DNA of 64,000 nt, from the NCBI GenBank assembly GCA_000965745.1, contig CP009479.1, positions 1,312,457-1,376,456 on the forward strand, written 5' to 3'. A program made the translations under genes and the position numbers. Below the pieces are notes generated by a model that had not been told where the DNA came from, searched no databases, and was given only the letters and a program-made list of their open reading frames with translations. Positions 1 to 64,000 of this stretch are shown here, one piece after another (position 1 is the first letter of the stretch; every line of letters starts with the position of its first letter). The DNA is from an uncultured archaeon (GTDB lineage Archaea; Thermoplasmatota; Thermoplasmata; Thermoplasmatales; Thermoplasmataceae).

Positions 1-2
1 CG

Positions 3-1097
3 TATTTCTCGGACCATTTCCAGAGGCAGCTTATGTCGGGAATCATGGCACAGGATTATCTGGGCCTAACACCAAAGCCAAGCAAGAGAGTCGAAGGCGG
101 AGGCGCGACAGGAGGTTTGGCATTCCAGGCCGGGTTTGAGGAAATTGCATCGGGCAGGATGGACACTTGTGCGGTTTATGGTTTTGAGACCATGTCCCAC
201 GTAAACACCTGGAAGGGGAATGAATTCATCGCCTTGGCGAGTGATACAAATTTCGACTATCCCGTTGGTGGATTTTACACAGGATATTACGCAATGATGG
301 CGGTCAGGCATATGCACGAATTTGGGACAACGCCTGAACAGCTCGCAAAGGTATCAATCAAGAATCACGGAAACGCCATCAATAATCCATATTCGCAGAG
401 CCCAATGAAACTCACTGTGGAAGATGTCAGGAATTCCCCGATGGTGTCTTACCCACTGACAAGGCTTGATGTCTGTGCAATGTCGGACGGTGCAGCGGTG
501 TCAATTCTCGCTTCGGAAGAGAAAGCTTTCGAGCTTTCAGACCACCCTGTCCTCGTAAAGAGCATAGGGACAGGGACTGATACAATGAGGCTGGCAGACA
601 GGCCATTCGGAAAAGTTCCTCTATTGCATAATGAGACGGAGGCTGACTATGCAAAGCTCCAGTACCCGGGAATACATTCGTTCAGGGCTGGAAGGAGTGC
701 CGCAAAAGAAGCATACGAGGCTGCAGGCATAACCGATCCACTTAACGAGCTGGACATCGTGGAGCTTCACGACGCATACACTTCATCAGAAGTGCAGACT
801 TACGAAGACCTCGGACTGTGCAAGTACGGTGAAGGCGGACAGTTCGTAGAGGAAGGGAAAGCCGATCTTAACGGAAAAGTCGCGGTAAATCCGTCGGGAG
901 GTCTTCTCGCCTGCGGGCACCCGGTTGGAGCAACGGGAATAATGCAGTCAGTTTTCATGTTCTGGCAGCTTCAGCACAGCATAAAGAAACATTTTGGAAA
1001 CGACAAGCTCCAGGTGCCGAATGCAAAAAGGGGACTGATACACAGCCATGCCGGAACCGGTACATATGTTACAGCATCGATAATGGAGGCGGTATAA
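3..1097 (+). CDS. Thiolase-family protein, 5' end cut by window edge
   Basis: This is an archaeal thiolase-superfamily protein of the kind that works with a DUF35 partner, and usually HMG-CoA synthase, in the acetoacetyl-CoA step of mevalonate synthesis. The frame is open from base 3, before the internal ATG at 33, so the gene begins outside the window. The C-terminal half keeps the family motif CGHPVGATG (about 900-930) and the ELHDAYTSSE segment. At the place where thiolases carry the nucleophilic cysteine (normally VE-A-A-C-A-S-G-G) this protein reads VEGGGATGG, so the cysteine appears to be glycine. The usual C-terminal second cysteine is also absent (HSHAGTGTYV). The stop codon directly abuts the DUF35 gene, supporting co-transcription. 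Family assignment is firm; catalytic activity is doubtful. Confidence 0.85.
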   Translation, partial: YFSDHFQRQLMSGIMAQDYLGLTPKPSKRVEGGGATGGLAFQAGFEEIASGRMDTCAVYGFETMSHVNTWKGNEFIALASDTNFDYPVGGFYTGYYAMMAVRHMHEFGTTPEQLAKVSIKNHGNAINNPYSQSPMKLTVEDVRNSPMVSYPLTRLDVCAMSDGAAVSILASEEKAFELSDHPVLVKSIGTGTDTMRLADRPFGKVPLLHNETEADYAKLQYPGIHSFRAGRSAAKEAYEAAGITDPLNELDIVELHDAYTSSEVQTYEDLGLCKYGEGGQFVEEGKADLNGKVAVNPSGGLLACGHPVGATGIMQSVFMFWQLQHSIKKHFGNDKLQVPNAKRGLIHSHAGTGTYVTASIMEAV

Positions 1098-1595
1098 ATG
1101 GTGTTAAACCCGGACGCTAAAATTCCTGAAACACAGGATGGAACAGAAGTGTACAACGTAGATCCGCTGATAGTCAAGTCAAGCTATTCCATCGACTATA
1201 TACACAGCTATGCCCAGGATTCTGAATTCTTCAGGGCCCTTGGCAGGAAAAAGCTACTTGGAAGCAAGTGCAAGGAATGCGGGTACAAATATGCAACCCC
1301 GAGAGGTCATTGCATGATGTGCGGTGCAGAGACAGAATGGGTCGAAATTCCCAATGAAGGAAAGGTCCACTCATACACTACGTGTTACTTCGGAAGTGAA
1401 GCATTCCTGCCTGAGACTCCGTTTAACCTGGTCATGGTTGAGTTTGAGGGTTTTGACTCACTGTTTCTTGCAAGGCTTATCGGAGCGGACCAGGAAGACC
1501 TTTACGTCGGAATGCCAATAAGGGCAAGGTTCAAGAGAAACCTGAAGTTCAGCCCGACGGATGTATATTTTGTGCCGATAGTGGACAAGAAGTAA
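1098..1595 (+). CDS. DUF35 OB-fold zinc-ribbon protein, thiolase partner
   Basis: A 165-residue DUF35 protein (zinc ribbon followed by an OB fold). Four cysteines, C58, C61, C72 and C75, form the rubredoxin-like knuckle, and the OB fold occupies roughly residues 80-160. In archaea such proteins bridge acetoacetyl-CoA thiolase and HMG-CoA synthase and channel the CoA intermediate. Its ATG follows directly on the thiolase stop codon, so the two are translated from one message. The partner HMG-CoA synthase would be expected upstream, outside the window. The N-terminal extension of about 45 residues before the ribbon is common in this group. Confidence 0.88.
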   Translation: MVLNPDAKIPETQDGTEVYNVDPLIVKSSYSIDYIHSYAQDSEFFRALGRKKLLGSKCKECGYKYATPRGHCMMCGAETEWVEIPNEGKVHSYTTCYFGSEAFLPETPFNLVMVEFEGFDSLFLARLIGADQEDLYVGMPIRARFKRNLKFSPTDVYFVPIVDKK

Positions 1596-1604
1596 GACTC
1601 ATCC

Positions 1605-1630
1605 CCGGCACCACTTTCTTTTTTCTTTTC
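1605..1630 (+). terminator. T-rich terminator after the thiolase-DUF35 pair
   Basis: A run rich in T with only scattered C follows the DUF35 stop codon by about ten bases. Archaeal polymerases stop at such oligo-T tracts without a hairpin. Assignment rests on position and composition only. Confidence 0.4.
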
Positions 1631-1671
1631 CGACCGCAAAAAAATCTATAGATCGAATAGGATACGGTTCT

Positions 1672-3270
1672 GTGTCTCAGTTCTCAAACGAAAATGATGA
1701 CGTTTTCCTGATCAAACTCCAGAGGATGATTGACAGGGGAGCACTTATTTCAAGGTACAGCAGGACATCAAACCCTGACATTCGGGACCTTTACAGGAAG
1801 GAATTCGAAAAGGACGAATCCCGGGGTGCAGACTTCTACAAGCGCGTATTCCTGGAATACGGAGACGAATCAGTCGCAGAACTTGTTACAGCACAGGTCG
1901 GGCTTCAGAACGTCACGAACATTGCAACCAAAGTTCTCGAGGAGGGGAGGATCGGCCTGTCCTTCATCGAAAAATCTTCCAGGTACGTCAGGTACGACAA
2001 GAAGGCAAACGGAAGATACCTGTTCGCAAGCGCTGAAAAAATAGGGTTGAACAGGTCTCTAGCCGAACTTTATGAAGATCACTGCAACGCTCTTTTTGAG
2101 ACATATTCAGATTTTTACAACCTTATAAGAGAAGAAATCCGCGAGGAATACCCCATTGGGAAATTCGCGTTCAAGGACTCCTCCGATGGAAAACAAAAGC
2201 CATTTGGCGAACTTAAGGAGGAATCAGACCTCAAGATTGCGGAGAAATCATATGAGAGCTCTGTAAGGGCCAAGGCTCTTGACGAGATAAGGTTCCTGCT
2301 TCCGGCCTCAACACTCACGAATATGGGAATATCCGGAAACGGCAGAGCCTTCATCTCCCTGCTCCAGAGGCTACATCACTACGGACTGCCTGAAACTGTT
2401 AAACTATCGGATTCACTCTTCAGGGAACTTGAAGGGGAATTCCCGGAGATCATTGATGCATCATTCTCAAAACATGGCCAGGAAATGCTCGATTACCTGG
2501 CTCGAAAGGACGCTGCCTCAAGGGCCGAATTAGACGGTGGTTCCTCACTTCCGCTGGTAAAACTAGTGTCACACGACGAAGAGCTGTCCGCTATAAACAG
2601 GATACTATCCCTTTCAGGCTTCAGTGAAACCGGCGACCTTCCCGGAGCAATGGAAAAGATCGAATCCATGCCTGTTGGGGAAAAAATATCCCTGATACAC
2701 CAGCTCGGGAACGTACGTGAAAACAGGAGGCACAAACCCGGGCGTGCGTTCGAGTCCACATCATACACATTCCAGGTCACAACAAACTACGGAGCCTTCA
2801 GGGATTTTCAGCGCCACCGGTTTATCTCAGTAATAAGGGGCGATCTGTCAACCAAATACGGCTACGACATCCCTGAATTGATTTACATGCACCCGGACAT
2901 GAGCGAGAGATACGTGAATATGATGGAACTCACCAAGAAAGTCTACAAGGGTATATACAATAAGGACGGACCCAGGATGGCGCAGTATATTGTCCCCTAC
3001 GCCTACAGGTACCCTGTTGCAGCGACGATGAACTTCAGGGAACTCACGTATTTCATAGAACTCAGGTCAACACCCCAGGCTCATGAGGACCTGAGAAGGA
3101 TTGCCGTATCCATGTATAACGAGGTCAAGAAGGTGCACCCGGACCTTGTTCAGGTCATAAAATTTCTTGACAGCACGACCTACCCCCTGGGGCGTGTCGC
3201 TGCCGAGTCGCGCAAAGAGGAGAGGATAAGGAACCTGGATGAAAACATGGGAGGCCGTAACCCGAACTGA
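1672..3270 (+). CDS. thyX: Two-domain FAD-dependent thymidylate synthase-like protein (ThyX family)
   Basis: This 532-residue protein matches the long, duplicated form of flavin-dependent thymidylate synthase, which methylates dUMP to dTMP using methylenetetrahydrofolate and FAD. The first half contains SSRYVRYDKKANGRY (about residues 102-116), resembling the ThyX nucleotide-binding segment. The second half contains an RHR (about residues 379-381) as in the ThyX signature, but the following serine is two residues further away than in single-domain ThyX. The length is about twice that of the classic 220-250-residue enzyme. GTG is the start; no Shine-Dalgarno is seen and an A/T-rich TATA-like stretch lies about 25 bases upstream, so a leaderless message is likely. 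The family call is good; the catalytic details differ from textbook ThyX. Confidence 0.75.
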   Translation: MSQFSNENDDVFLIKLQRMIDRGALISRYSRTSNPDIRDLYRKEFEKDESRGADFYKRVFLEYGDESVAELVTAQVGLQNVTNIATKVLEEGRIGLSFIEKSSRYVRYDKKANGRYLFASAEKIGLNRSLAELYEDHCNALFETYSDFYNLIREEIREEYPIGKFAFKDSSDGKQKPFGELKEESDLKIAEKSYESSVRAKALDEIRFLLPASTLTNMGISGNGRAFISLLQRLHHYGLPETVKLSDSLFRELEGEFPEIIDASFSKHGQEMLDYLARKDAASRAELDGGSSLPLVKLVSHDEELSAINRILSLSGFSETGDLPGAMEKIESMPVGEKISLIHQLGNVRENRRHKPGRAFESTSYTFQVTTNYGAFRDFQRHRFISVIRGDLSTKYGYDIPELIYMHPDMSERYVNMMELTKKVYKGIYNKDGPRMAQYIVPYAYRYPVAATMNFRELTYFIELRSTPQAHEDLRRIAVSMYNEVKKVHPDLVQVIKFLDSTTYPLGRVAAESRKEERIRNLDENMGGRNPN

Positions 3271-3309
3271 GGTTGCGGAATAACCCATGGGAGCAGTTAG
3301 CACAGATAC

Positions 3310-3358
3310 CTTAAAATATGCGCATTTTAAGACAGTTTCATGGGACAGGTTGTCTTAA
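3310..3358. promoter_or_regulatory. Nested inverted repeats upstream of the thermosome (candidate operator)
   Basis: Two perfect 8-base inverted repeats overlap here: CTTAAAAT (3310-3317) with ATTTTAAG (3324-3331), and TTAAGACA (3327-3334) with TGTCTTAA (3351-3358). All share a CTTAA/TTAAG half-site, giving three half-sites in 49 bases. They lie just upstream of the thermosome TATA box (TTTATAT, 3364-3370), where archaeal heat-shock regulators often bind. The first repeat could instead form a hairpin at the end of the thyX message. Confidence 0.5.
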
Positions 3359-3412
3359 CAAAGTTTATATTGAAGAACATATTTATCCGCCTACTAAAAG
3401 GTGAATGATTAA

Positions 3413-5026
3413 ATGTTATCGGGACAGATGCCAATTTTAGTTCTTAGGGAAGGCACTTCGAGAGAGCAGGGAAGAAGTGCCCAGAAAAACAACATAGAAG
3501 CTGCGAAAGCCATTGCTGATGCAATTAGGACTACACTTGGCCCAAACGGTATGGACAAGATGCTTGTTGACTCCATCGGGGATATCATTATCTCAAACGA
3601 TGGGGCAACCATCCTGAAGGAAATGGATGTTGATCATCCTACGGCCAAGATGATAGTTGAAGTTGCCAAATCACAGGACACCGCTGTGGGAGACGGAACC
3701 ACTTCCGCTGTCATACTGGCGGGCGAGTTGCTGAAACAGGCTGAATCACTTCTGGAGCAGGGAGTTCATTCAACAGTCATAGCGAATGGATACTACATGG
3801 CGCTAGCAGAAGCAAAGAAAGTGCTTGACTCCGCATCAATCAAGGCCAGCGACGACAAAACCCTGAAGAAGATTGCACTTACGGCACTTTCGGGCAAGAA
3901 CACCGGTGTGTCAAGCGACTTCCTCGCAGAAATAGTGGTTCAGGCAATCAACGCGGTTGCTGAAAAAGTGGATGGGAAAGTAGTGGTTGACACTGCAAAC
4001 ATCAAGGTTGACAAGAAAAACGGCGGCAGCGCTTCTGACACATCCCTCATCAACGGCCTTATTGTTGACAAGGAGAAAGTGCACTCCAAGATGCCATCAA
4101 TAGTCAACGACGCAAAGATCGCTCTGGTCGATTCCGCACTGGAAATAAAGAAGACCGAAATCGAAGCAAAAGTGCAGATATCCGACCCCACAAAGATACA
4201 GGATTTCCTGGCACAGGAGTCCGGAACATTCAAGAAAATGGTCGAAAAAGTCAAGTCTTCCGGCGCCACCGTTGTACTCTGCCAGAAGGGCATTGACGAC
4301 ATAGCACAGCACTACCTTGCCAAGGAAGGCATATATGCGGTCAGAAGGGTGAAGAAGAGCGACATGGAGAAGCTTGCGAAAGCCACAGGTGCCAAACTCA
4401 TAACAAACCTCGACGATCTTTTATCAAGCAGCCTGGGAAAAGCCGAGAGAGTAGAGGAGAAGAAGATCGGCGATGACAGGATGACCTTCATTACCGGATG
4501 CGCAAACCCAAAAGCTGTCAACATACTGATAAGGGGAGGAACAGAGCATGTTGTTTCTGAAATTGAAAGGGCAATCCACGACGCAATCAGGGTAGTCGGA
4601 TTGGTCAAGGAAGATGGAAGATACCTGCCAGGCGGCGGAGCCATCGATGCCGAACTTGCAATGAAGATCAGGTCTTTCTCCAACTCAGTCGGTGGAAGGG
4701 AACAGCTCGCGGTCGAAGCTTTCGCAAAGGCGCTTGAAGTTATACCAAGAACTCTTGCGGAAAATGCAGGGCTTGACCCAATAAACACGCTCATCGAGCT
4801 TAAGGCTCAACATGAGAAAGGAAACAGCACATACGGTGTAAACTTCGAGGAGAGCACTGTTTCCGACATGGCAAAGCTTGGTGTCTTCGATCCTCTGAGT
4901 GTAAAGCGACACGCTCTTGGAAGCGCTGTCGAAGTCTCTGCTATGATCCTGAGGATAGATGACGTCATAGCAAGCAGGAAGAGCGGAGGGGCAGGCGCAC
5001 CTGGCGGCGGAATGCCGGGAATGTAA
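3413..5026 (+). CDS. ths: Thermosome subunit (group II chaperonin)
   Basis: A complete 537-residue thermosome subunit, which assembles into double eight-membered rings and folds proteins with ATP in the cytosol. The nucleotide-binding motifs are clear: [10 protein letters not shown] at residues 41-50 and GDGTT at 93-97. The C-terminal tail is Gly/Met-rich and ends GGGMPGM. The N-terminus resembles the alpha-type subunit of Thermoplasma more than the beta-type. The start at 3413 is supported by GGTGA eight bases upstream. It is a single-gene unit, with A/T-rich sequence on both sides and inverted repeats in front of its promoter. A second subunit is probably encoded elsewhere. Confidence 0.97.
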
Positions 5027-5087
5027 GCTCTATATTTTATTATACACCAATTTTTTATTTCATATCCTGATGCAGTTCTGAACTTTT

Positions 5088-6062
5088 ATGGATCTGCAGT
5101 TTAACATTTCCAGGAAATCCTCTGAAGAGGACGAGAGAAGGGATTTTGACTTCATAGTTATTGGTGCTGGGGCAGCAGGGCTTTCCGCGGCGGTTTATGC
5201 AGTAAGGTCAGGTCTCAGTGCAGTTGTATTGGACAAACAGGTTGCCGGGGGCCTCACTGCCGAATCGCCGCTTGTTGAGAACTATCTTGGCTTCAAGGCT
5301 ATAAAGGGGACAGATCTCGCAAGGGAGTTCATCAACCATGCATCGGAATATGTCCAGATCAGGGAAAACGCAGAAGTAAACAGCATCAGGAAAGAAGGCG
5401 ATCTTGTCAAGATATACGCTTCGGACGGGGAATACACAGCAAAGGCAGTTGCTATCACTACGGGAACCTCACACAAGAAACTCGGGATTCCCGGTGAAGA
5501 AGAGTACTTCGGAAAGGGGCTTTCGTACTGTTCCACATGTGATGGATATCTCTTCAAGGGAAAGGATGTTGTAGTCATAGGCGGCGGCAATTCGGGAGCA
5601 ATCGCCACGATATCCATGTCAGAATACACGAACAGGATATCAATAATAGAGTTCATGCCCAGGTATATGTGCGAGAAGGCTTACGTGCGGACAATAGAAA
5701 ACAAGGAGATTCCATACATATTGAACTCCCAGGTCACTGAAGTGGTTGGAGATGGCAAGAAGGTTACTGAAGTTAAGTACAAGAACAGGGAATCAGGCGA
5801 AATGAATGAAATAAAGACAGATGGCGTATTCATTTACGTAGGTCTTGTGCCGCAAACATCTCTCCTCAAGGGGTCCGGGGTGGAACTTTCAGAGAAAGGG
5901 TACATTGTCATTGACGACAAGGGCAGAACGAACATAGAAGGGATTTACGCAGCAGGAGACGTGACCCAGGGAACACTGGCACAGATTGCGACCGCTGTGG
6001 GTGACGGATGCAAGGTTGCCCTGACAGCATATTCCGATCTTGTAAAGTCCGGAAGGCGCTAA
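5088..6062 (+). CDS. trxB: Thioredoxin reductase-like flavoprotein (paralogue 1)
   Basis: A 324-residue low-molecular-weight thioredoxin reductase homologue. The FAD-binding GAGAAG motif is at residues 26-31, the redox disulfide CSTC at C148-C151, and the C-terminal FAD motif at YAAGDV. In the pyridine-nucleotide domain the usual GGGDSA is GGGNSG (165-170), and the following strand (ISIIEFMPRY) lacks the HRRxxxR residues that bind the NADPH phosphate. Thermoplasma acidophilum thioredoxin reductase is known not to use NADPH, so another electron donor is likely. A residue extension of about 20 precedes the first strand. It is monocistronic; a separate paralogue sits with thioredoxin at 17948-18913. 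Confidence 0.9.
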   Translation: MDLQFNISRKSSEEDERRDFDFIVIGAGAAGLSAAVYAVRSGLSAVVLDKQVAGGLTAESPLVENYLGFKAIKGTDLAREFINHASEYVQIRENAEVNSIRKEGDLVKIYASDGEYTAKAVAITTGTSHKKLGIPGEEEYFGKGLSYCSTCDGYLFKGKDVVVIGGGNSGAIATISMSEYTNRISIIEFMPRYMCEKAYVRTIENKEIPYILNSQVTEVVGDGKKVTEVKYKNRESGEMNEIKTDGVFIYVGLVPQTSLLKGSGVELSEKGYIVIDDKGRTNIEGIYAAGDVTQGTLAQIATAVGDGCKVALTAYSDLVKSGRR

Positions 6063-6180
6063 ACTTTCAAAGCTATTTTTCGACAAAATGGTGAATAATT
6101 CCCATTCCCACCCATAATTTCAGTTCATATATAATTGGACAGGTTTATTAATTTTCAATATATGCCGATTCGGTGGTTCA

Positions 6181-7287
6181 TTGAATCTTTACGAATATAT
6201 GGGTAAGTCCATATTCAAACAGTACGGCTTGCCTGTTCCGGAAAGTTACCTTGTCGAGAAAGAAAGTGATGTAAAGAGTTTTACCAGGCCTGTGGTTGTG
6301 AAGTCTCAGATTCTACTTGGCGGAAGGGGCAAATCAGGAGGAATAAAATTTGCCAAGAGCGAAAAGGAACTCACGCAGGGGGTCAAGGAACTTCTGGGCT
6401 CGAAGATAAGGGGACTCACAGTCACGAAAGTGCTTGTCGAGGAGATGCTCAACATAGGCAAGGAATATTATGTGAGTATTGCCCTTAACAGAACCGACAG
6501 GGCACCCGTCCTTATTGCAACATCAGCCGGCGGGGTAGAGATAGAATCGGTCCCCGAGGATAAGATTTTCAAGAGGACTATTGATCCGCTTCTCGGCTAT
6601 TCCGATTTCATTGGAAGAGAAGCAACTCAGTTCATGGGCCTGTCCCCGGAAATCGGAAAGCAGTTCAGGGGTATATTGAAGGGGCTCTATGAAATCTTTG
6701 TGAAAGAGGACTGTGAACTTGTTGAGATAAACCCGCTGGTCGAAACAAAAGAAGGAAGGCTTATGGCCGCAGATTCCAAGGTTATAATGGACTCAGACTC
6801 CATGTTCAGGCATCCTGATATAGATATCACCGATCCTGAAAAGACGCCTCTCGAACTCGAAGCGCAGGGAAGGGGCTACTCTTTCGTGGAGCTTCAGGGA
6901 GACATTGGAGTCATAGCCAACGGAGCAGGCCTCACAATGGCGACCCTTGACGGCCTGACACTTCACAACGGAAAACCAAGGAATTTCCTGGACCTTGGAG
7001 GAACCGACAGTGTTGACATAGTGGTCAATGCTTTCGAGATGGTCATGAAAGCAGATCCGAAAGCAATTCTCGTGAATATATTCGGTGGTGTTACAAAATG
7101 TGATACCGTTGCCAACGGAATTGTGGCAGCTAAGGAGAGACTATCCATCCAGAAGCCTATTGTAGTGAGGCTCAGTGGAGTACACGAGGACGAGGGAAGA
7201 AGGATTCTTTCCGACAATGGAATTGAATCATACCCGGGAATGATGCAGGCAATTGAGAGCGTTGTCAAGAAAGTGGGAGGTAACTAA
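6181..7287 (+). CDS. sucC: Succinyl-CoA synthetase beta subunit
   Basis: The 368-residue beta subunit of ADP-forming succinyl-CoA synthetase, which makes ATP from succinyl-CoA in the citric acid cycle. It has the ATP-grasp domain (residues 1-220, with LLGGRGKSGG near 43-52 and CELVEINPLV near 177-186) and the CoA-ligase domain with GGTD and NIFGGVTKCD. Start is TTG at 6181, supported by GGTGG five bases upstream and by alignment of the family N-terminus (NLYEYMGK). The alpha subunit follows one base after the stop codon. Confidence 0.95.
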   Translation: MNLYEYMGKSIFKQYGLPVPESYLVEKESDVKSFTRPVVVKSQILLGGRGKSGGIKFAKSEKELTQGVKELLGSKIRGLTVTKVLVEEMLNIGKEYYVSIALNRTDRAPVLIATSAGGVEIESVPEDKIFKRTIDPLLGYSDFIGREATQFMGLSPEIGKQFRGILKGLYEIFVKEDCELVEINPLVETKEGRLMAADSKVIMDSDSMFRHPDIDITDPEKTPLELEAQGRGYSFVELQGDIGVIANGAGLTMATLDGLTLHNGKPRNFLDLGGTDSVDIVVNAFEMVMKADPKAILVNIFGGVTKCDTVANGIVAAKERLSIQKPIVVRLSGVHEDEGRRILSDNGIESYPGMMQAIESVVKKVGGN

Positions 7288-7288
7288 C

Positions 7289-8146
7289 ATGTCAGTTATA
7301 GTTGATAAGGACACCAGGGTAATTGTGCAGGGAATCACAGGGCATCAGGGCTCATTCCATGCAGGTGAGATGCTGAAATTCGGCACAAACATTGTTGCGG
7401 GAGTATCTCCGGGAAAAGGCGGCCAGAAGTTCCAGGACAAAGTGCCTATATACAATTCCATAAGGGAGACACTTCACCTTGAGCCAAATGCCACGATGAT
7501 TTCAGTGCCTGCACCTCTAGTGAAGGACGCAGCTTTCGAAGCCATGGACGCAGGACTGAAGGTCGTGTACATACTCACGGAACATGTTCCTTTCCACGAC
7601 TCTATGCTTATCGTGCACCACGCAAGGAGGAAAGGCGCAACCGTTATAGGGCCAAACGGACCCGGTGTGACTGTCCCCGGAGTGTGCAAGATGGGCATAA
7701 TGCCAAACCAGATATTCAGGGACGGTGACGTTGCTGTGGCCTCAAGGAGTGGAACACTCACATACGAGATAGTCGAAGCCATCACCAACAGCGGAATGGG
7801 TGAGAGCGCGGTCATTGGCCTGGGGGGAGACCCAGTGGTAGGGCTGACTTTCATTGACGTTCTTGACATGTTTGAGGCAGACGAGAAGACCAAGAAGATT
7901 GTCCTCGTTGGTGAGATTGGCGGAAACAACGAGGAGATAGCTGCAGAATACATCAAGCACAATATCTCAAAGCCTGTGGTTGCCTACATAACTGGAAGAA
8001 GCGCCCCCCCTGGAAAGAGGATGGGGCACGCCGGAGCAATCATAGAGCGGGGAGTAGGAACCGCTGACTCCAAGATAAAGGCATTCAATGCCGCAGGAGT
8101 CAAGGTAGCCGACTATCCGCAGGATGTTCCAAAACTTCTGAGGTGA
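7289..8146 (+). CDS. sucD: Succinyl-CoA synthetase alpha subunit
   Basis: The alpha subunit, 285 residues, binds CoA and carries the phosphohistidine. The N-terminal Rossmann motif is VQGITGHQG, and the active-site histidine lies in KRMGHAGAII near the C-terminus (about residue 250). I chose ATG 7289 over the upstream in-frame extension from 7253 because GGGAGG lies eight bases before it and the family starts here. It forms an operon with sucC (one-base gap) and probably with ornithine carbamoyltransferase downstream, whose ribosome binding site overlaps the sucD stop codon. Confidence 0.95.
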   Translation: MSVIVDKDTRVIVQGITGHQGSFHAGEMLKFGTNIVAGVSPGKGGQKFQDKVPIYNSIRETLHLEPNATMISVPAPLVKDAAFEAMDAGLKVVYILTEHVPFHDSMLIVHHARRKGATVIGPNGPGVTVPGVCKMGIMPNQIFRDGDVAVASRSGTLTYEIVEAITNSGMGESAVIGLGGDPVVGLTFIDVLDMFEADEKTKKIVLVGEIGGNNEEIAAEYIKHNISKPVVAYITGRSAPPGKRMGHAGAIIERGVGTADSKIKAFNAAGVKVADYPQDVPKLLR

Positions 8147-8151
8147 GCGCA

Positions 8152-9063
8152 ATGAAAAGGGATATTATCTCAGTACTCGACATGGAAAATGAACTGGATG
8201 AGATCATCGATCTCTCCATGAAATTGAAAAGGAACAGATACGAGTCATACGATCATGCCAGGAACAGAGTACTTGGGATGATATTCGAGAAGCCTAGCAC
8301 CAGGACACGTGTGTCTCTGGAAACCGCAATGGCTCAGCTCGGCGGACATGCAATATACCTCAATCCGAACGACATGCAGATGGGGCGTGGCGAAACCGTA
8401 GCAGATACTGCCAGAGTCCTGTCCGGCTTCGTGGATGTAATCTCCTACCGGGCTTTCAGCCACAGCAATGTGGTTGAGCTTGCCCAGAACGCGTCAGTGC
8501 CTGTCATAAATGCTCTCGACGACCTTGAACATCCTGTTCAGATCGTTGCAGATTTCATGACACTCAAGGAAAAGAAAGGCCGCCTCGGTGGACTTAAGCT
8601 GGCATATCTCGGTGATGGTAACAACGTCGCAAACTCTCTTCTTCTGGGGGGCGCCATAACAGGGATGGACGTTTATGTCGGATGCCCCAGGGGATATGAG
8701 CCTAACAAGGAAATACTGGAAAAGGCAAAGCAAAGGGCCAGGTCGACCGGATCGAGCATAGTGGTTACACAGGACCCTGTCGAAGCAGTCAAAGATGCGG
8801 ATGCCGTTTACACTGATGTCTGGGCATCAATGGGCGATGAGTCAGTCAGGGAAAAGAAGGAAAAGGACCTCAAGAACTTTCAGGTCAACTCTGAAATTGT
8901 CTCCCATGCGAAGAAGGACTACACTTTCCTGCACTGCCTGCCTGCCCACAGGGGCCTTGAAGTGACGGGGGACGTGATAGACGGAGTCAACAGTGCAGTC
9001 TTCCAGGAAGCTGAGAACAGGCTTCACACAGAAAAGGCTTTGATTTACAGGCTTCTGGAGTAA
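8152..9063 (+). CDS. argF: Ornithine carbamoyltransferase
   Basis: A 303-residue ornithine carbamoyltransferase, joining carbamoyl phosphate and ornithine to citrulline in arginine synthesis. The carbamoyl-phosphate loop STRTR is at residues 49-53, HPVQ at 127-130, the ornithine-side VWASMGDE near 225, and HCLPAHRG near 264. The start at ATG 8152 is preferred to GTG 8143 because AGGTGAG overlaps the sucD stop five bases upstream. A gene of nitrogen metabolism behind sucCD is odd functionally, but the spacing says they share a message. Other arginine genes are not in the window. Confidence 0.95.
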   Translation: MKRDIISVLDMENELDEIIDLSMKLKRNRYESYDHARNRVLGMIFEKPSTRTRVSLETAMAQLGGHAIYLNPNDMQMGRGETVADTARVLSGFVDVISYRAFSHSNVVELAQNASVPVINALDDLEHPVQIVADFMTLKEKKGRLGGLKLAYLGDGNNVANSLLLGGAITGMDVYVGCPRGYEPNKEILEKAKQRARSTGSSIVVTQDPVEAVKDADAVYTDVWASMGDESVREKKEKDLKNFQVNSEIVSHAKKDYTFLHCLPAHRGLEVTGDVIDGVNSAVFQEAENRLHTEKALIYRLLE

Positions 9064-9130
9064 TCTGGATTTAATACTCCATTTTTATTTTCCTGAAATT
9101 TTGACAGGCAGATTTCCGGGTTTATCCTAA

Positions 9131-9142
9131 AACACATATAAA
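9131..9142 (+). promoter_or_regulatory. TATA box of the 9182 gene
   Basis: The sequence CACATATAAATC lies about 40 bases before the ATG at 9182 in an otherwise A/T-rich gap. It fits an archaeal TATA element with a start of transcription shortly before the start codon. Confidence 0.45.
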
Positions 9143-9181
9143 TCTCAAGAAGATTTTAATATGTGTAAGATATAGAACTTT

Positions 9182-9505
9182 ATGCCTGCTCCCTCAAAGC
9201 TGAGAAAGAGGAATGATATAAACAGTGTAATTTCCCAGATAAGAAAAGAAAATGAGCTGAAAGACATTCCGAATGTTCTTGTTCCTCTGTGGCAGCTTAA
9301 AATAAGGGAAAGATTCGGGATAAATCTCGACAGGGAAATCGCGGAGTACGTTGTACTTGCCGCTCATGAAAGAGGGACATGGAAAAAGCAGAGAGCTATC
9401 AGGAAAATAGAAAAGATACTGGTGGGCAGAGGAGAAACAAGTGAAAGCTCATCGAAAATAGCAAATGAAATTGTCCAGCTGGCAGTTGGGCAGAACACAC
9501 AGTGA
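9182..9505 (+). CDS. Unrecognised small basic protein
   Basis: A 107-residue protein that I do not recognise. It is rich in Lys, Arg and Glu, predicted largely helical, has no cysteine, signal peptide or membrane segment, and looks like a small nucleic-acid-associated or structural protein. It has its own TATA box and lies 12 bases upstream of a methyltransferase gene, so the two probably form an operon. Reality is supported by codon use like the neighbours and by the promoter and operon spacing. No function is claimed. Confidence 0.7.
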   Translation: MPAPSKLRKRNDINSVISQIRKENELKDIPNVLVPLWQLKIRERFGINLDREIAEYVVLAAHERGTWKKQRAIRKIEKILVGRGETSESSSKIANEIVQLAVGQNTQ

Positions 9506-9517
9506 TAGAGACCCACC

Positions 9518-10114
9518 TTGAAAGGCAAGAAGCAACTCGAAATATACCTTGAAGGGCTCGAAAAGAAAACCCGGTACATCAATTTTCTGGAGCAATATCC
9601 TACAGATTCTTCCTCCGCTTCATATGTCCTTAATGTTGCCTACAATGACGGAAACATAGGGGGCAGAAATATTCTAGACCTCGGGACGGGCAACGGAATA
9701 TTTGCCTGTGGTGCGAGAGCTTTGGGGGCTGCAAGTGTTGTGGGCATGGATGTTGACGAGGAGCAGATAGCAGTAGCAATACGAAACTGCGGTTCTGACG
9801 GTGTAGATTTTGTTGCAGCATCTGTGGAATCTGCGGCCGGTTCCTATGACACAGTCATAATGAATGCCCCCTTCGGATCAGTGAATGCCCATGCTGACCT
9901 TCCGTTTCTCGAGAAAGCTGTAGAGCTTGGAGAGTTTATTTACTCTATTCACAACATAAAATCCCGTGATTTTGTTCGGAATTTCTACATGGGAAAGGGT
10001 GAGATTTTCAGGGAGGAGATCTTGGACATAACGGTTGGAAGACTTTATAAGCACCACAGGAAGGACAGGGCAACTATCAGGTCCGTTTTCTTTTCAGTCA
10101 GGGTAGAACACTGA
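9518..10114 (+). CDS. Class I methyltransferase, METTL5-like
   Basis: A 198-residue SAM-dependent methyltransferase. Motif I is DLGTGNGIFACGA (about residues 53-65), the acidic strand end VGMDVDEEQ follows, and the catalytic motif reads NAPFG at about residue 115. The layout fits the METTL5-like group, which methylates N6 of an adenine in small-subunit rRNA, but that group normally has NPPFG; proline-to-alanine at the second place is unusual. The start is TTG 9518, without a strong ribosome binding site. It follows the small 9182 gene by 12 bases. Confidence 0.78.
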   Translation: MKGKKQLEIYLEGLEKKTRYINFLEQYPTDSSSASYVLNVAYNDGNIGGRNILDLGTGNGIFACGARALGAASVVGMDVDEEQIAVAIRNCGSDGVDFVAASVESAAGSYDTVIMNAPFGSVNAHADLPFLEKAVELGEFIYSIHNIKSRDFVRNFYMGKGEIFREEILDITVGRLYKHHRKDRATIRSVFFSVRVEH

Positions 10115-10164
10115 ATAATGCGCGAAACAATAATTAATGCAGAGCCAATCACACCTTAAATAAT

Positions 10165-10237
10165 GGCCGGGGTGGGGTAGTGGATATCCTTGGGGACTGT
10201 GGATCCCCGGACCCGGGTTCAATTCCCGGTCCCGGCC
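10165..10237 (+). tRNA. tRNA-His (GTG)
   Basis: A full cloverleaf can be drawn. The acceptor GCCGGGG (10166-10172) pairs with TCCCGGC (10230-10236). The anticodon stem GGGGA/TCCCC holds the loop CTGTGGA with anticodon GTG at 10199-10201. The T arm is CCGGG-TTCAATT-CCCGG. The diagnostic histidine features are present: an encoded G at position -1 (10165) facing C73 (10237). CCA is not encoded and there is no intron. It lies just upstream of the glycyl-tRNA synthetase gene. Confidence 0.93.
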
Positions 10238-10399
10238 CTCTCCTTCACACCAGGCAGGCTTCCCGGCCTTTCTTTGGGGCAAATGCAAATTGTCAAGCAA
10301 CACTGGCATCTCCCGCCAAATTCATCTGGATTTCGGTTTTTGATTCAGTTGCAGGGGACGCATAACATATAATTATGTAAGAGATAAGGGGAAGTAACA

Positions 10400-11869
10400 A
10401 TGAACGCAGAAGATATACTGGGCTACGCAAGAAGGACCGGCATGTTCTGGTCTGCGGCAGAAATATACGGCGGCTCAGCCGGCATTTACGATTACGGCCA
10501 CACAGGAGCTACACTCAAGCGCAATTTTGAGTCTCTCTGGCTTTCATACTTTGTTGAAAGAAACCAGAATTACTTTCTCATAGACGGTTCCACACTGCTT
10601 CCGGAAAAACCGCTGATAGCCTCCGGGCACGCAGAGAGGTTCAACGACATCCTGATAGGATGCAAAAAATGCAAGTCGTACTATCGGGCGGACATGCTAC
10701 TTTCGGAACTTGGCATTGAAATACACGAAGGAGCAGCCCCGTCTGAGGTCGACGAGACAGTCAGGTCAAACAGCCTGAGGTGCCCCAAGTGCAACGGGGA
10801 ATTCGGGCCGTCCAGGGCCTTCAACATGATGATCGACGTTTCACTGGGACCAGAGAAGTCGGACAGAGGATACCTGAGGCCGGAGACCGCCCAGTCGGCA
10901 TTCCTGAACTTCTATCGCGAGTTCAACTCTCTCAGGCAGAAGCTCCCCCTTGGACTGGCTATTATCGGGAGAGCATACAGGAATGAGATCTCACCAAGGC
11001 AGGGCCTTTACAGGCTCAGGGAGTTGATACAGGCAGAGCTGCAGATTTTCTTCGATGAGAAGAACTGGGAACCTGACATCAGCGATTATGCAGGGGATGA
11101 GATGAGTGTCGTAACTTACCCGAAGGGTCAGCAGGAGAGGGTTAAGGCCAAAGACCTCCTTGAACTTGGGTACCCTGGTTTCTATGTATACCACATGGCG
11201 CTGATTCACAGGTTCTATGTTGATGTGCTCGGTATTCCGGAGGAGAAATTCAGGTTCTACGAGAAGGGCGGCGATGACAAGGCCTTTTACAACAAGGTCC
11301 ACATGGATATAGAGCTTGATATTCAGAGCTGGGGCGGCTTCAAGGAAGTTGGCGGCCTGCATTACAGGGGAGACTATGATCTGTCATCCCATTCCAGGGG
11401 ATCCAGCAAGAGTTTCAAGGTCAAGTCAGGAGGGAGAGAATTCTATCCTAACGTACTCGAGCTCAGCTTTGGGGTTGACAGGAACATCTGGGCACAGATC
11501 GACATCCTCTACAGCAATGAGGGCCGGCAGGTCCTGTCCCTCAAGCCCTATATGGCACCTTATGCCGCAGCAGTGTTCCCCCTTCAGCACGACGAGGCAA
11601 TAGAAAAGGAAGCTGAAAGCATTTTTTCAGGCATTTCCGGAAAATTCAGGTCATTCATGGACTTCTCCGGCTCAATCGGTAAGCGTTATGCCAGAATGGA
11701 CGAAATCGGCACCCCGTTCTGCATCACAGTTGACTATGAAACCGTAGACAACAGCTCTGACAACTATGGTACCGTGACAGTACGGTCAAGGGACAGCAGG
11801 GAGCAGAAAAGGGTAAGGGTATCAGATCTTGAGAGGTTTCTGTCAGATGCACTCAAGCCTGAATTCTGA
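10400..11869 (+). CDS. glyS: Glycyl-tRNA synthetase, archaeal type
   Basis: A 489-residue class II alpha2 glycyl-tRNA synthetase, which charges tRNA-Gly. The N-terminus EIYGGSAGIYDYG (residues 21-33) and the glycine-site segment GYLRPETAQ (157-165) are characteristic. Motif 2 follows with the arginine in AYRNEISPR, and motif 3 lies in the SFGVDR segment. Two cysteine pairs, CKKC (88-91) and CPKC (128-131), probably hold a zinc in the insertion. The C-terminal third is the anticodon-binding domain. The ATG is preceded by AAGGGGAAG and by a TATA-like ACATATAATTA near 10366. Confidence 0.96.
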   Translation: MNAEDILGYARRTGMFWSAAEIYGGSAGIYDYGHTGATLKRNFESLWLSYFVERNQNYFLIDGSTLLPEKPLIASGHAERFNDILIGCKKCKSYYRADMLLSELGIEIHEGAAPSEVDETVRSNSLRCPKCNGEFGPSRAFNMMIDVSLGPEKSDRGYLRPETAQSAFLNFYREFNSLRQKLPLGLAIIGRAYRNEISPRQGLYRLRELIQAELQIFFDEKNWEPDISDYAGDEMSVVTYPKGQQERVKAKDLLELGYPGFYVYHMALIHRFYVDVLGIPEEKFRFYEKGGDDKAFYNKVHMDIELDIQSWGGFKEVGGLHYRGDYDLSSHSRGSSKSFKVKSGGREFYPNVLELSFGVDRNIWAQIDILYSNEGRQVLSLKPYMAPYAAAVFPLQHDEAIEKEAESIFSGISGKFRSFMDFSGSIGKRYARMDEIGTPFCITVDYETVDNSSDNYGTVTVRSRDSREQKRVRVSDLERFLSDALKPEF

Positions 11870-11917
11870 TGCCATTATGCCGTCTCTGCAGACTTTCTCA
11901 AAGATTGCGGGGGCGCA

Positions 11918-12429
11918 TCAGATTATTCTCACCATAACGAGAAAGCAATAATAACTGCCGTTTACTTTCATCTCATCCCTTAAGTGCCCTGCCTTCTCGA
12001 AGCCGCTTCCTGTAGAGATGCATGGCAGGAGCCTGTGCTTTGCATACTGTAAGGATCACCTTATGCGCTCCCTGTTATCAGAAATGACTGAAAGCGCCTT
12101 GTCTAGCAGGCCATGGCCTACTCCAGTTCCAAGAATGCATGGCGTTACAAAGAAGCTGAAAATTTCCGCCACATGGCCAGCTCTTGCCCTGTTCCTGAAA
12201 CTTTATCCAATCATACCGACAAGCCTGTCCCGCCGGTCAGCCGCAAAAAAAGAAGTCTGCTCATCCTTTCCTTCCAGAAATCCTCTTCGCGGTCAGTCCC
12301 ACTGTCTCTGGCTGAAAGAAACGCAAGAAGATCACTACGCATCGCTTCGAGGCGCAGCTTCCTGTAACCTGCCCATTTCGAAAGTGGCATCCGCATTATC
12401 TCGAAGTCTCTGTTGACGCGTTCCAACAC
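11918..12429 (-). pseudogene. Decayed GNAT N-acetyltransferase
   Basis: Reading the minus strand in shifting frames recovers one GNAT acetyltransferase of about 170 residues. The 5' part (12429 to about 12250) gives YRKLRLEAMRSDLLAF. A frame change in the seven-base T run (A7 at 12245-12251 on the plus strand) continues as FFAADRRDRLVGMIG, followed by an in-frame TAA. The same frame then gives the acetyl-CoA motif HVAEIF...LGTGVGHGLL. A second shift near 12060 and a third near 11990 are needed to reach the typical end FEKAGHLRDEMK and the stop at 11918. At least three frameshifts and one nonsense codon make this a dead gene. It fills the only gap longer than 300 bases in the window. Confidence 0.8.
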
Positions 12430-12467
12430 TGCCCTTTACGGCATGAAGCGGATTAATACATCCCCTC

Positions 12468-12854
12468 TTACGCTGAGACTGTGGAAGCTACAATAAGCGC
12501 AAGGATTGTTCCATAAACGACAGTTGCAAGGTAAATCCCAATGAATGTGTATGAAACGTATCTTTTCATCCTCCTGCTCACGCCCATGTCGTACACGATC
12601 CCTTTCACTCCGTTAAGTGCGTGGTAGGTTATGATCCAGACAAACACGAGGAAGAAGGCAAGCCACCAGGGATTGCTCAGATTCCTGACAATCGAGTCAA
12701 ACAGTTCAATGGGAGAACCACCGTTTATGTGGGCGACATAGAGGTGCACCGCCATGAAGAACACCAGAAACATTCCGCTTGATGCCTGGAGAAACCATTT
12801 TACCGTTGTGAAGCGGTCTCTCGTCCCATAGCTCCTCTTGCGCGCATCTTCCAT
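12468..12854 (-). CDS. sdhD: Succinate dehydrogenase membrane anchor subunit D
   Basis: A 128-residue membrane protein with three hydrophobic helices, fourth and last gene of the sdhABCD operon. The start is set at ATG 12854, whose A overlaps the sdhC stop codon (TAATG), instead of the longer frame from 12887. Candidate heme-ligand histidines sit in helix 1 (AVHLYVAH) and helix 2 (ITYHALNG). With SdhC it anchors the enzyme and passes electrons to the quinone. Confidence 0.88.
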   Translation of the reverse strand: MEDARKRSYGTRDRFTTVKWFLQASSGMFLVFFMAVHLYVAHINGGSPIELFDSIVRNLSNPWWLAFFLVFVWIITYHALNGVKGIVYDMGVSRRMKRYVSYTFIGIYLATVVYGTILALIVASTVSA

Positions 12855-13261
12855 TACAAACCACTTCCCGACAGAACGGCCTGCCAAGCATAGTAGAGAA
12901 ACAGGAGCATAAGCGCCATTGCACCTGCTTCGAGCACGAAGAACAGAGCTTTGTGGTGTGCCAGGCCGAGGCCCATTTCATTGAGCATTAGCCTTACGCC
13001 GTTTGCCCCATGGTAAAATATGACGACAGTGAGCAGCACATCCATAACAATGAATATCCCGTACGGTCCATAGGCTGCCGCTCTTACAACGGCATCGAAT
13101 GTTGCCTGCCCTCTGAGAAGATTTGAGAGCACAGCATAATGGAGATAGAGGTAGAAAACTATCACAACACCGGAAAATCTGTGCATGCTGTAAGCGAAAA
13201 AGCCGAGCCCTTTTCGGTCGAAACGGAACCAGCTTATAATACTCGCCTTGTGTTCAGTCAT
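12854..13261 (-). CDS. sdhC: Succinate dehydrogenase membrane anchor subunit C
   Basis: A 135-residue three-helix cytochrome b-type anchor. SMHRFSGVV near residue 25 is the classic SdhC helix 1 signature (HRxTG-like, serine version), and FYHGANGVR near residue 103 supplies a second conserved histidine and arginine. The start ATG overlaps the sdhB stop (ATGA), so translation is coupled. Confidence 0.9.
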   Translation of the reverse strand: MTEHKASIISWFRFDRKGLGFFAYSMHRFSGVVIVFYLYLHYAVLSNLLRGQATFDAVVRAAAYGPYGIFIVMDVLLTVVIFYHGANGVRLMLNEMGLGLAHHKALFFVLEAGAMALMLLFLYYAWQAVLSGSGL

Positions 13262-13992
13262 TTCCGCCTCCCCCTGATAAGCCCTGAGATCTCATGCTTG
13301 AAGACCTGCCATCTCAGTTTCTGTATTGCGGATGACGGATCCACACCCTTAGGGCAAACTTCGGAACATTCTCCGGCATAATGGCACCTGGAAGTGCCCT
13401 CTTCCGTGCCAATTGCCTCAAGCCTGTATTTTCCACCTTCGTCCCTGCTGTCGAGGTTGTACCTGAGAACTGCAGTCAGAGATGCCGGGCCAAGATAATC
13501 CTCGTCAGTTCCGACTATGGGGCAGGCTGCCATGCAGAGCCCGCATTTGATGCACATGGAATATTGTTCATACTTCTGAAACTGTTCAGGGGTCTGCAGC
13601 AACTCTGAGCTGTAATCGCCATAGTCTTCCCTTATTATGTAAGGGAGACCTTTCCTGTACTTGTCAAAAAACGAATCCAGATCAACGACAAGATCCTTTA
13701 TCACGTCAAAGTGCCTGATTGGCTCAACCCTGATCTTGTCGGTCTTAAGGCTAGAAGCAATGGTGGAGCAGGCCATTTTCGGTTTTCCATTCACCTCAAC
13801 GGCACAGCTTCCACATATCTCCATCGTGCATGAGTACCTCATCGACAGGGTCTGATCCAGGTTCTCTTTGATATAAAGAAGCCCTTCAAACACAGTTGAG
13901 ATCCTGTCCTTTGGCACGCTGTAATCTGAGTAGCTAACCTTTCCATGATCATCCTTCCTCTTGATGGTGAACTCATACTCATTCCCGCTCAT
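13258..13992 (-). CDS. sdhB: Succinate dehydrogenase iron-sulfur subunit
   Basis: The 244-residue electron-transfer subunit. The [2Fe-2S] domain shows YSCTMEICGSCAVEV and a later KMAC. The C-terminal ferredoxin domain shows CIKCGLCMAACP and RCHYAGECSEVCPKGV, which together ligate the [4Fe-4S] and [3Fe-4S] clusters, as in bacterial SdhB. No cluster ligand is missing. The gene lies nine bases after sdhA and overlaps sdhC by four. Confidence 0.95.
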   Translation of the reverse strand: MSGNEYEFTIKRKDDHGKVSYSDYSVPKDRISTVFEGLLYIKENLDQTLSMRYSCTMEICGSCAVEVNGKPKMACSTIASSLKTDKIRVEPIRHFDVIKDLVVDLDSFFDKYRKGLPYIIREDYGDYSSELLQTPEQFQKYEQYSMCIKCGLCMAACPIVGTDEDYLGPASLTAVLRYNLDSRDEGGKYRLEAIGTEEGTSRCHYAGECSEVCPKGVDPSSAIQKLRWQVFKHEISGLIRGRRK

Positions 13993-14001
13993 AGCATCAT
14001 C

Positions 14002-15705
14002 TCAGTACACTCTCTCGGCCGGCTGCCACTTCGTGATCCTTACCGGGGAATATTCAAGCCTTGGCCCATCACGGGTGTAGGTTGCTATTGTATGCTTCAG
14101 GAAATTATCGTCATCCCTTTTGGGAAAGTCCTTCCTGTAATGCGCACCCCGGCTTTCTTTCCTCTCAAAAGCACCCTTTGCCACAATCTCCGCCAGATCA
14201 AGCATGTAACCAACTTCAAGGGCCCACTGAAGTTCTGTATTGAAAACATTTGATTTATCCTGGATGCTGATCCTGCTATAACGTTCCTTGAGCTCATAGA
14301 TCGTCTTTATTGCTGATTCCAGCTTCTCTCCCGTCTTAAAAACTCCCACATTAACGTCCATTGTATGCCCGAGATCGGATCTTATTGCGGCCACATTTTC
14401 TCCTCCATCTCTGCGCATAATGTCTTCCCAGAGCCTTTTTTCCTCTTCTCTAATCTTGTCGTGGTTCAGATCGGGAATTCCGTGCGAAGAGGCAAATTCT
14501 GCTGCTTTCTTCCCCGCTACATTCCCCAGGGCGAGACATTCATTTGTGGAGTTGGAACCAAGGCGATTGGCACCATGTATGCTTATGGAGGCATTCTCTC
14601 CGGCCCCGAATACCCCGGGAACCACTGTCTCTGTGCCTATACCGACACTCACGCCTCCCATGGTATAGTGTGTTGCGGGCCTGACAGGAATCGGTCCTTC
14701 GGCAGCGTCTATGTTGTTGAATTTCCTCGCTATATCTGTGATCATGGGCAGCCTTTCTTCGAGCTTATCTGCAATATGGGTCAGGTCAAGGTTTATGTAC
14801 TCTATATTCCCGTATCCTCCCCTGACTCCCCTGCCAGCTTCGATTTCCCACATCATGGCCCTTGAAACTATGTCTCTCGGCGCCTCTTCGAGCTTTGTAG
14901 GGGCATAATGCTCCATGAACCTCTTCCCTTCGGAATTCCTCAAGTAGCCTCCTTCGGCTCTCGCAGCTTCAGTAATAAGGATGCCGGAAGGGACCAGGCC
15001 TGTCGGGTGAAACTGCACAAATTCCATGTCCTTGAGTGGGATTCCCGCCCTGTAGGCTATTGCATCCCCATCACCAGTTGTTGAATGGGCGCAAGTGCTG
15101 AACCGGTACATGCGCCCTCCTCCACCAGCTGCAAGAATAAGCGATTTAGACTGAAAGATGGTATATTCTCCGGTTCTTAGATTTATTGTGGTCATGGCGT
15201 TGAACCTGTTGCTGTCCACCGAGATTGATGTTGCAAAATATTCGTTATAGAAGTGAATCCTGTCATACATCAGGCATCTGCTGTAAAGCGTTTGCATAAC
15301 ATGAAAACCGGTTTTGTCCGCGGCAAAGACAGCCCTGGGAAAGCTGAGTCCTCCAAAATCCCGCTGTGATATCCGGCCATCTTCGGCCCTGCTCCACGGG
15401 CATCCCCAGTGGTCGGTAGTGTATATCTGTTCAGGGACGAGCTTTACAAACTCCTCGACAGCATCCTGATCAGCCAGGTAGTCACTGCCTTTGATCGTGT
15501 CATAGGAATGAAGATCAAAATTGTCCTCAGGGTCGAGGACAGCACTTGTACCGCCTTCTGCAGCAACCGAATGCGACCTCAGTGGATACAGTTTTGACAC
15601 AAGCCCAACAGTGATTTCTCCGTTTGACTCAACGGCTGCAATTGCAGCTCTTAGGCCTGCAAGTCCTCCACCCATTATAATTACGTCTTCTCTGATAATC
15701 TCCAA
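14002..15705 (-). CDS. sdhA: Succinate dehydrogenase flavoprotein subunit
   Basis: The 567-residue catalytic subunit, oxidising succinate to fumarate. The FAD Rossmann motif GGGLAGLRAA is at residues 12-21, and the covalent-FAD histidine lies in LRSHSVAAEGG (about 42-52). HPTGLVPSG and the active-site arginine region RGVRGG follow. Start is TTG 15705, supported by AAGGT about eight bases upstream and by the family N-terminus; a TATA-like TTTATATGT lies about 35 bases further upstream on this strand. It leads the sdhABCD operon. Confidence 0.95.
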   Translation of the reverse strand: MEIIREDVIIMGGGLAGLRAAIAAVESNGEITVGLVSKLYPLRSHSVAAEGGTSAVLDPEDNFDLHSYDTIKGSDYLADQDAVEEFVKLVPEQIYTTDHWGCPWSRAEDGRISQRDFGGLSFPRAVFAADKTGFHVMQTLYSRCLMYDRIHFYNEYFATSISVDSNRFNAMTTINLRTGEYTIFQSKSLILAAGGGGRMYRFSTCAHSTTGDGDAIAYRAGIPLKDMEFVQFHPTGLVPSGILITEAARAEGGYLRNSEGKRFMEHYAPTKLEEAPRDIVSRAMMWEIEAGRGVRGGYGNIEYINLDLTHIADKLEERLPMITDIARKFNNIDAAEGPIPVRPATHYTMGGVSVGIGTETVVPGVFGAGENASISIHGANRLGSNSTNECLALGNVAGKKAAEFASSHGIPDLNHDKIREEEKRLWEDIMRRDGGENVAAIRSDLGHTMDVNVGVFKTGEKLESAIKTIYELKERYSRISIQDKSNVFNTELQWALEVGYMLDLAEIVAKGAFERKESRGAHYRKDFPKRDDDNFLKHTIATYTRDGPRLEYSPVRITKWQPAERVY

Positions 15706-15799
15706 AACGATTACCTTTAAATTTATCGACTTAGTACATATAAACGGGTAGCCGTAACCCTAATAGATTTTCTAGTTGCTAATATATAATAAATTGATT

Positions 15800-15833
15800 G
15801 AAAATGGTTATTCACGCATGCAAAACCATTTTC
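15800..15833. terminator. 10-base inverted repeat between catalase and sdhA
   Basis: GAAAATGGTT (15800-15809) and AACCATTTTC (15824-15833) are perfect complements around a 14-base loop. The element lies about 60 bases downstream of the catalase stop and about 95 bases upstream of sdhA, both leftward genes. It may end the catalase message as a hairpin followed by A/T-rich sequence, or serve as an operator for the sdh promoter. Confidence 0.45.
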
Positions 15834-15895
15834 CTGAAGGGTAAAATGAAAAAAAAATCATGCCTGAACAGCTGCATTTCCAGCATTAATCATTT

Positions 15896-17368
15896 CTAAG
15901 CCTCGGGGCTCCTGATTCCGAGAAGATCTGCTATACGGTTTCCATAATCCCTGTCTGCTTTGTGGAAGTATTCGAGCTGCCTCTCTACAATGTTTTTCTC
16001 GACAACCTTCAGGTCATTGGCAATGTTCTCCGCCAGGATGGACTTCTGCTCTTCAGACATGATCCTGTAGAGGTTTCCTGCCTGTACAAAGTCGTCATCC
16101 TCAGAGTGGTTTGTGTAAGGGACAGAATCTGCATTTCCCTCAACTCTGTACTCCTTTTTTCTGGCATAGCGTGAGGCTACCGGACCGTTGAACGAATTGG
16201 GCTCGTAGTTAACCCTTCCTTCTGAGTTATCGTCCACCCTCATGTAGCCGTCCCTGTAGTAATTCTCAGCATTCGAGAGGTGCGGGCTGTTCACCGGAAT
16301 GGAGGTGTAGTTTACTCCCAGCCTGTACCTGTGTGTATCGGCATAGGAAAATGTTCTTGCCTGCAGCATCTTGTCTGGGGAAAACTCTACTCCTGGAACT
16401 ACATTTCCCGGAGAGAAGGCTGCCTGCTCAACTTCAGCAAAGTAGTTCTTGGGGTTCCTGTCGAGAACCATTTTTCCAATTTCATGAAGCGGGTAATCCG
16501 TATGGGGCCAGACCTTCGTGACGTCGAAGGGGTTGAACCTGTAAGTCCAGGCATCATCATAGGGCATTATCTGCACATAAACTGTCCATGTGGGGCACTC
16601 TCCCCTTTCTATAGCATCGTAAAGATCCAGGGTATGGAAATCCGGGGTTTCCCCTGCAAGTTTTGCGGCCCGGTCCACTGGCATGTTCTTTATGCCCTGG
16701 TCAGTCTTGAAATGATATTTAACCCAAACGGCTTCATCTTTTTCATTCACCCACTTGAACGTGTGGCCGCTGTATCCGTTCATATTCCTGTAACTGTACG
16801 GTATTCCTCTGTCCGAGTACAGTATTGTCACCTGGTGCATGCTTTCAGGGGAATGTGAAAAGAAGTCCCACACCATGTTTGGATTCTTGGCGTTCGTGGT
16901 GGGGTCCCTCTTCTGTGAGTGTATAAAATCAGGAAATTTAATTCCATCCCTGATGAAAAACACAGGAGTGTTGTTCATTACGAGATCATAGTTCCCCTCC
17001 TCCGTGTACATCTTGACCGCGAATCCTCTCGGGTCCCTCACGGTATCAGCGGATCCCCTTTCTCCTGCAACAGTTGAAAATCTGACAAAGAGGGGAGTCT
17101 TCTTTCCCTTTCCATGCAGGAACTTGGCCCTTGTGTACCTGGACACATCGGAAGTAGTCTCGAAATAACCGAACGCTCCTGCACCCTTCGCATGCACTAC
17201 CCTCTCGGGGATGCGTTCCCTGTCAAAATGGGCCAGTTTCTCAATCAGGTATACATCTTCGAGAAGGGTCGGGCCGTCAGAACCGGCTGTCACGGAATTC
17301 TGGTTATCCCCAACAGGGATCCCGTGCTGTGATGTAAGCTGGTCATCGCTCTTCCTGTCATCACTCAT
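15896..17368 (-). CDS. kat: Monofunctional heme catalase
   Basis: A 490-residue heme catalase that breaks down hydrogen peroxide. The distal-side active-site region reads [17 protein letters not shown] (about residues 53-69) with the catalytic histidine. The proximal heme ligand tyrosine sits in [14 protein letters not shown] (about 332-345). The small-subunit clade length fits. I chose ATG 17368 over the TTG four codons upstream. It is divergent from the lipocalin-like gene with a shared A/T-rich promoter region. Heme catalases are irregularly distributed in archaea, so old transfer is possible, but the composition does not stand out. Confidence 0.95.
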
Positions 17369-17393
17369 AAAATCACGCAATATGAACTAGCAA

Positions 17394-17420
17394 AGCCGTG
17401 TATAAATACATTTTTAAAAC
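17394..17420. promoter_or_regulatory. Shared divergent promoter of catalase and lipocalin-like gene
   Basis: The segment around TATAAATACATTTTTAAAA can be read as a TATA element on both strands: TATAAATA rightward and TTTAAAAATG/ATTTATAC leftward. Catalase starts 26-50 bases to the left and the lipocalin-like gene begins to the right, so the two transcripts probably compete or are co-regulated. Confidence 0.45.
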
Positions 17421-17503
17421 TCCCGCAGCAGTATTCAAATTGCATTCTAATGGTGCTTACATCCATGGTTTGGATTAATATGTGCCATCCGCCTGTCAAA
17501 AAC

Positions 17504-17935
17504 ATGACCGGCAACGTTGATTTTGAGGGAACATGGGAGCTCATTTCTTTCCGCAACGAAGGAGAAGACGGATCAGTCAACTACCCTTTCGGCAAGAATC
17601 CGAGGGGAATGATCTGGTATGACAGAAACGGGTACATGGGCGTAAACATCATGCCTGAAGAAAGGTTGAAATTCGAGTCGGGCGACATGTTTGTGGCCAC
17701 GGAAAGGGAACTCAGGGACGCCATCAGGTATATTGCTTACTCTGGAAAATTTGAGGTGAAGGAAAATAAAGTGATACACAAGATCGAAGTTGCATTGTTC
17801 CCGAACTGGGTCGGACGTGATCAGGAGAGATTCTACAAGATAGACGGCAACAGGCTTACTCTCACAACAAAGCCAATGAAATTCGAAGGAAAACAGGTAA
17901 TCTCACGTCTGGTGTGGGAACATACAGGTCAATAA
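17504..17935 (+). CDS. Lipocalin-like domain protein
   Basis: A 143-residue protein of the lipocalin-like (Lipocalin_5) family of small beta-barrels, with the typical opening FEGTWELISF and later GMIWYDRNGYMGV. The ligand is unknown. It lacks a signal peptide and cysteines. The frame is open from ATG 17450, which lies nearer the TATA box and would add 18 residues; I prefer ATG 17504 because the family begins just before the GTW motif, but no Shine-Dalgarno decides it. Divergence from catalase hints at a role in oxidative stress or heme handling, which is inference only. Confidence 0.8.
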   Translation: MTGNVDFEGTWELISFRNEGEDGSVNYPFGKNPRGMIWYDRNGYMGVNIMPEERLKFESGDMFVATERELRDAIRYIAYSGKFEVKENKVIHKIEVALFPNWVGRDQERFYKIDGNRLTLTTKPMKFEGKQVISRLVWEHTGQ

Positions 17936-17947
17936 AAGTTAGGTCGC

Positions 17948-18913
17948 TCAAGATACCTTGAGCGCTTTCCAGTCGTTCTTTGCAGGAGGTTTTCCCCTCT
18001 TTTTCTGGATGTAATTATAGGCAGACAGTGCTGCGGTAGCACCCTGTCCTGCTGAGATGACCGCCTGTTTGTATGGAACGTCAGTCACGTCCCCTGCTGC
18101 AAATATTCCGTCCACAGAAGTCCTGCAGTGGTTGTCCACGATTATCTCTCCCTGCTTGTTCAGATCGACCAGCTCCTTGACAAAACCGGTTTTCGTTATG
18201 TAGCCGTTCTCAACAAATATACCTGAAACTTCCACTGTCCCTTCCTCGGAGGACCCATTCATGACCTTGATGGAATTGGCCGAAAAGTCGCCTTCAATAG
18301 ATGACACCTTCGTGCCGTTCATGAAGGATACTTTTCCGCTTCTCTTGAGCGCTTCAATCATTTCTTCGTCTCCGAATGGTTTCTTTGAAGACTGAACAAT
18401 ATAGACATGCTCAGTTATTCCCGAAAGATAGTTTGCAGCTTCTATGGCCTGGTCCCCATTTCCGACTACTGCGACTTTCGTTCCCTTGAAAAGTGGTCCA
18501 TCGCAGACAGCACAATATGAGACACCTCTTCCCTTGAACTGCTCTTCTCCCGGAACGTTCAGGTCTCTAGGCGTCTTTCCGAAAGCCAGTATGAGTGCCT
18601 CAGATGAGTATGAAGCAAAAGGTGTCGTGAGTTGAAAACCTGGGCCCTCATTCTTCTCAACTCCGGTAACCTCATCGTAGGCAAATTCAACACCGTATTT
18701 CGTGACCTGTTCCTGAAATTTGTTCATCAGTTCAAAACCGCCAATCTGTTCGTATCCTGGATAGTTCTGAATATCATTCGTTAGAAGTGCCTGCCCGCCT
18801 ATGTCTTTTGTAATGACAAGGGTCCTCAATCCCTGCCTTCCCGTATAGAGGGCTGCGGTAAGGCCCGCGGAGGCCCCGCCTATTATTATCACGTCGTATT
18901 TTTTCGATTCCAT
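17948..18913 (-). CDS. trxB: Thioredoxin reductase-like flavoprotein (paralogue 2)
   Basis: A 321-residue thioredoxin reductase downstream of thioredoxin, its presumed substrate. The FAD motif GGASAG is at residues 12-17, the redox disulfide CAVC at C134-C137, and the C-terminal FAD motif at FAAGDV. The nucleotide-domain motif is GNGDQA and the strand after it ([14 protein letters not shown]) lacks the HRRxxxR phosphate-binding residues, so as in Thermoplasma the electron donor may not be NADPH. It is the last gene of the leftward DUF302-trxA-trxB operon, 28 bases after trxA. Confidence 0.92.
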
Positions 18914-18941
18914 ATGCTGACCGTTATTGCCCTAGCCGGAC

Positions 18942-19370
18942 TCAGTTCAGGTGCGGCTGAATCTTTGACTCAATGTACTGCTTCGGTGCTGCACCAAGAA
19001 GTCCGTCTACTACTTTTCCATCTTTGAACACGAGAAGCGTGGGGATGCTCCTTATCTGGAACGCTCCAGCAACAGACGGGTTCTCATCAACATTCAGCCT
19101 GCCGAATGTCATCTTTCCGGCATACTCCTTAGCGAGTTCATCTATTATCGGTGAAACCATTCTGCAAGGTCCGCACCATTCAGCCCAGAAGTCAACGAGC
19201 ATAACACTGTTCTTTCCAATCTCCTGGCTGAAATTGGAATCGGTCAGCTCTATAGGCTTCGTCGGATAGGACTCTACTTCTATTTTATCATCTCTGTTCT
19301 GATCATTCATTTTCATCATTTCCTCCATTTTTCTTTGTCTTATTGCTTCAATTTCTTTATCTGTATCCAT
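18942..19370 (-). CDS. trxA: Thioredoxin with helical N-terminal extension
   Basis: A 142-residue thioredoxin with WCGPC at residues 65-69 and the cis-proline in SIPT near 109. It has an extra N-terminal segment of about 35 residues, highly charged and helical (DKEIEAIRQRKMEEMMK), seen in a number of archaeal thioredoxins and resembling the start of PDCD5-type proteins. AGGAG lies eight bases before the ATG. It follows the DUF302 gene by 11 bases and precedes trxB, forming a redox operon. Confidence 0.95.
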   Translation of the reverse strand: MDTDKEIEAIRQRKMEEMMKMNDQNRDDKIEVESYPTKPIELTDSNFSQEIGKNSVMLVDFWAEWCGPCRMVSPIIDELAKEYAGKMTFGRLNVDENPSVAGAFQIRSIPTLLVFKDGKVVDGLLGAAPKQYIESKIQPHLN

Positions 19371-19381
19371 ACGGTTATCTC

Positions 19382-19777
19382 CTACTCAATCATCGATTTT
19401 ATAGTTTGTTGAAGCTCGACCTCAACCGATCCCGCGAGTTCGTCAAGACCATCGAGGCCCGTGAGCTTTATTGCCTCAGTCGGCTTGAGCAGGGAGACTT
19501 TTGTTGAATCATTTTCTCTGTATATGGATATTTTGCATGGAAGTACAAGACCTACGTCTTTATGGGTTTGTATGGCGTTTCCTGCATGCTTCGGATTGCA
19601 GACGTCGAGTATGAGGTATGGCTCAATTGTCTGATCATTCTTCTCTTTTAGGATTTTCTGGACGTCAATTCTGCTGAGAATGCCATAACCCTTTTCCTTC
19701 AGGCTTTCCTGGAGCATTTCAGCAACTTCCTCAACACCATTGTCCGTTGTTATCGTGTAGTCTATGTTTCCACCCAA
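19382..19777 (-). CDS. DUF302 domain protein
   Basis: A DUF302 protein of 131 residues, first gene of the redox operon. The characteristic beta-alpha layout is visible: IDYTITTDNGVEEVAEML, a central PYLILDVCNPKHAGNAI segment with a cysteine, and VGLVLPCKISIY with a second cysteine. DUF302 proteins are small, possibly metal- or heme-associated, and of unknown function. The start is placed at TTG 19777 because GAGGTGG lies just upstream and the domain begins here; the frame stays open 20 codons further. Two cysteines next to thioredoxin suggest a redox partner. Confidence 0.8.
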   Translation of the reverse strand: MGGNIDYTITTDNGVEEVAEMLQESLKEKGYGILSRIDVQKILKEKNDQTIEPYLILDVCNPKHAGNAIQTHKDVGLVLPCKISIYRENDSTKVSLLKPTEAIKLTGLDGLDELAGSVEVELQQTIKSMIE

Positions 19778-19828
19778 TTTGCCCACCTCGGGCAATCCAG
19801 AATACTCACTTAGAATAAAAATCTCACG

Positions 19829-19860
19829 GTATTGCAAATATCACACAATACTTATATTGG
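19829..19860. promoter_or_regulatory. Inverted repeat and TATA box between redox operon and its regulator
   Basis: GTATTG (19829-19834) and CAATAC (19846-19851) are inverted around 11 bases and directly abut the TATA-like CTTATATTGG (19851-19860) of the rightward regulator gene. A leftward TATA-like stretch (TTTTTATTC on the minus strand, near 19815-19823) lies on the other side. The placement suits an operator that controls both promoters. Confidence 0.45.
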
Positions 19861-19883
19861 ACTTTGTAATTTTAGAACGGGAA

Positions 19884-20297
19884 ATGTCCGATATCAACCT
19901 GCTGAAAAAGGAAGGTTCTTCCTGCACTGAGCTGCTTGAATGTTTCTATGACCTTAGTGCAAACGAATGTGAAGCATTCTACAAAATTGCTGCAATGGAG
20001 AAGGTGACACTGGACGAACTCTCGTCAATCATAGCAAGAGACCGAAGCACGACACATCGGCTCTTGCAGAAGCTTGTTGGGCTCGGCCTGTGCTACAAGG
20101 AGAAAATGACACTGGAAAGGGGCGGATATATTCACGTCTACAGGGCTCCAAGTACTTCAAGAGTTAAAAAACAGCTTGAAAAAAGGATTACGGAATACAT
20201 GGAGGATTTGAACATACTGGCGTCCAGGATAGAAGACGACCTGGAAGTAAGAATAAACAGCCACAAGAAAATCTCCAATACGAGGTCAGAACAGTAA
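19884..20297 (+). CDS. Winged-helix transcriptional regulator
   Basis: A 137-residue DNA-binding protein. Residues 25-95 fit a winged helix of the MarR/TrmB kind: helices around CEAFYKIAAM, the recognition region IIARDRSTTHRLLQKLVGLGLC, and a wing ending HVYRAPS. The C-terminus is a coiled-coil-like helix for dimerisation. Cysteines at positions 14, 20 and 29 and in the winged helix could sense redox state. It is transcribed away from the DUF302-trxA-trxB operon and shares a control region with it. ATG 19884 lies about 25 bases after its TATA box, so the message is probably leaderless. Confidence 0.82.
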   Translation: MSDINLLKKEGSSCTELLECFYDLSANECEAFYKIAAMEKVTLDELSSIIARDRSTTHRLLQKLVGLGLCYKEKMTLERGGYIHVYRAPSTSRVKKQLEKRITEYMEDLNILASRIEDDLEVRINSHKKISNTRSEQ

Positions 20298-20326
20298 ATT
20301 CAGGAATAGTCGATGAAAAACTGGCT

Positions 20327-20374
20327 TACCCGGCTTGCAAGTGTTCGCACAAGCCGGACTGCCAAATCCGGGTA
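20327..20374. other. Structured element with nested hairpins between convergent genes
   Basis: Between the regulator and the LSm gene, TACCCGG (20327-20333) is complementary to CCGGGTA (20368-20374). Inside, CCGGCTT (20330-20336) pairs with AAGCCGG (20351-20357), and GTG-TTCG-CAC (20341-20350) forms a tetraloop hairpin within that. The outer and inner stems share the CCGG bases and so are alternatives. The position suggests a bidirectional terminator; a small structured RNA is also possible. Confidence 0.5.
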
Positions 20375-20389
20375 GAAGTGGATTGGTAT

Positions 20390-20605
20390 TTATTTTGGAA
20401 CAATTCTTACTACGTTGCTGCCCCTTATCACAACAGTGCCTAACTTTCTTGTCAGGCTTTCATTGCTTTCCTCAACATCTTCAAGGACCATGTTCATGTA
20501 TTCGTCATAGCCTGAAAGGACTCCTTCCAGTACCCTGTTATCTTTTAGCAACAATGCAACTCTCTTGTTCAAACTTTCTTCCAGCATTTTCATAGGCATG
20601 ATCAA
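20390..20605 (-). CDS. lsm: LSm/Sm-like archaeal RNA-binding protein
   Basis: A 71-residue Sm-fold protein, which forms heptameric RNA-binding rings. The Sm1 motif is RVALLLKDNRVLEGVLSGYD with the later MNMVLEDVEE, and Sm2 is the IRGSNVVRI segment. TTG 20605 has AGGTGA at ideal spacing, although ATG two codons downstream is possible. It is the last gene of a leftward run with Csl4 and a small coiled-coil gene, all tied to RNA metabolism. Confidence 0.93.
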   Translation of the reverse strand: MIMPMKMLEESLNKRVALLLKDNRVLEGVLSGYDEYMNMVLEDVEESNESLTRKLGTVVIRGSNVVRIVPK

Positions 20606-20617
20606 TTCTTGTTCACC

Positions 20618-20782
20618 TCAGTTATATTCGTCGTCATCCAGTCCTTCTTCTCGGCTCATAATGACCTGAATAAGTCCCCTCAGAACTTCCTTCACGTCAT
20701 CAAGCTCCCTTCGCATTACGGTGAGCTCATTATTGAGCTTTTCAACATCCTTTAGTTTATTCGTATTATTATTACCTTTCAT
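20618..20782 (-). CDS. Small coiled-coil protein between Csl4 and LSm
   Basis: A 54-residue protein, mostly one long helix (KLKDVEKLNNELTVMRREL) followed by an acidic tail. I do not recognise the family. ATG 20782 sits inside the end of the Csl4 gene with GGTGA five bases upstream, and its stop lies just before the LSm ribosome binding site, so the three genes are translationally linked. Upstream codons in this frame overlap Csl4 and are probably not translated. The size and charge pattern fit an exosome- or LSm-associated accessory, which is inference. Confidence 0.6.
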   Translation of the reverse strand: MKGNNNTNKLKDVEKLNNELTVMRRELDDVKEVLRGLIQVIMSREEGLDDDEYN

Positions 20783-21380
20783 CAACATCACCAAATTCTT
20801 GCACATTTCCATAGTCGTCGGCGAACTTTCTGGACTCATTCCTCTCGCAGTTCTCGCAATAGAGGGCATTGTTCTTCTCAACTAGGGGCTTTCTGCAGCG
20901 GCTGCAGAGGGATTTTACTGCCCCGAAATGCTTACCTGAAACGGTGACTTCGTAAAACGGAGAAACTCTGCTGAAACGGCCCCTTATTATGTCTCCCACT
21001 TTAAACTGTGGAATTCCGCCGCTTTCTCCTCTTCTACCTCTCTGACCCATGCTCTTCAGATTGGCGTCGACAATATACTCCTTCAGGACATTGTCTTTGC
21101 CGCATATTGCCCCAACTCTTACCGTATCATGCCTGCCATCAATCTTTATGACCTGGCCATACGCAATATCGCCTGTTCTTGGCATCACTCTTTTCTTGGT
21201 GGGTTCCACTGAGATAACAAGATTTTTTTCATCTCTCTTTATACGTCCACCTGCAAGGGAAATAACCCTTCCCTGATCATCAATTGTAAACCTTCCCGGG
21301 ACGTACTCTTCTGTAGTTGAAAGAACATCGCCTGGGAGAGCCCAATCCTTAGAATTTTGCTGCTCGTTACTTGTAACCAT
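20772..21380 (-). CDS. csl4: Exosome subunit Csl4
   Basis: A 202-residue cap protein of the archaeal RNA exosome, which recruits substrates and DnaG. The N-terminal domain has the LPGD signature, the central S1 domain runs roughly residues 60-150, and the C-terminal zinc ribbon is built from CSRC and CENC. The gene leads a leftward unit with the small coiled-coil gene and LSm. Confidence 0.93.
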   Translation of the reverse strand: MVTSNEQQNSKDWALPGDVLSTTEEYVPGRFTIDDQGRVISLAGGRIKRDEKNLVISVEPTKKRVMPRTGDIAYGQVIKIDGRHDTVRVGAICGKDNVLKEYIVDANLKSMGQRGRRGESGGIPQFKVGDIIRGRFSRVSPFYEVTVSGKHFGAVKSLCSRCRKPLVEKNNALYCENCERNESRKFADDYGNVQEFGDVDER

Positions 21381-21549
21381 CGAATTCCCTTCAAAAGCTA
21401 TTTAGAATGTATTAACGGATATTATTTAACTCTTGTTGCGTGTGTAGCCCGGGCAATATCCGCAGGATTCCAATGAAGTTCCGTTCCCATAGAGTCAATG
21501 GATGGGTTGTATGGTAAACAATAATACCACTACTCAAATTCACCACTGA

Positions 21550-23124
21550 ATGATCAAGGATGAAGCCTTCTTCGGTTTTGCCAGAACGGGAGAGCTTAAT
21601 GGCTTTCAATACCCTGGAATAATGAGATCCGGAAAGGGAGGGCAAATTGTAGCAACAGGAACTGAAATTGAAGTTCTGGGAGAGAAGATACAAAGGAGGA
21701 TATTCTACCCCGACGCAATAGAATCTTCTGGTTCAGACCGTTTTCTGACTCTTGAGAATTTGGTATTGATTCCCAATGGGATCGAACTTCTCCAGAGGCC
21801 TGCAAAGCTTATTGAAAGAATTCACCAGGTGCGGAAGAGCTTGGGATTTGGCAAACTGATTTATGTTCAGGGAATTTCTGACCCTTACCTGATTCCGGCC
21901 CTCGTATATGCAGGCGTACAGCTTTTCGATGATTCATACCCGGTAGCAGAAGGGCTGGAAGGCATCAAGTACACAATGTTTGGAAAATCCAAGAGCGATC
22001 AAAACACGGTGGAAGAAAACACTTCATTCATCGAAGCGGAATCTGCCCTCCTAAGAAAGTCGATAGAAAACGGGACTCTCCGGGAGATCGTTGAGAAATT
22101 TGCATTTTCAAGCAAAGCACTTGAAATAATGAGAATTCTGGACCGCTACTATTATGCAGAGATGGAGGCGGTTTATCCTGTGAGAACACCGTACATCAAG
22201 GCAAACGGTATTGAAGCACTTGAACGCCCCGATCTGAAGAGGTACAGGGAGAAACTGTCATCGGAATTCAAAAAACCTGATGATGTAAGAATTGCACTCA
22301 TTATGCCATGTTCGGCAAGAAAACCCTATTCAACCTCAAAATCACACCAGGCGATTCTATCTAGAATTTCCGACTTCAGGAGGTATATTCATGAAATAAT
22401 CGTCACCTCTCCCGTAGGGGTTGTTCCAAGGGAGCTGGAAGACTCCTACCCTGCGCGTTTCTACGACATCCCCGTTATTGGGATGTGGTATGAAGAGGAG
22501 AAGAAGATGATGTCTGATCTCCTTTTGCAATACTTCAAGAGAAACACCTATGACAAGGTGATAGCATTCATACCGGAAGACCTTAACTTCATTATACCAT
22601 CACTTCCTGCAGGTTCTGAAGTAATATCCGGTGGCGCTTCAGTAACAGGCAATTTGAGTAAACTGAAGTCTGCCTTGAAAGAATCAGTCTCCCTGTACGG
22701 AAAGGAGAAGCCGTCTGACCGGAGGCTCGAAACATACAGATCTATAGCCGCGTTCCAGTTTGGAAACTGGATCAGGGATTATCTATCTGGCGCCAAGATA
22801 ATCAACAGCTACAACCAGGATATGTTGACCCTCAAGGGCAACATCCTTCTTGTATACAACAGGGAGCTTGGAAAATTCACTATAAACAAACGATCCGCTG
22901 AGTTCTTCCTGGAACAGGGAAGGTACCTGGTGGAGATTGACAACTTCAAGCCCACAGCAAACGTGTACGCTGTTGGCGTGCTTGACTGCACAAGTGATGT
23001 AAGGCCGGAAGATGAGGTCGTGCTTACCCACAAAGGTGAAATAAAGGGAGTGGGGATCGCCAAGATGCCTCCTGATGCGATGAAACAGCTTAAAAAGGGG
23101 ACTGCTGTCAAGGTCAGGAACTAG
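21550..23124 (+). CDS. arcS: Archaeosine synthase (ArcS)
   Basis: A 524-residue TGT-like protein of the archaeosine pathway. ArcS converts preQ0 at position 15 of tRNA to archaeosine. The N-terminal half is TGT-fold related but lacks the transglycosylase aspartate pattern. The diagnostic ArcS motif MPCSARKPYSTSKSH lies near residue 252, and the C-terminal 80 residues form a PUA RNA-binding domain (DEVVLTHKGEIKGVGIAKM). The gene ends 18 bases before the large surface-protein gene, so transcription may continue into it. Confidence 0.93.
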   Translation: MIKDEAFFGFARTGELNGFQYPGIMRSGKGGQIVATGTEIEVLGEKIQRRIFYPDAIESSGSDRFLTLENLVLIPNGIELLQRPAKLIERIHQVRKSLGFGKLIYVQGISDPYLIPALVYAGVQLFDDSYPVAEGLEGIKYTMFGKSKSDQNTVEENTSFIEAESALLRKSIENGTLREIVEKFAFSSKALEIMRILDRYYYAEMEAVYPVRTPYIKANGIEALERPDLKRYREKLSSEFKKPDDVRIALIMPCSARKPYSTSKSHQAILSRISDFRRYIHEIIVTSPVGVVPRELEDSYPARFYDIPVIGMWYEEEKKMMSDLLLQYFKRNTYDKVIAFIPEDLNFIIPSLPAGSEVISGGASVTGNLSKLKSALKESVSLYGKEKPSDRRLETYRSIAAFQFGNWIRDYLSGAKIINSYNQDMLTLKGNILLVYNRELGKFTINKRSAEFFLEQGRYLVEIDNFKPTANVYAVGVLDCTSDVRPEDEVVLTHKGEIKGVGIAKMPPDAMKQLKKGTAVKVRN

Positions 23125-23142
23125 TTCTCACCGCGCTTCAAG

Positions 23143-26142
23143 GTGTTATTTCGCACAAAACAAGGAGAAAAGTATTTTATACTTTTATTAACTCGATCGT
23201 TGTTGGCGCCCAAATCTATTGCTCTTCTTGTGGTTGGGGTAATCATAATCTCGACACTGTTCAGTGTGTTCCAGGTCACTTACCCAACGGGAAACCCGGT
23301 ATTGTCGCCAATTCAACCTAAACAATACCAGCTTTTCAAATACCAGTTTACAGACAAGAACCTTCTTGGAAATTCCTCGACAAGTTTCGTTCCAACTGGC
23401 AACGGAACCATAACCATTGAAGGGTATGTGCATTCCAGCAATGGCTCATCAAACACTCCAATATCAGATGCCTATCTCTACGCAGCAGTATTTCCTGCGG
23501 AGTCTGATTATTATACGAATTCAAATGGTTTTTACCAGATCACGGTGATAAAGTATGGCCATGGAACCTTTGCTTTCCAGGTTCCCGGTTTCAACCCGAA
23601 ATTATTCAAACTCGATCTGTACGGGTCGAGCGTGTACTGGCTCAATATTTCGTTAAATCCAGCCCAGAAGTATAATATCAGCGGAACTACAGTTGATCAG
23701 GGTGGCCATCTAGTTCCTAACGCTAAACTGACCTTTTCAGATTTTGTCCAGACGTTTACAGTCGAATCTTCCAAGGCAGGCGGTTATTCACTGTCGCTTT
23801 ATAATGGAACATACATTATATCAGTAACCAAGCCGGGATTTGCAAATCAGCCCAAGCCGTACATGCTTGTTGTGAATGGCATCGGAAATTCAAATTTCAA
23901 GTTGACGCTGAAGTCTCTGTCAACTCCAAGTTATTATGTCAGCGGATATGTGCACAACGTAAAGGGCGCACTAATCAAAGGTGCTTCAGTAACATCATCG
24001 CTGATAAATAGCACGTCGCAGACCAATTCATCGGGTTATTATGTCATAGAAGTTCCATTCGGTTCCAACACGATAATAGCATTCGCCAACGGATACGGGT
24101 ATAATTACACCCAGGTGTACGTGAGGGCAAACCTGACGGACATTAATCTCACTCTCACCAACAATAACCCGTTTGGAAACTCTGGCCCGAACAGCATAAA
24201 TGGCACGGGAACTTCCGGGCTGCCGCCCGGCGCTGTGAAGAACATAACGGGGGCCCTGGGAAACAAGACATCCAGTGTCAATTACGGGAATAACAGCTCC
24301 GGCAGCAATGGAAATTCCGGAGGCTCAAATGGCGGGTCAGGATCAGGAATCATCCTTCAGGGTAACGTGACGAACAGCAACAATTCCGCACCGGTCGCGG
24401 ATACCTACCTGTATTTCTATGTAAACGTGAACGGGACGTATTATTATGAAGGTGTTATGACAAACAGCACCGGCTATTATTCGATTGTTGTGGCATACAA
24501 AGGCCACTACAACTTCTACGTGTACTCCCCACTTTATGAGAATTATTCATTTGGAACGTGGATAAATGGCACTTCACAAAAGGATTTCAACCTTACGCCA
24601 TTGCCTGGCACCACCTACAAGGTCAGCGGTGAGGTTGTGAATAATCTGGACGGAGTGGGCATACCTGCCAAGGTGACGGTATATGCATTCGGCTCTCTCA
24701 GCCCCATGATGCAGGCCGGAGCCAACGGCACAGGCAATTATGCCTTATATCTCATTAAGGGCAACTACTCCATGAAAGCATCTTCGTATGGGTTCTCATC
24801 ATCATGGAACAACTCATCCATGCAACCTCTTTCAGTTAATCTCCTGAAAGATTTCAGCCTTAACCCCGTTTCCACACTGGGATCCAGTACTTCACTGTGG
24901 AACCAGTCAGGGTCAACGGGCATGCCCGGAGTATCATCCTCCAACGTCTCATCCCAGCTAAGCAATTCCAGTGGTGGCAACAGCCTTGCAACTGGTGTGA
25001 AGGCAGTTACTCTTACCATGCACATGGTAAATGCGACTGACAATTCCTCCCTTGTAAATATGCAATATGAGCTTTTCATCAAGCTGAACTCTGTCGTCTA
25101 CAAATACAACGGCAATACGAACCAGACTGGCAACTCAACTATACTCCTGGGGTATGGCGGCAATTACTCGCTGTTGGTTGAGACCTTCTACTACTATGGC
25201 AAGACCGTATCTATCAACATGACCAAGAATACCAGCACAGTGATGTACCTTCACCCAAGGGCGGTACACACATTGAATGCAACTCTTGTAAACGCATATA
25301 ACCTTACGGGTGGAATTAATGTAACAGTCCCTGTCACTTACCTTAACATAACTAACTACAAACAGAGTTTATATAGGACTTCCACGAAAGAGATAACAGG
25401 TGTTGGAACGGTGTTTGACTACTCGCTGCCAAAGGGTAACTATTCGTTTGCCTACAACAACGTGAACTATGTAACCCATAGCTTCTCTGCAAACATAAGC
25501 AACGCCCCTAACAGTACAATACAGCACATAAAGCCATATCTGGTAATAGTGAATTCAAATTCATCGGCAGCCTTCACTTACAGCTTAATCCCGGCCAGAC
25601 AGAATGCTGTTGCTGTATCGCCAAATTCAAGTTATCAGGAGTTCTATGCGGGTCAGGCAAATCTGCAGTATTCATTCAGCGCATATCTTGGAAACAATCT
25701 GGTCGCCGGCAAGATCTTCACTCTTTCTGCGGCTAAGCCTGTAAGCAACCTTTATCTGAACATAACCGGCGGCTCCAGAAATGAAACGCAGAATTACTGG
25801 AGTGTCTACCCCGTACAGAATTCATCAGTCAAGGTTACCACATCATATGATTATCAGAACACGCAGAATGTGTACATCTATGCGCTGGCAGTCAACTACA
25901 CCCTGGGGAGCGGACTGGTGCTGGAGATCAACGGCGCAGTGCAGAACAATATAATCAGGAATGGAAACGGAGTATCATTCTCCACATATTATGCATACAA
26001 AGGCGGAGTGATGAATACCAGCTTCCAGTCTTCATACGGGATCTCATCCGCTCCAACATACCAGGAACTGGAGTTTTCGGCTATGACCGTTTACTATTAC
26101 ACTCCAGTTTTTGCTTATGCAACATCATCAGGAGGAAACTGA
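23143..26142 (+). CDS. Large surface protein with repeated carboxypeptidase-regulatory-like domains
   Basis: A 999-residue protein with one N-terminal membrane anchor (about residues 26-46) and a long outside part. At least five, perhaps six, beta-sandwich repeats can be seen, each starting like YxVSGxV and ending with a tyrosine/glycine-rich strand, near residues 88, 177, 264, 402, 492 and 623. They resemble CarboxypepD_reg-like domains. A Gly/Ser/Asn linker lies near 375-400, and N-x-S/T glycosylation sites are very common. No C-terminal anchor or protease motif is visible. The start is GTG 23143 in the longest frame; TTG 23200, about 25 bases after a TATA-like TTTTATACTTTT, is an alternative. 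It is the first gene of the MoxR-DUF58 operon, two bases before the next start. Probably a cell-surface or adhesion protein. Confidence 0.82.
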   Translation: MLFRTKQGEKYFILLLTRSLLAPKSIALLVVGVIIISTLFSVFQVTYPTGNPVLSPIQPKQYQLFKYQFTDKNLLGNSSTSFVPTGNGTITIEGYVHSSNGSSNTPISDAYLYAAVFPAESDYYTNSNGFYQITVIKYGHGTFAFQVPGFNPKLFKLDLYGSSVYWLNISLNPAQKYNISGTTVDQGGHLVPNAKLTFSDFVQTFTVESSKAGGYSLSLYNGTYIISVTKPGFANQPKPYMLVVNGIGNSNFKLTLKSLSTPSYYVSGYVHNVKGALIKGASVTSSLINSTSQTNSSGYYVIEVPFGSNTIIAFANGYGYNYTQVYVRANLTDINLTLTNNNPFGNSGPNSINGTGTSGLPPGAVKNITGALGNKTSSVNYGNNSSGSNGNSGGSNGGSGSGIILQGNVTNSNNSAPVADTYLYFYVNVNGTYYYEGVMTNSTGYYSIVVAYKGHYNFYVYSPLYENYSFGTWINGTSQKDFNLTPLPGTTYKVSGEVVNNLDGVGIPAKVTVYAFGSLSPMMQAGANGTGNYALYLIKGNYSMKASSYGFSSSWNNSSMQPLSVNLLKDFSLNPVSTLGSSTSLWNQSGSTGMPGVSSSNVSSQLSNSSGGNSLATGVKAVTLTMHMVNATDNSSLVNMQYELFIKLNSVVYKYNGNTNQTGNSTILLGYGGNYSLLVETFYYYGKTVSINMTKNTSTVMYLHPRAVHTLNATLVNAYNLTGGINVTVPVTYLNITNYKQSLYRTSTKEITGVGTVFDYSLPKGNYSFAYNNVNYVTHSFSANISNAPNSTIQHIKPYLVIVNSNSSAAFTYSLIPARQNAVAVSPNSSYQEFYAGQANLQYSFSAYLGNNLVAGKIFTLSAAKPVSNLYLNITGGSRNETQNYWSVYPVQNSSVKVTTSYDYQNTQNVYIYALAVNYTLGSGLVLEINGAVQNNIIRNGNGVSFSTYYAYKGGVMNTSFQSSYGISSAPTYQELEFSAMTVYYYTPVFAYATSSGGN

Positions 26143-26143
26143 C

Positions 26144-26716
26144 GTGGCACTTTTCGGTTCAGGTAAAGAAAAAGACGTAGTCAAGAAAGTTAGGAAGAAA
26201 AAAAAGGGGAAAGAATTGGCATCGAGCGTCAAGACTGTCATTGAGATAAAGACAGTCGGTGACATACCACCAATAGTTGAGGCAAGGCAGGCTGTCAGCG
26301 AAGGTGAGCTCAACCAGGCTGCCATCAACGGTTTCCGCACCATGAAGAAGGATTACATCAGATATTTCAGGGTTGATCCGATTGCAGGCGGCAGCAACCG
26401 TGATTTTATCATCAAAACACTCACGTCAATGGGCGTGGACGTCAGCGAGAGGGCCTTTGTCGACAATCTGGCAATAACAGAAGCCCTGGATGGTGACGAA
26501 GAAGCTGAGGAGAACGTGAAGGCCAAGTACAATGCCCTTCGCAAGCTGACAAGATTCTATCTTGATTATTATGAGAAGGCAAGATTTTCGCATGATCTTC
26601 ACGGGGACGGGGATGATATTGTAGACAGGATGATTGAAGTGTACAACTACATGGACATCATGTACCTGTATTTCCCTGAAGCAAATATGAAGAGGGAAAT
26701 GGGGAATGGTACTTAG
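26144..26716 (+). CDS. Helical protein of the MoxR-DUF58 operon (possibly DUF4129-like)
   Basis: A 190-residue soluble, helix-rich protein. It starts with a very basic stretch (VRKKKKGK), followed by VSEGELNQAAINGFRTMKKD, which looks like a helical-repeat element, and a C-terminal four-helix part. MoxR-DUF58 operons commonly carry a DUF4129 protein with a similar cytosolic helical domain; I suspect a diverged relative but cannot confirm it. GTG 26144 is preferred because GGAGGA lies ten bases upstream. It overlaps the next gene by 11 bases. Confidence 0.7.
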   Translation: MALFGSGKEKDVVKKVRKKKKGKELASSVKTVIEIKTVGDIPPIVEARQAVSEGELNQAAINGFRTMKKDYIRYFRVDPIAGGSNRDFIIKTLTSMGVDVSERAFVDNLAITEALDGDEEAEENVKAKYNALRKLTRFYLDYYEKARFSHDLHGDGDDIVDRMIEVYNYMDIMYLYFPEANMKREMGNGT

Positions 26717-27209
26717 TATTCTCGGGGGACTTCAAGGAGTTTTTTCTACGTTTATCTCAAATATAGAGTCTTACCCACTCATACTGATGAGATTTCTCGT
26801 TCCCGTACTACTTCTTCTGATTGCAACAATGGCTGTGCAGAGGGTCTCAAAGAAGGAAAAAATAGACTCAACTCCGACAGTGGAGCAGAAGAGAGAACAG
26901 TTTGTGGTGCCGGACGACTTTTTCAACAAAGAAGTAGGCTACATAACGAATGATGAGTACGAGCATTACCTTCGCCCAATGGAAAATGAATTCAGGAGAA
27001 TGAAGGAAACGTTCGACCAGTTCAAGGTTCTGGACAAGCTTTACAAAAAATATGATGCCAGGACAAGATCAGCCTCGAGAAGGAGAAGAAAAAGGGCACT
27101 GGAAATGCGAAGAGAAGTTTTTGACCAGATCCTGGAGCTTTATAACTATCTCAGGCAGGTCAGGCTCTCAATTGTTGAGTATGATGAATTTGAAGAGGTG
27201 AAGGAATAA
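26706..27209 (+). CDS. Membrane-anchored coiled-coil protein of the MoxR-DUF58 operon
   Basis: A 167-residue protein with one or two N-terminal hydrophobic helices (about residues 5-43, ending LLLLIATMAVQ) and a charged, helical, probably cytosolic part with SASRRRRKRALEMRR. No known family is recognised. It overlaps its upstream neighbour by 11 bases and MoxR by one base, so it is made stoichiometrically with them. It may be a membrane adaptor for the MoxR ATPase. Confidence 0.72.
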   Translation: MVLSILGGLQGVFSTFISNIESYPLILMRFLVPVLLLLIATMAVQRVSKKEKIDSTPTVEQKREQFVVPDDFFNKEVGYITNDEYEHYLRPMENEFRRMKETFDQFKVLDKLYKKYDARTRSASRRRRKRALEMRREVFDQILELYNYLRQVRLSIVEYDEFEEVKE

Positions 27210-28177
27210 TGACAGAATTATCTGAAAATAATCTTCTGGAGCTGAGAAACAACGTTCTCTCAGTCCAGAAGTCAATAGGGCAGAAGGTCATCGGAGCGGA
27301 AAGGATAGTCAGGTTCATGTTCATTGCTCTGATGAGCGAAAATCATGTCCTTCTTGAGGGCGTTCCGGGACTTGCCAAGACCATGCTCGCAAGCGAGTTC
27401 TCGAAGCATCTTGGTATGGAATTCAAGAGGATCCAGTTCACTCCGGATATGCTTCCGTCGGACGTGACTGGAAGTATTGTGTTCAACCTGGAAACAAGGA
27501 AAATGGAATTCAGGCAGGGGCCCATATTCGCCAATGTCCTGCTGGCAGATGAAATAAACAGGACGCCACCTAAGGTGCACTCTGCCCTTCTCGAGGCTAT
27601 GGAGGAGAAGCAGGTCTCTGTCGGTGGAAACAGCCAGAAAGTACCTGAGCCGTTCCTCGTTATCGCAACGCAGAACCCGATAGAGCAGGAAGGCACATTC
27701 CCGCTGGCGGAAGCGCTGATGGACAGGTTCCTTTTCAGATACATACTGACTTACCCGACAAGACAGGAAGAGATGGAAATCCTGAGATCCACATCAACAT
27801 ACAGCGAGCCACCGGGCAGCATACTCGGCCCTGAGCTTGTCATGCGCCTGAGGGAGGAAGTTTCTGAAGTCTACGCTTCCGAGGAGATAATGAACTATAT
27901 TGTGGATATAACCAGGAAGACGAGGGAGCATGACATGGTCTACATAGGTGCAAGCCCAAGAACAACTGCGAAGTTCCTCAAAGCTGCCAAAGCAAATGCC
28001 CTGATAAACGGCCGCAATTATGTGATTCCGGAGGATGTAATCTACATCTGCACCGAGATACTGAACCACAGGATAATCATGAAGCCGGAGGCCATGATAG
28101 AGAACGGAGCGGATGTGATCTCATCAGTCAGGAAGATAATAAGAAGGATAGTATCGGAAGTTGAACCTCCACAATGA
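27209..28177 (+). CDS. moxR: MoxR-family AAA+ ATPase
   Basis: A 322-residue MoxR ATPase. Walker A is GVPGLAKTM (about residues 50-58), Walker B is LLADEINR, and the sensor/arginine region is ATQNPIEQEGTFPLAEA, ending in MDRF. C-terminal lid helices are present. MoxR proteins act as chaperones that insert metals or activate partners carrying von Willebrand-like domains, which here would be the DUF58 protein directly downstream. ATGA overlap with that gene shows translational coupling. Confidence 0.95.
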   Translation: MTELSENNLLELRNNVLSVQKSIGQKVIGAERIVRFMFIALMSENHVLLEGVPGLAKTMLASEFSKHLGMEFKRIQFTPDMLPSDVTGSIVFNLETRKMEFRQGPIFANVLLADEINRTPPKVHSALLEAMEEKQVSVGGNSQKVPEPFLVIATQNPIEQEGTFPLAEALMDRFLFRYILTYPTRQEEMEILRSTSTYSEPPGSILGPELVMRLREEVSEVYASEEIMNYIVDITRKTREHDMVYIGASPRTTAKFLKAAKANALINGRNYVIPEDVIYICTEILNHRIIMKPEAMIENGADVISSVRKIIRRIVSEVEPPQ

Positions 28178-29481
28178 TAAGGAAAACTGGCTGGCTGCTG
28201 CTCTCAGTTACATCTTACGGGGTCCTTGAATCCATCCTGCTCGGGTACAGTTACTACATAATCTTCTCGATGATCATATTCTTCATCGTGGCATCAGATA
28301 TACTGATATTCAATCTATCAGACGTCAAAGACCTTCATCTTGTTGATGTCGAGAGGACGATTGACAACACCAGTGCCAGGAAGTGGCAGGAGAGGGAAAT
28401 CCGCCTGAAATTCACCAACACCTCGAGGAAAACAATATTTTTCCACTATTATGACACACTTTCGGACGTATTCAGGGCAAGAGACGATTTTGAAGGCGCC
28501 ATCGGGCTTACCAGGGGCCAGTCTGTGGAAAAGGTTTATTACCTGTCGTCAACAGCGATTGGCAAGTATAATGTAGGTCCGGTTAAGCTCTATGTGGAGG
28601 ACCCAATGAAACTCTGCCTCGGGGTCCGTGCTGCGAGGAAAATAACAGAACTTAAGGTTTCTCCTGCTACAAGTGAAATACATACTCAGAGGAGTGAAAG
28701 GCTCAGCAACTTTGTCTTCACCCAGGGTATGCATTTTTCAAAGAAGGTGGGACAGGGTTACGACTTCTATGGACTCAGAAATTACGATCAGTCCGATGAT
28801 TTTCGGTATATAGCATGGAGCAGGTACGGCCTGATCAACGGTGAAGACCTTTACATAAAGCAGATGGAGGAAGAGAGGCAGATAGATGTCATGTTCGTCC
28901 TTGACTACAGCATAAATGTTAATCAGGGAACTCCTGACAGGCGCATGTACGACACCGTCATAACCACTGTGATAAATGCAGCCTACGCTATCCTCAAGAA
29001 CAGGGACGGCGTAGGATTCAGCATAGATTCATCCATGCATGACTTCTTCATAAAGCCATCGAAGAGTGAGGCGTCCATAAGGCAGTTTGAAAAAACGGTG
29101 GCTGACATAAGGCCAATGGGGCAATTTTACCTCGGCCCTGTACTTGACAAGATAAAGAAGAGTCTGAAAAAGAACGCACTTGTGCTGATCATATCCCCAT
29201 TCTCTTATTCAAACGAGCTTTCAAGTGCAATAGACTTCAAAACAGGAAAGAGGCTTTTCCTATTCCTGCTGGATCCTTACGACTTTGTTGAAATGCGCGA
29301 TGACGATGTATACAGGAAGCTTATCACGAGCACTGAAGCCAAGCACTGGAGATACCTGAAGGGAATTGCAGCCTTCCTGAACAGCGTGGGAATCAAAACA
29401 TCAATCTCCAGGAGGAAGGACCTCTATGTCCGCCTCATGACGGAATACAGCTACGGTAAGATGACTAATGAGGGTGCGTGA
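28174..29481 (+). CDS. DUF58 protein with von Willebrand-like fold
   Basis: A 435-residue protein with two N-terminal membrane helices (about residues 5-48), a beta-rich middle, and the DUF58 signature GLRNYDQSDDFRYIAWSRYG near residue 200. Then comes a von Willebrand factor A-like part whose metal site begins with DYSIN instead of the full DxSxS. It is the expected client of MoxR. Its start overlaps the MoxR stop (ATGA) and its own stop overlaps the next start (TGATG). Confidence 0.92.
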   Translation: MIRKTGWLLLSVTSYGVLESILLGYSYYIIFSMIIFFIVASDILIFNLSDVKDLHLVDVERTIDNTSARKWQEREIRLKFTNTSRKTIFFHYYDTLSDVFRARDDFEGAIGLTRGQSVEKVYYLSSTAIGKYNVGPVKLYVEDPMKLCLGVRAARKITELKVSPATSEIHTQRSERLSNFVFTQGMHFSKKVGQGYDFYGLRNYDQSDDFRYIAWSRYGLINGEDLYIKQMEEERQIDVMFVLDYSINVNQGTPDRRMYDTVITTVINAAYAILKNRDGVGFSIDSSMHDFFIKPSKSEASIRQFEKTVADIRPMGQFYLGPVLDKIKKSLKKNALVLIISPFSYSNELSSAIDFKTGKRLFLFLLDPYDFVEMRDDDVYRKLITSTEAKHWRYLKGIAAFLNSVGIKTSISRRKDLYVRLMTEYSYGKMTNEGA

Positions 29482-30317
29482 TGGCAAGAGATATCCTGAC
29501 AAGACTGGTAATAAATTTCGTAATAATGATTCCTGCACTTTCCATCTTGGTCTACGTTCTTCCATACTCAGCGACTGAATTCAACTACGCCATGGTGCTG
29601 ATCCTGGTTTCTATCCCGTTCATAAAATTTCTGACGCCATCCCCTTACAAGGGTGCAGTATACCCTCTTTCCGCGATCATATTCCTTCTGCTGGTTCTGG
29701 TGACTCTTCTCACCAACTTCACCACTGTATTTTCCGGGACATACGCGCAATTCATATCACTCCCGCTGCACATTTCCACCTTTGTTTCAGCGATTGTGGC
29801 ATTGAGCATGATCCTGGTGGCTGAGGGCATCCTTTCAGACAGGATCTACAGAACTGTAGCACTTCTCATGCTTTCACTGGGAGGGCTTCTGGACCAACTG
29901 GCAATAGTGACAAACATGGTTGCCAACGGAACCTCGTATTTTGTGGCATATGAATTCATAAACGGCGAAGAAGTTTATTCCCTGTACACTCTTGTTGTGT
30001 ACGGATATCAGCTGGTACTCCCGCTGGCCAACCTCAAGATTCCCATCGGCACATTCCTGCTGGGTACGTTCGTCGTGTCGATCATAGGAATTCTCACAGC
30101 ACTCTATATCCGCGGAACAAAAGACAGTCCGGAGACGCTGAACAGGTTCGGTTATCCTGTGTTCATGGGAAGCATAGTCGGTGCTGCGGCATTCCTCATA
30201 ATACGCGAGGTGACAAAATATGGGATTCAACTCTCTGTAGTATCAATCTCGATCGTCGTAACCTTGTTCCTCGTAGGATACACCTCAAGACGAACCAGGA
30301 GACTCTTGAAGGATTAG
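29481..30317 (+). CDS. Polytopic membrane protein of the MoxR-DUF58 operon
   Basis: A 278-residue integral membrane protein with about eight hydrophobic helices and few charged residues between them. No transporter or enzyme motif is recognised. ATG 29481 overlaps the DUF58 stop and is preceded by GAGGGTG. It is the last gene of the operon and could form the membrane channel or platform on which the other products act. Confidence 0.75.
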   Translation: MARDILTRLVINFVIMIPALSILVYVLPYSATEFNYAMVLILVSIPFIKFLTPSPYKGAVYPLSAIIFLLLVLVTLLTNFTTVFSGTYAQFISLPLHISTFVSAIVALSMILVAEGILSDRIYRTVALLMLSLGGLLDQLAIVTNMVANGTSYFVAYEFINGEEVYSLYTLVVYGYQLVLPLANLKIPIGTFLLGTFVVSIIGILTALYIRGTKDSPETLNRFGYPVFMGSIVGAAAFLIIREVTKYGIQLSVVSISIVVTLFLVGYTSRRTRRLLKD

Positions 30318-30467
30318 TGTGCCCCATGTCCGGGCAATCCTGCACGCATTCACGGACAGGATAAGGTGTACAGCTTTCACCCGTCAGGTTTAAGCATCCC
30401 GGGGTGGACGCCCCGCGGAATAATGAATAGAGCCAAAGATTAATACATCTCATGTATCCAACAAGGG
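30318..30467. other. GC-rich intergenic segment with inverted repeats
   Basis: This gap holds TGTCCG (30327-30332) facing CGGACA (30353-30358), the overlapping pair ATCCTG/CAGGAT (30337-30342, 30357-30362), and a compact hairpin CGGGG-TGGACG-CCCCG (30400-30415). It lies after the MoxR-DUF58 operon and may be its terminator or a small structured RNA. No frame or tRNA fold is seen. Confidence 0.35.
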
Positions 30468-31733
30468 ATGACTTCCACTTTAATCGAAAATGCCATGATT
30501 GTTACCCAGAACTCGCTCAGGGAGATTATAAGAGGAAACATCCTGATTGAAAACGACAGGATTTCTTATATCGGAAATGAAAAGAAAGAGGCGGACACGG
30601 TCTTATCCGGGAAAAACAAGATTGCCATGCCCGGCATGATCAATACCCACTCTCATGCGGCAATGGGGCATTTCAAGGGTCTTCTTGACGACATGAGCCT
30701 TGAGGGATTTCTTGAGAAGACTTTCAAGCTCGACTCAGAAAGATCGGAGGAAGGCATCTACAACTCTTCCAGATTGAGTATGCTAGAAATGGTTGACTCA
30801 GGCATAACTTCCTTTGTGGATCTCTACTACTCGGAAGACATGGTGGCAAATGCCGCCAGGGAGATTGGAATAAGATCGTTCCTTTCATGGGTTACTCTTG
30901 ATGAAGAATTCACCACCCAGAAGGGAAGCCCGATAAAGAACGCTGAGAATTTCATAAATTCAAACAAGAATGATCCACTCATCACACCGTCTATTGGGGT
31001 GCAGGGGATATACGTCTCATCAGATGAGAACTACAGGAAGGCTCTTGACGTATCAGACAGGCATGGCACGATACTCCACACGCATCTTGCGGAGACCAGA
31101 AAAGAGGTGTACGATTTCGTAAAGAAAAGTGGTGGAAAACGGCCCATAGAACACCTTTCTGAAATAGGCATGCTTAACGAGAGATTGCTCGCTGCCCACT
31201 GTGTTTGGGCCACTCTCAGGGAAGTGAAACTTCTCGCAAAAGGGAAGGCTAAAGTATCGTGGAATGCAGTGAGCAATTCCAAGCTTGGCGTGGGGGGAAT
31301 CGCACCCGTACCAGAAATGCTCGAAAACGGTTTAACTGTGACATTGGGCACAGACAGCAACGGCAGCAACAACTCGCTTAACCCGTTCGAAAGCATGAAG
31401 TATGCAGCACTTTCTGTCAAGAACGAAAGGTGGGACGCTTCGAAAATAACTGCCCAGACCGTACTCGATATGGCAACAATAAACGGTGCGATGGCACTTG
31501 GCAGGGGAGACCTGGGTTCAATAGAGACAGGAAAGAAAGCTGACCTGATACTGCTGGATTCAAGCAGGCCAAATTTGGTTCCAACCACGGAAGTTAACGC
31601 GGTCTCCAACATCGTTTACTCTGCCAATACGTCTAATGTGGATACTGTGATCATAAACGGCAGGGTGCTCAAGCACAATGGCATCCTTTCCTACGAAAAA
31701 ATGGAAGAGGTGAGAGAATCCCGTTTCAACTGA
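30468..31733 (+). CDS. Amidohydrolase: adenosine/SAH/MTA deaminase type
   Basis: A 421-residue zinc amidohydrolase of the MTA/SAH deaminase family, which deaminates S-adenosylhomocysteine, methylthioadenosine or 5'-deoxyadenosine. The metal motif HSH is at residues 61-63, with the later histidines in LHTHLAETR and LLAAHCVW and the aspartate in LGTDSNGSNNSLN. The composite beta-sandwich made from both ends is visible. In archaea without classical SAH hydrolase use this enzyme clears SAM by-products. Substrate is not decided by sequence. Confidence 0.9.
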   Translation: MTSTLIENAMIVTQNSLREIIRGNILIENDRISYIGNEKKEADTVLSGKNKIAMPGMINTHSHAAMGHFKGLLDDMSLEGFLEKTFKLDSERSEEGIYNSSRLSMLEMVDSGITSFVDLYYSEDMVANAAREIGIRSFLSWVTLDEEFTTQKGSPIKNAENFINSNKNDPLITPSIGVQGIYVSSDENYRKALDVSDRHGTILHTHLAETRKEVYDFVKKSGGKRPIEHLSEIGMLNERLLAAHCVWATLREVKLLAKGKAKVSWNAVSNSKLGVGGIAPVPEMLENGLTVTLGTDSNGSNNSLNPFESMKYAALSVKNERWDASKITAQTVLDMATINGAMALGRGDLGSIETGKKADLILLDSSRPNLVPTTEVNAVSNIVYSANTSNVDTVIINGRVLKHNGILSYEKMEEVRESRFN

Positions 31734-31770
31734 AATTAATAATATTTTTATAATAAGATAAATTTGATAA

Positions 31771-31780
31771 ACTATATAAA
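31771..31780 (+). promoter_or_regulatory. TATA box of the aIF5A-agmatinase operon
   Basis: ACTATATAAA lies about 30-40 bases before the aIF5A start codon, with a GTGAGTGA ribosome binding site between them. It is among the clearest TATA boxes in the window. Confidence 0.6.
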
Positions 31781-31809
31781 GCGACACTATATTACGTGAG
31801 TGAAATACT

Positions 31810-32199
31810 ATGAGTTGGCAAGACGTTGAAGTCAGAGAACTTAAAGTCGGACGATACATGCTTATTGATGATATACCATGCAAAATCATGGAAATTACAA
31901 CTTCTAAGCCAGGAAAACACGGTGAAGCCAAGGCAAGAATAGTTGCCATAGGTATATTCGACAGCCAGAAAAAGAGTGTTGTATTTCCGGTCAAGCACAA
32001 GGTAAAGGTTCCAATAATCGAGAAGAAGAATGCACAAGTCCTTTCCATAGCTAACAATGAGGCTCAGCTAATGGACAGCGAGACCTTTGAAACGTTCATA
32101 ATTCCAATAGAGCCAGGCGACGAGAACAAGATCAAAGCCGGGACGGAGGTATCCTATTGGGAGACCATGGGAATGAGAAAAATAATGCTCCAGAATTAA
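31810..32199 (+). CDS. eif5a: Translation factor aIF5A
   Basis: A 129-residue archaeal IF5A, which binds the ribosome E site and helps peptide bond formation at difficult sequences. The hypusine loop is [10 protein letters not shown], with the modified lysine at K36. An SH3-like domain comes first and an OB fold after it. Its end overlaps the agmatinase gene by 43 bases, linking the factor to the polyamine supply its modification needs. Confidence 0.96.
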
Positions 32200-33062
32200 G
32201 TGGTTATTTCACCCACAGAAAGATCCCGGATGCTATCTCTTCGTACGAGGATTCCAGGTATGCGGTCTTCGGTGTTCCATTCGACAACACATCAAGCTAC
32301 AGGAGAGGCTCCAGGCTGGCTCCTGACTATGTCAGGCAGGCATATGGGAATCTGGAGTCTTATGACGTGGCATACAATGTGGATTTTACAGAAGTTCCCG
32401 TCTGTGATCTTGGCGACCTCGGGGAATCAGAAGATGTCCGCGAAGTAGTCGACGAGGTTGAATACGTTTCAGGAAGGATCCTCAAAGACGGCAAGATCCC
32501 GGTAATGATTGGCGGGGAGCACTCGATAACCGTGGGCGCGGTGAGAAATCTCAAAGGCTCATCCATGATCATAATTGATGCCCACTCAGATTTCAGGGAC
32601 AGCTACATGGGCAATGAATTAAACCATGCATGCGTAACGAGACGGGCCCTTGACATCCTCGGCCCGGACAGAATAGTTTCGATCGGGACGCGATCCACGT
32701 CAAAAGAGGAGTTTCTTTCTGGCAGGAAAGACGAAGTATGGTTCCTTCCAGCTTCAGAAGTGAGAAAGAAAGGGATAGAGTCGCTGTTTCCTGAGATCGA
32801 GAAGTTTCTCGGGGAAAAAGTGTACTTTTCAATAGACATGGATGGCATTGACCCGGCATACGCTCCAGGGGTGGGAACTCCTGAGCCATACGGACTGAAG
32901 GATACGGACGTTCAGTTCCTTGTACGAAAGCTTTCAAAGAAGACGTTGGCATTCGACGTCGTAGAAATGACTCCGGTATATGACAATGGGAACACGTCAG
33001 TTCTGGCTGCAAAACTCATCCAGGACTTCATCGGCAGCAGGGAAAGCAAGAAAACCTTCTGA
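32157..33062 (+). CDS. speB: Agmatinase/ureohydrolase
   Basis: A 301-residue manganese ureohydrolase. Metal motifs are GGEHS (about residue 119), DAHSD (about 141) and [14 protein letters not shown] (about 223). It should hydrolyse agmatine, or an agmatine-type intermediate of archaeal hypusine synthesis. The start is TTG 32157, inside aIF5A, because GGAGGT lies six bases before it and no ATG, GTG or TTG occurs in frame between it and the conserved core. The 43-base overlap indicates coupled translation. Confidence 0.92.
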
Positions 33063-33077
33063 TGCAGACCCGGTTCC

Positions 33078-33105
33078 GTGGGCTATAATCCCAGATTCCG
33101 CCCAC
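33078..33105. terminator. Hairpin between agmatinase and L10e
   Basis: GTGGGC (33078-33083) and GCCCAC (33100-33105) are perfect complements around 16 bases, placed between two convergent genes. A role in ending either message is likely. The remaining gap up to 33192 shows nothing else. Confidence 0.4.
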
Positions 33106-33192
33106 TCGCCATTTATTCCTGAAACAACTTTTGGAAAGTGCGTATCGGTAAAATCAGATTAAATGAAGGTAAAACTGGAGTTTAGAAAAATT

Positions 33193-33723
33193 TTAAAGGC
33201 CCAGTCTTCCAGCGAGCTCTTTTCCTTTGGTTATCTCTATCCTGCATGGTGTAGGCAGTTTGAATGAAGCTTTATGCAGTGCGTCTCTCAGCTTCTTTGC
33301 CTGATCAGGATTTGATCTTGCAACCATTATCACATCATTGCTGTGAACTCTTGCTGCAGTTCCAACCGGTCGACCAAAAGCAGCTCTCATTCCACTGGAT
33401 ATTCTATCTGCACCGGCACCTGTGGCCATTTTGTGCTCCCTTATCACCTGATGGGGGTAAGGCCTGATGTGCAGAAAGTAGTTTTCTGAACCTGTAATTT
33501 CAGTCATTTTCCTGTTAATGGAAATCCTGGCCGCTTCAAGAGCAATGTGTCTTATCTGGCAGGATTCTTCAGCTACGAGCCTCATCTCGATCTCAAAGTC
33601 TTTCTTCTGGTTTCCCTGTATGAAAGTGGTGATCTTCGGATAAGGCACACCGCCCATGAATTCTCTCCTGGTATATGCAGGACCGGATATTTTTGTGTAC
33701 ATTCTTGCCGGTTTTCTTGCCAT
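33193..33723 (-). CDS. rpl10e: Ribosomal protein L10e (uL16)
   Basis: A 176-residue large-subunit protein, homologous to bacterial L16, located near the peptidyl-transferase centre. The N-terminus MARKPARMYTKISGPAYTRR and the RPYPHQVIREHKMATGAGADR region are characteristic. Length is normal. It is transcribed alone, divergent from the small AbrB-like gene. Confidence 0.96.
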   Translation of the reverse strand: MARKPARMYTKISGPAYTRREFMGGVPYPKITTFIQGNQKKDFEIEMRLVAEESCQIRHIALEAARISINRKMTEITGSENYFLHIRPYPHQVIREHKMATGAGADRISSGMRAAFGRPVGTAARVHSNDVIMVARSNPDQAKKLRDALHKASFKLPTPCRIEITKGKELAGRLGL

Positions 33724-33862
33724 TAATATCCCATGGACAATTCAAATGAATATAAAAAGAGAACGATATGCGCTGTGCTTTTGAGTATGGATGATAACTG
33801 CATGCTTATATTTTAATAAATGCGAACAAAGGTAATTATACCTAAACGGGATTTTGGTGAAT

Positions 33863-34024
33863 ATGAACCGAAAGCCCATAATAGATGTAACACACATTTC
33901 TGCCCGCGGCACATCATACAGGATCACACTCCCCAAGAAGATAGTCAAGAGGCTTAACCTCAGCGAGGATGACATAATCGCATTCTTTGACGACGACGGG
34001 GTAAAAATAGATAAAATACAGTGA
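33863..34024 (+). CDS. Small AbrB/SpoVT-like protein
   Basis: A 53-residue protein that contains one AbrB-type swapped-hairpin DNA-binding unit: RGTSYRITLPKKIVKRLNLS then DDIIAFFDDDGVKI. Such dimers bind DNA or serve as antitoxins. GGTGA lies four bases before the ATG, which supports a real gene. No toxin gene is adjacent, so a free-standing transcription regulator is more likely. Confidence 0.75.
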   Translation: MNRKPIIDVTHISARGTSYRITLPKKIVKRLNLSEDDIIAFFDDDGVKIDKIQ

Positions 34025-34116
34025 AATCAGGAATTTACCAATCAGTCTTTCAGATTATTTTCAGAAAGGGTTATCAGCTTATTTAAAATCGGGACCGAAT
34101 GTCAGGAGACGGGAAA

Positions 34117-35202
34117 ATGAGCGATTCTTTCAGGTTGCTGGCTTCCAGCATCCTATTTTCCGTGGGCCTGTTCAGCCTGACATTCAGTTTTCCCCTCATT
34201 GCGGCCTCATACCATTACAGCTACTCATTTATCGGGTTCCTGGGAGTAGTTCTCGCAATACCTTTCATAGTTATCGCCGGAATATATACACGGCTTGATT
34301 TCAAGTACCTGAGGCCGGGAACCATATTTTCCTATGCAGGATCGGTAGTCATAGCAGTCCTTATGATCTTTAGAAACGAGCACACTTTCATTTATATCTA
34401 CGTGACCGCCAGCCTTGTTCAGGCCTTCTGGTGGATAACTTCTGAGATATCACTTAGCCTTGTGCAGGGCGAAGGCAATGCAGAGAAATACTCTGCAGGA
34501 TGGGGCGTGCCAAATGCAGTAGTGCCTATAATTGCCGGGATAATCGTTCAGTATCTTAGCTTTGACATATTGTTTGTCATATCAGCCGCATCCTTTGCAC
34601 TGGGCCTCTTCTTTATCCCGAAATATGAATTCAGGCCTGTAAAAGTCAGATTTTCAAACGTGAAACTGAGGTACGTGGCCTCACTTCTATTCGCAGGAAT
34701 TTCAATGGGTTTCATATTCTTCGTGATAGTTCCTGTCCTGAAGTACTACGGCATTAGCTACTCAATTATCGGAATAATTGTGGGCATTTTCGGAGCTTCA
34801 TCTGCGGTCGGGTACATTCTGCTCAATTTCATGAAGGACAAGACAGTGAAATTCTATGCAGTTCTATCCTCGGTTCTCGTGTTCCCGACTTTTATCTTTG
34901 GCATAAACCATCATGTCATCCTCGTTTCAGTTCTCATGGTGTCAATGGGCCTCGGAACATCAGTGGCAATGTCAAAGATACTGGCCTACGTGTCAGGCTC
35001 AGCTTCAGTCAGGCTTGGTGTCTTCTATTACGAGACAGTGTTCGGCTTAGGGGCCATGATAGGGTCCTTCGGAGGCGGAATACTTTTTCAGTATTTCGGG
35101 GGCTCCTCAATTATAATACTGTTCATCCTGCCGATCATATACGTAGTGGCCTTGCTGGTGTTTGATCGCAAAAATGGTGGAAGAGATCCTGTACCGAACT
35201 GA
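34117..35202 (+). CDS. Major facilitator superfamily transporter
   Basis: A 361-residue protein with about eleven or twelve membrane helices in the MFS pattern. A conserved-like segment around GLGTSVAMSKILAYVSG sits in the second half. Substrate cannot be told. ATG 34117 is chosen over 34099 because AGGAG lies eight bases before it. It ends four bases from a convergent membrane protein gene. Confidence 0.8.
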   Translation: MSDSFRLLASSILFSVGLFSLTFSFPLIAASYHYSYSFIGFLGVVLAIPFIVIAGIYTRLDFKYLRPGTIFSYAGSVVIAVLMIFRNEHTFIYIYVTASLVQAFWWITSEISLSLVQGEGNAEKYSAGWGVPNAVVPIIAGIIVQYLSFDILFVISAASFALGLFFIPKYEFRPVKVRFSNVKLRYVASLLFAGISMGFIFFVIVPVLKYYGISYSIIGIIVGIFGASSAVGYILLNFMKDKTVKFYAVLSSVLVFPTFIFGINHHVILVSVLMVSMGLGTSVAMSKILAYVSGSASVRLGVFYYETVFGLGAMIGSFGGGILFQYFGGSSIIILFILPIIYVVALLVFDRKNGGRDPVPN

Positions 35203-35205
35203 AAC

Positions 35206-36351
35206 TCAACTCTGATAGTTTCTTGACCTTATGAGCCTTATATTGAATTCCCCGACGGCATCCCTGTCTATCTGGTGGTGACAGTTCTTGCACTCTAGGG
35301 ACAGGTCATCCTTCAGGCTGAAGGTAAAATTCCCGCAGCTGGGGCAGGCGCTCCTCACCCAGAAATTCTCAGGTTTGAGCATTTCCCTGCTGCTTCTGGG
35401 AAGGATCTGTTCGGGCTGCTGGTCCTGCACATTACCTTCATCAGGGTGCGGAACAGGCTCGCTCTGCCGGGCGGCCCTCTCTTGCGTGGCTTTGCTGAAA
35501 AGGGTTATGAAACTGTAAACCCCCACGAGGGACCAGACTATCAGAAACCCGTACATTATGTATGGCACAAGCGGGATCTGGTTCAACTGGAGTATGATGT
35601 TGAACTGTGAAACCGTAAAACCGGAAACGATAGAGCGCAAGAGCCCGAACCTGATGTAAATGTAATTCATTACAAAGAAGCTCACGAAGTTCAGTATTGA
35701 TGACCCTATGTCCACGGAGGTAAGAAGCGAAGCTATGCCTGCGGCCAGTACGATCACGGGTAGCTCAGCCTGTTTTAGACTCCGGTCCGGGTTAAGAAAA
35801 GCTTTCAGGCTGAGTTTCCTGCTGAAAGAAAGGTACAGTAATGTTAGTGCAGAAATGGGCAGAAATTGAACTATTATTGATTGTGAAACGGTTGAGCCTA
35901 TGAAAACGAAGTTCTGAGCCGGAAGGCTCATTCTGAGAACAGGATCATTTGCATAAGAGGAGCTTATCTGAGGAGAAATGAGGGATAGAACAAGTTCTAT
36001 CAGGATGAATATTGAAAGGTACCTGAAGAAGGAAACCCTGTTGGATGGCCTCACCCCAACTGACAGGCCTTCTCTTCCAACGAAGAGTGTGGCTATGGAG
36101 CCTGTAACTATGACGGCGCTTATGGCAAGGAGAATATAGATAAGCATCGGGTTTGCTGTCAGATCCAGCAGGAAATAACTGTATGGATTCAACGCCGATA
36201 TTTCTCCTGTGGACGAGATGGTCCCGGGGAGAAGGGCATAGAACGAAATGATAGCTGAAAGAATCCCAAAAACTCCAAACGCGAACAATGCTCTGGCAAA
36301 AAGATGCCCTATCAGGTCAGTCCTCGGAGATGGGATTTGCTCGTCATCCAT
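35206..36351 (-). CDS. Polytopic membrane protein with C-terminal zinc ribbon
   Basis: A 381-residue protein with about seven membrane helices, a charged linker (residues 290-325) and a C-terminal zinc ribbon made by CPSCG and CKNCHH. The ribbon probably faces the cytosol. I do not recognise the family; similar zinc-ribbon membrane proteins are frequent in Thermoplasmata and may serve in signalling or protein quality control, which is inference. Confidence 0.75.
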   Translation of the reverse strand: MDDEQIPSPRTDLIGHLFARALFAFGVFGILSAIISFYALLPGTISSTGEISALNPYSYFLLDLTANPMLIYILLAISAVIVTGSIATLFVGREGLSVGVRPSNRVSFFRYLSIFILIELVLSLISPQISSSYANDPVLRMSLPAQNFVFIGSTVSQSIIVQFLPISALTLLYLSFSRKLSLKAFLNPDRSLKQAELPVIVLAAGIASLLTSVDIGSSILNFVSFFVMNYIYIRFGLLRSIVSGFTVSQFNIILQLNQIPLVPYIMYGFLIVWSLVGVYSFITLFSKATQERAARQSEPVPHPDEGNVQDQQPEQILPRSSREMLKPENFWVRSACPSCGNFTFSLKDDLSLECKNCHHQIDRDAVGEFNIRLIRSRNYQS

Positions 36352-36514
36352 TAATAATACATCGAAGCGATATTATTATTGTTTTCTGAACTGTGCAAAA
36401 GTGTATTGCCGTGCCAATGCAACTTGTTTGTCCAACAAGCTAAAACTTTGAGGCAGGCACTTTTCTTTTGCTAAACAGTGTTCCAACCGTTCCAGTTTCT
36501 CCTTTATATATTGA

Positions 36515-36534
36515 TAGTTTCCCGCTCGAAACTA
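36515..36534. promoter_or_regulatory. Perfect 7-base inverted repeat in front of the 36572 gene
   Basis: TAGTTTC (36515-36521) and GAAACTA (36528-36534) flank a six-base spacer, between the TATA-like CTTTATATATTG (36501-36512) and AATATTTATATTC (36550-36562). The position is suited to an operator. The rest of the 36352-36571 gap shows only a short CTTGTTTGTCCAACAAG hairpin near 36422. Confidence 0.4.
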
Positions 36535-36571
36535 CCGCAATAGTTAAGAAGCAATATTTATATTCATTAAT

Positions 36572-37180
36572 ATGCAAAAGGCGCGCTGCGTCCGCATCGT
36601 CTACAGAGACAGCTATATCACCTCATTCAGGAGAATGATAAAAAACAAGCTGGTTCTTGCCTCTTTTGTTCTGATTTCTTTGGGCATCATCCTGTTCGCT
36701 ATATCTCTGCAGCAGGCTCAAGTCATCGATTCCAAGCTCATCCAAACAGGTTCCGTTGCCGTCGACAACAGTTCATATTCAAGCGTTTACTTTGGGGAAC
36801 CTGCAAACCTTAACTCAACACTCACGTTCGTAATCCCTTCAAACCATGCTGTTCAGTACAAGATTTACAGCATCAACAACTATACGGTGAATTTCCACGC
36901 CAAGACTTCCATTGCCCTTGTCTCCGAGGGCTATGCTTTCAATGGCACCAAAGTCGATGTCAAACCCGTATCCAACCCTCAGGGACAGGAATATATGATG
37001 ATGCTCAAATCAAACAACGGAGCCTCGTTTAAAGTCTATGCAGACATCACTGCCAATATATTTCTGGCTGAACCCTCAAACAAGAATGTAGGCGGTCCTG
37101 GTGTGATGTTTGGAATGGTCGGGGCAGTTTTGCTCGCAGCAAAAATATCTTTCATATACGGGCAGCTGAAAACAATTTGA
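36572..37180 (+). CDS. Secreted-domain membrane protein of unknown function
   Basis: A 202-residue protein with one hydrophobic helix near residues 27-46 and a second near the C-terminus (about 177-195), with an extracellular beta-rich part between them carrying N-x-S/T sites. I do not recognise the family. ATG 36572 follows a TATA-like stretch closely; ATG 36635, just before the first helix (MIKNKL), would also fit. Confidence 0.6.
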   Translation: MQKARCVRIVYRDSYITSFRRMIKNKLVLASFVLISLGIILFAISLQQAQVIDSKLIQTGSVAVDNSSYSSVYFGEPANLNSTLTFVIPSNHAVQYKIYSINNYTVNFHAKTSIALVSEGYAFNGTKVDVKPVSNPQGQEYMMMLKSNNGASFKVYADITANIFLAEPSNKNVGGPGVMFGMVGAVLLAAKISFIYGQLKTI

Positions 37181-37215
37181 TTTGTCAAATAAATTTTGGA
37201 GGGAATGGATCCAAC

Positions 37216-37929
37216 TCATTCCAGAAATACAGAGATCCTCTTGCTTATCTTTCCTTTTACCAGTGAAGTCTTGAACTTGACTGTTCCAACCTCGCTGGTG
37301 TTTTTCACATTTGTTCCAATCTCATGCTGCAACGGCAGGTCTCCTATCTTCAGCACCCTGATCTTGTCAAAGTCAGGAACCTCGTTCTTGCTAATGGCCA
37401 TGAGATCGCTGTCATTCTGGAACTCTTCCTTTGAGAGGTAGAATGTCTCGGTATCGAGGCCGCTCTTCAATGCCTTGTTGGCCTCATCCTCAAGAGATTT
37501 GACCATTTCCTCGCTGATTTCGTCAACCCCGATATCAATCCATGCCTGGTCCTCATAAGTCTGGTTTATTCTGTTTGTGGCCCTATAGAGGCGGAATGCA
37601 AGAGAAGTTATAACCTTCAGAGCTGTCCTGAACTTCATGTGCTGATATCTTATGTCCCAGTTGATTACCTGGTGTACCGGCTTCCCTTTTACGTCTTCTG
37701 AATAGGTGTCAAGAGACATAATGTGGACTTCATTGCCATCTGACCATACATCATTTATCGGGTATGTCCTGCCATCAATGATTACCTGCCCCTTGTCATT
37801 AGGCTGTCCTCCACCGGTGGGGTAAAAGACAGTCCTGTCTACAATAAGATCGGTGAATTCGAACCATTTAACGGTGCCATCGCACTCCTTCAGATAGGCA
37901 TCGTCAAGATAGAGAAGCTCTGTATCCAT
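37216..37929 (-). CDS. alaX: AlaX-like alanyl-tRNA editing protein, zinc ligands lost
   Basis: A 237-residue AlaX-family protein, which normally clears mischarged Ser- or Gly-tRNA-Ala. The fold motifs FYPTGGGQP (residues 35-43) and the C-terminal NTSEVG are clear. The zinc site is not: the HxxxH that should read HTALH is RTALK (R101, K105), and the CxxxH that should read CGGTH is EIGTN (E203, N207). All four ligands are therefore replaced. The start ATG 37929 is preferred, since the upstream 32 residues from 38025 do not match the family. It may bind tRNA without editing, or use another mechanism. Confidence 0.82.
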   Translation of the reverse strand: MDTELLYLDDAYLKECDGTVKWFEFTDLIVDRTVFYPTGGGQPNDKGQVIIDGRTYPINDVWSDGNEVHIMSLDTYSEDVKGKPVHQVINWDIRYQHMKFRTALKVITSLAFRLYRATNRINQTYEDQAWIDIGVDEISEEMVKSLEDEANKALKSGLDTETFYLSKEEFQNDSDLMAISKNEVPDFDKIRVLKIGDLPLQHEIGTNVKNTSEVGTVKFKTSLVKGKISKRISVFLE

Positions 37930-38112
37930 ATGAGCTTGATTGCCCCTTTTTTTATTAATCTTTTCTGATTGGCTGAAATCATGAGACAAATTTTCCCCTG
38001 GAACAGGATAGTGACCATGGCGCATTCATCAGGTCAGTCCCATGGGTTTTGCTTTACAATTCCGGCTAAAGATTATTATGCCCCATAAGACTAATTCAGA
38101 GGATCAAGCTCA

Positions 38113-38829
38113 ATGGTGAATGAATGCATCCTCATGGAGGGAATTACAAAAACTTACGATAAGAACGTGGCTCTCAGCAACATGAATATGCGGATACCCT
38201 GCGGCGAGCGATATGCTCTTTTAGGGCCGAATGGGGCCGGCAAGTCAACCACTCTGAAGCTCCTGGTTGGCCTGCTTTTCCCGGATCAGGGAGAAATAGG
38301 TATAATGGGAAATGACCCCCGCTCCATGGGGGCAAAGGAAATAATCGGGTACCTGCCCGAGGACGCGTCTCCGTATGTAAACCTGTCAGTCAGGGAGAAT
38401 CTTGAATATCTCGCTTCACTCCGGGGGTTGAGCGACATCAGGGAGAGGGCGGACGATCTCATGGACACACTCGATCTGCGGGAGTATGAGAAGTATAAGG
38501 TCAACAAACTCTCGCGCGGGAACAGGCAGAAGCTCTCGATTGGGCTCTCTATTATCCACAAGCCCAAGGTTGTTTTGCTGGACGAACCATTGAACTATCT
38601 GGACATACCCACGCAGGAGGCAGTAACGTCGCTTTTCAACTCGCTTGATGCAACGATTCTCTGTTCCACGCATATAATGTCCATTGCAGAAAAGCTCACG
38701 GAGAATATACTTATAATTGCCAAAGGGAACGTTGTGTGGAGCGGAAGCATGAATGACCTCAGGTCCCTGGGTACTGAAGAGGAATCGGTTGAGCACATTG
38801 TGTCGAAGTTGATGGTCAATGTTCGGTAA
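38113..38829 (+). CDS. ABC transporter ATP-binding protein
   Basis: A 238-residue ATPase. Walker [10 protein letters not shown] is at residues 38-46, the signature reads [12 protein letters not shown], and Walker B is [12 protein letters not shown]. The H-loop histidine follows in CSTHIMS. It belongs to the exporter type (as in Nat/YhaP or ABC-2 systems). It overlaps the permease gene by 11 bases. Confidence 0.93.
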
Positions 38830-40231
38830 GATACTCCTGTTCCTACTGCGGACACGGTTCACAGCCCCTTTTCTCATTCTTATTGCGGTTTTCATAACGT
38901 ATGATACTTTCATATCGCTGACTGTATCAGGAACATCTTCCCAGTTCTCTTTCCTCCTGGTCTTTTCATTCTTCCTCTTCCTTATGAACATGCTGATATT
39001 TTTCGGCACATTCGGGGGGAGCAAATCAGACAGGGATTTTCTGTTTGCCCTGCCTTTGCCCCGGAAGGAACTAGTTCTTTCCATGTATATTACGAGGTTT
39101 CTCTCAATAGGGATAATCTTCGTATTCGTTATTGGTTACATAGTTCCGGGAATATCCGGAACTCTTTCAGACAAGATTCTCATTATTTTCAATATTGTCC
39201 TTGGATCTTTGCTTCTGACAGCCGTTGCAACTGCAGCCACCACTCTATCCGTCTCAAGGAAGGCGGTTCTTGCACTCGCATTCACTCTATGGGGTGCACT
39301 TGCAATACCTTACATAGGGTTCCCGTACTCGTACCTTTCAGCCCTGAGCGGGCACCTGCTCTACGGAACAGTCCTTATGGTGGCCGTGAGCATTCCCATG
39401 AATTTCTTCGCCCTTAGAAGAGTGTACGATGTTGAGCTTGGCACAGCAAAGAACACACTGACATCCTCTGCCGAAATGAAGGGGAAGTCAACCAGATTCG
39501 GTTCAAGCCCTTCCAGGAGCATATTGAAGTACTACTTCACAAACATCAACATATCCGGGAGGACAAACATGGGAGGAAATGTCACGGTCACTTCCAGGGG
39601 TTTCAAGCTCAGGAACGGAATGCTCTTCACTACCATGCTGGCAGTTGTATACTTTGTGATCGCCTCCAGGTCTGTTCCATCCGGGGGCCTTCCCGTGAAC
39701 ATGGTTATATTCCTGGCTACCGGTTACCTGGGCGTATTTGCCCCTCTTATACTGAGCATGGGGGTTATCTCCTTTGAACGGGCATGGCTTTCTTTTGTAG
39801 CTGTTCCAACCAGCTTCTATATGAGGAACGTGCTCATCAGTAAACAGTTCCAGGTTTTTGCCCTCCTTTCACCTTTCACGGCAGCCAGCATTGTAATGCA
39901 TTTTTACGGGCTCCAGGGCGCATTTAACTCCGCGGTAGTTTCGGGCATACTGGCACCTGCTTCGGTTTCCATATTTCTGTACCTTTCAACCAAGGTCACA
40001 GTGGTGCAGATAAAGGACACTGAGATGATGCCTGCAAGGTACAGCATAAGGCAGATGCTCCAGATTATGCCTACGCTCCTGCTGTTTGTCCTGGCCTACC
40101 TGTCCGCACTTCTTCTGGAAGTGGCAATAGCCTCCTCAGCCATAGTCCTTGCCATTTCAGCATTGCTGATGTTTAACAGAAAGATGTGGGAAAAATCTGC
40201 AAGCAAGCTAACGGAAAGGGGATTTGTTTGA
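38819..40231 (+). CDS. ABC-2 type permease
   Basis: A 470-residue membrane protein with about twelve hydrophobic segments, coupled by an 11-base overlap to the ATPase gene. It has a large loop near residues 205-260. The substrate is unknown; such pairs export drugs, sodium, lipids or peptides. Confidence 0.85.
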
Positions 40232-40301
40232 TGCATGAGGTTTCGCAAGATGCATCTGAACAAGTGATCAACTATTTTTACAGGATACCTATTACTGTCC
40301 G

Positions 40302-41588
40302 TTGCTCAAAAACGAACTTGACTTTCTTTACGGCCTTATGAGGGAGGGCGTAAAGCTTGATCTCAGCATCATGGGTTTATTCTCGGAACTAGTAGGCCAC
40401 CCTGAGCTGGAATTCAACTCCTTCCACGTTGCAGGCACAAACGGCAAGGGATCAACAGCATCATTTATCTACAACATCTTGAGGCAGAAATACAGGACGG
40501 GCCTTTACACTTCCCCGCACCTCGTCAAATTCAACGAAAGAATAATCTTCGGTCTTGACCAGATAGACGACGAGTACATCGGCAACTTCATAAGCAAATA
40601 CAGAAAAACTATTCTCGATCTTGCCGGAACCAACAGGAACCCGACATTCTTTGAAACCACTACCCTTCTGGCTTTCAAATACTTCGCAGACATGAAAGCT
40701 GAATACGCTGCTGTCGAAGTGGGCCTTGGCGGGCGGCTCGATTCTACAAATATCATAACTCCTGAAATAAGCATCATAACCCAGATAGGCTACGAACATG
40801 CGGACAAGCTCGGATGCTCACTTACTGCCATAGCCACCGAAAAGGCCGGAATAATCAAGAAAGGGATACCTGTGGTGCTCTCCGACGAAAAGCCCGAAGT
40901 CCTCAAGACTATAAAATCAATAGCAGAGGCCAGGGGTTCTGAATTGTTTCTCGCTCCTGCTGAAAGCAAAGTCAAAAAATTAAGCATCACGGAAGAGGGA
41001 ACGAGGTTTACGCTTGTGACTGATAACGACAAATACGAAATCGAGACCACGATTCTGGGAGATTTCCAGGTGCGCAATATTGCCACTGCGGTAGTAGCCC
41101 TTGAACACAGCAATGCTGAATCACTGACAGCGAAAGACGTGGAGAAGGGCATACACGAATCAAGATGGCCTGCAAGGGTCGAAGTAATAAAATCCAGCCC
41201 CAAGGTCGTGATCGATTCTGCACACAACCCCCCTGCGGCATTCTCACTCGTGAAGACATTCAGAAAAGTCTTCAGGAAGAAGCCTCTTCTCGTCGTGGGG
41301 ATGCTTTCGGACAAGGATGCTTATTCCTACCTTTCGGTCCTGAAACAGCTATCTGACAAGATAGTGTTTACCTCACCCAGGGAGGAGCACAGGGCAATGG
41401 ACCCCGAAAAGATGAACCGGCTCTATGGCGGGATGTTCCGGAACTCGCTTGTAGTGAAAGACCCGGTTGAAGCATACGAATATGCCCTTGGAAAATCAGG
41501 TCTTATACTGGTCACAGGCTCCATGTACCTGGTTGGGCTTATAAAAGGATATGAGAATGGAGAGGTCATGCCGTATGATCTTAATTAA
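40302..41588 (+). CDS. folC: Folylpolyglutamate synthase/dihydrofolate synthase family
   Basis: A 428-residue Mur-ligase-fold enzyme that adds glutamate to folates or to a folate-like pterin. The P-loop reads AGTNGKGST (about residues 45-53), followed by the TSPHLVKFNERI region; VGLGGRLDSTN and VIDSAHNPPA are also typical. Thermoplasmatales use tetrahydrofolate-type cofactors with the ThyX present here, so a folate role is plausible. The start is TTG 40302, which has no strong ribosome binding site. Confidence 0.92.
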   Translation: MLKNELDFLYGLMREGVKLDLSIMGLFSELVGHPELEFNSFHVAGTNGKGSTASFIYNILRQKYRTGLYTSPHLVKFNERIIFGLDQIDDEYIGNFISKYRKTILDLAGTNRNPTFFETTTLLAFKYFADMKAEYAAVEVGLGGRLDSTNIITPEISIITQIGYEHADKLGCSLTAIATEKAGIIKKGIPVVLSDEKPEVLKTIKSIAEARGSELFLAPAESKVKKLSITEEGTRFTLVTDNDKYEIETTILGDFQVRNIATAVVALEHSNAESLTAKDVEKGIHESRWPARVEVIKSSPKVVIDSAHNPPAAFSLVKTFRKVFRKKPLLVVGMLSDKDAYSYLSVLKQLSDKIVFTSPREEHRAMDPEKMNRLYGGMFRNSLVVKDPVEAYEYALGKSGLILVTGSMYLVGLIKGYENGEVMPYDLN

Positions 41589-41671
41589 TTTCTGGTAACA
41601 TTCATGGTTAGAAACGTGGTGTAAAAACTCTTTTGTACTTTCCAAGATTATGCTATTTTTGCTGATGATTC

Positions 41672-42994
41672 ATGGATAATCCTTTCTTTAAATATGCAGG
41701 AAAAAAGAACTTTCTCGTGGGCGATTTGTCCACGCTCGGCGGCTCATTTCAGCCGGAGTCGCTACCCCATCGGGAAAGTCAGATAGAGTTAATGGCCAAT
41801 ACACTGAGCAGTGTTATTAGGGGCACAAGGCCCTCCAATATACTGCTGTACGGGAAGACAGGATCTGGAAAAACATCAGTGGCAACCCATGTTACAAAGA
41901 TGCTAAGGGAAGCGACAGATGACGGAGTCAAGGTATATTATGTAAACTGCCAGATTTACGATTCGCCCTATTCAATCATGGTTTCGCTGGTGAATATGCT
42001 TGCTCCTAACCAGGAGAATGAAATACCTCCGCTGGGATGGCCGCAGGACAGGATATATCTGGAACTCGTACGGAGAATCAACCGAATGGGAAAGTATGTT
42101 ATCCTCATACTTGATGAAATTGACAAGCTTATTAAGAAGAATGGTGGCGACTCGCTTTATGTTCTCCTTAAGCTGCTGGACGACTCTGCAGGCTCAAGGA
42201 CTTCCATAATAGGCATAACAAATGACACTAGCTTCATGGACGGTCTTGATGCAAGAGTTCGCAGCAGGCTGAACCAGGAGAGTGTGCTTTTTCCACCTTA
42301 CAATGCCTCCGAATTGAGGGACATTCTAGTATACAGGCTTGCGGATATAGTAAAACAGGGGTCGGTCGAGGAAGCAGCCATAAATCTTTGCGCTGCTATT
42401 GGGGCTCAGGAGCATGGTGACGCGAGGAAAGCCATAGATCTTATGAGAATATCTATTGAGATGGCAATAAGGGCAGATAACCCCGCAGTTACAGAGGATG
42501 AGGTAGTGAAGGCAAGGGGAAAATTCGAGATGGATGTTATGAGAGAAGCGGTGACAACACTGCCCCTTCAGTCAAAGGTTCTTCTGTTGAGTGCGGTGAT
42601 AACTCAGGAGCTTGACAATTCTCAGATGGTTACAGGGGAGATATATGAGAATTACAAGAGCATATGCAACGAGCTTGGATTCATGCCTTTAAGCACGAGG
42701 AGGATAAGCGATATCCTGTCAGAACTGGAGGACTTCGGCCTACTTACGGCCAAGACAAAGAGCATGGGAAGGTATGGAAGAACACGTTGGATCAGGGTTA
42801 TTGGGGATTACAAGTCGATAAAGAGCCACCTTCTTGAGGATGATCATCTGTCTACTTTCAGCGGAGGGGGCTTGATGAGGCAGACTAGAATCTCCAGCGC
42901 ATCCGACGAGAAGGATGAATGGGGTTATATGAAAGCAACTGACATTGGGGACAAACTTAGTGATCTAGCCAATTCTACGCTTGCAAATGACTGA
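41672..42994 (+). CDS. cdc6: Orc1/Cdc6 replication initiator
   Basis: A 440-residue origin-binding AAA+ protein. Walker A GKTGSGKTS is at residues 61-69, Walker B LILDEIDK near 148, and the sensor region and winged helix (residues 320-400) follow. Such genes often lie beside a replication origin, but the flanking gaps are only 83 and 39 bases and show no clear origin-recognition box series. Confidence 0.93.
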   Translation: MDNPFFKYAGKKNFLVGDLSTLGGSFQPESLPHRESQIELMANTLSSVIRGTRPSNILLYGKTGSGKTSVATHVTKMLREATDDGVKVYYVNCQIYDSPYSIMVSLVNMLAPNQENEIPPLGWPQDRIYLELVRRINRMGKYVILILDEIDKLIKKNGGDSLYVLLKLLDDSAGSRTSIIGITNDTSFMDGLDARVRSRLNQESVLFPPYNASELRDILVYRLADIVKQGSVEEAAINLCAAIGAQEHGDARKAIDLMRISIEMAIRADNPAVTEDEVVKARGKFEMDVMREAVTTLPLQSKVLLLSAVITQELDNSQMVTGEIYENYKSICNELGFMPLSTRRISDILSELEDFGLLTAKTKSMGRYGRTRWIRVIGDYKSIKSHLLEDDHLSTFSGGGLMRQTRISSASDEKDEWGYMKATDIGDKLSDLANSTLAND

Positions 42995-43033
42995 ATTCTA
43001 CCTCTGAAAAGGAAGGGATGTATATGTGCGCCC

Positions 43034-43666
43034 TCAAACTTTTCTGAATATGTAGCACATGTCGTCGGCAATATGGTAGAGGTTGAGCCCGTATTTCTTG
43101 CAGAAGTCGTACGGCGCATCACTCCAGTTGAAATTGTCAATAATTATGAGGAATCTTTCAGATGCGTGCCCCATGAAGGTTTCCAGCTCAAACTCGACGT
43201 GCTGGTACGTATGGTCAGAATCATGAAAGAACATATCTACAGGTGACAGCCTTCCTATCTCTTCCGGGAGAGTCTTGGATGAGTCGCCAAGGATCAACTC
43301 CCATTTTTCACGCAGCTCGTTCGGTACTAACGCTCCCACAGGTATCGGCTCATCTTCACCGAATTTCACTCCGAGGTCAAAACTGACAAGCCGCCCCTCC
43401 GTACCCTTCATAGCGCTGAGTATAGCCGTTGCTGTTGTTCCTGGCCCAACTCCGGTCTCAACCATGACCCTGGGGTGCATCAGCTTTACTGCCGCATACA
43501 TGGACCTCAATTCATCATATGATACCTGCCAGTAGTTCTTGCCTCCAACCCTTGAATCCACGTAATCAACAACAGATTGGGCTTCCGATTCCAGCTCATG
43601 GAATCCCTGCTCATCCGTTCCAAGAAATTTAAGGAAATTATCTCTTTCCGAGGTCCTGTTTGTCAA
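43034..43666 (-). CDS. Class I SAM methyltransferase, CmcI/Methyltransf_24-like
   Basis: A 210-residue methyltransferase. Motif I is VETGVGPGTTATAI near residue 70, the acidic strand VSFDLG follows, and FFHDSDHTYQHV and IIIDNFNW fit the catechol-O-methyltransferase/CmcI-like branch. The substrate is unknown. The TTG start lies inside the end of the upstream UPF0173 gene (29-base overlap), so they are co-translated. Confidence 0.82.
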   Translation of the reverse strand: MTNRTSERDNFLKFLGTDEQGFHELESEAQSVVDYVDSRVGGKNYWQVSYDELRSMYAAVKLMHPRVMVETGVGPGTTATAILSAMKGTEGRLVSFDLGVKFGEDEPIPVGALVPNELREKWELILGDSSKTLPEEIGRLSPVDMFFHDSDHTYQHVEFELETFMGHASERFLIIIDNFNWSDAPYDFCKKYGLNLYHIADDMCYIFRKV

Positions 43667-44348
43667 TTTTTATCACTTCTTCAACTTCGGGGACTATCAC
43701 ATTTACCTGGTGTTTTTCCTCGGTTTCCTTCTTGAATTTCTGCGGGTCTGCCTTTATCAGATCGAAGGTATTGTAGTGCATTGGTATAAAGTATGGCGAT
43801 TTCAGGAGCCCGGCGGCATAGGTAGCTTCGTATTCGCTCATCGTATAGAATCCCCCTATCGGGAGGAGGGAGATGTCAGGCTTGTACAGGTCAGATATTA
43901 TGCTCATGTCGCCGAAAACCCCTGTATCTCCGGCGTGGTATACCGTAATGCCGCTGCTTATCACCATTCCGGCTGGATTCCCTGCATACTTTCCATCGAG
44001 GCTCGAAGAATGAAGGGCAGGAACAGCAGTTACTCTTATGCCGTCAACCTCAGTGGACCCACTGTAGTTGATCGCCCTTATGTCCAGATGTTTATTTTCA
44101 GAATTGAGCATCCATCCAAGTTCAACAAAAGTCACTATCGGAGCCTTATTTTTGCTTGCGATCTCAACAGCGTCACCAAGATGGTCCGAGTGGCCATGTG
44201 TAACAACGACAAGGTCTGCCTTGATATCATCTTTCTTTATCTTTGCCATAGGATTGCCTTCGATGAAGGGATCGACGACAACTTTCTTTCCGAAATCCAG
44301 CGTAAAACAAGCGTGTCCATGCCAGGTTATTTCAACTTTATCGGCCAT
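43638..44348 (-). CDS. UPF0173 metal-dependent hydrolase
   Basis: A 236-residue metallo-beta-lactamase-fold hydrolase of the UPF0173 family. The dizinc motif HGHSDH is at residues 51-56, with the further ligands in PALHSS, HAGDTG and IPMHYN. The substrate of the family is unknown. It leads a two-gene unit with the overlapping methyltransferase. Confidence 0.92.
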   Translation of the reverse strand: MADKVEITWHGHACFTLDFGKKVVVDPFIEGNPMAKIKKDDIKADLVVVTHGHSDHLGDAVEIASKNKAPIVTFVELGWMLNSENKHLDIRAINYSGSTEVDGIRVTAVPALHSSSLDGKYAGNPAGMVISSGITVYHAGDTGVFGDMSIISDLYKPDISLLPIGGFYTMSEYEATYAAGLLKSPYFIPMHYNTFDLIKADPQKFKKETEEKHQVNVIVPEVEEVIKIDKQDLGKR

Positions 44349-44453
44349 ATTTTAGAAATATACGATTATATTTATTTATTGTTGCTAAACCGTGCGTCTG
44401 GTGCACACCGTCTCTTTCTTCATGGACAAGACGGAACTCGCGGAAAAGTAATA

Positions 44454-44465
44454 AGGCCATGGCCT
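44454..44465. promoter_or_regulatory. 12-base palindrome in the hydrolase-tautomerase divergent region
   Basis: AGGCCATGGCCT is a perfect palindrome, about 45 bases before the tautomerase start and upstream of its TATA-like ATATTATAATCG. It may be an operator. The same 12 bases also occur inside the GNAT pseudogene near 12109-12120, which weakens the case somewhat. Confidence 0.3.
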
Positions 44466-44509
44466 GGGAAATGAGCATAGGTATATTATAATCGTAATAA
44501 TGGCGGGTT

Positions 44510-44695
44510 ATGCCAACAATAGAAATTACAGCCAGGCAGATGGATGATGAGCAGAAACGCAATATCGCAAAGGGATTCGCTAAAGTCCTGATCGACAATG
44601 GAGTTCCAGAGAAGTCCATTACCATTCTGTTCAGACATATATCTGACAAAGATATAGCAAAAGGGTCCGGGGCATTCCCGTATTGGGAAGAGTAA
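44510..44695 (+). CDS. 4-oxalocrotonate tautomerase family protein
   Basis: A 61-residue tautomerase subunit. Proline directly after the initiator methionine (PTIEIT) is the catalytic base, and the layout is the classic one: a strand, a long helix (DDEQKRNIAKGFAKVL) and a second strand with ITILFRHIS. The conserved arginines of 4-OT are only partly kept, so the substrate may differ. It is transcribed alone from a TATA box near 44472-44490. Confidence 0.85.
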   Translation: MPTIEITARQMDDEQKRNIAKGFAKVLIDNGVPEKSITILFRHISDKDIAKGSGAFPYWEE

Positions 44696-44791
44696 CTCTT
44701 AACAGCCCTTCTTTGAACTTTCTATTTTATTTTGGTTTTTCTAAGTTATGTAGAAAGATAACTAAAAATTTTAGCTGGCCATTAACCCATC

Positions 44792-45376
44792 GTGAATGAG
44801 ATCTTTGTGGCACTTTCCGGAATAGTACTGGGGGTCTCCTTGGCTGGTCCACCTGGCCCGGTAACTGCCATTATGGTGAGGAGATCTGCCGATAGTATCC
44901 TCAAAGGGGTTTACGTGGGGTTTGGCGCCATGTCTGCGGATCTTGTTCTCATGCTTCTTACCTTCTTCTTCCGTTCCAGGGTAGATCTTTCCGCTTACGA
45001 TCCGTACATTTTCCTCCTGGGCTCTTTCTTCTTTATCCTGATCGCAGCATTCATCGCCAGGTCTAAGGACAACTCTTCCACCAGAAAATACAATTCGGGA
45101 TATCTTGCAGGGTTGAGTGTAGGGCTCATAAACCCGATGCAGATAGGATGGTGGCTTACCGCTGGACTAGGTTTTTATACGCAGTTCGGGCTTCTTCCCT
45201 TCTACTTCCTCTTTGTTGGAATAGTATTCTGGATACTCTTTCTATCAATACTTGTGAACAGATTTTCAAACAGGTACGGAAGATATGTGAACATTGGCAT
45301 AAAAATATTCAGCGTTTCAGCCTTGAGCATATTTGGAGTATATTTTGGATACCTTGGAACAATGGCCTTTATTTGA
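44792..45376 (+). CDS. LysE-family transporter
   Basis: A 194-residue six-helix exporter of the LysE/RhtB group. The helix 1 signature SLAGPPGPVTAIMV (residues 17-30) and the mid-protein GLSVGLINPMQIGWW are typical. Members export amino acids or related solutes. The start is GTG 44792. A convergent oxidoreductase operon begins 29 bases after the stop, with a poly-A/T stretch between them that may terminate both. Confidence 0.88.
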   Translation: MNEIFVALSGIVLGVSLAGPPGPVTAIMVRRSADSILKGVYVGFGAMSADLVLMLLTFFFRSRVDLSAYDPYIFLLGSFFFILIAAFIARSKDNSSTRKYNSGYLAGLSVGLINPMQIGWWLTAGLGFYTQFGLLPFYFLFVGIVFWILFLSILVNRFSNRYGRYVNIGIKIFSVSALSIFGVYFGYLGTMAFI

Positions 45377-45404
45377 ATCAAAATAAAAAAAAGAATTAAA
45401 GAGT

Positions 45405-46331
45405 TTACTGTATCACTCTGTCCCTGAAAGTTTCAACCGGGTCGACAAGTGTTTTTCCATCAGGGCTGGCAATCACCTGGCTTGACGGAGGGTTGGAAAA
45501 GTATTCAGGGAGGTTCTTCTCAAGCCTCTTTGTAAATGGCGGGACCGTCCTGTTGTCAAAGAAAACTCCGGTTGGTATCTTTTCGTCCCATTCCAGTCCC
45601 TTGTTGTAGGCTTTGGTGAATTTCTCCTGAAGGGATGAAACATTGTCCTCGGTAACTATCGGGTCCCATGAATCCTCATCTTCCAGCTTATAGACCCTGT
45701 TCCTGTACCAGTCCATCGTGTTGATGTTGTTGTATGTCGGACATGGCTGAAGTACGTCTATGAGTGCAGAACCTTCATGCTGCATCCCTTTTTTTATTAT
45801 CTCTTTCAACTGTTTGATGTCCGAGGTGAAACCTCTTGCTACAAAGGTATACCCTGATGTCAGCGCGAGTGCAATTGGATTCACCTTGCTGAACATGTTC
45901 GGCCTGGGAAGGCTTTTTGTCTGCTCACCAAGTGCAAGTGTCGGAGCAGCCTGTCCCTTCGTAAGGCCGTAAACTGCATTGTCATAAAGAATCACAGTTA
46001 GCCCCGTGTTTCTTCTTCCTTCGGCAACAAAGTGCCCGGCCCCTATGCTCATAAGGTCTCCGTCCCCTCCTGTCACAAGGACATTCAGGTTGGGGTTGGC
46101 AAGCTTAACACCAGTAGCATAAGGTATGGCCCTTCCGTGAAGTGTGTGGACACCCGCAATATTCAGGTAGTGGGGGGTCTTTCCTGAGCACCCTATACCG
46201 GATACTGCGATTACATCGTTAGGATCCAGGTTCAATTCTCCAAGCGCCTGCGTAAGGGCACTTACTATTCCAAAGTCCCCGCAGCCAGGGCACCAGTCTA
46301 TAGCTACGTCATTTCTATAATTATGCGCCAT
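45405..46331 (-). CDS. 2-oxoacid:ferredoxin oxidoreductase beta subunit
   Basis: The 308-residue thiamine-diphosphate-binding subunit. WCPGCGDFG at the N-terminus, SGIGCSG and the thiamine motif GGDGDLMSIG with YDNAVYGLTKGQ are present, and PCPTYNN provides a further cluster cysteine. It decarboxylates pyruvate, 2-oxoglutarate or related acids and reduces ferredoxin. ATG 46331 is chosen since the family begins MAHNY, and it overlaps the alpha gene by 11 bases. Confidence 0.94.
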   Translation of the reverse strand: MAHNYRNDVAIDWCPGCGDFGIVSALTQALGELNLDPNDVIAVSGIGCSGKTPHYLNIAGVHTLHGRAIPYATGVKLANPNLNVLVTGGDGDLMSIGAGHFVAEGRRNTGLTVILYDNAVYGLTKGQAAPTLALGEQTKSLPRPNMFSKVNPIALALTSGYTFVARGFTSDIKQLKEIIKKGMQHEGSALIDVLQPCPTYNNINTMDWYRNRVYKLEDEDSWDPIVTEDNVSSLQEKFTKAYNKGLEWDEKIPTGVFFDNRTVPPFTKRLEKNLPEYFSNPPSSQVIASPDGKTLVDPVETFRDRVIQ

Positions 46332-48219
46332 TTTGCAACACCACCATATGTTCTTTTGCTCCAATCAGGTTCTTTACAGCCCTCAGGATCTCATCCTCAG
46401 TCATGTGCCTTCCGTTATACTTCAGTATGCTGTCTTTTATCTCAAATCCAGTGTGCTGTTCTATAACTCTTGAAGCCTGGCCAAGCATGTTGCTCTCCAC
46501 ATTCACTACTCTCCTTGCCTTTGTCAGGACATCTCTAACGAAGTTTGTCGGGAATGGCTCAAACATCTTGAGGTAAAGCAGGTTTGCTTTGATCCCTTCT
46601 TCTGCAAGATCATCAATCACGTCGAGTATGGGCCCTTTTTGGCTTCCCCAGGTAACAAATGTTACATCTGCATCTTTAGATCCAAGTAGCTCCACCCTTT
46701 CTTCAAGGGGAATCTCCTTCTCGGCAGTCTTTATTTTCTTGAAACGCTTCTCCATCATCCGGTCACGAATCTCAGTATCCTCAGTGACATGGCCTTGCTC
46801 GTCGTGCTCGTCCCCGGTCATCCAGAAAATGTTCTTCCCGAAAACGCCCATTGGAGAGACTCCGTCCTCATTGTCAAGCGAATATCTCTTGAAATCCGCG
46901 TTCTCTTCGACTCTTACGCCGTTCTGGACACCCACTTTGTCAACATCAATATTCGGAACCATGTCAAGGGTATTTGCCAGGTTCTTGTCAATGAGGTGAA
47001 TTACTGGAAGCTGGTATCTCTGTGCGTAGTTCAGTGCCTTGATGGCATCATAGACGCACTCTTCCACATCGCCGGACGAAAGCACTATTCTTGGGAATTC
47101 ACCGTGGCCTGTGTTGAGGGCAAAGAGAAGATCCGACTGGCCATTCCTTGTGGGAAGTCCTGTGCTGGGACCTCCTCTCTGGTAAAGTGTAACAACAAGA
47201 GGGACTTCATCCATTCCCGCAAAGGAAATTGCCTCCGCCATGAGTGAAAAGCCAGGCCCGGATGTGGCCGTTGAGCTCCTGACGCCTGTCAGGGCTGCCC
47301 CAATTGCCATTGTAATCGCTGCAAGCTCATCCTCGGTTTGAACTACAACTATTCCTCCCTTGGCCAGCTTAGAATGCTCCTCGGACAGCCACTTTATGTT
47401 TTCGTGCTCTTCAATGATGGTGCTTTCATCACTTGCGGGAGTAATAGGATAGTATGTCTGGAACCTGAGTCCCCCCATTATCTTGCCTATTGCAGAACCA
47501 TCATTTCCCGTTATCAGAAGTCTTTCCTTCGACTCCCTCTTTTCGAGATGTATTCCGTTTAACTTGTTCTCTTCCACAAATTCGTAGGCTGCGCCCACTA
47601 CATCAATGTTCGATGGGACGACCTTCTCCTTCGACGCAAAAATAATCCTTATGGCTTTTTCAGCGAATTCCCGGTCAATGCCGGAGATTGCAAGTGTGAT
47701 TGCCGACCCAAGGGTATTGTAGTACCTGGAAGGCGTCCCTTCCTTCACCACTGAAGTCACAATCTTGCTGAAAGGTATCGCAATTGGGATCCCGCCCCTA
47801 TCCTTCATGTACTTGATTGAACCTGTAACATCGGGTGAATAGCCGTTTGCTTCAAGTGTCTTTCTTATCCTTCCCGCTGTGTCGTTTGTAATCATCCTGG
47901 CCTTTGAAAGCTCAGAGCCTTCGAAGCTGGAGTCGTAGATGATCTTTGTATTTTCACCGACATCCTCTATATGCTCGAAAATGGTGTCGGAATCGAGTGC
48001 GACAAGAACATCAAGAGGATATCTAAGGGATCTCGGCCTTTCTTGCTTTACCCTCATGTGGGTATAGCTGTGCCTTCCCTTGATATTTGAATGGTATTCT
48101 CTTACACTGAAAACGTTATAGCCAGCATAGGCGAAAGCCCTGCTTACCATGTTAGAGGAGGTATCTATACCCCCACCTTGAGGTCCCCCGATCGTGAGAC
48201 TAATGTCTACTTTTGACAT
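46321..48219 (-). CDS. 2-oxoacid:ferredoxin oxidoreductase fused gamma-alpha subunit
   Basis: A 632-residue fusion of the gamma domain (GGPQGGGIDTSSN near residue 10) and the alpha domain, as in Sulfolobus-type 2-oxoacid:ferredoxin oxidoreductases. The alpha motif YYPITPASDES is near residue 260. Such two-subunit enzymes have broad 2-oxoacid use, so it can serve both pyruvate and 2-oxoglutarate steps. ATG 48219 is chosen over GTG 48228. Confidence 0.94.
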   Translation of the reverse strand: MSKVDISLTIGGPQGGGIDTSSNMVSRAFAYAGYNVFSVREYHSNIKGRHSYTHMRVKQERPRSLRYPLDVLVALDSDTIFEHIEDVGENTKIIYDSSFEGSELSKARMITNDTAGRIRKTLEANGYSPDVTGSIKYMKDRGGIPIAIPFSKIVTSVVKEGTPSRYYNTLGSAITLAISGIDREFAEKAIRIIFASKEKVVPSNIDVVGAAYEFVEENKLNGIHLEKRESKERLLITGNDGSAIGKIMGGLRFQTYYPITPASDESTIIEEHENIKWLSEEHSKLAKGGIVVVQTEDELAAITMAIGAALTGVRSSTATSGPGFSLMAEAISFAGMDEVPLVVTLYQRGGPSTGLPTRNGQSDLLFALNTGHGEFPRIVLSSGDVEECVYDAIKALNYAQRYQLPVIHLIDKNLANTLDMVPNIDVDKVGVQNGVRVEENADFKRYSLDNEDGVSPMGVFGKNIFWMTGDEHDEQGHVTEDTEIRDRMMEKRFKKIKTAEKEIPLEERVELLGSKDADVTFVTWGSQKGPILDVIDDLAEEGIKANLLYLKMFEPFPTNFVRDVLTKARRVVNVESNMLGQASRVIEQHTGFEIKDSILKYNGRHMTEDEILRAVKNLIGAKEHMVVLQNGA

Positions 48220-48512
48220 ATGTTTCACGTTATTTCTTACTAATTAAAAAACTTTTTAGAACTTCATTTTTCGCAGAGTCTGTGTTTTACAAAACTGTCG
48301 GGTGATGACATTTTTTTAAACTCCTTTGTTCAAATTATCCGGAAACTATCAACAATCTACGAAAACCGAATGTGAAACCATAGTTTTTAGGGGACTGGAT
48401 GTAGTAGCGTATTTATGTATCTTACTAATAACCCGTAGCGTAAAATCCGGACGCGTACACCTCCATAGATCGATGGGGCGCATGTTGCAGGGATTTGAGT
48501 GGTGAATAAGAA

Positions 48513-49046
48513 ATGATGGTAGTTACAGGAATGCCTGGTGCAGGAAAGGACGAGTTTATAAAAGTAGCCAACGCACTGGGGATCAGAGATGTCCACATGG
48601 GCAATTCTGTTAGAAAATTTGCCGAGCAAAGCGGTGTCGTTTCGAACGATAACGGCATCGGAAAATTCGCTACAGATGAGCGAAACAGGTACGGTATGGA
48701 CATCTGGGCAAAAAGAACTGCAGCGAATATTGAAGACCCTGTGAACACGATAGTGGACGGTCTCAGAAACTATGAGGAACTGGAATTCTTCAAGAATGAA
48801 TATAAGGACCTCAAGGTCATAGCTATCTTTGCAAACAGAGATAACAGGCTTACAAGGATATTGAAGAGGGGAAGGGAGGATGACATCAGAAACATGTCTG
48901 AACTGATCCGCAGGGACGAGCGCGAACTCTCATGGGGGATCGGCAACGTCATCGCCCTCGCTGACTTCATGATGTTAAATGACTGTTCCCTTGAGAATTT
49001 CAGGTCCAGGGCTGAAGAATTCATTAAAAAGAAGATATTAAAGTAA
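48513..49046 (+). CDS. UPF0200 P-loop kinase-like protein
   Basis: A 177-residue archaeal UPF0200 protein, related to dephospho-CoA kinase and other small nucleotide kinases. The P-loop GMPGAGKD spans residues 6-13, and TIVDGLRNYEELEFF and the lid-like arginines follow. GGTGA lies before the start. The upstream gap (48229-48512) is A/T-rich at its left end and shows no gene or RNA that I can recognise. Confidence 0.88.
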   Translation: MMVVTGMPGAGKDEFIKVANALGIRDVHMGNSVRKFAEQSGVVSNDNGIGKFATDERNRYGMDIWAKRTAANIEDPVNTIVDGLRNYEELEFFKNEYKDLKVIAIFANRDNRLTRILKRGREDDIRNMSELIRRDERELSWGIGNVIALADFMMLNDCSLENFRSRAEEFIKKKILK

Positions 49047-49049
49047 GGA

Positions 49050-49817
49050 TCATTTTGCAGTTATGATTCTGCTCATATAATTTACTAAGGAGTCGTAGAA
49101 GATTTTTCCGGTCCCGTACTCATTATCCCTTTCTGTACCAATCATCTGGTATCCATAATACACCCTTTCCGGATGTGGCATGAGGCCGATGACATTTCCG
49201 GCTGTGTTGGTTATCGAGGCGATTGACTGAACGGAACCGTTGGGGTTCCAGGGGTATTCGTCAGAAGTACCGTCTTTATTCGTATATTTGAATAGAATCT
49301 GATCATTTTCTATCATGCGTGGAAGGTTATTTTCCTCATCCTTTATGACAACTCTTCCCTCTGCATGTGCGACAGGTACCTGATACGGCCTGCCTTCTTC
49401 GAATTTTTCAGAGAATATTTTGTTTGATCCCACCCTCTTCATGTAGGTAAAGCGGCATTCAAACCGGTTTGATCTATTGAAAGTCAAGGTGACAGTTTTC
49501 TTCCAGTCTCCATCAAGATCGGGCAGCATACCTGTCTCGGCAAGAACCTGAAACCCGTTGCATACTCCTATCAGAGGTTTTTCTTCCTCGATAAATCTGC
49601 GCAAACCTTCTCTGGATGAATCCATGAGCCTGGCGGCAAAAATTGCACCGCCTCTCACGTAATCTCCAGCAGAAAATCCGCCAGGTATTATGGCTCCATC
49701 AAAATCATCGAACGATATTGTTCCTCTGCTGAGGTCATTGATATGGACATATTCCGGTGAAGCACCGCTTCTTTTGAATGACAGGAGGGCCTCTTCCTCG
49801 TTGTTGGTACCCTCCAT
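49050..49817 (-). CDS. purQ: Phosphoribosylformylglycinamidine synthase PurQ subunit, start unclear
   Basis: The glutaminase subunit of the fourth purine-synthesis step. The nucleophile C86 lies in GVCNGFQ, and the catalytic HPE in MPHPERV. The first in-frame ATG (49817) lies at MEGTNNE, but seven to ten codons upstream on this strand continue a proper first strand (SPKVAVIR), as the family requires. No ATG, GTG or TTG occurs in frame between there and the upstream TGA within the L40e gene. So either translation starts at ATG 49817 with the first strand missing, or at a non-standard codon. It follows L40e with no gap. Confidence 0.88.
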   Translation of the reverse strand: MEGTNNEEEALLSFKRSGASPEYVHINDLSRGTISFDDFDGAIIPGGFSAGDYVRGGAIFAARLMDSSREGLRRFIEEEKPLIGVCNGFQVLAETGMLPDLDGDWKKTVTLTFNRSNRFECRFTYMKRVGSNKIFSEKFEEGRPYQVPVAHAEGRVVIKDEENNLPRMIENDQILFKYTNKDGTSDEYPWNPNGSVQSIASITNTAGNVIGLMPHPERVYYGYQMIGTERDNEYGTGKIFYDSLVNYMSRIITAK

Positions 49818-49855
49818 CCTAATTACGGCAACTTTTGGAGAATATGCGCTATCCG

Positions 49856-50005
49856 TTACTGTCCGCCTCTTCTCTCCTTGGCCTTGAACCTTAGTTCAGT
49901 GTACCCGCATTTTCTGCATCTCTTTGCGGTCGGGGCGTTTCTAGCATCGCACCTCATGCATATTTTCTTGTTCAGTCTTCTTTCAATTGCTTCTGCGAAT
50001 GGCAT
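49856..50005 (-). CDS. rpl40e: Ribosomal protein L40e
   Basis: A 49-residue zinc-ribbon ribosomal protein, ending with ERRGGQ. The cysteines CMRC and CRKC bind zinc, and the motif [19 protein letters not shown] is the archaeal L40e signature. In eukaryotes it is fused to ubiquitin; here it stands alone. The gene precedes PurQ and overlaps its apparent upstream extension. Confidence 0.93.
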
Positions 50006-50095
50006 GATTGTTCAACCTTTTATGTCATGTCCCGCCTTAATGGCAAAGGAACATGAATAGCGATAGTTACAGGGTATATATGGATTTAGCATTTG

Positions 50096-51664
50096 TCATA
50101 TGATTCTAGGGACAATTATTTCCCACAACAAAAGGAAGATTACAACTATATTCAGAACCCCCATAATCCTGTTAAGAACACTTTCTTTACTGAGGAACGA
50201 TAGCGATTTCCTTCTTCCTGCTATCAGGAAAGTATCCTTGAAGAACTGGTTCCCGTCAAGTATCAGCAGAGGGAGAGCATTTGTAACCCCAAGAAGTATG
50301 TTGACCCAGTATAACCAGAAGAGCATGTTGACCGTTCCCCAGAACAATCCTGCATTGAACGGGGTGTGGAATAGCTGTGTAAGATGGTGTGGAACCGGGG
50401 AAAAGCCGGAAAGGGGCAGGGAAATGGACGACAGAAAACCATACCAGGGGTCAGTGAATATGCTGCTCAGAAATATGACAGGCTTAATGTCACTGAGGGA
50501 TACGCCTGTCAAACCGAGATAACTCGAAGTAACACCTATGAAGCTCTGGTTCTTGTACACATCTTTGTTTGCCGTTGGATCGAATTGCGAGTAGTATGAA
50601 TACTTTGTAACTGTAGTCAGGTTAAAATTGTCCACAGTTTTAACGAACCCCTGTGAGCTTTCGTTGTAGCTGACAGTTACTATGTGGACAGTGGTTCCTG
50701 GTGTGATATTGTCCAGTGTATTCTCCATCCCGTTTTGATTATAGACTATGCTTCCATTGATTGAATATATAATGGAACCTGTTTTTATTCCCACTTGGCT
50801 GGCAGGGAAATCCTGGAGTGTGGATAATATGTTGACACCTGACGGGTACTGGATTGTCCTCACTGAGGTACCATTAAATACCTCCATGGGAACGAGCTTC
50901 CCCGGGGTTATGTTTGAGTTGGTGAACATATTGTTAAGGGCTAGTCCCGAATAATTCCCATAGGCAATCAGCTCTTCGCCAGGGTGAATGAGGGACTGGT
51001 AGGGCTGATCCGATGAAACCCCCTGGATGTAGACCCCCTGGTGGATAGGTTGTGCCGCAGGCATCATGACCGCTGATAGAATAAGTACCATGGCGATTCC
51101 CAGCACTATATTGATTCCGGCACCTGCGCCAAATATTCTTCTCCTGACAACAGGGTCAGACTTCGTGATCTCTTCCTCGTCAGGCTCAACAAATGCTCCC
51201 ATTGGAACAACAAAAAAGAGTATCCCCACTGAATTGACTTTGAGCCCATGCTTCCTCGCTACTATGCCATGAAAAACCTCATGTATTACAACTGAGATAG
51301 CAAAAGCTGGTATTCCGTACGTCACCGGAATTATCGGGTTGACTCCGGGAATGCCGAGATAATAGGTCAGGGGAGTGCTAGCTCTTACAGTTAGCGTAGT
51401 GCTTAGGTAGGCACCATAGAAGAGGAAGAAAATTGCAAAAATTCCAGTCGCGAGTACCAATGCAACTGAGAAACGCGAAAAACCTATGGCAGGAAATTTC
51501 TCAGCCACCCGGTCGAGGATACCACGGCGCTTTATTGCCTTTATCATAAGAAGCGGTCCAAGAAGAGAGATCCTCTTACTCTTCTTGATAAAAGGGGATA
51601 GTATCATCAAAAGTATTATCCATGCAAAAATTACAATAATGGCAATAAGGAGACCGTTAACCAT
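50096..51664 (-). CDS. Site-2 protease family intramembrane metalloprotease
   Basis: A 522-residue M50 protease. The zinc motif HEVFH is at residues 128-132 within a membrane helix, and the second motif LLILDGNQFF lies near residue 480. A PDZ-like insert (about residues 225-330) sits between them. Such enzymes cut membrane-bound regulators within the lipid bilayer. It is divergent from FBP aldolase/phosphatase, with a 199-base control region. Confidence 0.93.
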   Translation of the reverse strand: MVNGLLIAIIVIFAWIILLMILSPFIKKSKRISLLGPLLMIKAIKRRGILDRVAEKFPAIGFSRFSVALVLATGIFAIFFLFYGAYLSTTLTVRASTPLTYYLGIPGVNPIIPVTYGIPAFAISVVIHEVFHGIVARKHGLKVNSVGILFFVVPMGAFVEPDEEEITKSDPVVRRRIFGAGAGINIVLGIAMVLILSAVMMPAAQPIHQGVYIQGVSSDQPYQSLIHPGEELIAYGNYSGLALNNMFTNSNITPGKLVPMEVFNGTSVRTIQYPSGVNILSTLQDFPASQVGIKTGSIIYSINGSIVYNQNGMENTLDNITPGTTVHIVTVSYNESSQGFVKTVDNFNLTTVTKYSYYSQFDPTANKDVYKNQSFIGVTSSYLGLTGVSLSDIKPVIFLSSIFTDPWYGFLSSISLPLSGFSPVPHHLTQLFHTPFNAGLFWGTVNMLFWLYWVNILLGVTNALPLLILDGNQFFKDTFLIAGRRKSLSFLSKESVLNRIMGVLNIVVIFLLLWEIIVPRII

Positions 51665-51738
51665 CTGAACACAGATTTATGTAACCATAATAACGTTTTT
51701 CATAAATATTATGGGGACGTAGTTTGTAAATTGTCTGC

Positions 51739-51822
51739 CTATTGTTGTATTGACACGGAATTTTTCGACAATAGGTGAATTAAATTTCAAATATATATAC
51801 CAAACGTCGATTGTCTAGACAA
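51739..51822. promoter_or_regulatory. TTGTC/GACAA operator-like repeats upstream of FBP aldolase/phosphatase
   Basis: The region holds CCTATTGTTG facing CGACAATAGG (9 of 10 complementary, 18-base spacer, about 51739-51776). Next come a TATA-like ATATATATAC (51790-51799) and a perfect palindrome TTGTCTAGACAA (51811-51822) where transcription should begin. The common half-site TTGTC/GACAA, seen also near 51730, suggests one regulator binding several times. Confidence 0.5.
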
Positions 51823-51863
51823 CTCAACAAAAAACTTTTAGTATTTGTGACCATAATAAAACC

Positions 51864-53021
51864 ATGAAGGTAACAATATCCCATATAAAAGCAGATATAG
51901 GAAGCCTTCCGGGTCACACTACCGTTCACCTGGATGTTCTTAACGAAGTAAAAAATTACGTTGAAAAAAATGGAAAAGGAATCCTAAGCGACCATTACAT
52001 AACCTTTGTCGGTGACGATATACAGATCACTATGATTCATGACAAGGGCATAGACAGTCCCGAAGTTCATGAACTTGCCTGGAACGCATTCAAGGCAGGA
52101 ACAGCAGTAGCAAAGAAACTAGGGCTTTATGGAGCTGGCCAGGATCTATTGAAAGATTCATTCTCTGGTAATGTGAAGGGGATGGGACCTGGTGTGGCAG
52201 AAATGGAGATTACCCCTAGAAAGTCGGAACCTTTCATAATCTATATGATGGACAAGACAGAACCGGGTGCATTCAACTATCCTATATACAAGATGTTTGC
52301 AGATCCATTCAACACCCCCGGGCTTGTAATCGATCAGAACATGAACAGTGGCTTCATATTCGAAATCTGGGACATTATAGAAGGCAAGAAGATTTTCCTT
52401 GAAGCGCCTCAGAAGAGTTATGATATACTCGCAATGATTGGTTCCAAGAGCAAATATGTCGTGAAGCGGGTCATAACCAAGGAAGACCATGAAAAACTTC
52501 CAGACGAGAATGTAGCTGTAATCTCTACAGATAAACTTTCATTCATAGCCGGAGAGTATGTCGGCAAGGATGATCCAGCAGGTATTGTAAGGATACAGTC
52601 TGGCCTTCCTGCATCTGGCGAAGCGCTTGAGGCATTTTCGCACCCGTATCTGGTTTCCGGTTGGATGAGGGGATCACACAACGGTCCGTTGATGCCAGTG
52701 GGCCAGAAGGATGCAAAGATGACAAGATTCGATGGGCCGCCTAGAGTAGTTGCCCTGGGTTTTGTAGTTAAAGATGGAAAACTTTCAGGCCCAGTGGACA
52801 TGTTTGACGACACGGCATTTGACGGGGCAAGGCAAAAGGCTGTCGAAATGACAGACTATCTAAGAAGAATGGGTCCATTCGAGCCACACCGGCTTCCTGA
52901 GGAAGATATGGAATATACGTCTCTTCCAAGAGTCCTCGAGAAGCACAAGTCACATTTTGAGCCTATTGAAAACGCCCAGAAAAAGAAGGAGATCAGAGTC
53001 GGCACAAAGGATGTCGACTAA
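51864..53021 (+). CDS. fbp: Fructose-1,6-bisphosphate aldolase/phosphatase
   Basis: A 385-residue bifunctional enzyme that both condenses triose phosphates and removes the 1-phosphate, making gluconeogenesis one-way. The N-terminal metal-binding motif ISHIKADIGSLPGHT (residues 4-18), the DDIQITMIHD segment, and the later YGAGQDLLKDSFSGN are typical. It acts with the PGI/PMI gene at 62782-63714 on the same pathway. Confidence 0.96.
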   Translation: MKVTISHIKADIGSLPGHTTVHLDVLNEVKNYVEKNGKGILSDHYITFVGDDIQITMIHDKGIDSPEVHELAWNAFKAGTAVAKKLGLYGAGQDLLKDSFSGNVKGMGPGVAEMEITPRKSEPFIIYMMDKTEPGAFNYPIYKMFADPFNTPGLVIDQNMNSGFIFEIWDIIEGKKIFLEAPQKSYDILAMIGSKSKYVVKRVITKEDHEKLPDENVAVISTDKLSFIAGEYVGKDDPAGIVRIQSGLPASGEALEAFSHPYLVSGWMRGSHNGPLMPVGQKDAKMTRFDGPPRVVALGFVVKDGKLSGPVDMFDDTAFDGARQKAVEMTDYLRRMGPFEPHRLPEEDMEYTSLPRVLEKHKSHFEPIENAQKKKEIRVGTKDVD

Positions 53022-53028
53022 TCCGTTT

Positions 53029-55032
53029 TTATTTTGTCTCTATTTTTTCCTTGACATAATCCCTGACATCATAGAAGTAGATGTTATCGTACGGGCATGC
53101 CTGGAGGCATGACCCGGACCCCACGCATTTTGAGCTCTTGAAGTACCCCTGTTTTATGAACTGTGAAGCAAGGTCGCCCAGACCAACCTCACAGTTCGTC
53201 ACACAATCCTTAGTGGGGCATGTGACGCATGTCTGTGGACTCCTGACCTTGAGCTTGAACAGCCCTATCCTGCTGAAGAAACCCACGAACGTGCCCGTGG
53301 AACACCACCCATAACGCCTGCACGGGCTCATTCCGACGAAGGGGATGGAAACAAAGAATATGTACCAGAGGAAGTTCCACACAAATGTGGTGTAGAATCC
53401 TGCTGTATCTATGCCAAATATGGTCAGCCCCGGAATGGATGTAACAGAATAATATGAAATAACAGAGAACAGTATCGCAATGATCCATGAATTGTATGCT
53501 ACCGTGAGCACAGAATCCTTGTACCTGCTTCCAATGTGTTTCCTGCTGAACTTGGACTCATAATTGTACGATATCATGCTCTGCCCGAGAGTGCCCCCGT
53601 ACATCACTGCAGAAGGGCACAATGTGCTGCAGTAGCTTCTCCTCCCGAAAAGGAGCGCCAGGACCGCGAATATCACGTAGCTGAATACTATTCCAAAAAC
53701 AAGGATGGGCAGAAAAGGCCCAAGCTCTCCTATGTTGGGCCAGAGTGGAAGCTTATAGGCCGACGATCCAAATAGGAATGTCCACCAGTCGCTCTGGAAC
53801 CAGACAGTCCAGCCCCAGTATGCTGACAAGGCAAGGATTAGATTCCATTTCTTCTCCTTCCATTGGACATTCATCATCCTTATCACAACAAGTGTGCTCA
53901 TCTCTAACCCCATTATGGTCCAGAACCATGGTGTGTCAGCAACTGCGCCTATGAAGTATGGGATTTCAACCAACATAGAAAGTGGAGAAAATTCGTTTAC
54001 TCCTCCAAGATAATTGGAGAATGAAACCAGGTTTCCAAGTCCACCCGGTTTGGCGGGAACGTAGAAATGGAACACTATGGCTGCAGAAAGGAACCATTCT
54101 GATATAAGGGAAGCCGATAAAATCCAAAAAAGAAATTTCTTGTTCTTGCCCCAACCTAATCTTTTTTCCCTCTCTTTTGTATCATTCAGGGAGCTCTTGA
54201 AATAAAACGCCATCCCCGCAACCATCGAGGCTGCAAAAAAGGACCAGCTCAACCCGAATGGCCTTACAAACACCGTTCCTAGGAAAATTCCCAAAGTCAT
54301 AAGGACAAAAATCAGGAAAAGATAGCTCAAATCACTCATTTCACGGTTTGTGAGTGTCAATTTTCCCCGGGCAACCATTTCGAAAAGAATGGTCATAAAT
54401 ATTATCATGGCAGCAGCCTCAGTGAACAGCCCAGGCCCCACAAATGAAGTATTCCCTGCAAGTACCGGGGAAAGAACCGCCATTGCCAGAAGTGAGAGTA
54501 GGATATTGCGGTGACTGCTTCTTGGCTTCACGGTAATGAGAAAAACAGCCATCTCCACAGCCATCGGAATGATAAAGAGATACCCATTGATCCCAAGACT
54601 CATGAAATTTAAGAAGTCAAGGCCCAGATTACCACTCGGATATTGCATTCCGAATGCAAGGTAATAGACCAGGATGCCCATTGAAATTTCATTCCACAGA
54701 AGCAAGAGGATGAAGGTATTTTTTGCTTTTTGATTGAAAAGAAAGCTTTTCTTGGAGATTGCGAACCAGAATATGAGTATGATGGCAGCGGACATGGAAA
54801 GCATGGAAAAATTTACTGCGACAATTGTGTTCAGAAAAGTCCTTGCAGTGGCTACGTAATACGTTATTGAATTCAACATGCTCGCCATCATCACGAGCAA
54901 TACAGTTACGAGTGCCCAGCTCTTGAAGTTGAATTTATCCCTGTTTCCGTGTGTGTATATTATAATGTATGAGATGAAAAGAGTCATCACAATCTCTATC
55001 ACGGCAACAAAAGCTAGATCTCTCATCCACAC
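53029..55032 (-). CDS. Polytopic membrane 4Fe-4S protein, NapH/CcoG-like
   Basis: A 667-residue membrane protein with about fourteen hydrophobic helices and a C-terminal iron-sulfur region. Cysteines appear in CSTLCP (loop near 470), PCRRYGWC, CVTCPTKDCVTNC and CVGSGSCLQACP, the last two sets resembling two ferredoxin clusters; the second set has one residue more between cysteines 1 and 2. NapH/NosR/CcoG relatives pass electrons across the membrane or help oxidase assembly. It is divergent from the oxidase cluster, so a role in electron transfer or copper/oxidase maturation is likely. Confidence 0.78.
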   Translation of the reverse strand: MWMRDLAFVAVIEIVMTLFISYIIIYTHGNRDKFNFKSWALVTVLLVMMASMLNSITYYVATARTFLNTIVAVNFSMLSMSAAIILIFWFAISKKSFLFNQKAKNTFILLLLWNEISMGILVYYLAFGMQYPSGNLGLDFLNFMSLGINGYLFIIPMAVEMAVFLITVKPRSSHRNILLSLLAMAVLSPVLAGNTSFVGPGLFTEAAAMIIFMTILFEMVARGKLTLTNREMSDLSYLFLIFVLMTLGIFLGTVFVRPFGLSWSFFAASMVAGMAFYFKSSLNDTKEREKRLGWGKNKKFLFWILSASLISEWFLSAAIVFHFYVPAKPGGLGNLVSFSNYLGGVNEFSPLSMLVEIPYFIGAVADTPWFWTIMGLEMSTLVVIRMMNVQWKEKKWNLILALSAYWGWTVWFQSDWWTFLFGSSAYKLPLWPNIGELGPFLPILVFGIVFSYVIFAVLALLFGRRSYCSTLCPSAVMYGGTLGQSMISYNYESKFSRKHIGSRYKDSVLTVAYNSWIIAILFSVISYYSVTSIPGLTIFGIDTAGFYTTFVWNFLWYIFFVSIPFVGMSPCRRYGWCSTGTFVGFFSRIGLFKLKVRSPQTCVTCPTKDCVTNCEVGLGDLASQFIKQGYFKSSKCVGSGSCLQACPYDNIYFYDVRDYVKEKIETK

Positions 55033-55199
55033 GCTGATTTCAAATTAATTAATAAGTATCACGCAAAGTTAGCAAAACCGACTTTCGAACTAAATACATA
55101 GTTTTGTGCAGTCCTGCGCTCATGTCCAGCAAAATAGTTATTTAAAATATTTATAGAGTAGGGCAACTCGGTGTTTTATAGCCTATTTTATCCCGAGAA

Positions 55200-55215
55200 A
55201 ACTTAAATAAGTTAT
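55200..55215 (+). promoter_or_regulatory. TATA region of the oxidase cluster
   Basis: ACTTAAATAAGTTATA lies about 20-33 bases before the first oxidase gene at 55233. The ATG has no Shine-Dalgarno, so the first message is probably leaderless. Upstream CTCGG/CCGAG (about 55165-55195) are inverted around A/T-rich sequence. Confidence 0.45.
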
Positions 55216-55232
55216 AACGATCGGACGGTTAT

Positions 55233-55481
55233 ATGCATACAGGCACAAAAATTATGACGATTTTCGGAGCTATATCCACCATCGTCGGTTTTATTTCTTT
55301 CTATGTCTTGTCATATGCATTTTCCCGCTTTTTCGTAGGGGAACCTGGACAGATTACTGCTGAGAACGCGACTTATTTTGTTGCAACAGGCATAGCAGTT
55401 GGTTTCTTCACGATAGCCATGGTGATTTACCCTATATACAAGCATGGCGACCGCTCGCATGAATGGGAGGACTATAGATGA
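55233..55481 (+). CDS. Small oxidase-associated membrane subunit
   Basis: An 82-residue protein with two membrane helices (about residues 9-31 and 46-66) and an acidic tail (HEWEDYR). It is the first gene of the oxidase cluster and may be a small subunit comparable to those of B-type oxidases. No homologue is recognised from sequence alone. Confidence 0.7.
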   Translation: MHTGTKIMTIFGAISTIVGFISFYVLSYAFSRFFVGEPGQITAENATYFVATGIAVGFFTIAMVIYPIYKHGDRSHEWEDYR

Positions 55482-55507
55482 AAGGTATGACAAGGGGGTT
55501 ATTATAA

Positions 55508-55954
55508 GTGGAAAAGAAAACGAAGATAGAAGCAATATTCATGCTTCTGATCATAGTGATTCTTGGGATATTTGCAGCGCAGCAAGCTTATGTTTCAGCT
55601 CATGAAATCCCTAATTCAATCGCGACACAATATAAGGGAAATGAGTCTGGTGCAACGCAGATACATGTTATAGGTGCGCAATGGAGCTGGACCTTCATAT
55701 ACGCAAACGGGACAAAAAGCGTGGACAATCTGACACTGCAAGCAAACACTACGTATCAGCTAGTAGTCACTTCTCAAGATGTTATACACGACCTCTATAT
55801 AGGTCACATTGGCGTACAGATTTACGCTGTCCCTGGGCAGACCAACACGTTGACATTCACAACCCCAAATCACCCGGGCCAGTATTTCTTTGAATGTGTA
55901 GAGTACTGCGGAAAAGATCATTACCTTATGAGGGGAATAATGACGGTGACCTGA
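55508..55954 (+). CDS. coxB: Cytochrome oxidase subunit II (CuA)
   Basis: A 148-residue subunit II with one N-terminal helix (about 8-27). All CuA ligands are present: H94, C130, E132, C134, H138 and M141 within CVEYCGKDHYLM. The short single-helix form fits B-type (ba3-like) oxidases. It accepts electrons, probably from the cupredoxin gene downstream. GTG 55508 is the start. Confidence 0.94.
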   Translation: MEKKTKIEAIFMLLIIVILGIFAAQQAYVSAHEIPNSIATQYKGNESGATQIHVIGAQWSWTFIYANGTKSVDNLTLQANTTYQLVVTSQDVIHDLYIGHIGVQIYAVPGQTNTLTFTTPNHPGQYFFECVEYCGKDHYLMRGIMTVT

Positions 55955-55955
55955 A

Positions 55956-57644
55956 ATGAGCACACTATCAATACTGATTGAAACAACAGTAATATTATCG
56001 GTTGTTTTCGTTGTTCTGGCTTATTTATATTATAAGCTGAGTACTGCCAAAATGAGTCTCTCAAAGGCTGCAGATGCCAAGGGTTACGAGGACTCTGAAT
56101 CTTACGTTACAGACATGATGGCAGGCAAACCGAGAAGACTCGACTGGTCAATTTTATACATGAATGATTCCAAGAGCATTGGGCTCAGGTTCATATTTGC
56201 CTCTCTGATTTTCCTCTTTATAGGGGGTGCTTTTGGCGTCATGATGAGGCTCAGTCTTACTGAACCAGTGCCTACCATCATACAGCCTGAAGTGTACAAT
56301 GTTCTATTGACTGAGCACGCTACAATAATGATCTACCTGTTCACGGTAGGAATGTCGCTGGGATTAGGGTTCTATCTTATCCCAACACAGATAAAAGCAG
56401 TCAGGGACAATATGGGAAATATCACTTCCGTAGCATTCTGGCTGTACCTTGTGGGTGGCATATTCTTCGTTATCTCAAGATCTGCATTCAGGTGGTACCT
56501 TTATCCTCCACTTTCGCTTCAACTTGCCCCATACGGTGCAGGATCGGATGCCTGGTTGGGCATTCTTGCTATGGAGTTGATATTCATCGGAATATCGATG
56601 GCTAGCATAGTGGCGTTGAAAATAATCTTCCTTGACAGGTCCAAGGAAGTTCCTCTGAGCAGGTTGCCGCTTTTCACCTGGTCGATCGTGTTCACTCTCA
56701 TAATGCTTATATCTTCTGACCCGCCAATAATGGTAGCTCTCGGAATGCTGTTCTATGACTATTTCAACCCGGTCTTCTTTACGGCTGGCTCGCACAACGT
56801 TTTGCTATTCACAGACCTGTTCTGGTTCTGGGGGCATCCCATCGTGTATATAGCCATACTTCCCTTCTTCGGGATAATCTACGAACTTCTTCCAAGGTTC
56901 TCCGGGACGAAGATATACAGTTACAATTCCGGAGTGTTTGGCCTGGGCCTTCTTATGGTTCTCAGTGAACTCGTATGGGGGCACCATTTACAGAATTCCG
57001 GGCTTGGCCTCAACTGGGACCTCTTCTTCTCAATAGCATCCTTTGCTGTTGTAATACCCTCTGCAATAACTGTGTTTAACTGGATAGCAACACTTTGGAC
57101 TGCTACTAGTATCCGCCTTACGACACCAATGATACTCGTTCTTAACGGTATAATAGATTTCATAATCGGCGGTATAACCGGAGTTATGCTTGCCAACACC
57201 AGCGTCAACGAGATTCTACATGGAACATACGCAGTTACTAGCCACTTCCATTATGTGTTTGTTGGAATCTCTTTAGGTATTACTCTGGCAGCATTCTACG
57301 TTCTATTCCCGACATTTTCTGGAGGAAGAACATACGATGAAAGACTGGCAAGATGGAACGCATATCTTGTTGCATTCGGGTCTCTGTTAATGTCAACCTC
57401 CTGGGCAATAGGCGGATGGCTTGGCATGCCAAGGGCAGTGGATGGTTATTTTGCATGGTTTCAGCCATACCAGGTCGGAGCAATCATCGGCGGAGTAATT
57501 ATTGGAATAGGGATGCTGGTATTCCTTTACAACATAGCAGTAAGCTGGTGGAAGGCCCCGTCTACTGACATGGACAACATAATAGAAAACCCGCCGGAAA
57601 TCCCATCAGACACTTCCGGTGGGGCTATCGGAGGAGGAAGATAA
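55956..57644 (+). CDS. coxA: Heme-copper oxidase subunit I
   Basis: A 562-residue catalytic subunit. The low-spin heme histidines lie in LTEHATIMIY and in SHFHYVF, CuB ligands in WGHPIVYIAILP (with the cross-linked tyrosine) and GHHLQ. GHPIVY, without the glutamate of GHPEVY, matches the B-type family instead of A-type. It reduces oxygen to water with proton pumping. One base separates it from coxB, and the cupredoxin gene follows one base after its stop. Confidence 0.95.
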   Translation: MSTLSILIETTVILSVVFVVLAYLYYKLSTAKMSLSKAADAKGYEDSESYVTDMMAGKPRRLDWSILYMNDSKSIGLRFIFASLIFLFIGGAFGVMMRLSLTEPVPTIIQPEVYNVLLTEHATIMIYLFTVGMSLGLGFYLIPTQIKAVRDNMGNITSVAFWLYLVGGIFFVISRSAFRWYLYPPLSLQLAPYGAGSDAWLGILAMELIFIGISMASIVALKIIFLDRSKEVPLSRLPLFTWSIVFTLIMLISSDPPIMVALGMLFYDYFNPVFFTAGSHNVLLFTDLFWFWGHPIVYIAILPFFGIIYELLPRFSGTKIYSYNSGVFGLGLLMVLSELVWGHHLQNSGLGLNWDLFFSIASFAVVIPSAITVFNWIATLWTATSIRLTTPMILVLNGIIDFIIGGITGVMLANTSVNEILHGTYAVTSHFHYVFVGISLGITLAAFYVLFPTFSGGRTYDERLARWNAYLVAFGSLLMSTSWAIGGWLGMPRAVDGYFAWFQPYQVGAIIGGVIIGIGMLVFLYNIAVSWWKAPSTDMDNIIENPPEIPSDTSGGAIGGGR

Positions 57645-57645
57645 T

Positions 57646-58257
57646 ATGGAAGGAAACAAAGCAGGTGTGGGCGTTGTAATAATAATTGCCATTGTGGTAG
57701 CATTAAGCTTCTCTTATGTGCTTACAACTCCTACCGGATCACAGAAACAGACAATACCTTCAAACCCGGCTTATACAAACACTACATATCTATGGGCCGA
57801 TGCAGCGGGCTGGAATTTCAACCATGGCGTTGTAAACCCAACATTGAACTACACAGTCGGTACAGTTGTTACATTCAAGGTCACTGAAGCAGATACTGCT
57901 CCGCATACTCTCACGATAAACCCCGGAGGGTCTGTGTCGAATCCAATCAGTGGAGAGAGCAGGAGTGGGGCATACACCGTCCTGTCAATAGCTCAGATAA
58001 CGCAAACAAAGGGACATCAGTCACAGGGCCAATTTTACTTCAGCAAACCGGGAGTCTACACCTATTGGTGCACGGTTCACCCGACAACAATGGTTGGTTT
58101 GATCTATGTCAACTCAACCTCTGGTTCTTCATCAGCAACAGTGGCTCCTCAATCAGTCCTTTCAGGACCGTCAAACATTAATCCTAATCTGCAATACAGT
58201 TCGTACTTGGATATGTACACCATATCTGGTACAGCTGGTGGAACGTTTGAACTTTAA
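57646..58257 (+). CDS. Membrane-anchored cupredoxin
   Basis: A 203-residue blue copper protein with an N-terminal membrane anchor (about residues 8-27). Type 1 copper ligands are H87 (APHTL), C142, H145 and M149 in WCTVHPTTM. A Ser/Thr-rich C-terminal tail of about 45 residues has no anchor. In acidophilic archaea such proteins deliver electrons to the oxidase. GGAGG lies before ATG 57646. It overlaps heme O synthase. Confidence 0.9.
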   Translation: MEGNKAGVGVVIIIAIVVALSFSYVLTTPTGSQKQTIPSNPAYTNTTYLWADAAGWNFNHGVVNPTLNYTVGTVVTFKVTEADTAPHTLTINPGGSVSNPISGESRSGAYTVLSIAQITQTKGHQSQGQFYFSKPGVYTYWCTVHPTTMVGLIYVNSTSGSSSATVAPQSVLSGPSNINPNLQYSSYLDMYTISGTAGGTFEL

Positions 58258-59113
58258 GCAATTTTCAAAGCTTTCAAAACTGGAAATCACGATGCTGATA
58301 GACATCGTGGCAATAGCTGCGTTTCTATCAGTACCAGATTCTTTTGGAAGAATTTTATTTATAATTCCACTTATCGTTTCCGGCACGCTCGCTTCCATGT
58401 CTGCGTCAATTATCAATAATGCATATGACACAGACATCGACACAGAAATGAAGAGAACCAGCTACAGAAACGAGATTATCAACCCCGATAATCGCGCATT
58501 TTATGCCGGCATTGCAACAGTTATGCTGGGAATTTCCATGGCTGTTTCCTACTACTTCCTTAATCTCCTGACCATGCTATTCATACTGGGGGGATTCCTC
58601 AGCTATGTATTCCTCTACACAATATTCCTGAAGAGAAGGACCACCTGGAACATAGTGATAGGTGGAATAGCAGGAAGTTTTCCAGCCCTTGCCGGCTGGG
58701 CGGCATTGATGAATGACGTATCTCCTACATCTCTCTTCATAGCATTCCTTGTATTCCTTTGGACACCAACACACTTCTGGAGTCTCGCTACCGGAAACCT
58801 GGATGACTACAGAAACGCAAATGTGCCAATGCTGCCAGCCGTTGTAGGGATCAAGAAAGGTGGTTTCTGGATCCTGGCAAACACAGTAGTTCTCGTAGCG
58901 TATTCGATAATACCGTTCGTTATCCCATCAATTGTAGTAGTGGGAATCCCATACTATTTCATTGCCGCAATAATGGACGTGATGATGATCTACTATGTTG
59001 CAAAACCTTATTTCGGGAACTCTGGAAAAGGCTACAGGGCGGCATTCCATTTTTCCAATATGTATCTGCTGCTCATTCTTGTATCAATATGGTTTGCACA
59101 CGTCACAGTCTGA
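58247..59113 (+). CDS. ctaB: Heme O synthase (protoheme farnesyltransferase)
   Basis: A 288-residue UbiA-family membrane enzyme that adds farnesyl to heme b, needed for the oxidase heme. The first aspartate motif is NNAYDTDIDTEMKRT (about residues 62-76), the second is around GNLDDYRNANVPM, with WTPTHFW before it. The start is placed at TTG 58247, since GGTGG overlaps the cupredoxin end and no later start fits the family. The upstream open frame from 58106 is not used. Confidence 0.9.
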   Translation: MNFKQFSKLSKLEITMLIDIVAIAAFLSVPDSFGRILFIIPLIVSGTLASMSASIINNAYDTDIDTEMKRTSYRNEIINPDNRAFYAGIATVMLGISMAVSYYFLNLLTMLFILGGFLSYVFLYTIFLKRRTTWNIVIGGIAGSFPALAGWAALMNDVSPTSLFIAFLVFLWTPTHFWSLATGNLDDYRNANVPMLPAVVGIKKGGFWILANTVVLVAYSIIPFVIPSIVVVGIPYYFIAAIMDVMMIYYVAKPYFGNSGKGYRAAFHFSNMYLLLILVSIWFAHVTV

Positions 59114-59171
59114 ACTTCGATCAGCCACGTATTGGTGAGGCGCAAGGTGTGAAAACTCAATTGGGGAGAGC

Positions 59172-59807
59172 ATGTCCAAGATGATTTCAAAGAAACTTAG
59201 ATTCACATTTTTTATTTTGCTCGAACTGGTTCTGTTCGCACTTTTCTACATAAATCTCTACCTTACGGACTCATCATTGCCTTTCTATCTCTACGTAGGC
59301 CTGTTTCCGCCTATTCTTTTCTTTCTTGTATACATAAGCGAGAGTTCAAGGAAAGAACTCAAAAAACTGCTTCTTTCAAAGGACATGATAGTACTGTTCG
59401 CTGTGATTTCGGTATGGATCTACATCTATGCCCTGGACAAACTGTCAATTCCCTATATATTCTCGACCCTCTATTTTCCGGTGTTAATCGAGGAGTTGAA
59501 TTTCAGGTATCTCATAACCAGTTATCTCTCGGAAGTCATGAGTCTTCCAAGGGCAATAGTGGTTCAGGCCTTTCTATACACCTTGCTCTATGCAAGCTAC
59601 ATAATCGTCCTTCCCGGCTCGTATCCAGGGATATACGCCCCTCTGTTCATAATAGATATGCTTTCTGTGGGTTTGATTTACGGAGCAGTCTACTACATCA
59701 GGAGAAACCTGTATATCGATATATCGTTCCATCTTAGCCTTTGGCTTATGGCTGCGGTCATCCCGTTTTTACTGGTATGGATACCTTATACATTTGCCCC
59801 TACTTAG
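59172..59807 (+). CDS. CPBP-family intramembrane protease-like protein
   Basis: A 211-residue protein with about six membrane helices and the CPBP motif EELNFR at residues 107-112, whose glutamates are catalytic. The third motif histidine may be in FHLSLW (about 190). The histidine of motif two (FxxxH) is not seen in FLYTLLY. Related proteins process prenylated proteins or defend against bacteriocins. It lies behind the oxidase cluster but its role there is unknown. Confidence 0.72.
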   Translation: MSKMISKKLRFTFFILLELVLFALFYINLYLTDSSLPFYLYVGLFPPILFFLVYISESSRKELKKLLLSKDMIVLFAVISVWIYIYALDKLSIPYIFSTLYFPVLIEELNFRYLITSYLSEVMSLPRAIVVQAFLYTLLYASYIIVLPGSYPGIYAPLFIIDMLSVGLIYGAVYYIRRNLYIDISFHLSLWLMAAVIPFLLVWIPYTFAPT

Positions 59808-59814
59808 TGTGTAT

Positions 59815-60213
59815 CTAAGAAATGAGTTTCCTGAATTCTTCTGGGACCTTCATTTTCTTGCCGGAGCCATCCAGGAGGACTCCAACAGTGTTTCCCTCTG
59901 CAAAAGGGAATCTCGGGGCGTCCAGGTCCTCCAACATGTGTGAAAAAGTGAAGCTAGTTGTGCCAACCCCTGTAATTTTTGTCACGATCTCAACTCTGCT
60001 GTTCAGGTAGATTGGTTTTTTGTAATCCACCTCCGAGTGAACTATGACAAATCCTGCATTGCTGGGGTCAAAGTTCCCAAAAAATCTGGTTATGTAGTCA
60101 ACTCTCCCCATCTCGAAATAAGTAAGGTGGATCGCATTATTTACGTGGCCAACACTATCTAAGTCTTTGAATCTTATCTGCAAACTGATTCTCGATACAC
60201 TTTCACTCATCAT
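59815..60213 (-). CDS. Acyl-CoA thioesterase, 4HBT hotdog fold
   Basis: A 132-residue hotdog thioesterase. The active-site aspartate lies in FKDLDSVGHVNNAIHLTYFE, the classic YbgC/FadM pattern. It overlaps the upstream hydrolase gene by 11 bases, so both are translated from one leftward message. Natural substrate is unknown. Confidence 0.9.
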   Translation of the reverse strand: MMSESVSRISLQIRFKDLDSVGHVNNAIHLTYFEMGRVDYITRFFGNFDPSNAGFVIVHSEVDYKKPIYLNSRVEIVTKITGVGTTSFTFSHMLEDLDAPRFPFAEGNTVGVLLDGSGKKMKVPEEFRKLIS

Positions 60214-60814
60214 AGAGGAATTTCTTTATTAGACTAAAAAATTGCGAGGTCTTTTTCAGGTAATGGACATGATCGGCACCCTTGATAATGTGAAGATCAG
60301 ATCCTGCTATCAGATCATGATATCTTCTGCCAAACGATAATTCTATAGTACTATCTTCTGATCCCCATATTATGTGCACTTGACCATCTATTCTGTAGAG
60401 ATCGCCTCTCAAAGCTTCAAAACCGGCTGGCGCTATTACAATTATTTCCTTCACAAGACCGGGGAAGTCGATAATGGATCTTATGGCGATTGCACCCCCC
60501 ATTGAAGGCCCAATAATTATGACCCTGTTGATTGCCAGCTTCTCGCAGAAATCCTTTACAAAAAGTGACGATGGGGAGTAGTCAGCACTGCTGAAAATGT
60601 ATTTCTCATTCTCTTCTGAGAGCCCGAAACCCGGGAAATCAACCGCATAGGTGTTGTAGCCCCACTGGTGAATTTTTCTAAGGGCATCTATCTCTGCCCA
60701 GTTCCTGGAAGTGAATCTCATGCCATGAAGCAGAAGGACATTCTCTCGGGCCTCCCCGACTTCATGCCTGTAAAACACCCTCTTTCCACCAAGCTCGATA
60801 TACTTCTCTTCCAT
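60203..60814 (-). CDS. Alpha/beta hydrolase
   Basis: A 203-residue hydrolase. The nucleophile elbow GPSMGG is near residue 102, the oxyanion LLHGMRFTS near 28, the acid in WGSEDS near 152 and the histidine in GADHVHYL near 184. It pairs with the thioesterase by overlap. Substrate is unknown. Confidence 0.9.
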   Translation of the reverse strand: MEEKYIELGGKRVFYRHEVGEARENVLLLHGMRFTSRNWAEIDALRKIHQWGYNTYAVDFPGFGLSEENEKYIFSSADYSPSSLFVKDFCEKLAINRVIIIGPSMGGAIAIRSIIDFPGLVKEIIVIAPAGFEALRGDLYRIDGQVHIIWGSEDSTIELSFGRRYHDLIAGSDLHIIKGADHVHYLKKTSQFFSLIKKFLYDE

Positions 60815-60943
60815 GATGACAGAAGGATAAGACGGTCCATGATTAGAATACTTCTATTGATCTTGAAATGGGACATAACAGGGAAGAAGGGGAGTGGAAA
60901 AATTTGCAAAGAGTTAGTAATAAGGAAGCATTGAGGTTACAGA

Positions 60944-62776
60944 ATGCATCTTAAGCAATCCTCACTTGATTTCTACGCCTTTACCAACTATTACAGGGAG
61001 AAACTGGTAAACTCATTCATCAAGAAGATATACCAGATCGGTCCCAGTGAGTATCTATTTCAACTCTACAGATCGGATACCAAAAAAGTGCATCTCTTCA
61101 TCTCGCTGACAAAAGGGATCATGTTTCATGAGGCAGAAAGGCCCGGTGAAGCTTCTCCTCTTGCCTTGAGCCTCAGAAGGATGCTGTCTGAAAGGAGAAT
61201 CACTGGAATAGAGCAGATAAACTTTGACAGGGTCGTCAAGATCACCCTTCACACAGGGCAGGAACTTATTCTGGAATTATTCAGGGAAGGCAACCTTATC
61301 ATAACAAACAACGGCCTAATCGAATACGCATTCAATCAGAGGGAATGGAGAAACAGGAAAATCATACGCGGTGAGCCTTACAAGCCTCCTATGGACACCA
61401 ACCCACTTGATTTTACAGATGAAGAATTTCTCGAAAAGCTAGGTAACAGCAAAGCCTCAATCGTCCAGACCCTGGCAACCCGCTTAAGCCTTGGTGGTGA
61501 GAACGCAGAGGAGGTGGTCTTCAGGCTTGGGATAGACAAGGACACGCCGGCCAAAGAATCAACTCATAGGATGAAGGACCTCAGGAGAATGATAAACGAG
61601 CTTCTGCAGGAATCAGTACAGGGAAAGGCCTATCTTTACGAAGAAGAGAGTGTAATATCGCCGGTTGAACTCAAACACATAAGAACTCCGGCAGACAAGG
61701 CCTATGAAGATCTGAGTGACGGATTCTCCCACTATTTACTGGAGTACGCGGAAGCGGATAAGGAAAAGACCCCAATGGAGAGGAGAATTGACTCACAGAG
61801 GAGGGCCATAGGGCAGTTCAAGGAAAAGCAGGAAGAACTTGCCGCAAAAGGAACAATAGTAATGAGGAATCTCCAGCTGGTCCAGAGTATAATAAAAGAA
61901 CTCAACAAGAGAATAAAAAATGAAAAACTCGACAGCATAACGATAGTTCAGAACCAGAAGGTTGAATCTATAGATCCCGTCAAGAAGATAGCAATAATCG
62001 AGATCGAGGGAACTCCAATCGAAGTTGATTACACAAAATCAGCCGGTGAAAACGGGAATAGGCTTTTCTCCACCTCCAAAGACTTCAGGAACAAGATCTC
62101 GGGGGCCCTGACCGCGATCGAAGACACAAAGAAGAACATCATCCTTGAGCAAGAGAAGCCAAAGAAGAAGAAGAGGATCAAGCAATGGTTCGAGATATAC
62201 CACTGGTTCTACTCCTCAGAGGGTTTCCTGGTTATTAGCGGCAGGGATGCCAGGACGAACGAGAAAATTGTGAAGAAGCATCTCAAGGACCACGATCTTT
62301 ACATGCATGCAGACTTCTACGGCGCGCCAAGTACTATAATAAAGGTGGAAGGAGAAAGCAAGCCAACTGAAAAAACCCTGCGGGAAGCCGCCTCATTCGC
62401 AGTGTCATTCTCCAGGGGCTGGGCTGCAGGAATTGCAAACGGTTCGGCTTACTGGGTGTATCCCTCTCAAGTCAGCAAGACCCCTGAATCCGGAGAATTC
62501 ATCGCAACCGGATCATGGGTGATCAGAGGGAAGAGAAACTACGTTCTGGATGTGCCGCTCTCACTTGAAATAGGGCTCATAGAACTCAAGAATGAAAAAG
62601 TTCCGATGATCTGCCCGACTGGAGTTTTTGAAGAGGATAGCACAAAAATTGTGCGCATACTGCCAGGAGGGGAGAAAAGGCCAGTCGCAGCCAAGCGGAT
62701 ATCAGAAATGCTCGGTGTTCTCCGGGAAGAGATCGAATCCATTCTGCCTCCAGGGAGTACGCGCATTCTGGAGTAA
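60944..62776 (+). CDS. rqcH: Ribosome quality-control factor RqcH (NFACT family)
   Basis: A 610-residue NFACT protein. It has the N-terminal NFACT-N domain, a long coiled coil (about 270-330) and the NFACT-R RNA-binding domain (about 420-520, with GRDARTNEKIVKKHLKDHDL and HADFYGAPS). Family members bind stalled large subunits and recruit tRNA-Ala to add C-terminal alanine tails. The DAR-type motif is kept, so the tailing role may exist here. Confidence 0.93.
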   Translation: MHLKQSSLDFYAFTNYYREKLVNSFIKKIYQIGPSEYLFQLYRSDTKKVHLFISLTKGIMFHEAERPGEASPLALSLRRMLSERRITGIEQINFDRVVKITLHTGQELILELFREGNLIITNNGLIEYAFNQREWRNRKIIRGEPYKPPMDTNPLDFTDEEFLEKLGNSKASIVQTLATRLSLGGENAEEVVFRLGIDKDTPAKESTHRMKDLRRMINELLQESVQGKAYLYEEESVISPVELKHIRTPADKAYEDLSDGFSHYLLEYAEADKEKTPMERRIDSQRRAIGQFKEKQEELAAKGTIVMRNLQLVQSIIKELNKRIKNEKLDSITIVQNQKVESIDPVKKIAIIEIEGTPIEVDYTKSAGENGNRLFSTSKDFRNKISGALTAIEDTKKNIILEQEKPKKKKRIKQWFEIYHWFYSSEGFLVISGRDARTNEKIVKKHLKDHDLYMHADFYGAPSTIIKVEGESKPTEKTLREAASFAVSFSRGWAAGIANGSAYWVYPSQVSKTPESGEFIATGSWVIRGKRNYVLDVPLSLEIGLIELKNEKVPMICPTGVFEEDSTKIVRILPGGEKRPVAAKRISEMLGVLREEIESILPPGSTRILE

Positions 62777-62781
62777 AGCCT

Positions 62782-63714
62782 CTATCCTTTCAGAATTTTC
62801 TTGAGGTCCTCTATTGCAGACACGTCCATGGGGTCTATCTTTCTGAGATTGGCTAGATGGTAAGTGAGATAGTCCCCATAATGTATGAGGTAGAACATCT
62901 TTTCAACAAGGGATTCCCCAGGTGTTTCCACGTGCTCAAGCTCAATACCTGAAACACGGCCTGTTGCATGGATTCTCTTTGTTATCCTGTTGTCGGTTGA
63001 GCAGCCAAAGGTGTAGAACCTGAATTGATCCTTCCTGTAAGTCTGTTTCAACGGGATTATTTCATTATGATCGAGCTCCGGGAAGTAGTTTGAAAAAGCC
63101 ATCACCTTTGCATTCTCGTTGAACTGGGTTTTCCAGCGGTATGCAATTGATCGGTATGGTGAAAATCCATATACGACTGGAATCAGCTCCCGCTCAAAGA
63201 TCTTTTCAGCTTCCTCCTTTATCCATTCATTTCTGCTGTCAAGGTCATCCAGGAGATCTCCAGCCTTCCGAATTGCTTCTGAACTAACCTTCAAGAAGCT
63301 GTTAATCAGCGGCATGAGCATGTATCCCAGCGAAGATCTTGGCTGGAGGCCTGAGGGGACTTTGATTACGTTCTCAACAATACTTTCCAGCTCCCCCCCG
63401 GAAGTCAAGGCGCTGACGCTACAGCCTCTCTGTATGGCCTCTCTGGTCGCCGCAATCACCTCTTCCGTATTCCCGGAGTAACTCATTGCCACAAACATGG
63501 TCTTCTCATCCGCAAACTCAGGAATGTGGTAATCATCAAGTGCGAAAACGGGCTTGTCTGTGTACATCTCCTGAAATATCTTGCCGGCGATGCCGGACCC
63601 TCCCATGCCGGCTATAACGATTTTATCATAATTTCTTGGGATTTCTAGCTTCTCTTCAAAAAAAACCTGTTTTTTCAGATTTTTCAGTTCATTGAGAAAA
63701 TCCATGGACGACAA
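62782..63714 (-). CDS. pgi: Bifunctional phosphoglucose/phosphomannose isomerase
   Basis: A 310-residue SIS-domain isomerase that interconverts glucose-6-phosphate or mannose-6-phosphate with fructose-6-phosphate. The sugar-binding AGMGGSGIAGK is near residues 34-44, AMSYSGNTEEV near 76 and the catalytic glutamate region follows. This dual-use form is known in Thermoplasma and Aeropyrum. It ends six bases from RqcH (convergent). Confidence 0.95.
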   Translation of the reverse strand: MSSMDFLNELKNLKKQVFFEEKLEIPRNYDKIVIAGMGGSGIAGKIFQEMYTDKPVFALDDYHIPEFADEKTMFVAMSYSGNTEEVIAATREAIQRGCSVSALTSGGELESIVENVIKVPSGLQPRSSLGYMLMPLINSFLKVSSEAIRKAGDLLDDLDSRNEWIKEEAEKIFERELIPVVYGFSPYRSIAYRWKTQFNENAKVMAFSNYFPELDHNEIIPLKQTYRKDQFRFYTFGCSTDNRITKRIHATGRVSGIELEHVETPGESLVEKMFYLIHYGDYLTYHLANLRKIDPMDVSAIEDLKKILKG

Positions 63715-63814
63715 TATGCATTGCTGTTTAATTATTTATTTCAATATTGCTGCTACTCGCTAAATGACATTACAATGCGGTCTTTCAGCAGTTTCCAAGG
63801 GCTATGAGCGAGAA

Positions 63815-63922
63815 CTACATGAAGAACGTGAATATTACGTAAACAAGGAATGCTGCAACGGGTGTTACAATAGCGGCAATTATGAGTAACAACTTGATCT
63901 TTGTAGAGCGATCCATGGTCAT
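63815..63922 (-). CDS. 35-residue single-helix membrane protein
   Basis: A small open frame MTMDRSTKIK followed by an apolar helix (LLLIIAAIVTPVAAF) and an aromatic end. A clear TATA-like TATATATAAT lies about 20-25 bases upstream on this strand, so a leaderless message would start at or near the ATG. Such tiny conserved-looking membrane peptides could be a subunit of a translocase or respiratory complex, but none is recognised. Confidence 0.5.
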   Translation of the reverse strand: MTMDRSTKIKLLLIIAAIVTPVAAFLVYVIFTFFM

Positions 63923-64000
63923 TATTATCTGAGTTTATTATATATAACTATTGTCCGGACTTTCAACGATAGCTGTGGGCACAAAGCATCCCAAAGTACT

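Follow-up and report, generated by a model that had tools for sequence, protein, structure and literature searches.

A Family-Wide AlaX-M Homolog without Zinc Ligands Is Encoded beside a Predicted Membrane Protein in Thermoplasmataceae

Thermoplasmataceae are acid-loving archaea. The window, a stretch of 64,000 nucleotides from an uncultured member of this family, encodes on its minus strand a homolog of the tRNA-editing protein AlaX-M, here called pseudo-AlaX, and an adjoining gene for a protein with long hydrophobic helices, here called the partner. The reading frame of pseudo-AlaX lies exactly at the position given in the initial annotation of this DNA. The features of the locus are as follows:

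37216..37929 (37929 -> 37216), minus strand: pseudo-AlaX gene, 237 codons plus stop, 237 amino acids, AlaX-M fold without zinc ligands
37615..37629, minus strand: RTALK, residues 101–105, the former HxxxH zinc motif; residue 101 is Arg in all orthologs read, residue 105 is K/R/F/Y
37570..37572, minus strand: R120, Arg in 38/38 representatives of the clade versus Thr in 57/60 canonical sequences
37309..37323, minus strand: EIGTN, residues 203–207, the former [CD]GGTH motif; residue 203 is Asp or Glu in 38/38 representatives, residue 207 is variable
36572..37180, plus strand: antisense open reading frame of 202 amino acids between the pair, weakly similar to reading frames at two other loci (L121 and L126)
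35206..36351, minus strand: partner gene, 381 amino acids, long hydrophobic helices and a C-terminal zinc ribbon (CPxC...CxxC), adjoining pseudo-AlaX

The AlphaFold model of the 237-residue protein (pLDDT 94.5, pTM 0.91, 44 aligned sequences) has as its top fold match the editing domain of AlaRS (2zzf, Z 27.7) and matches AlaX-M of P. furiosus (9iuw, Z 24.9) and P. horikoshii (2e1b, Z 23.9) over its whole length. Lower in rank are the editing domains of ThrRS (Z 11.5–14.5) and chains of the mitochondrial ribosome (Z 9.9–11.4), which are presumably mL39 (MRPL39). Pseudo-AlaX is a stand-alone reading frame with no fusion to a synthetase. The best NCBIfam model for it is AlaXM (NF040865) at 178.7 bits, below the curated cut-off of 300; the canonical AlaX-M paralog of the same genome scores 291.9 bits, likewise below this cut-off. 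The Pfam model tRNA_SAD (PF07973) gives a sub-threshold 17.6 bits (cut-off 24) for pseudo-AlaX and 36.7 bits for the canonical paralog, and Pfam also detects the C-terminal region of AlaRS in the 237-residue protein.

In the window protein, the four zinc-ligand positions are occupied by R101, K105, E203, and N207. At the sites of RTALK and EIGTN the solved AlaX-M and AlaRS chains have HTxxH or HSxxH and CGGTH, and in our alignment the canonical paralog (L003) has HTAIH and DGGTH. The 146 rows of our tree hold three ligand patterns and none other: Arg first (66 rows), HHDH (71 rows), and HHCH (nine rows, all from other families of the class). All 59 tree rows of the order that lie outside the Arg-first clade are HHDH, so three histidines were lost in the pseudo-AlaX clade and the cysteine had already become aspartate beforehand. 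The initial annotation, which had read four ligands as lost, is therefore borne out as to the ligand sites but not as to a loss of cysteine in this lineage, where an acid stays at position 203 (Asp in 20 and Glu in 18 of the 38 representatives). Asp in place of the Cys ligand of AlaRS and the solved AlaX-M proteins is seen in AlaX-M of the order, for example in L003 (928–1665). Among the same 38 representatives, position 105 is F, R, K, or Y, and position 207 is Q, N, L, H, D, Y, or V, with one gap. Lys or Arg at 105 is combined with Glu at 203 in 32 rows and Phe or Tyr with Asp in 31, whereas K/R with D occurs in three rows and F/Y with E in none; this distribution looked like charge pairing, on too few changes in the tree (3 and 4). 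Given that the 38 clade rows were chosen by Arg at 101 and the canonical rows by HHDH, the counts of Arg at 101 and of HHDH within these two sets are circular, and the non-circular ligand counts are those by profile score (69 genomes) and by row pattern (146 rows).

A substituted metal site, which the initial annotation had named as a result that would speak against its reading, was looked for in the alignment, and no clade-specific conserved His or Cys that could form a replacement set was found; the conserved histidines H69 and H97 are present in the canonical copies as well. The pocket is altered too, in that R120 occupies a column which we take to be that of the serine-recognizing Thr30 of AlaX-S. 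One canonical AlaX-M, that of genome G038 (L212), has the HHDH ligands, yet Arg replaces its pocket Thr (LRGGQ). Judged from these positions, zinc-dependent editing by pseudo-AlaX is very unlikely. Hydrolysis of mischarged tRNA could in principle go on without metal, through chemistry of the arginines and the acid or on a different substrate, and the strong conservation of the protein, including its Gly-rich motif (G41 in 38/38 and Q42 in 35/38 representatives), is what would be expected of such an enzyme. However, neither the metal site nor the pocket Thr is retained, and positions 105 and 207 vary in a way that a catalytic site would not, and we regard this explanation as rather improbable.

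Full or partial orthologs of pseudo-AlaX, scoring at least 227 bits against the clade profile, were found in 69 of 77 Thermoplasmataceae genomes and in 18 of 19 genera; in every one of the 69 the first ligand position is occupied by Arg. The replacement is thus shared by the family, as an alignment of the kind proposed in the initial annotation would reveal, and is not an error in a single genome. All but one of the 69 orthologs score at least 281 bits, the last (227 bits) being cut by a contig end, and the gene is present in every family genome with a completeness of at least 90% and a contamination of no more than 5% (35/35). The other eight genomes (G010, G017, G032, G052, G067, G069, G075, and G076) are 62–86% complete; one of them, G032, has a 60-residue N-terminal fragment of pseudo-AlaX at a contig end, and two, G075 and G076 (76% and 68% complete), make up g19, the sole genus in which the gene was not found. 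Records that carry pseudo-AlaX include Thermoplasma sp., Thermogymnomonas acidicola, Cuniculiplasma sp., and E-plasma. Beyond Thermoplasmataceae, matches to the profile stayed at or below 183 bits, both in the 40 other genomes of our order sample (117 genomes, 77 of them Thermoplasmataceae) and in a sample of 194 genomes of the phylum that partly consists of the family. In genome G066, the full pair on contig C69 is accompanied by another pseudo-AlaX copy, a partial one with a membrane-partner gene of its own (C64:1710-3077), which represents either a second strain or a duplicate.

According to the initial annotation, the other fold motifs are intact, and neutral decay would hardly strike just the four ligand places. 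We find that the changes extend beyond these places: among the 35 non-ligand columns in which canonical sequences show at least 93% conservation, the pseudo-AlaX clade keeps 15, switches three to another fixed residue (R120, W130, and P199), and relaxes 17, although in three of the latter conservation drops only slightly, to 0.92. The argument from four isolated sites therefore falls, although the pattern is still one of constraint. A further 18 columns, the start Met not counted, are newly constrained, that is, conserved in the pseudo-AlaX clade and below 60% in canonical sequences; these are mainly E24–D27 and positions within 60–77. Compared with canonical AlaX-M (9iuw, 2e1b, and the Thermoplasmatales paralog), pseudo-AlaX thus has the same fold throughout its length and the same G41, W91, R94, D132, and K225-G226-x4-R231 tail, but is without the zinc ligands, has Arg for the pocket Thr, and differs in its newly constrained N-terminal positions and in its membrane-protein gene neighbor.

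The residues W91, R94, K225, G226, and R231, common to both clades, would suit a protein that binds tRNA, perhaps tRNA-Ala, and aids its charging or delivery, the neighboring gene being incidental. A direct precedent is the AlaX-like domain (AXD) of Plasmodium TrpRS, in which D9, S13, N116, and V120 replace H9, H13, C116, and H120 and which is reported to aid tRNA binding and aminoacylation (PMC3680381). That domain likewise combines an AlaX-like fold with replacement of all four ligands, but it is fused to a synthetase, is compared with AlaX-S, and is eukaryotic, whereas pseudo-AlaX is free-standing, of AlaX-M type, and archaeal. The median net charge, -8 in both clades (63 pseudo-AlaX and 38 canonical family rows; pI 5.09 versus 5.54), gives no hint that pseudo-AlaX binds RNA more strongly, though canonical AlaX-M binds tRNA at the same charge. 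Because a role of this kind would leave both the constant membrane neighbor and the new N-terminal constraint unexplained, our analysis makes it a possible but unlikely account of the protein.

The gene is under strong purifying selection, with a median dN/dS of 0.051 and a maximum of 0.103 over 16 pairs, some sharing a sequence. Together with the improbability of zinc-dependent editing, this points most naturally to a new role; in this respect the proposal of the initial annotation is upheld. The canonical copies give a median of 0.316 over 29 pairs, a value dominated by family f15, whose odd composition was flagged in the trees, and hence no basis for comparison. Mean identity between genera is 50.8% for pseudo-AlaX and 51.6% for canonical AlaX-M over 91 genus pairs, with pseudo-AlaX the higher in 39. 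Decay of a functionless duplicate could begin with the loss of catalytic residues, but 69 genomes from 18 genera keep the frame open, although contig ends cut some copies, and we assign this explanation a negligible probability. A pseudogene is ruled out by the dN/dS of about 0.05 together with between-genus identity that matches that of the canonical copies.

With the ligand columns omitted, the 66 Arg-first rows form a single clade (SH-aLRT 100), which is also recovered with 100/100 in a 60-row tree, in which each genus of the family contributes a single row for each copy and from which the HHCH rows and L080, L150, L185, L190, L192, and L193 were left out. A long stem branch leads to this clade (0.78 changes per site in one tree and 1.24 in the other). 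Nesting of pseudo-AlaX with the canonical copies of the family is rejected (p-AU 0.0137), whereas nesting with these copies plus the f15 rows is not (p-AU 0.22), and given long-branch effects the duplication is not firmly dated. An AlaX-M with the ligands H,H,D,H from a Micrarchaeota metagenome-assembled genome (L150 6001–6714) groups with the canonical copies of Thermoplasmataceae (SH-aLRT 97), suggesting transfer or a binning error.

The second AlaX-M of the window genome (L003, G000:C1:279302-280015) is canonical (H,H,D,H) and lies about 1 Mb from pseudo-AlaX. Pseudo-AlaX and canonical AlaX-M were each read in 14 genera that have both, which is consistent with pseudo-AlaX being a regulatory subunit of canonical AlaX-M in a hetero-oligomer of active and inactive copies. 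The distance between the two genes in the window genome does not favor this arrangement, however, and in genus g6 canonical AlaX-M was not found in any of three genomes (G030, G031, and G033; 96%, 88%, and 83% complete), where the best matches to the canonical profile fall far below those of other genera (E 1e-58 to 1e-62). Pseudo-AlaX seems to persist in g6 without canonical AlaX-M and so need not be its subunit, a role that we judge highly improbable. The pairing of pseudo-AlaX with an apparent absence of canonical AlaX-M in g6 could also be cited in favor of metal-free editing; against this, the AlaRS proteins of the three g6 genomes retain their editing ligands, as do all eight genomes examined (H,H,C,H in 8/8, the three from g6 included). 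In g6, a search with an AlaRS profile returned nothing beyond AlaRS, pseudo-AlaX, and a single match of 19 bits in G031.

The partner gene is a near-constant companion of pseudo-AlaX, which the initial annotation missed. Counted once per genome, it stands next to pseudo-AlaX in 67 of the 69 genomes and in at least one genome of each of the 18 genera. In 62 of the 69 it lies downstream in the same orientation at a distance of up to 1.4 kb, with a gap of less than 150 nt between the profile matches in 52 of these 62, and in five, all belonging to g15, the genus of the Thermoplasma records, it is adjacent on the opposite strand; of the two remaining genomes, one has a contig end at this point and the other, G031, has the partner on another contig. 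The left flank varies while the pair stays, with folC/cdc6-like, truA-like, thyX-like, and TFB-like genes (named from sequence reading), whereas on the right an MFS gene and uL16 are frequent. Since these two genes are often conserved nearby, the adjacency may partly reflect slow change of gene order. The window itself has a gap of 864 nt between pseudo-AlaX and the partner, which contains the antisense reading frame at 36572..37180; several g4 and g6 loci likewise have an antisense reading frame between the pair, but that of the window does not match its g4 and g6 counterparts, and it may not belong to the locus. A transposase-like reading frame, judged from its sequence, lies between pseudo-AlaX and the partner in G002 (L082 550–1752).

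The partner proteins are about 360 residues long across genomes, and their hydrophobic helices lead us to infer that the partner is a membrane protein. Its AlphaFold model (pLDDT 82.5) has no match among PDB folds at an E value of 0.001 or better, and Pfam gives only weak zinc-ribbon matches, results that establish no new fold and assign it no function. More distant relatives occur in other families of the order, which have no pseudo-AlaX, and in G075 (g19; L228 4326–7164) uL16, the partner, and the MFS gene stand together where pseudo-AlaX was not found. The partner therefore does not need pseudo-AlaX, and the arrangement in G075 possibly represents the locus before the arrival of the gene or after its loss.

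Taken together, these observations lead us to favor, with moderate confidence, the reading that pseudo-AlaX is a metal-free, nonhydrolytic, free-standing pseudoenzyme derived from AlaX-M that may act as a binding or scaffold subunit with the membrane protein. The side chains of R101 and R120 and the acid at 203 would fill the emptied metal and amino acid pocket, and zinc-assisted hydrolysis of mischarged tRNA would thereby be lost. The newly constrained N-terminal part (E24–D27 and scattered positions in 60–77) would provide a binding surface, and pseudo-AlaX would be the soluble subunit alongside the zinc-ribbon membrane protein, as their constant gene adjacency suggests. Candidate ligands are tRNA, the ribosome, a small anion, or the partner alone. 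Clearance of Ser-tRNA-Ala would be left to AlaRS and, where present, to canonical AlaX-M.

An editing-domain-like fold within a ribosomal protein is known from MRPL39, which is related to ThrRS and sited at the exit site of the mitoribosome (PMC4099522). Pseudo-AlaX shares fold similarity alone with MRPL39, which is much more distant from pseudo-AlaX than AlaX-M is. We nevertheless mention, as a speculation to which we give little credence, that pseudo-AlaX and its zinc-ribbon partner could form a module that docks translation, through the ribosome or charged tRNA, at the membrane of Thermoplasmataceae and would be an independent archaeal counterpart of MRPL39.

AlaX isoforms are treated in general terms in PMC11295145 and PMC3158927, and the literature searched showed no report of this protein. 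On present evidence we place the protein, as a putative member, among the pseudo-editing domains and not among the AlaX-M editing enzymes. Since the closest NCBIfam model is that of the editing protein AlaXM, naming the clade from that model would mislead. The conversion of a stand-alone editing factor into a pseudoenzyme throughout a family would be a clear example from nature of how a tRNA-quality-control fold acquires a new job, and the partner gene makes this job of pseudo-AlaX testable.
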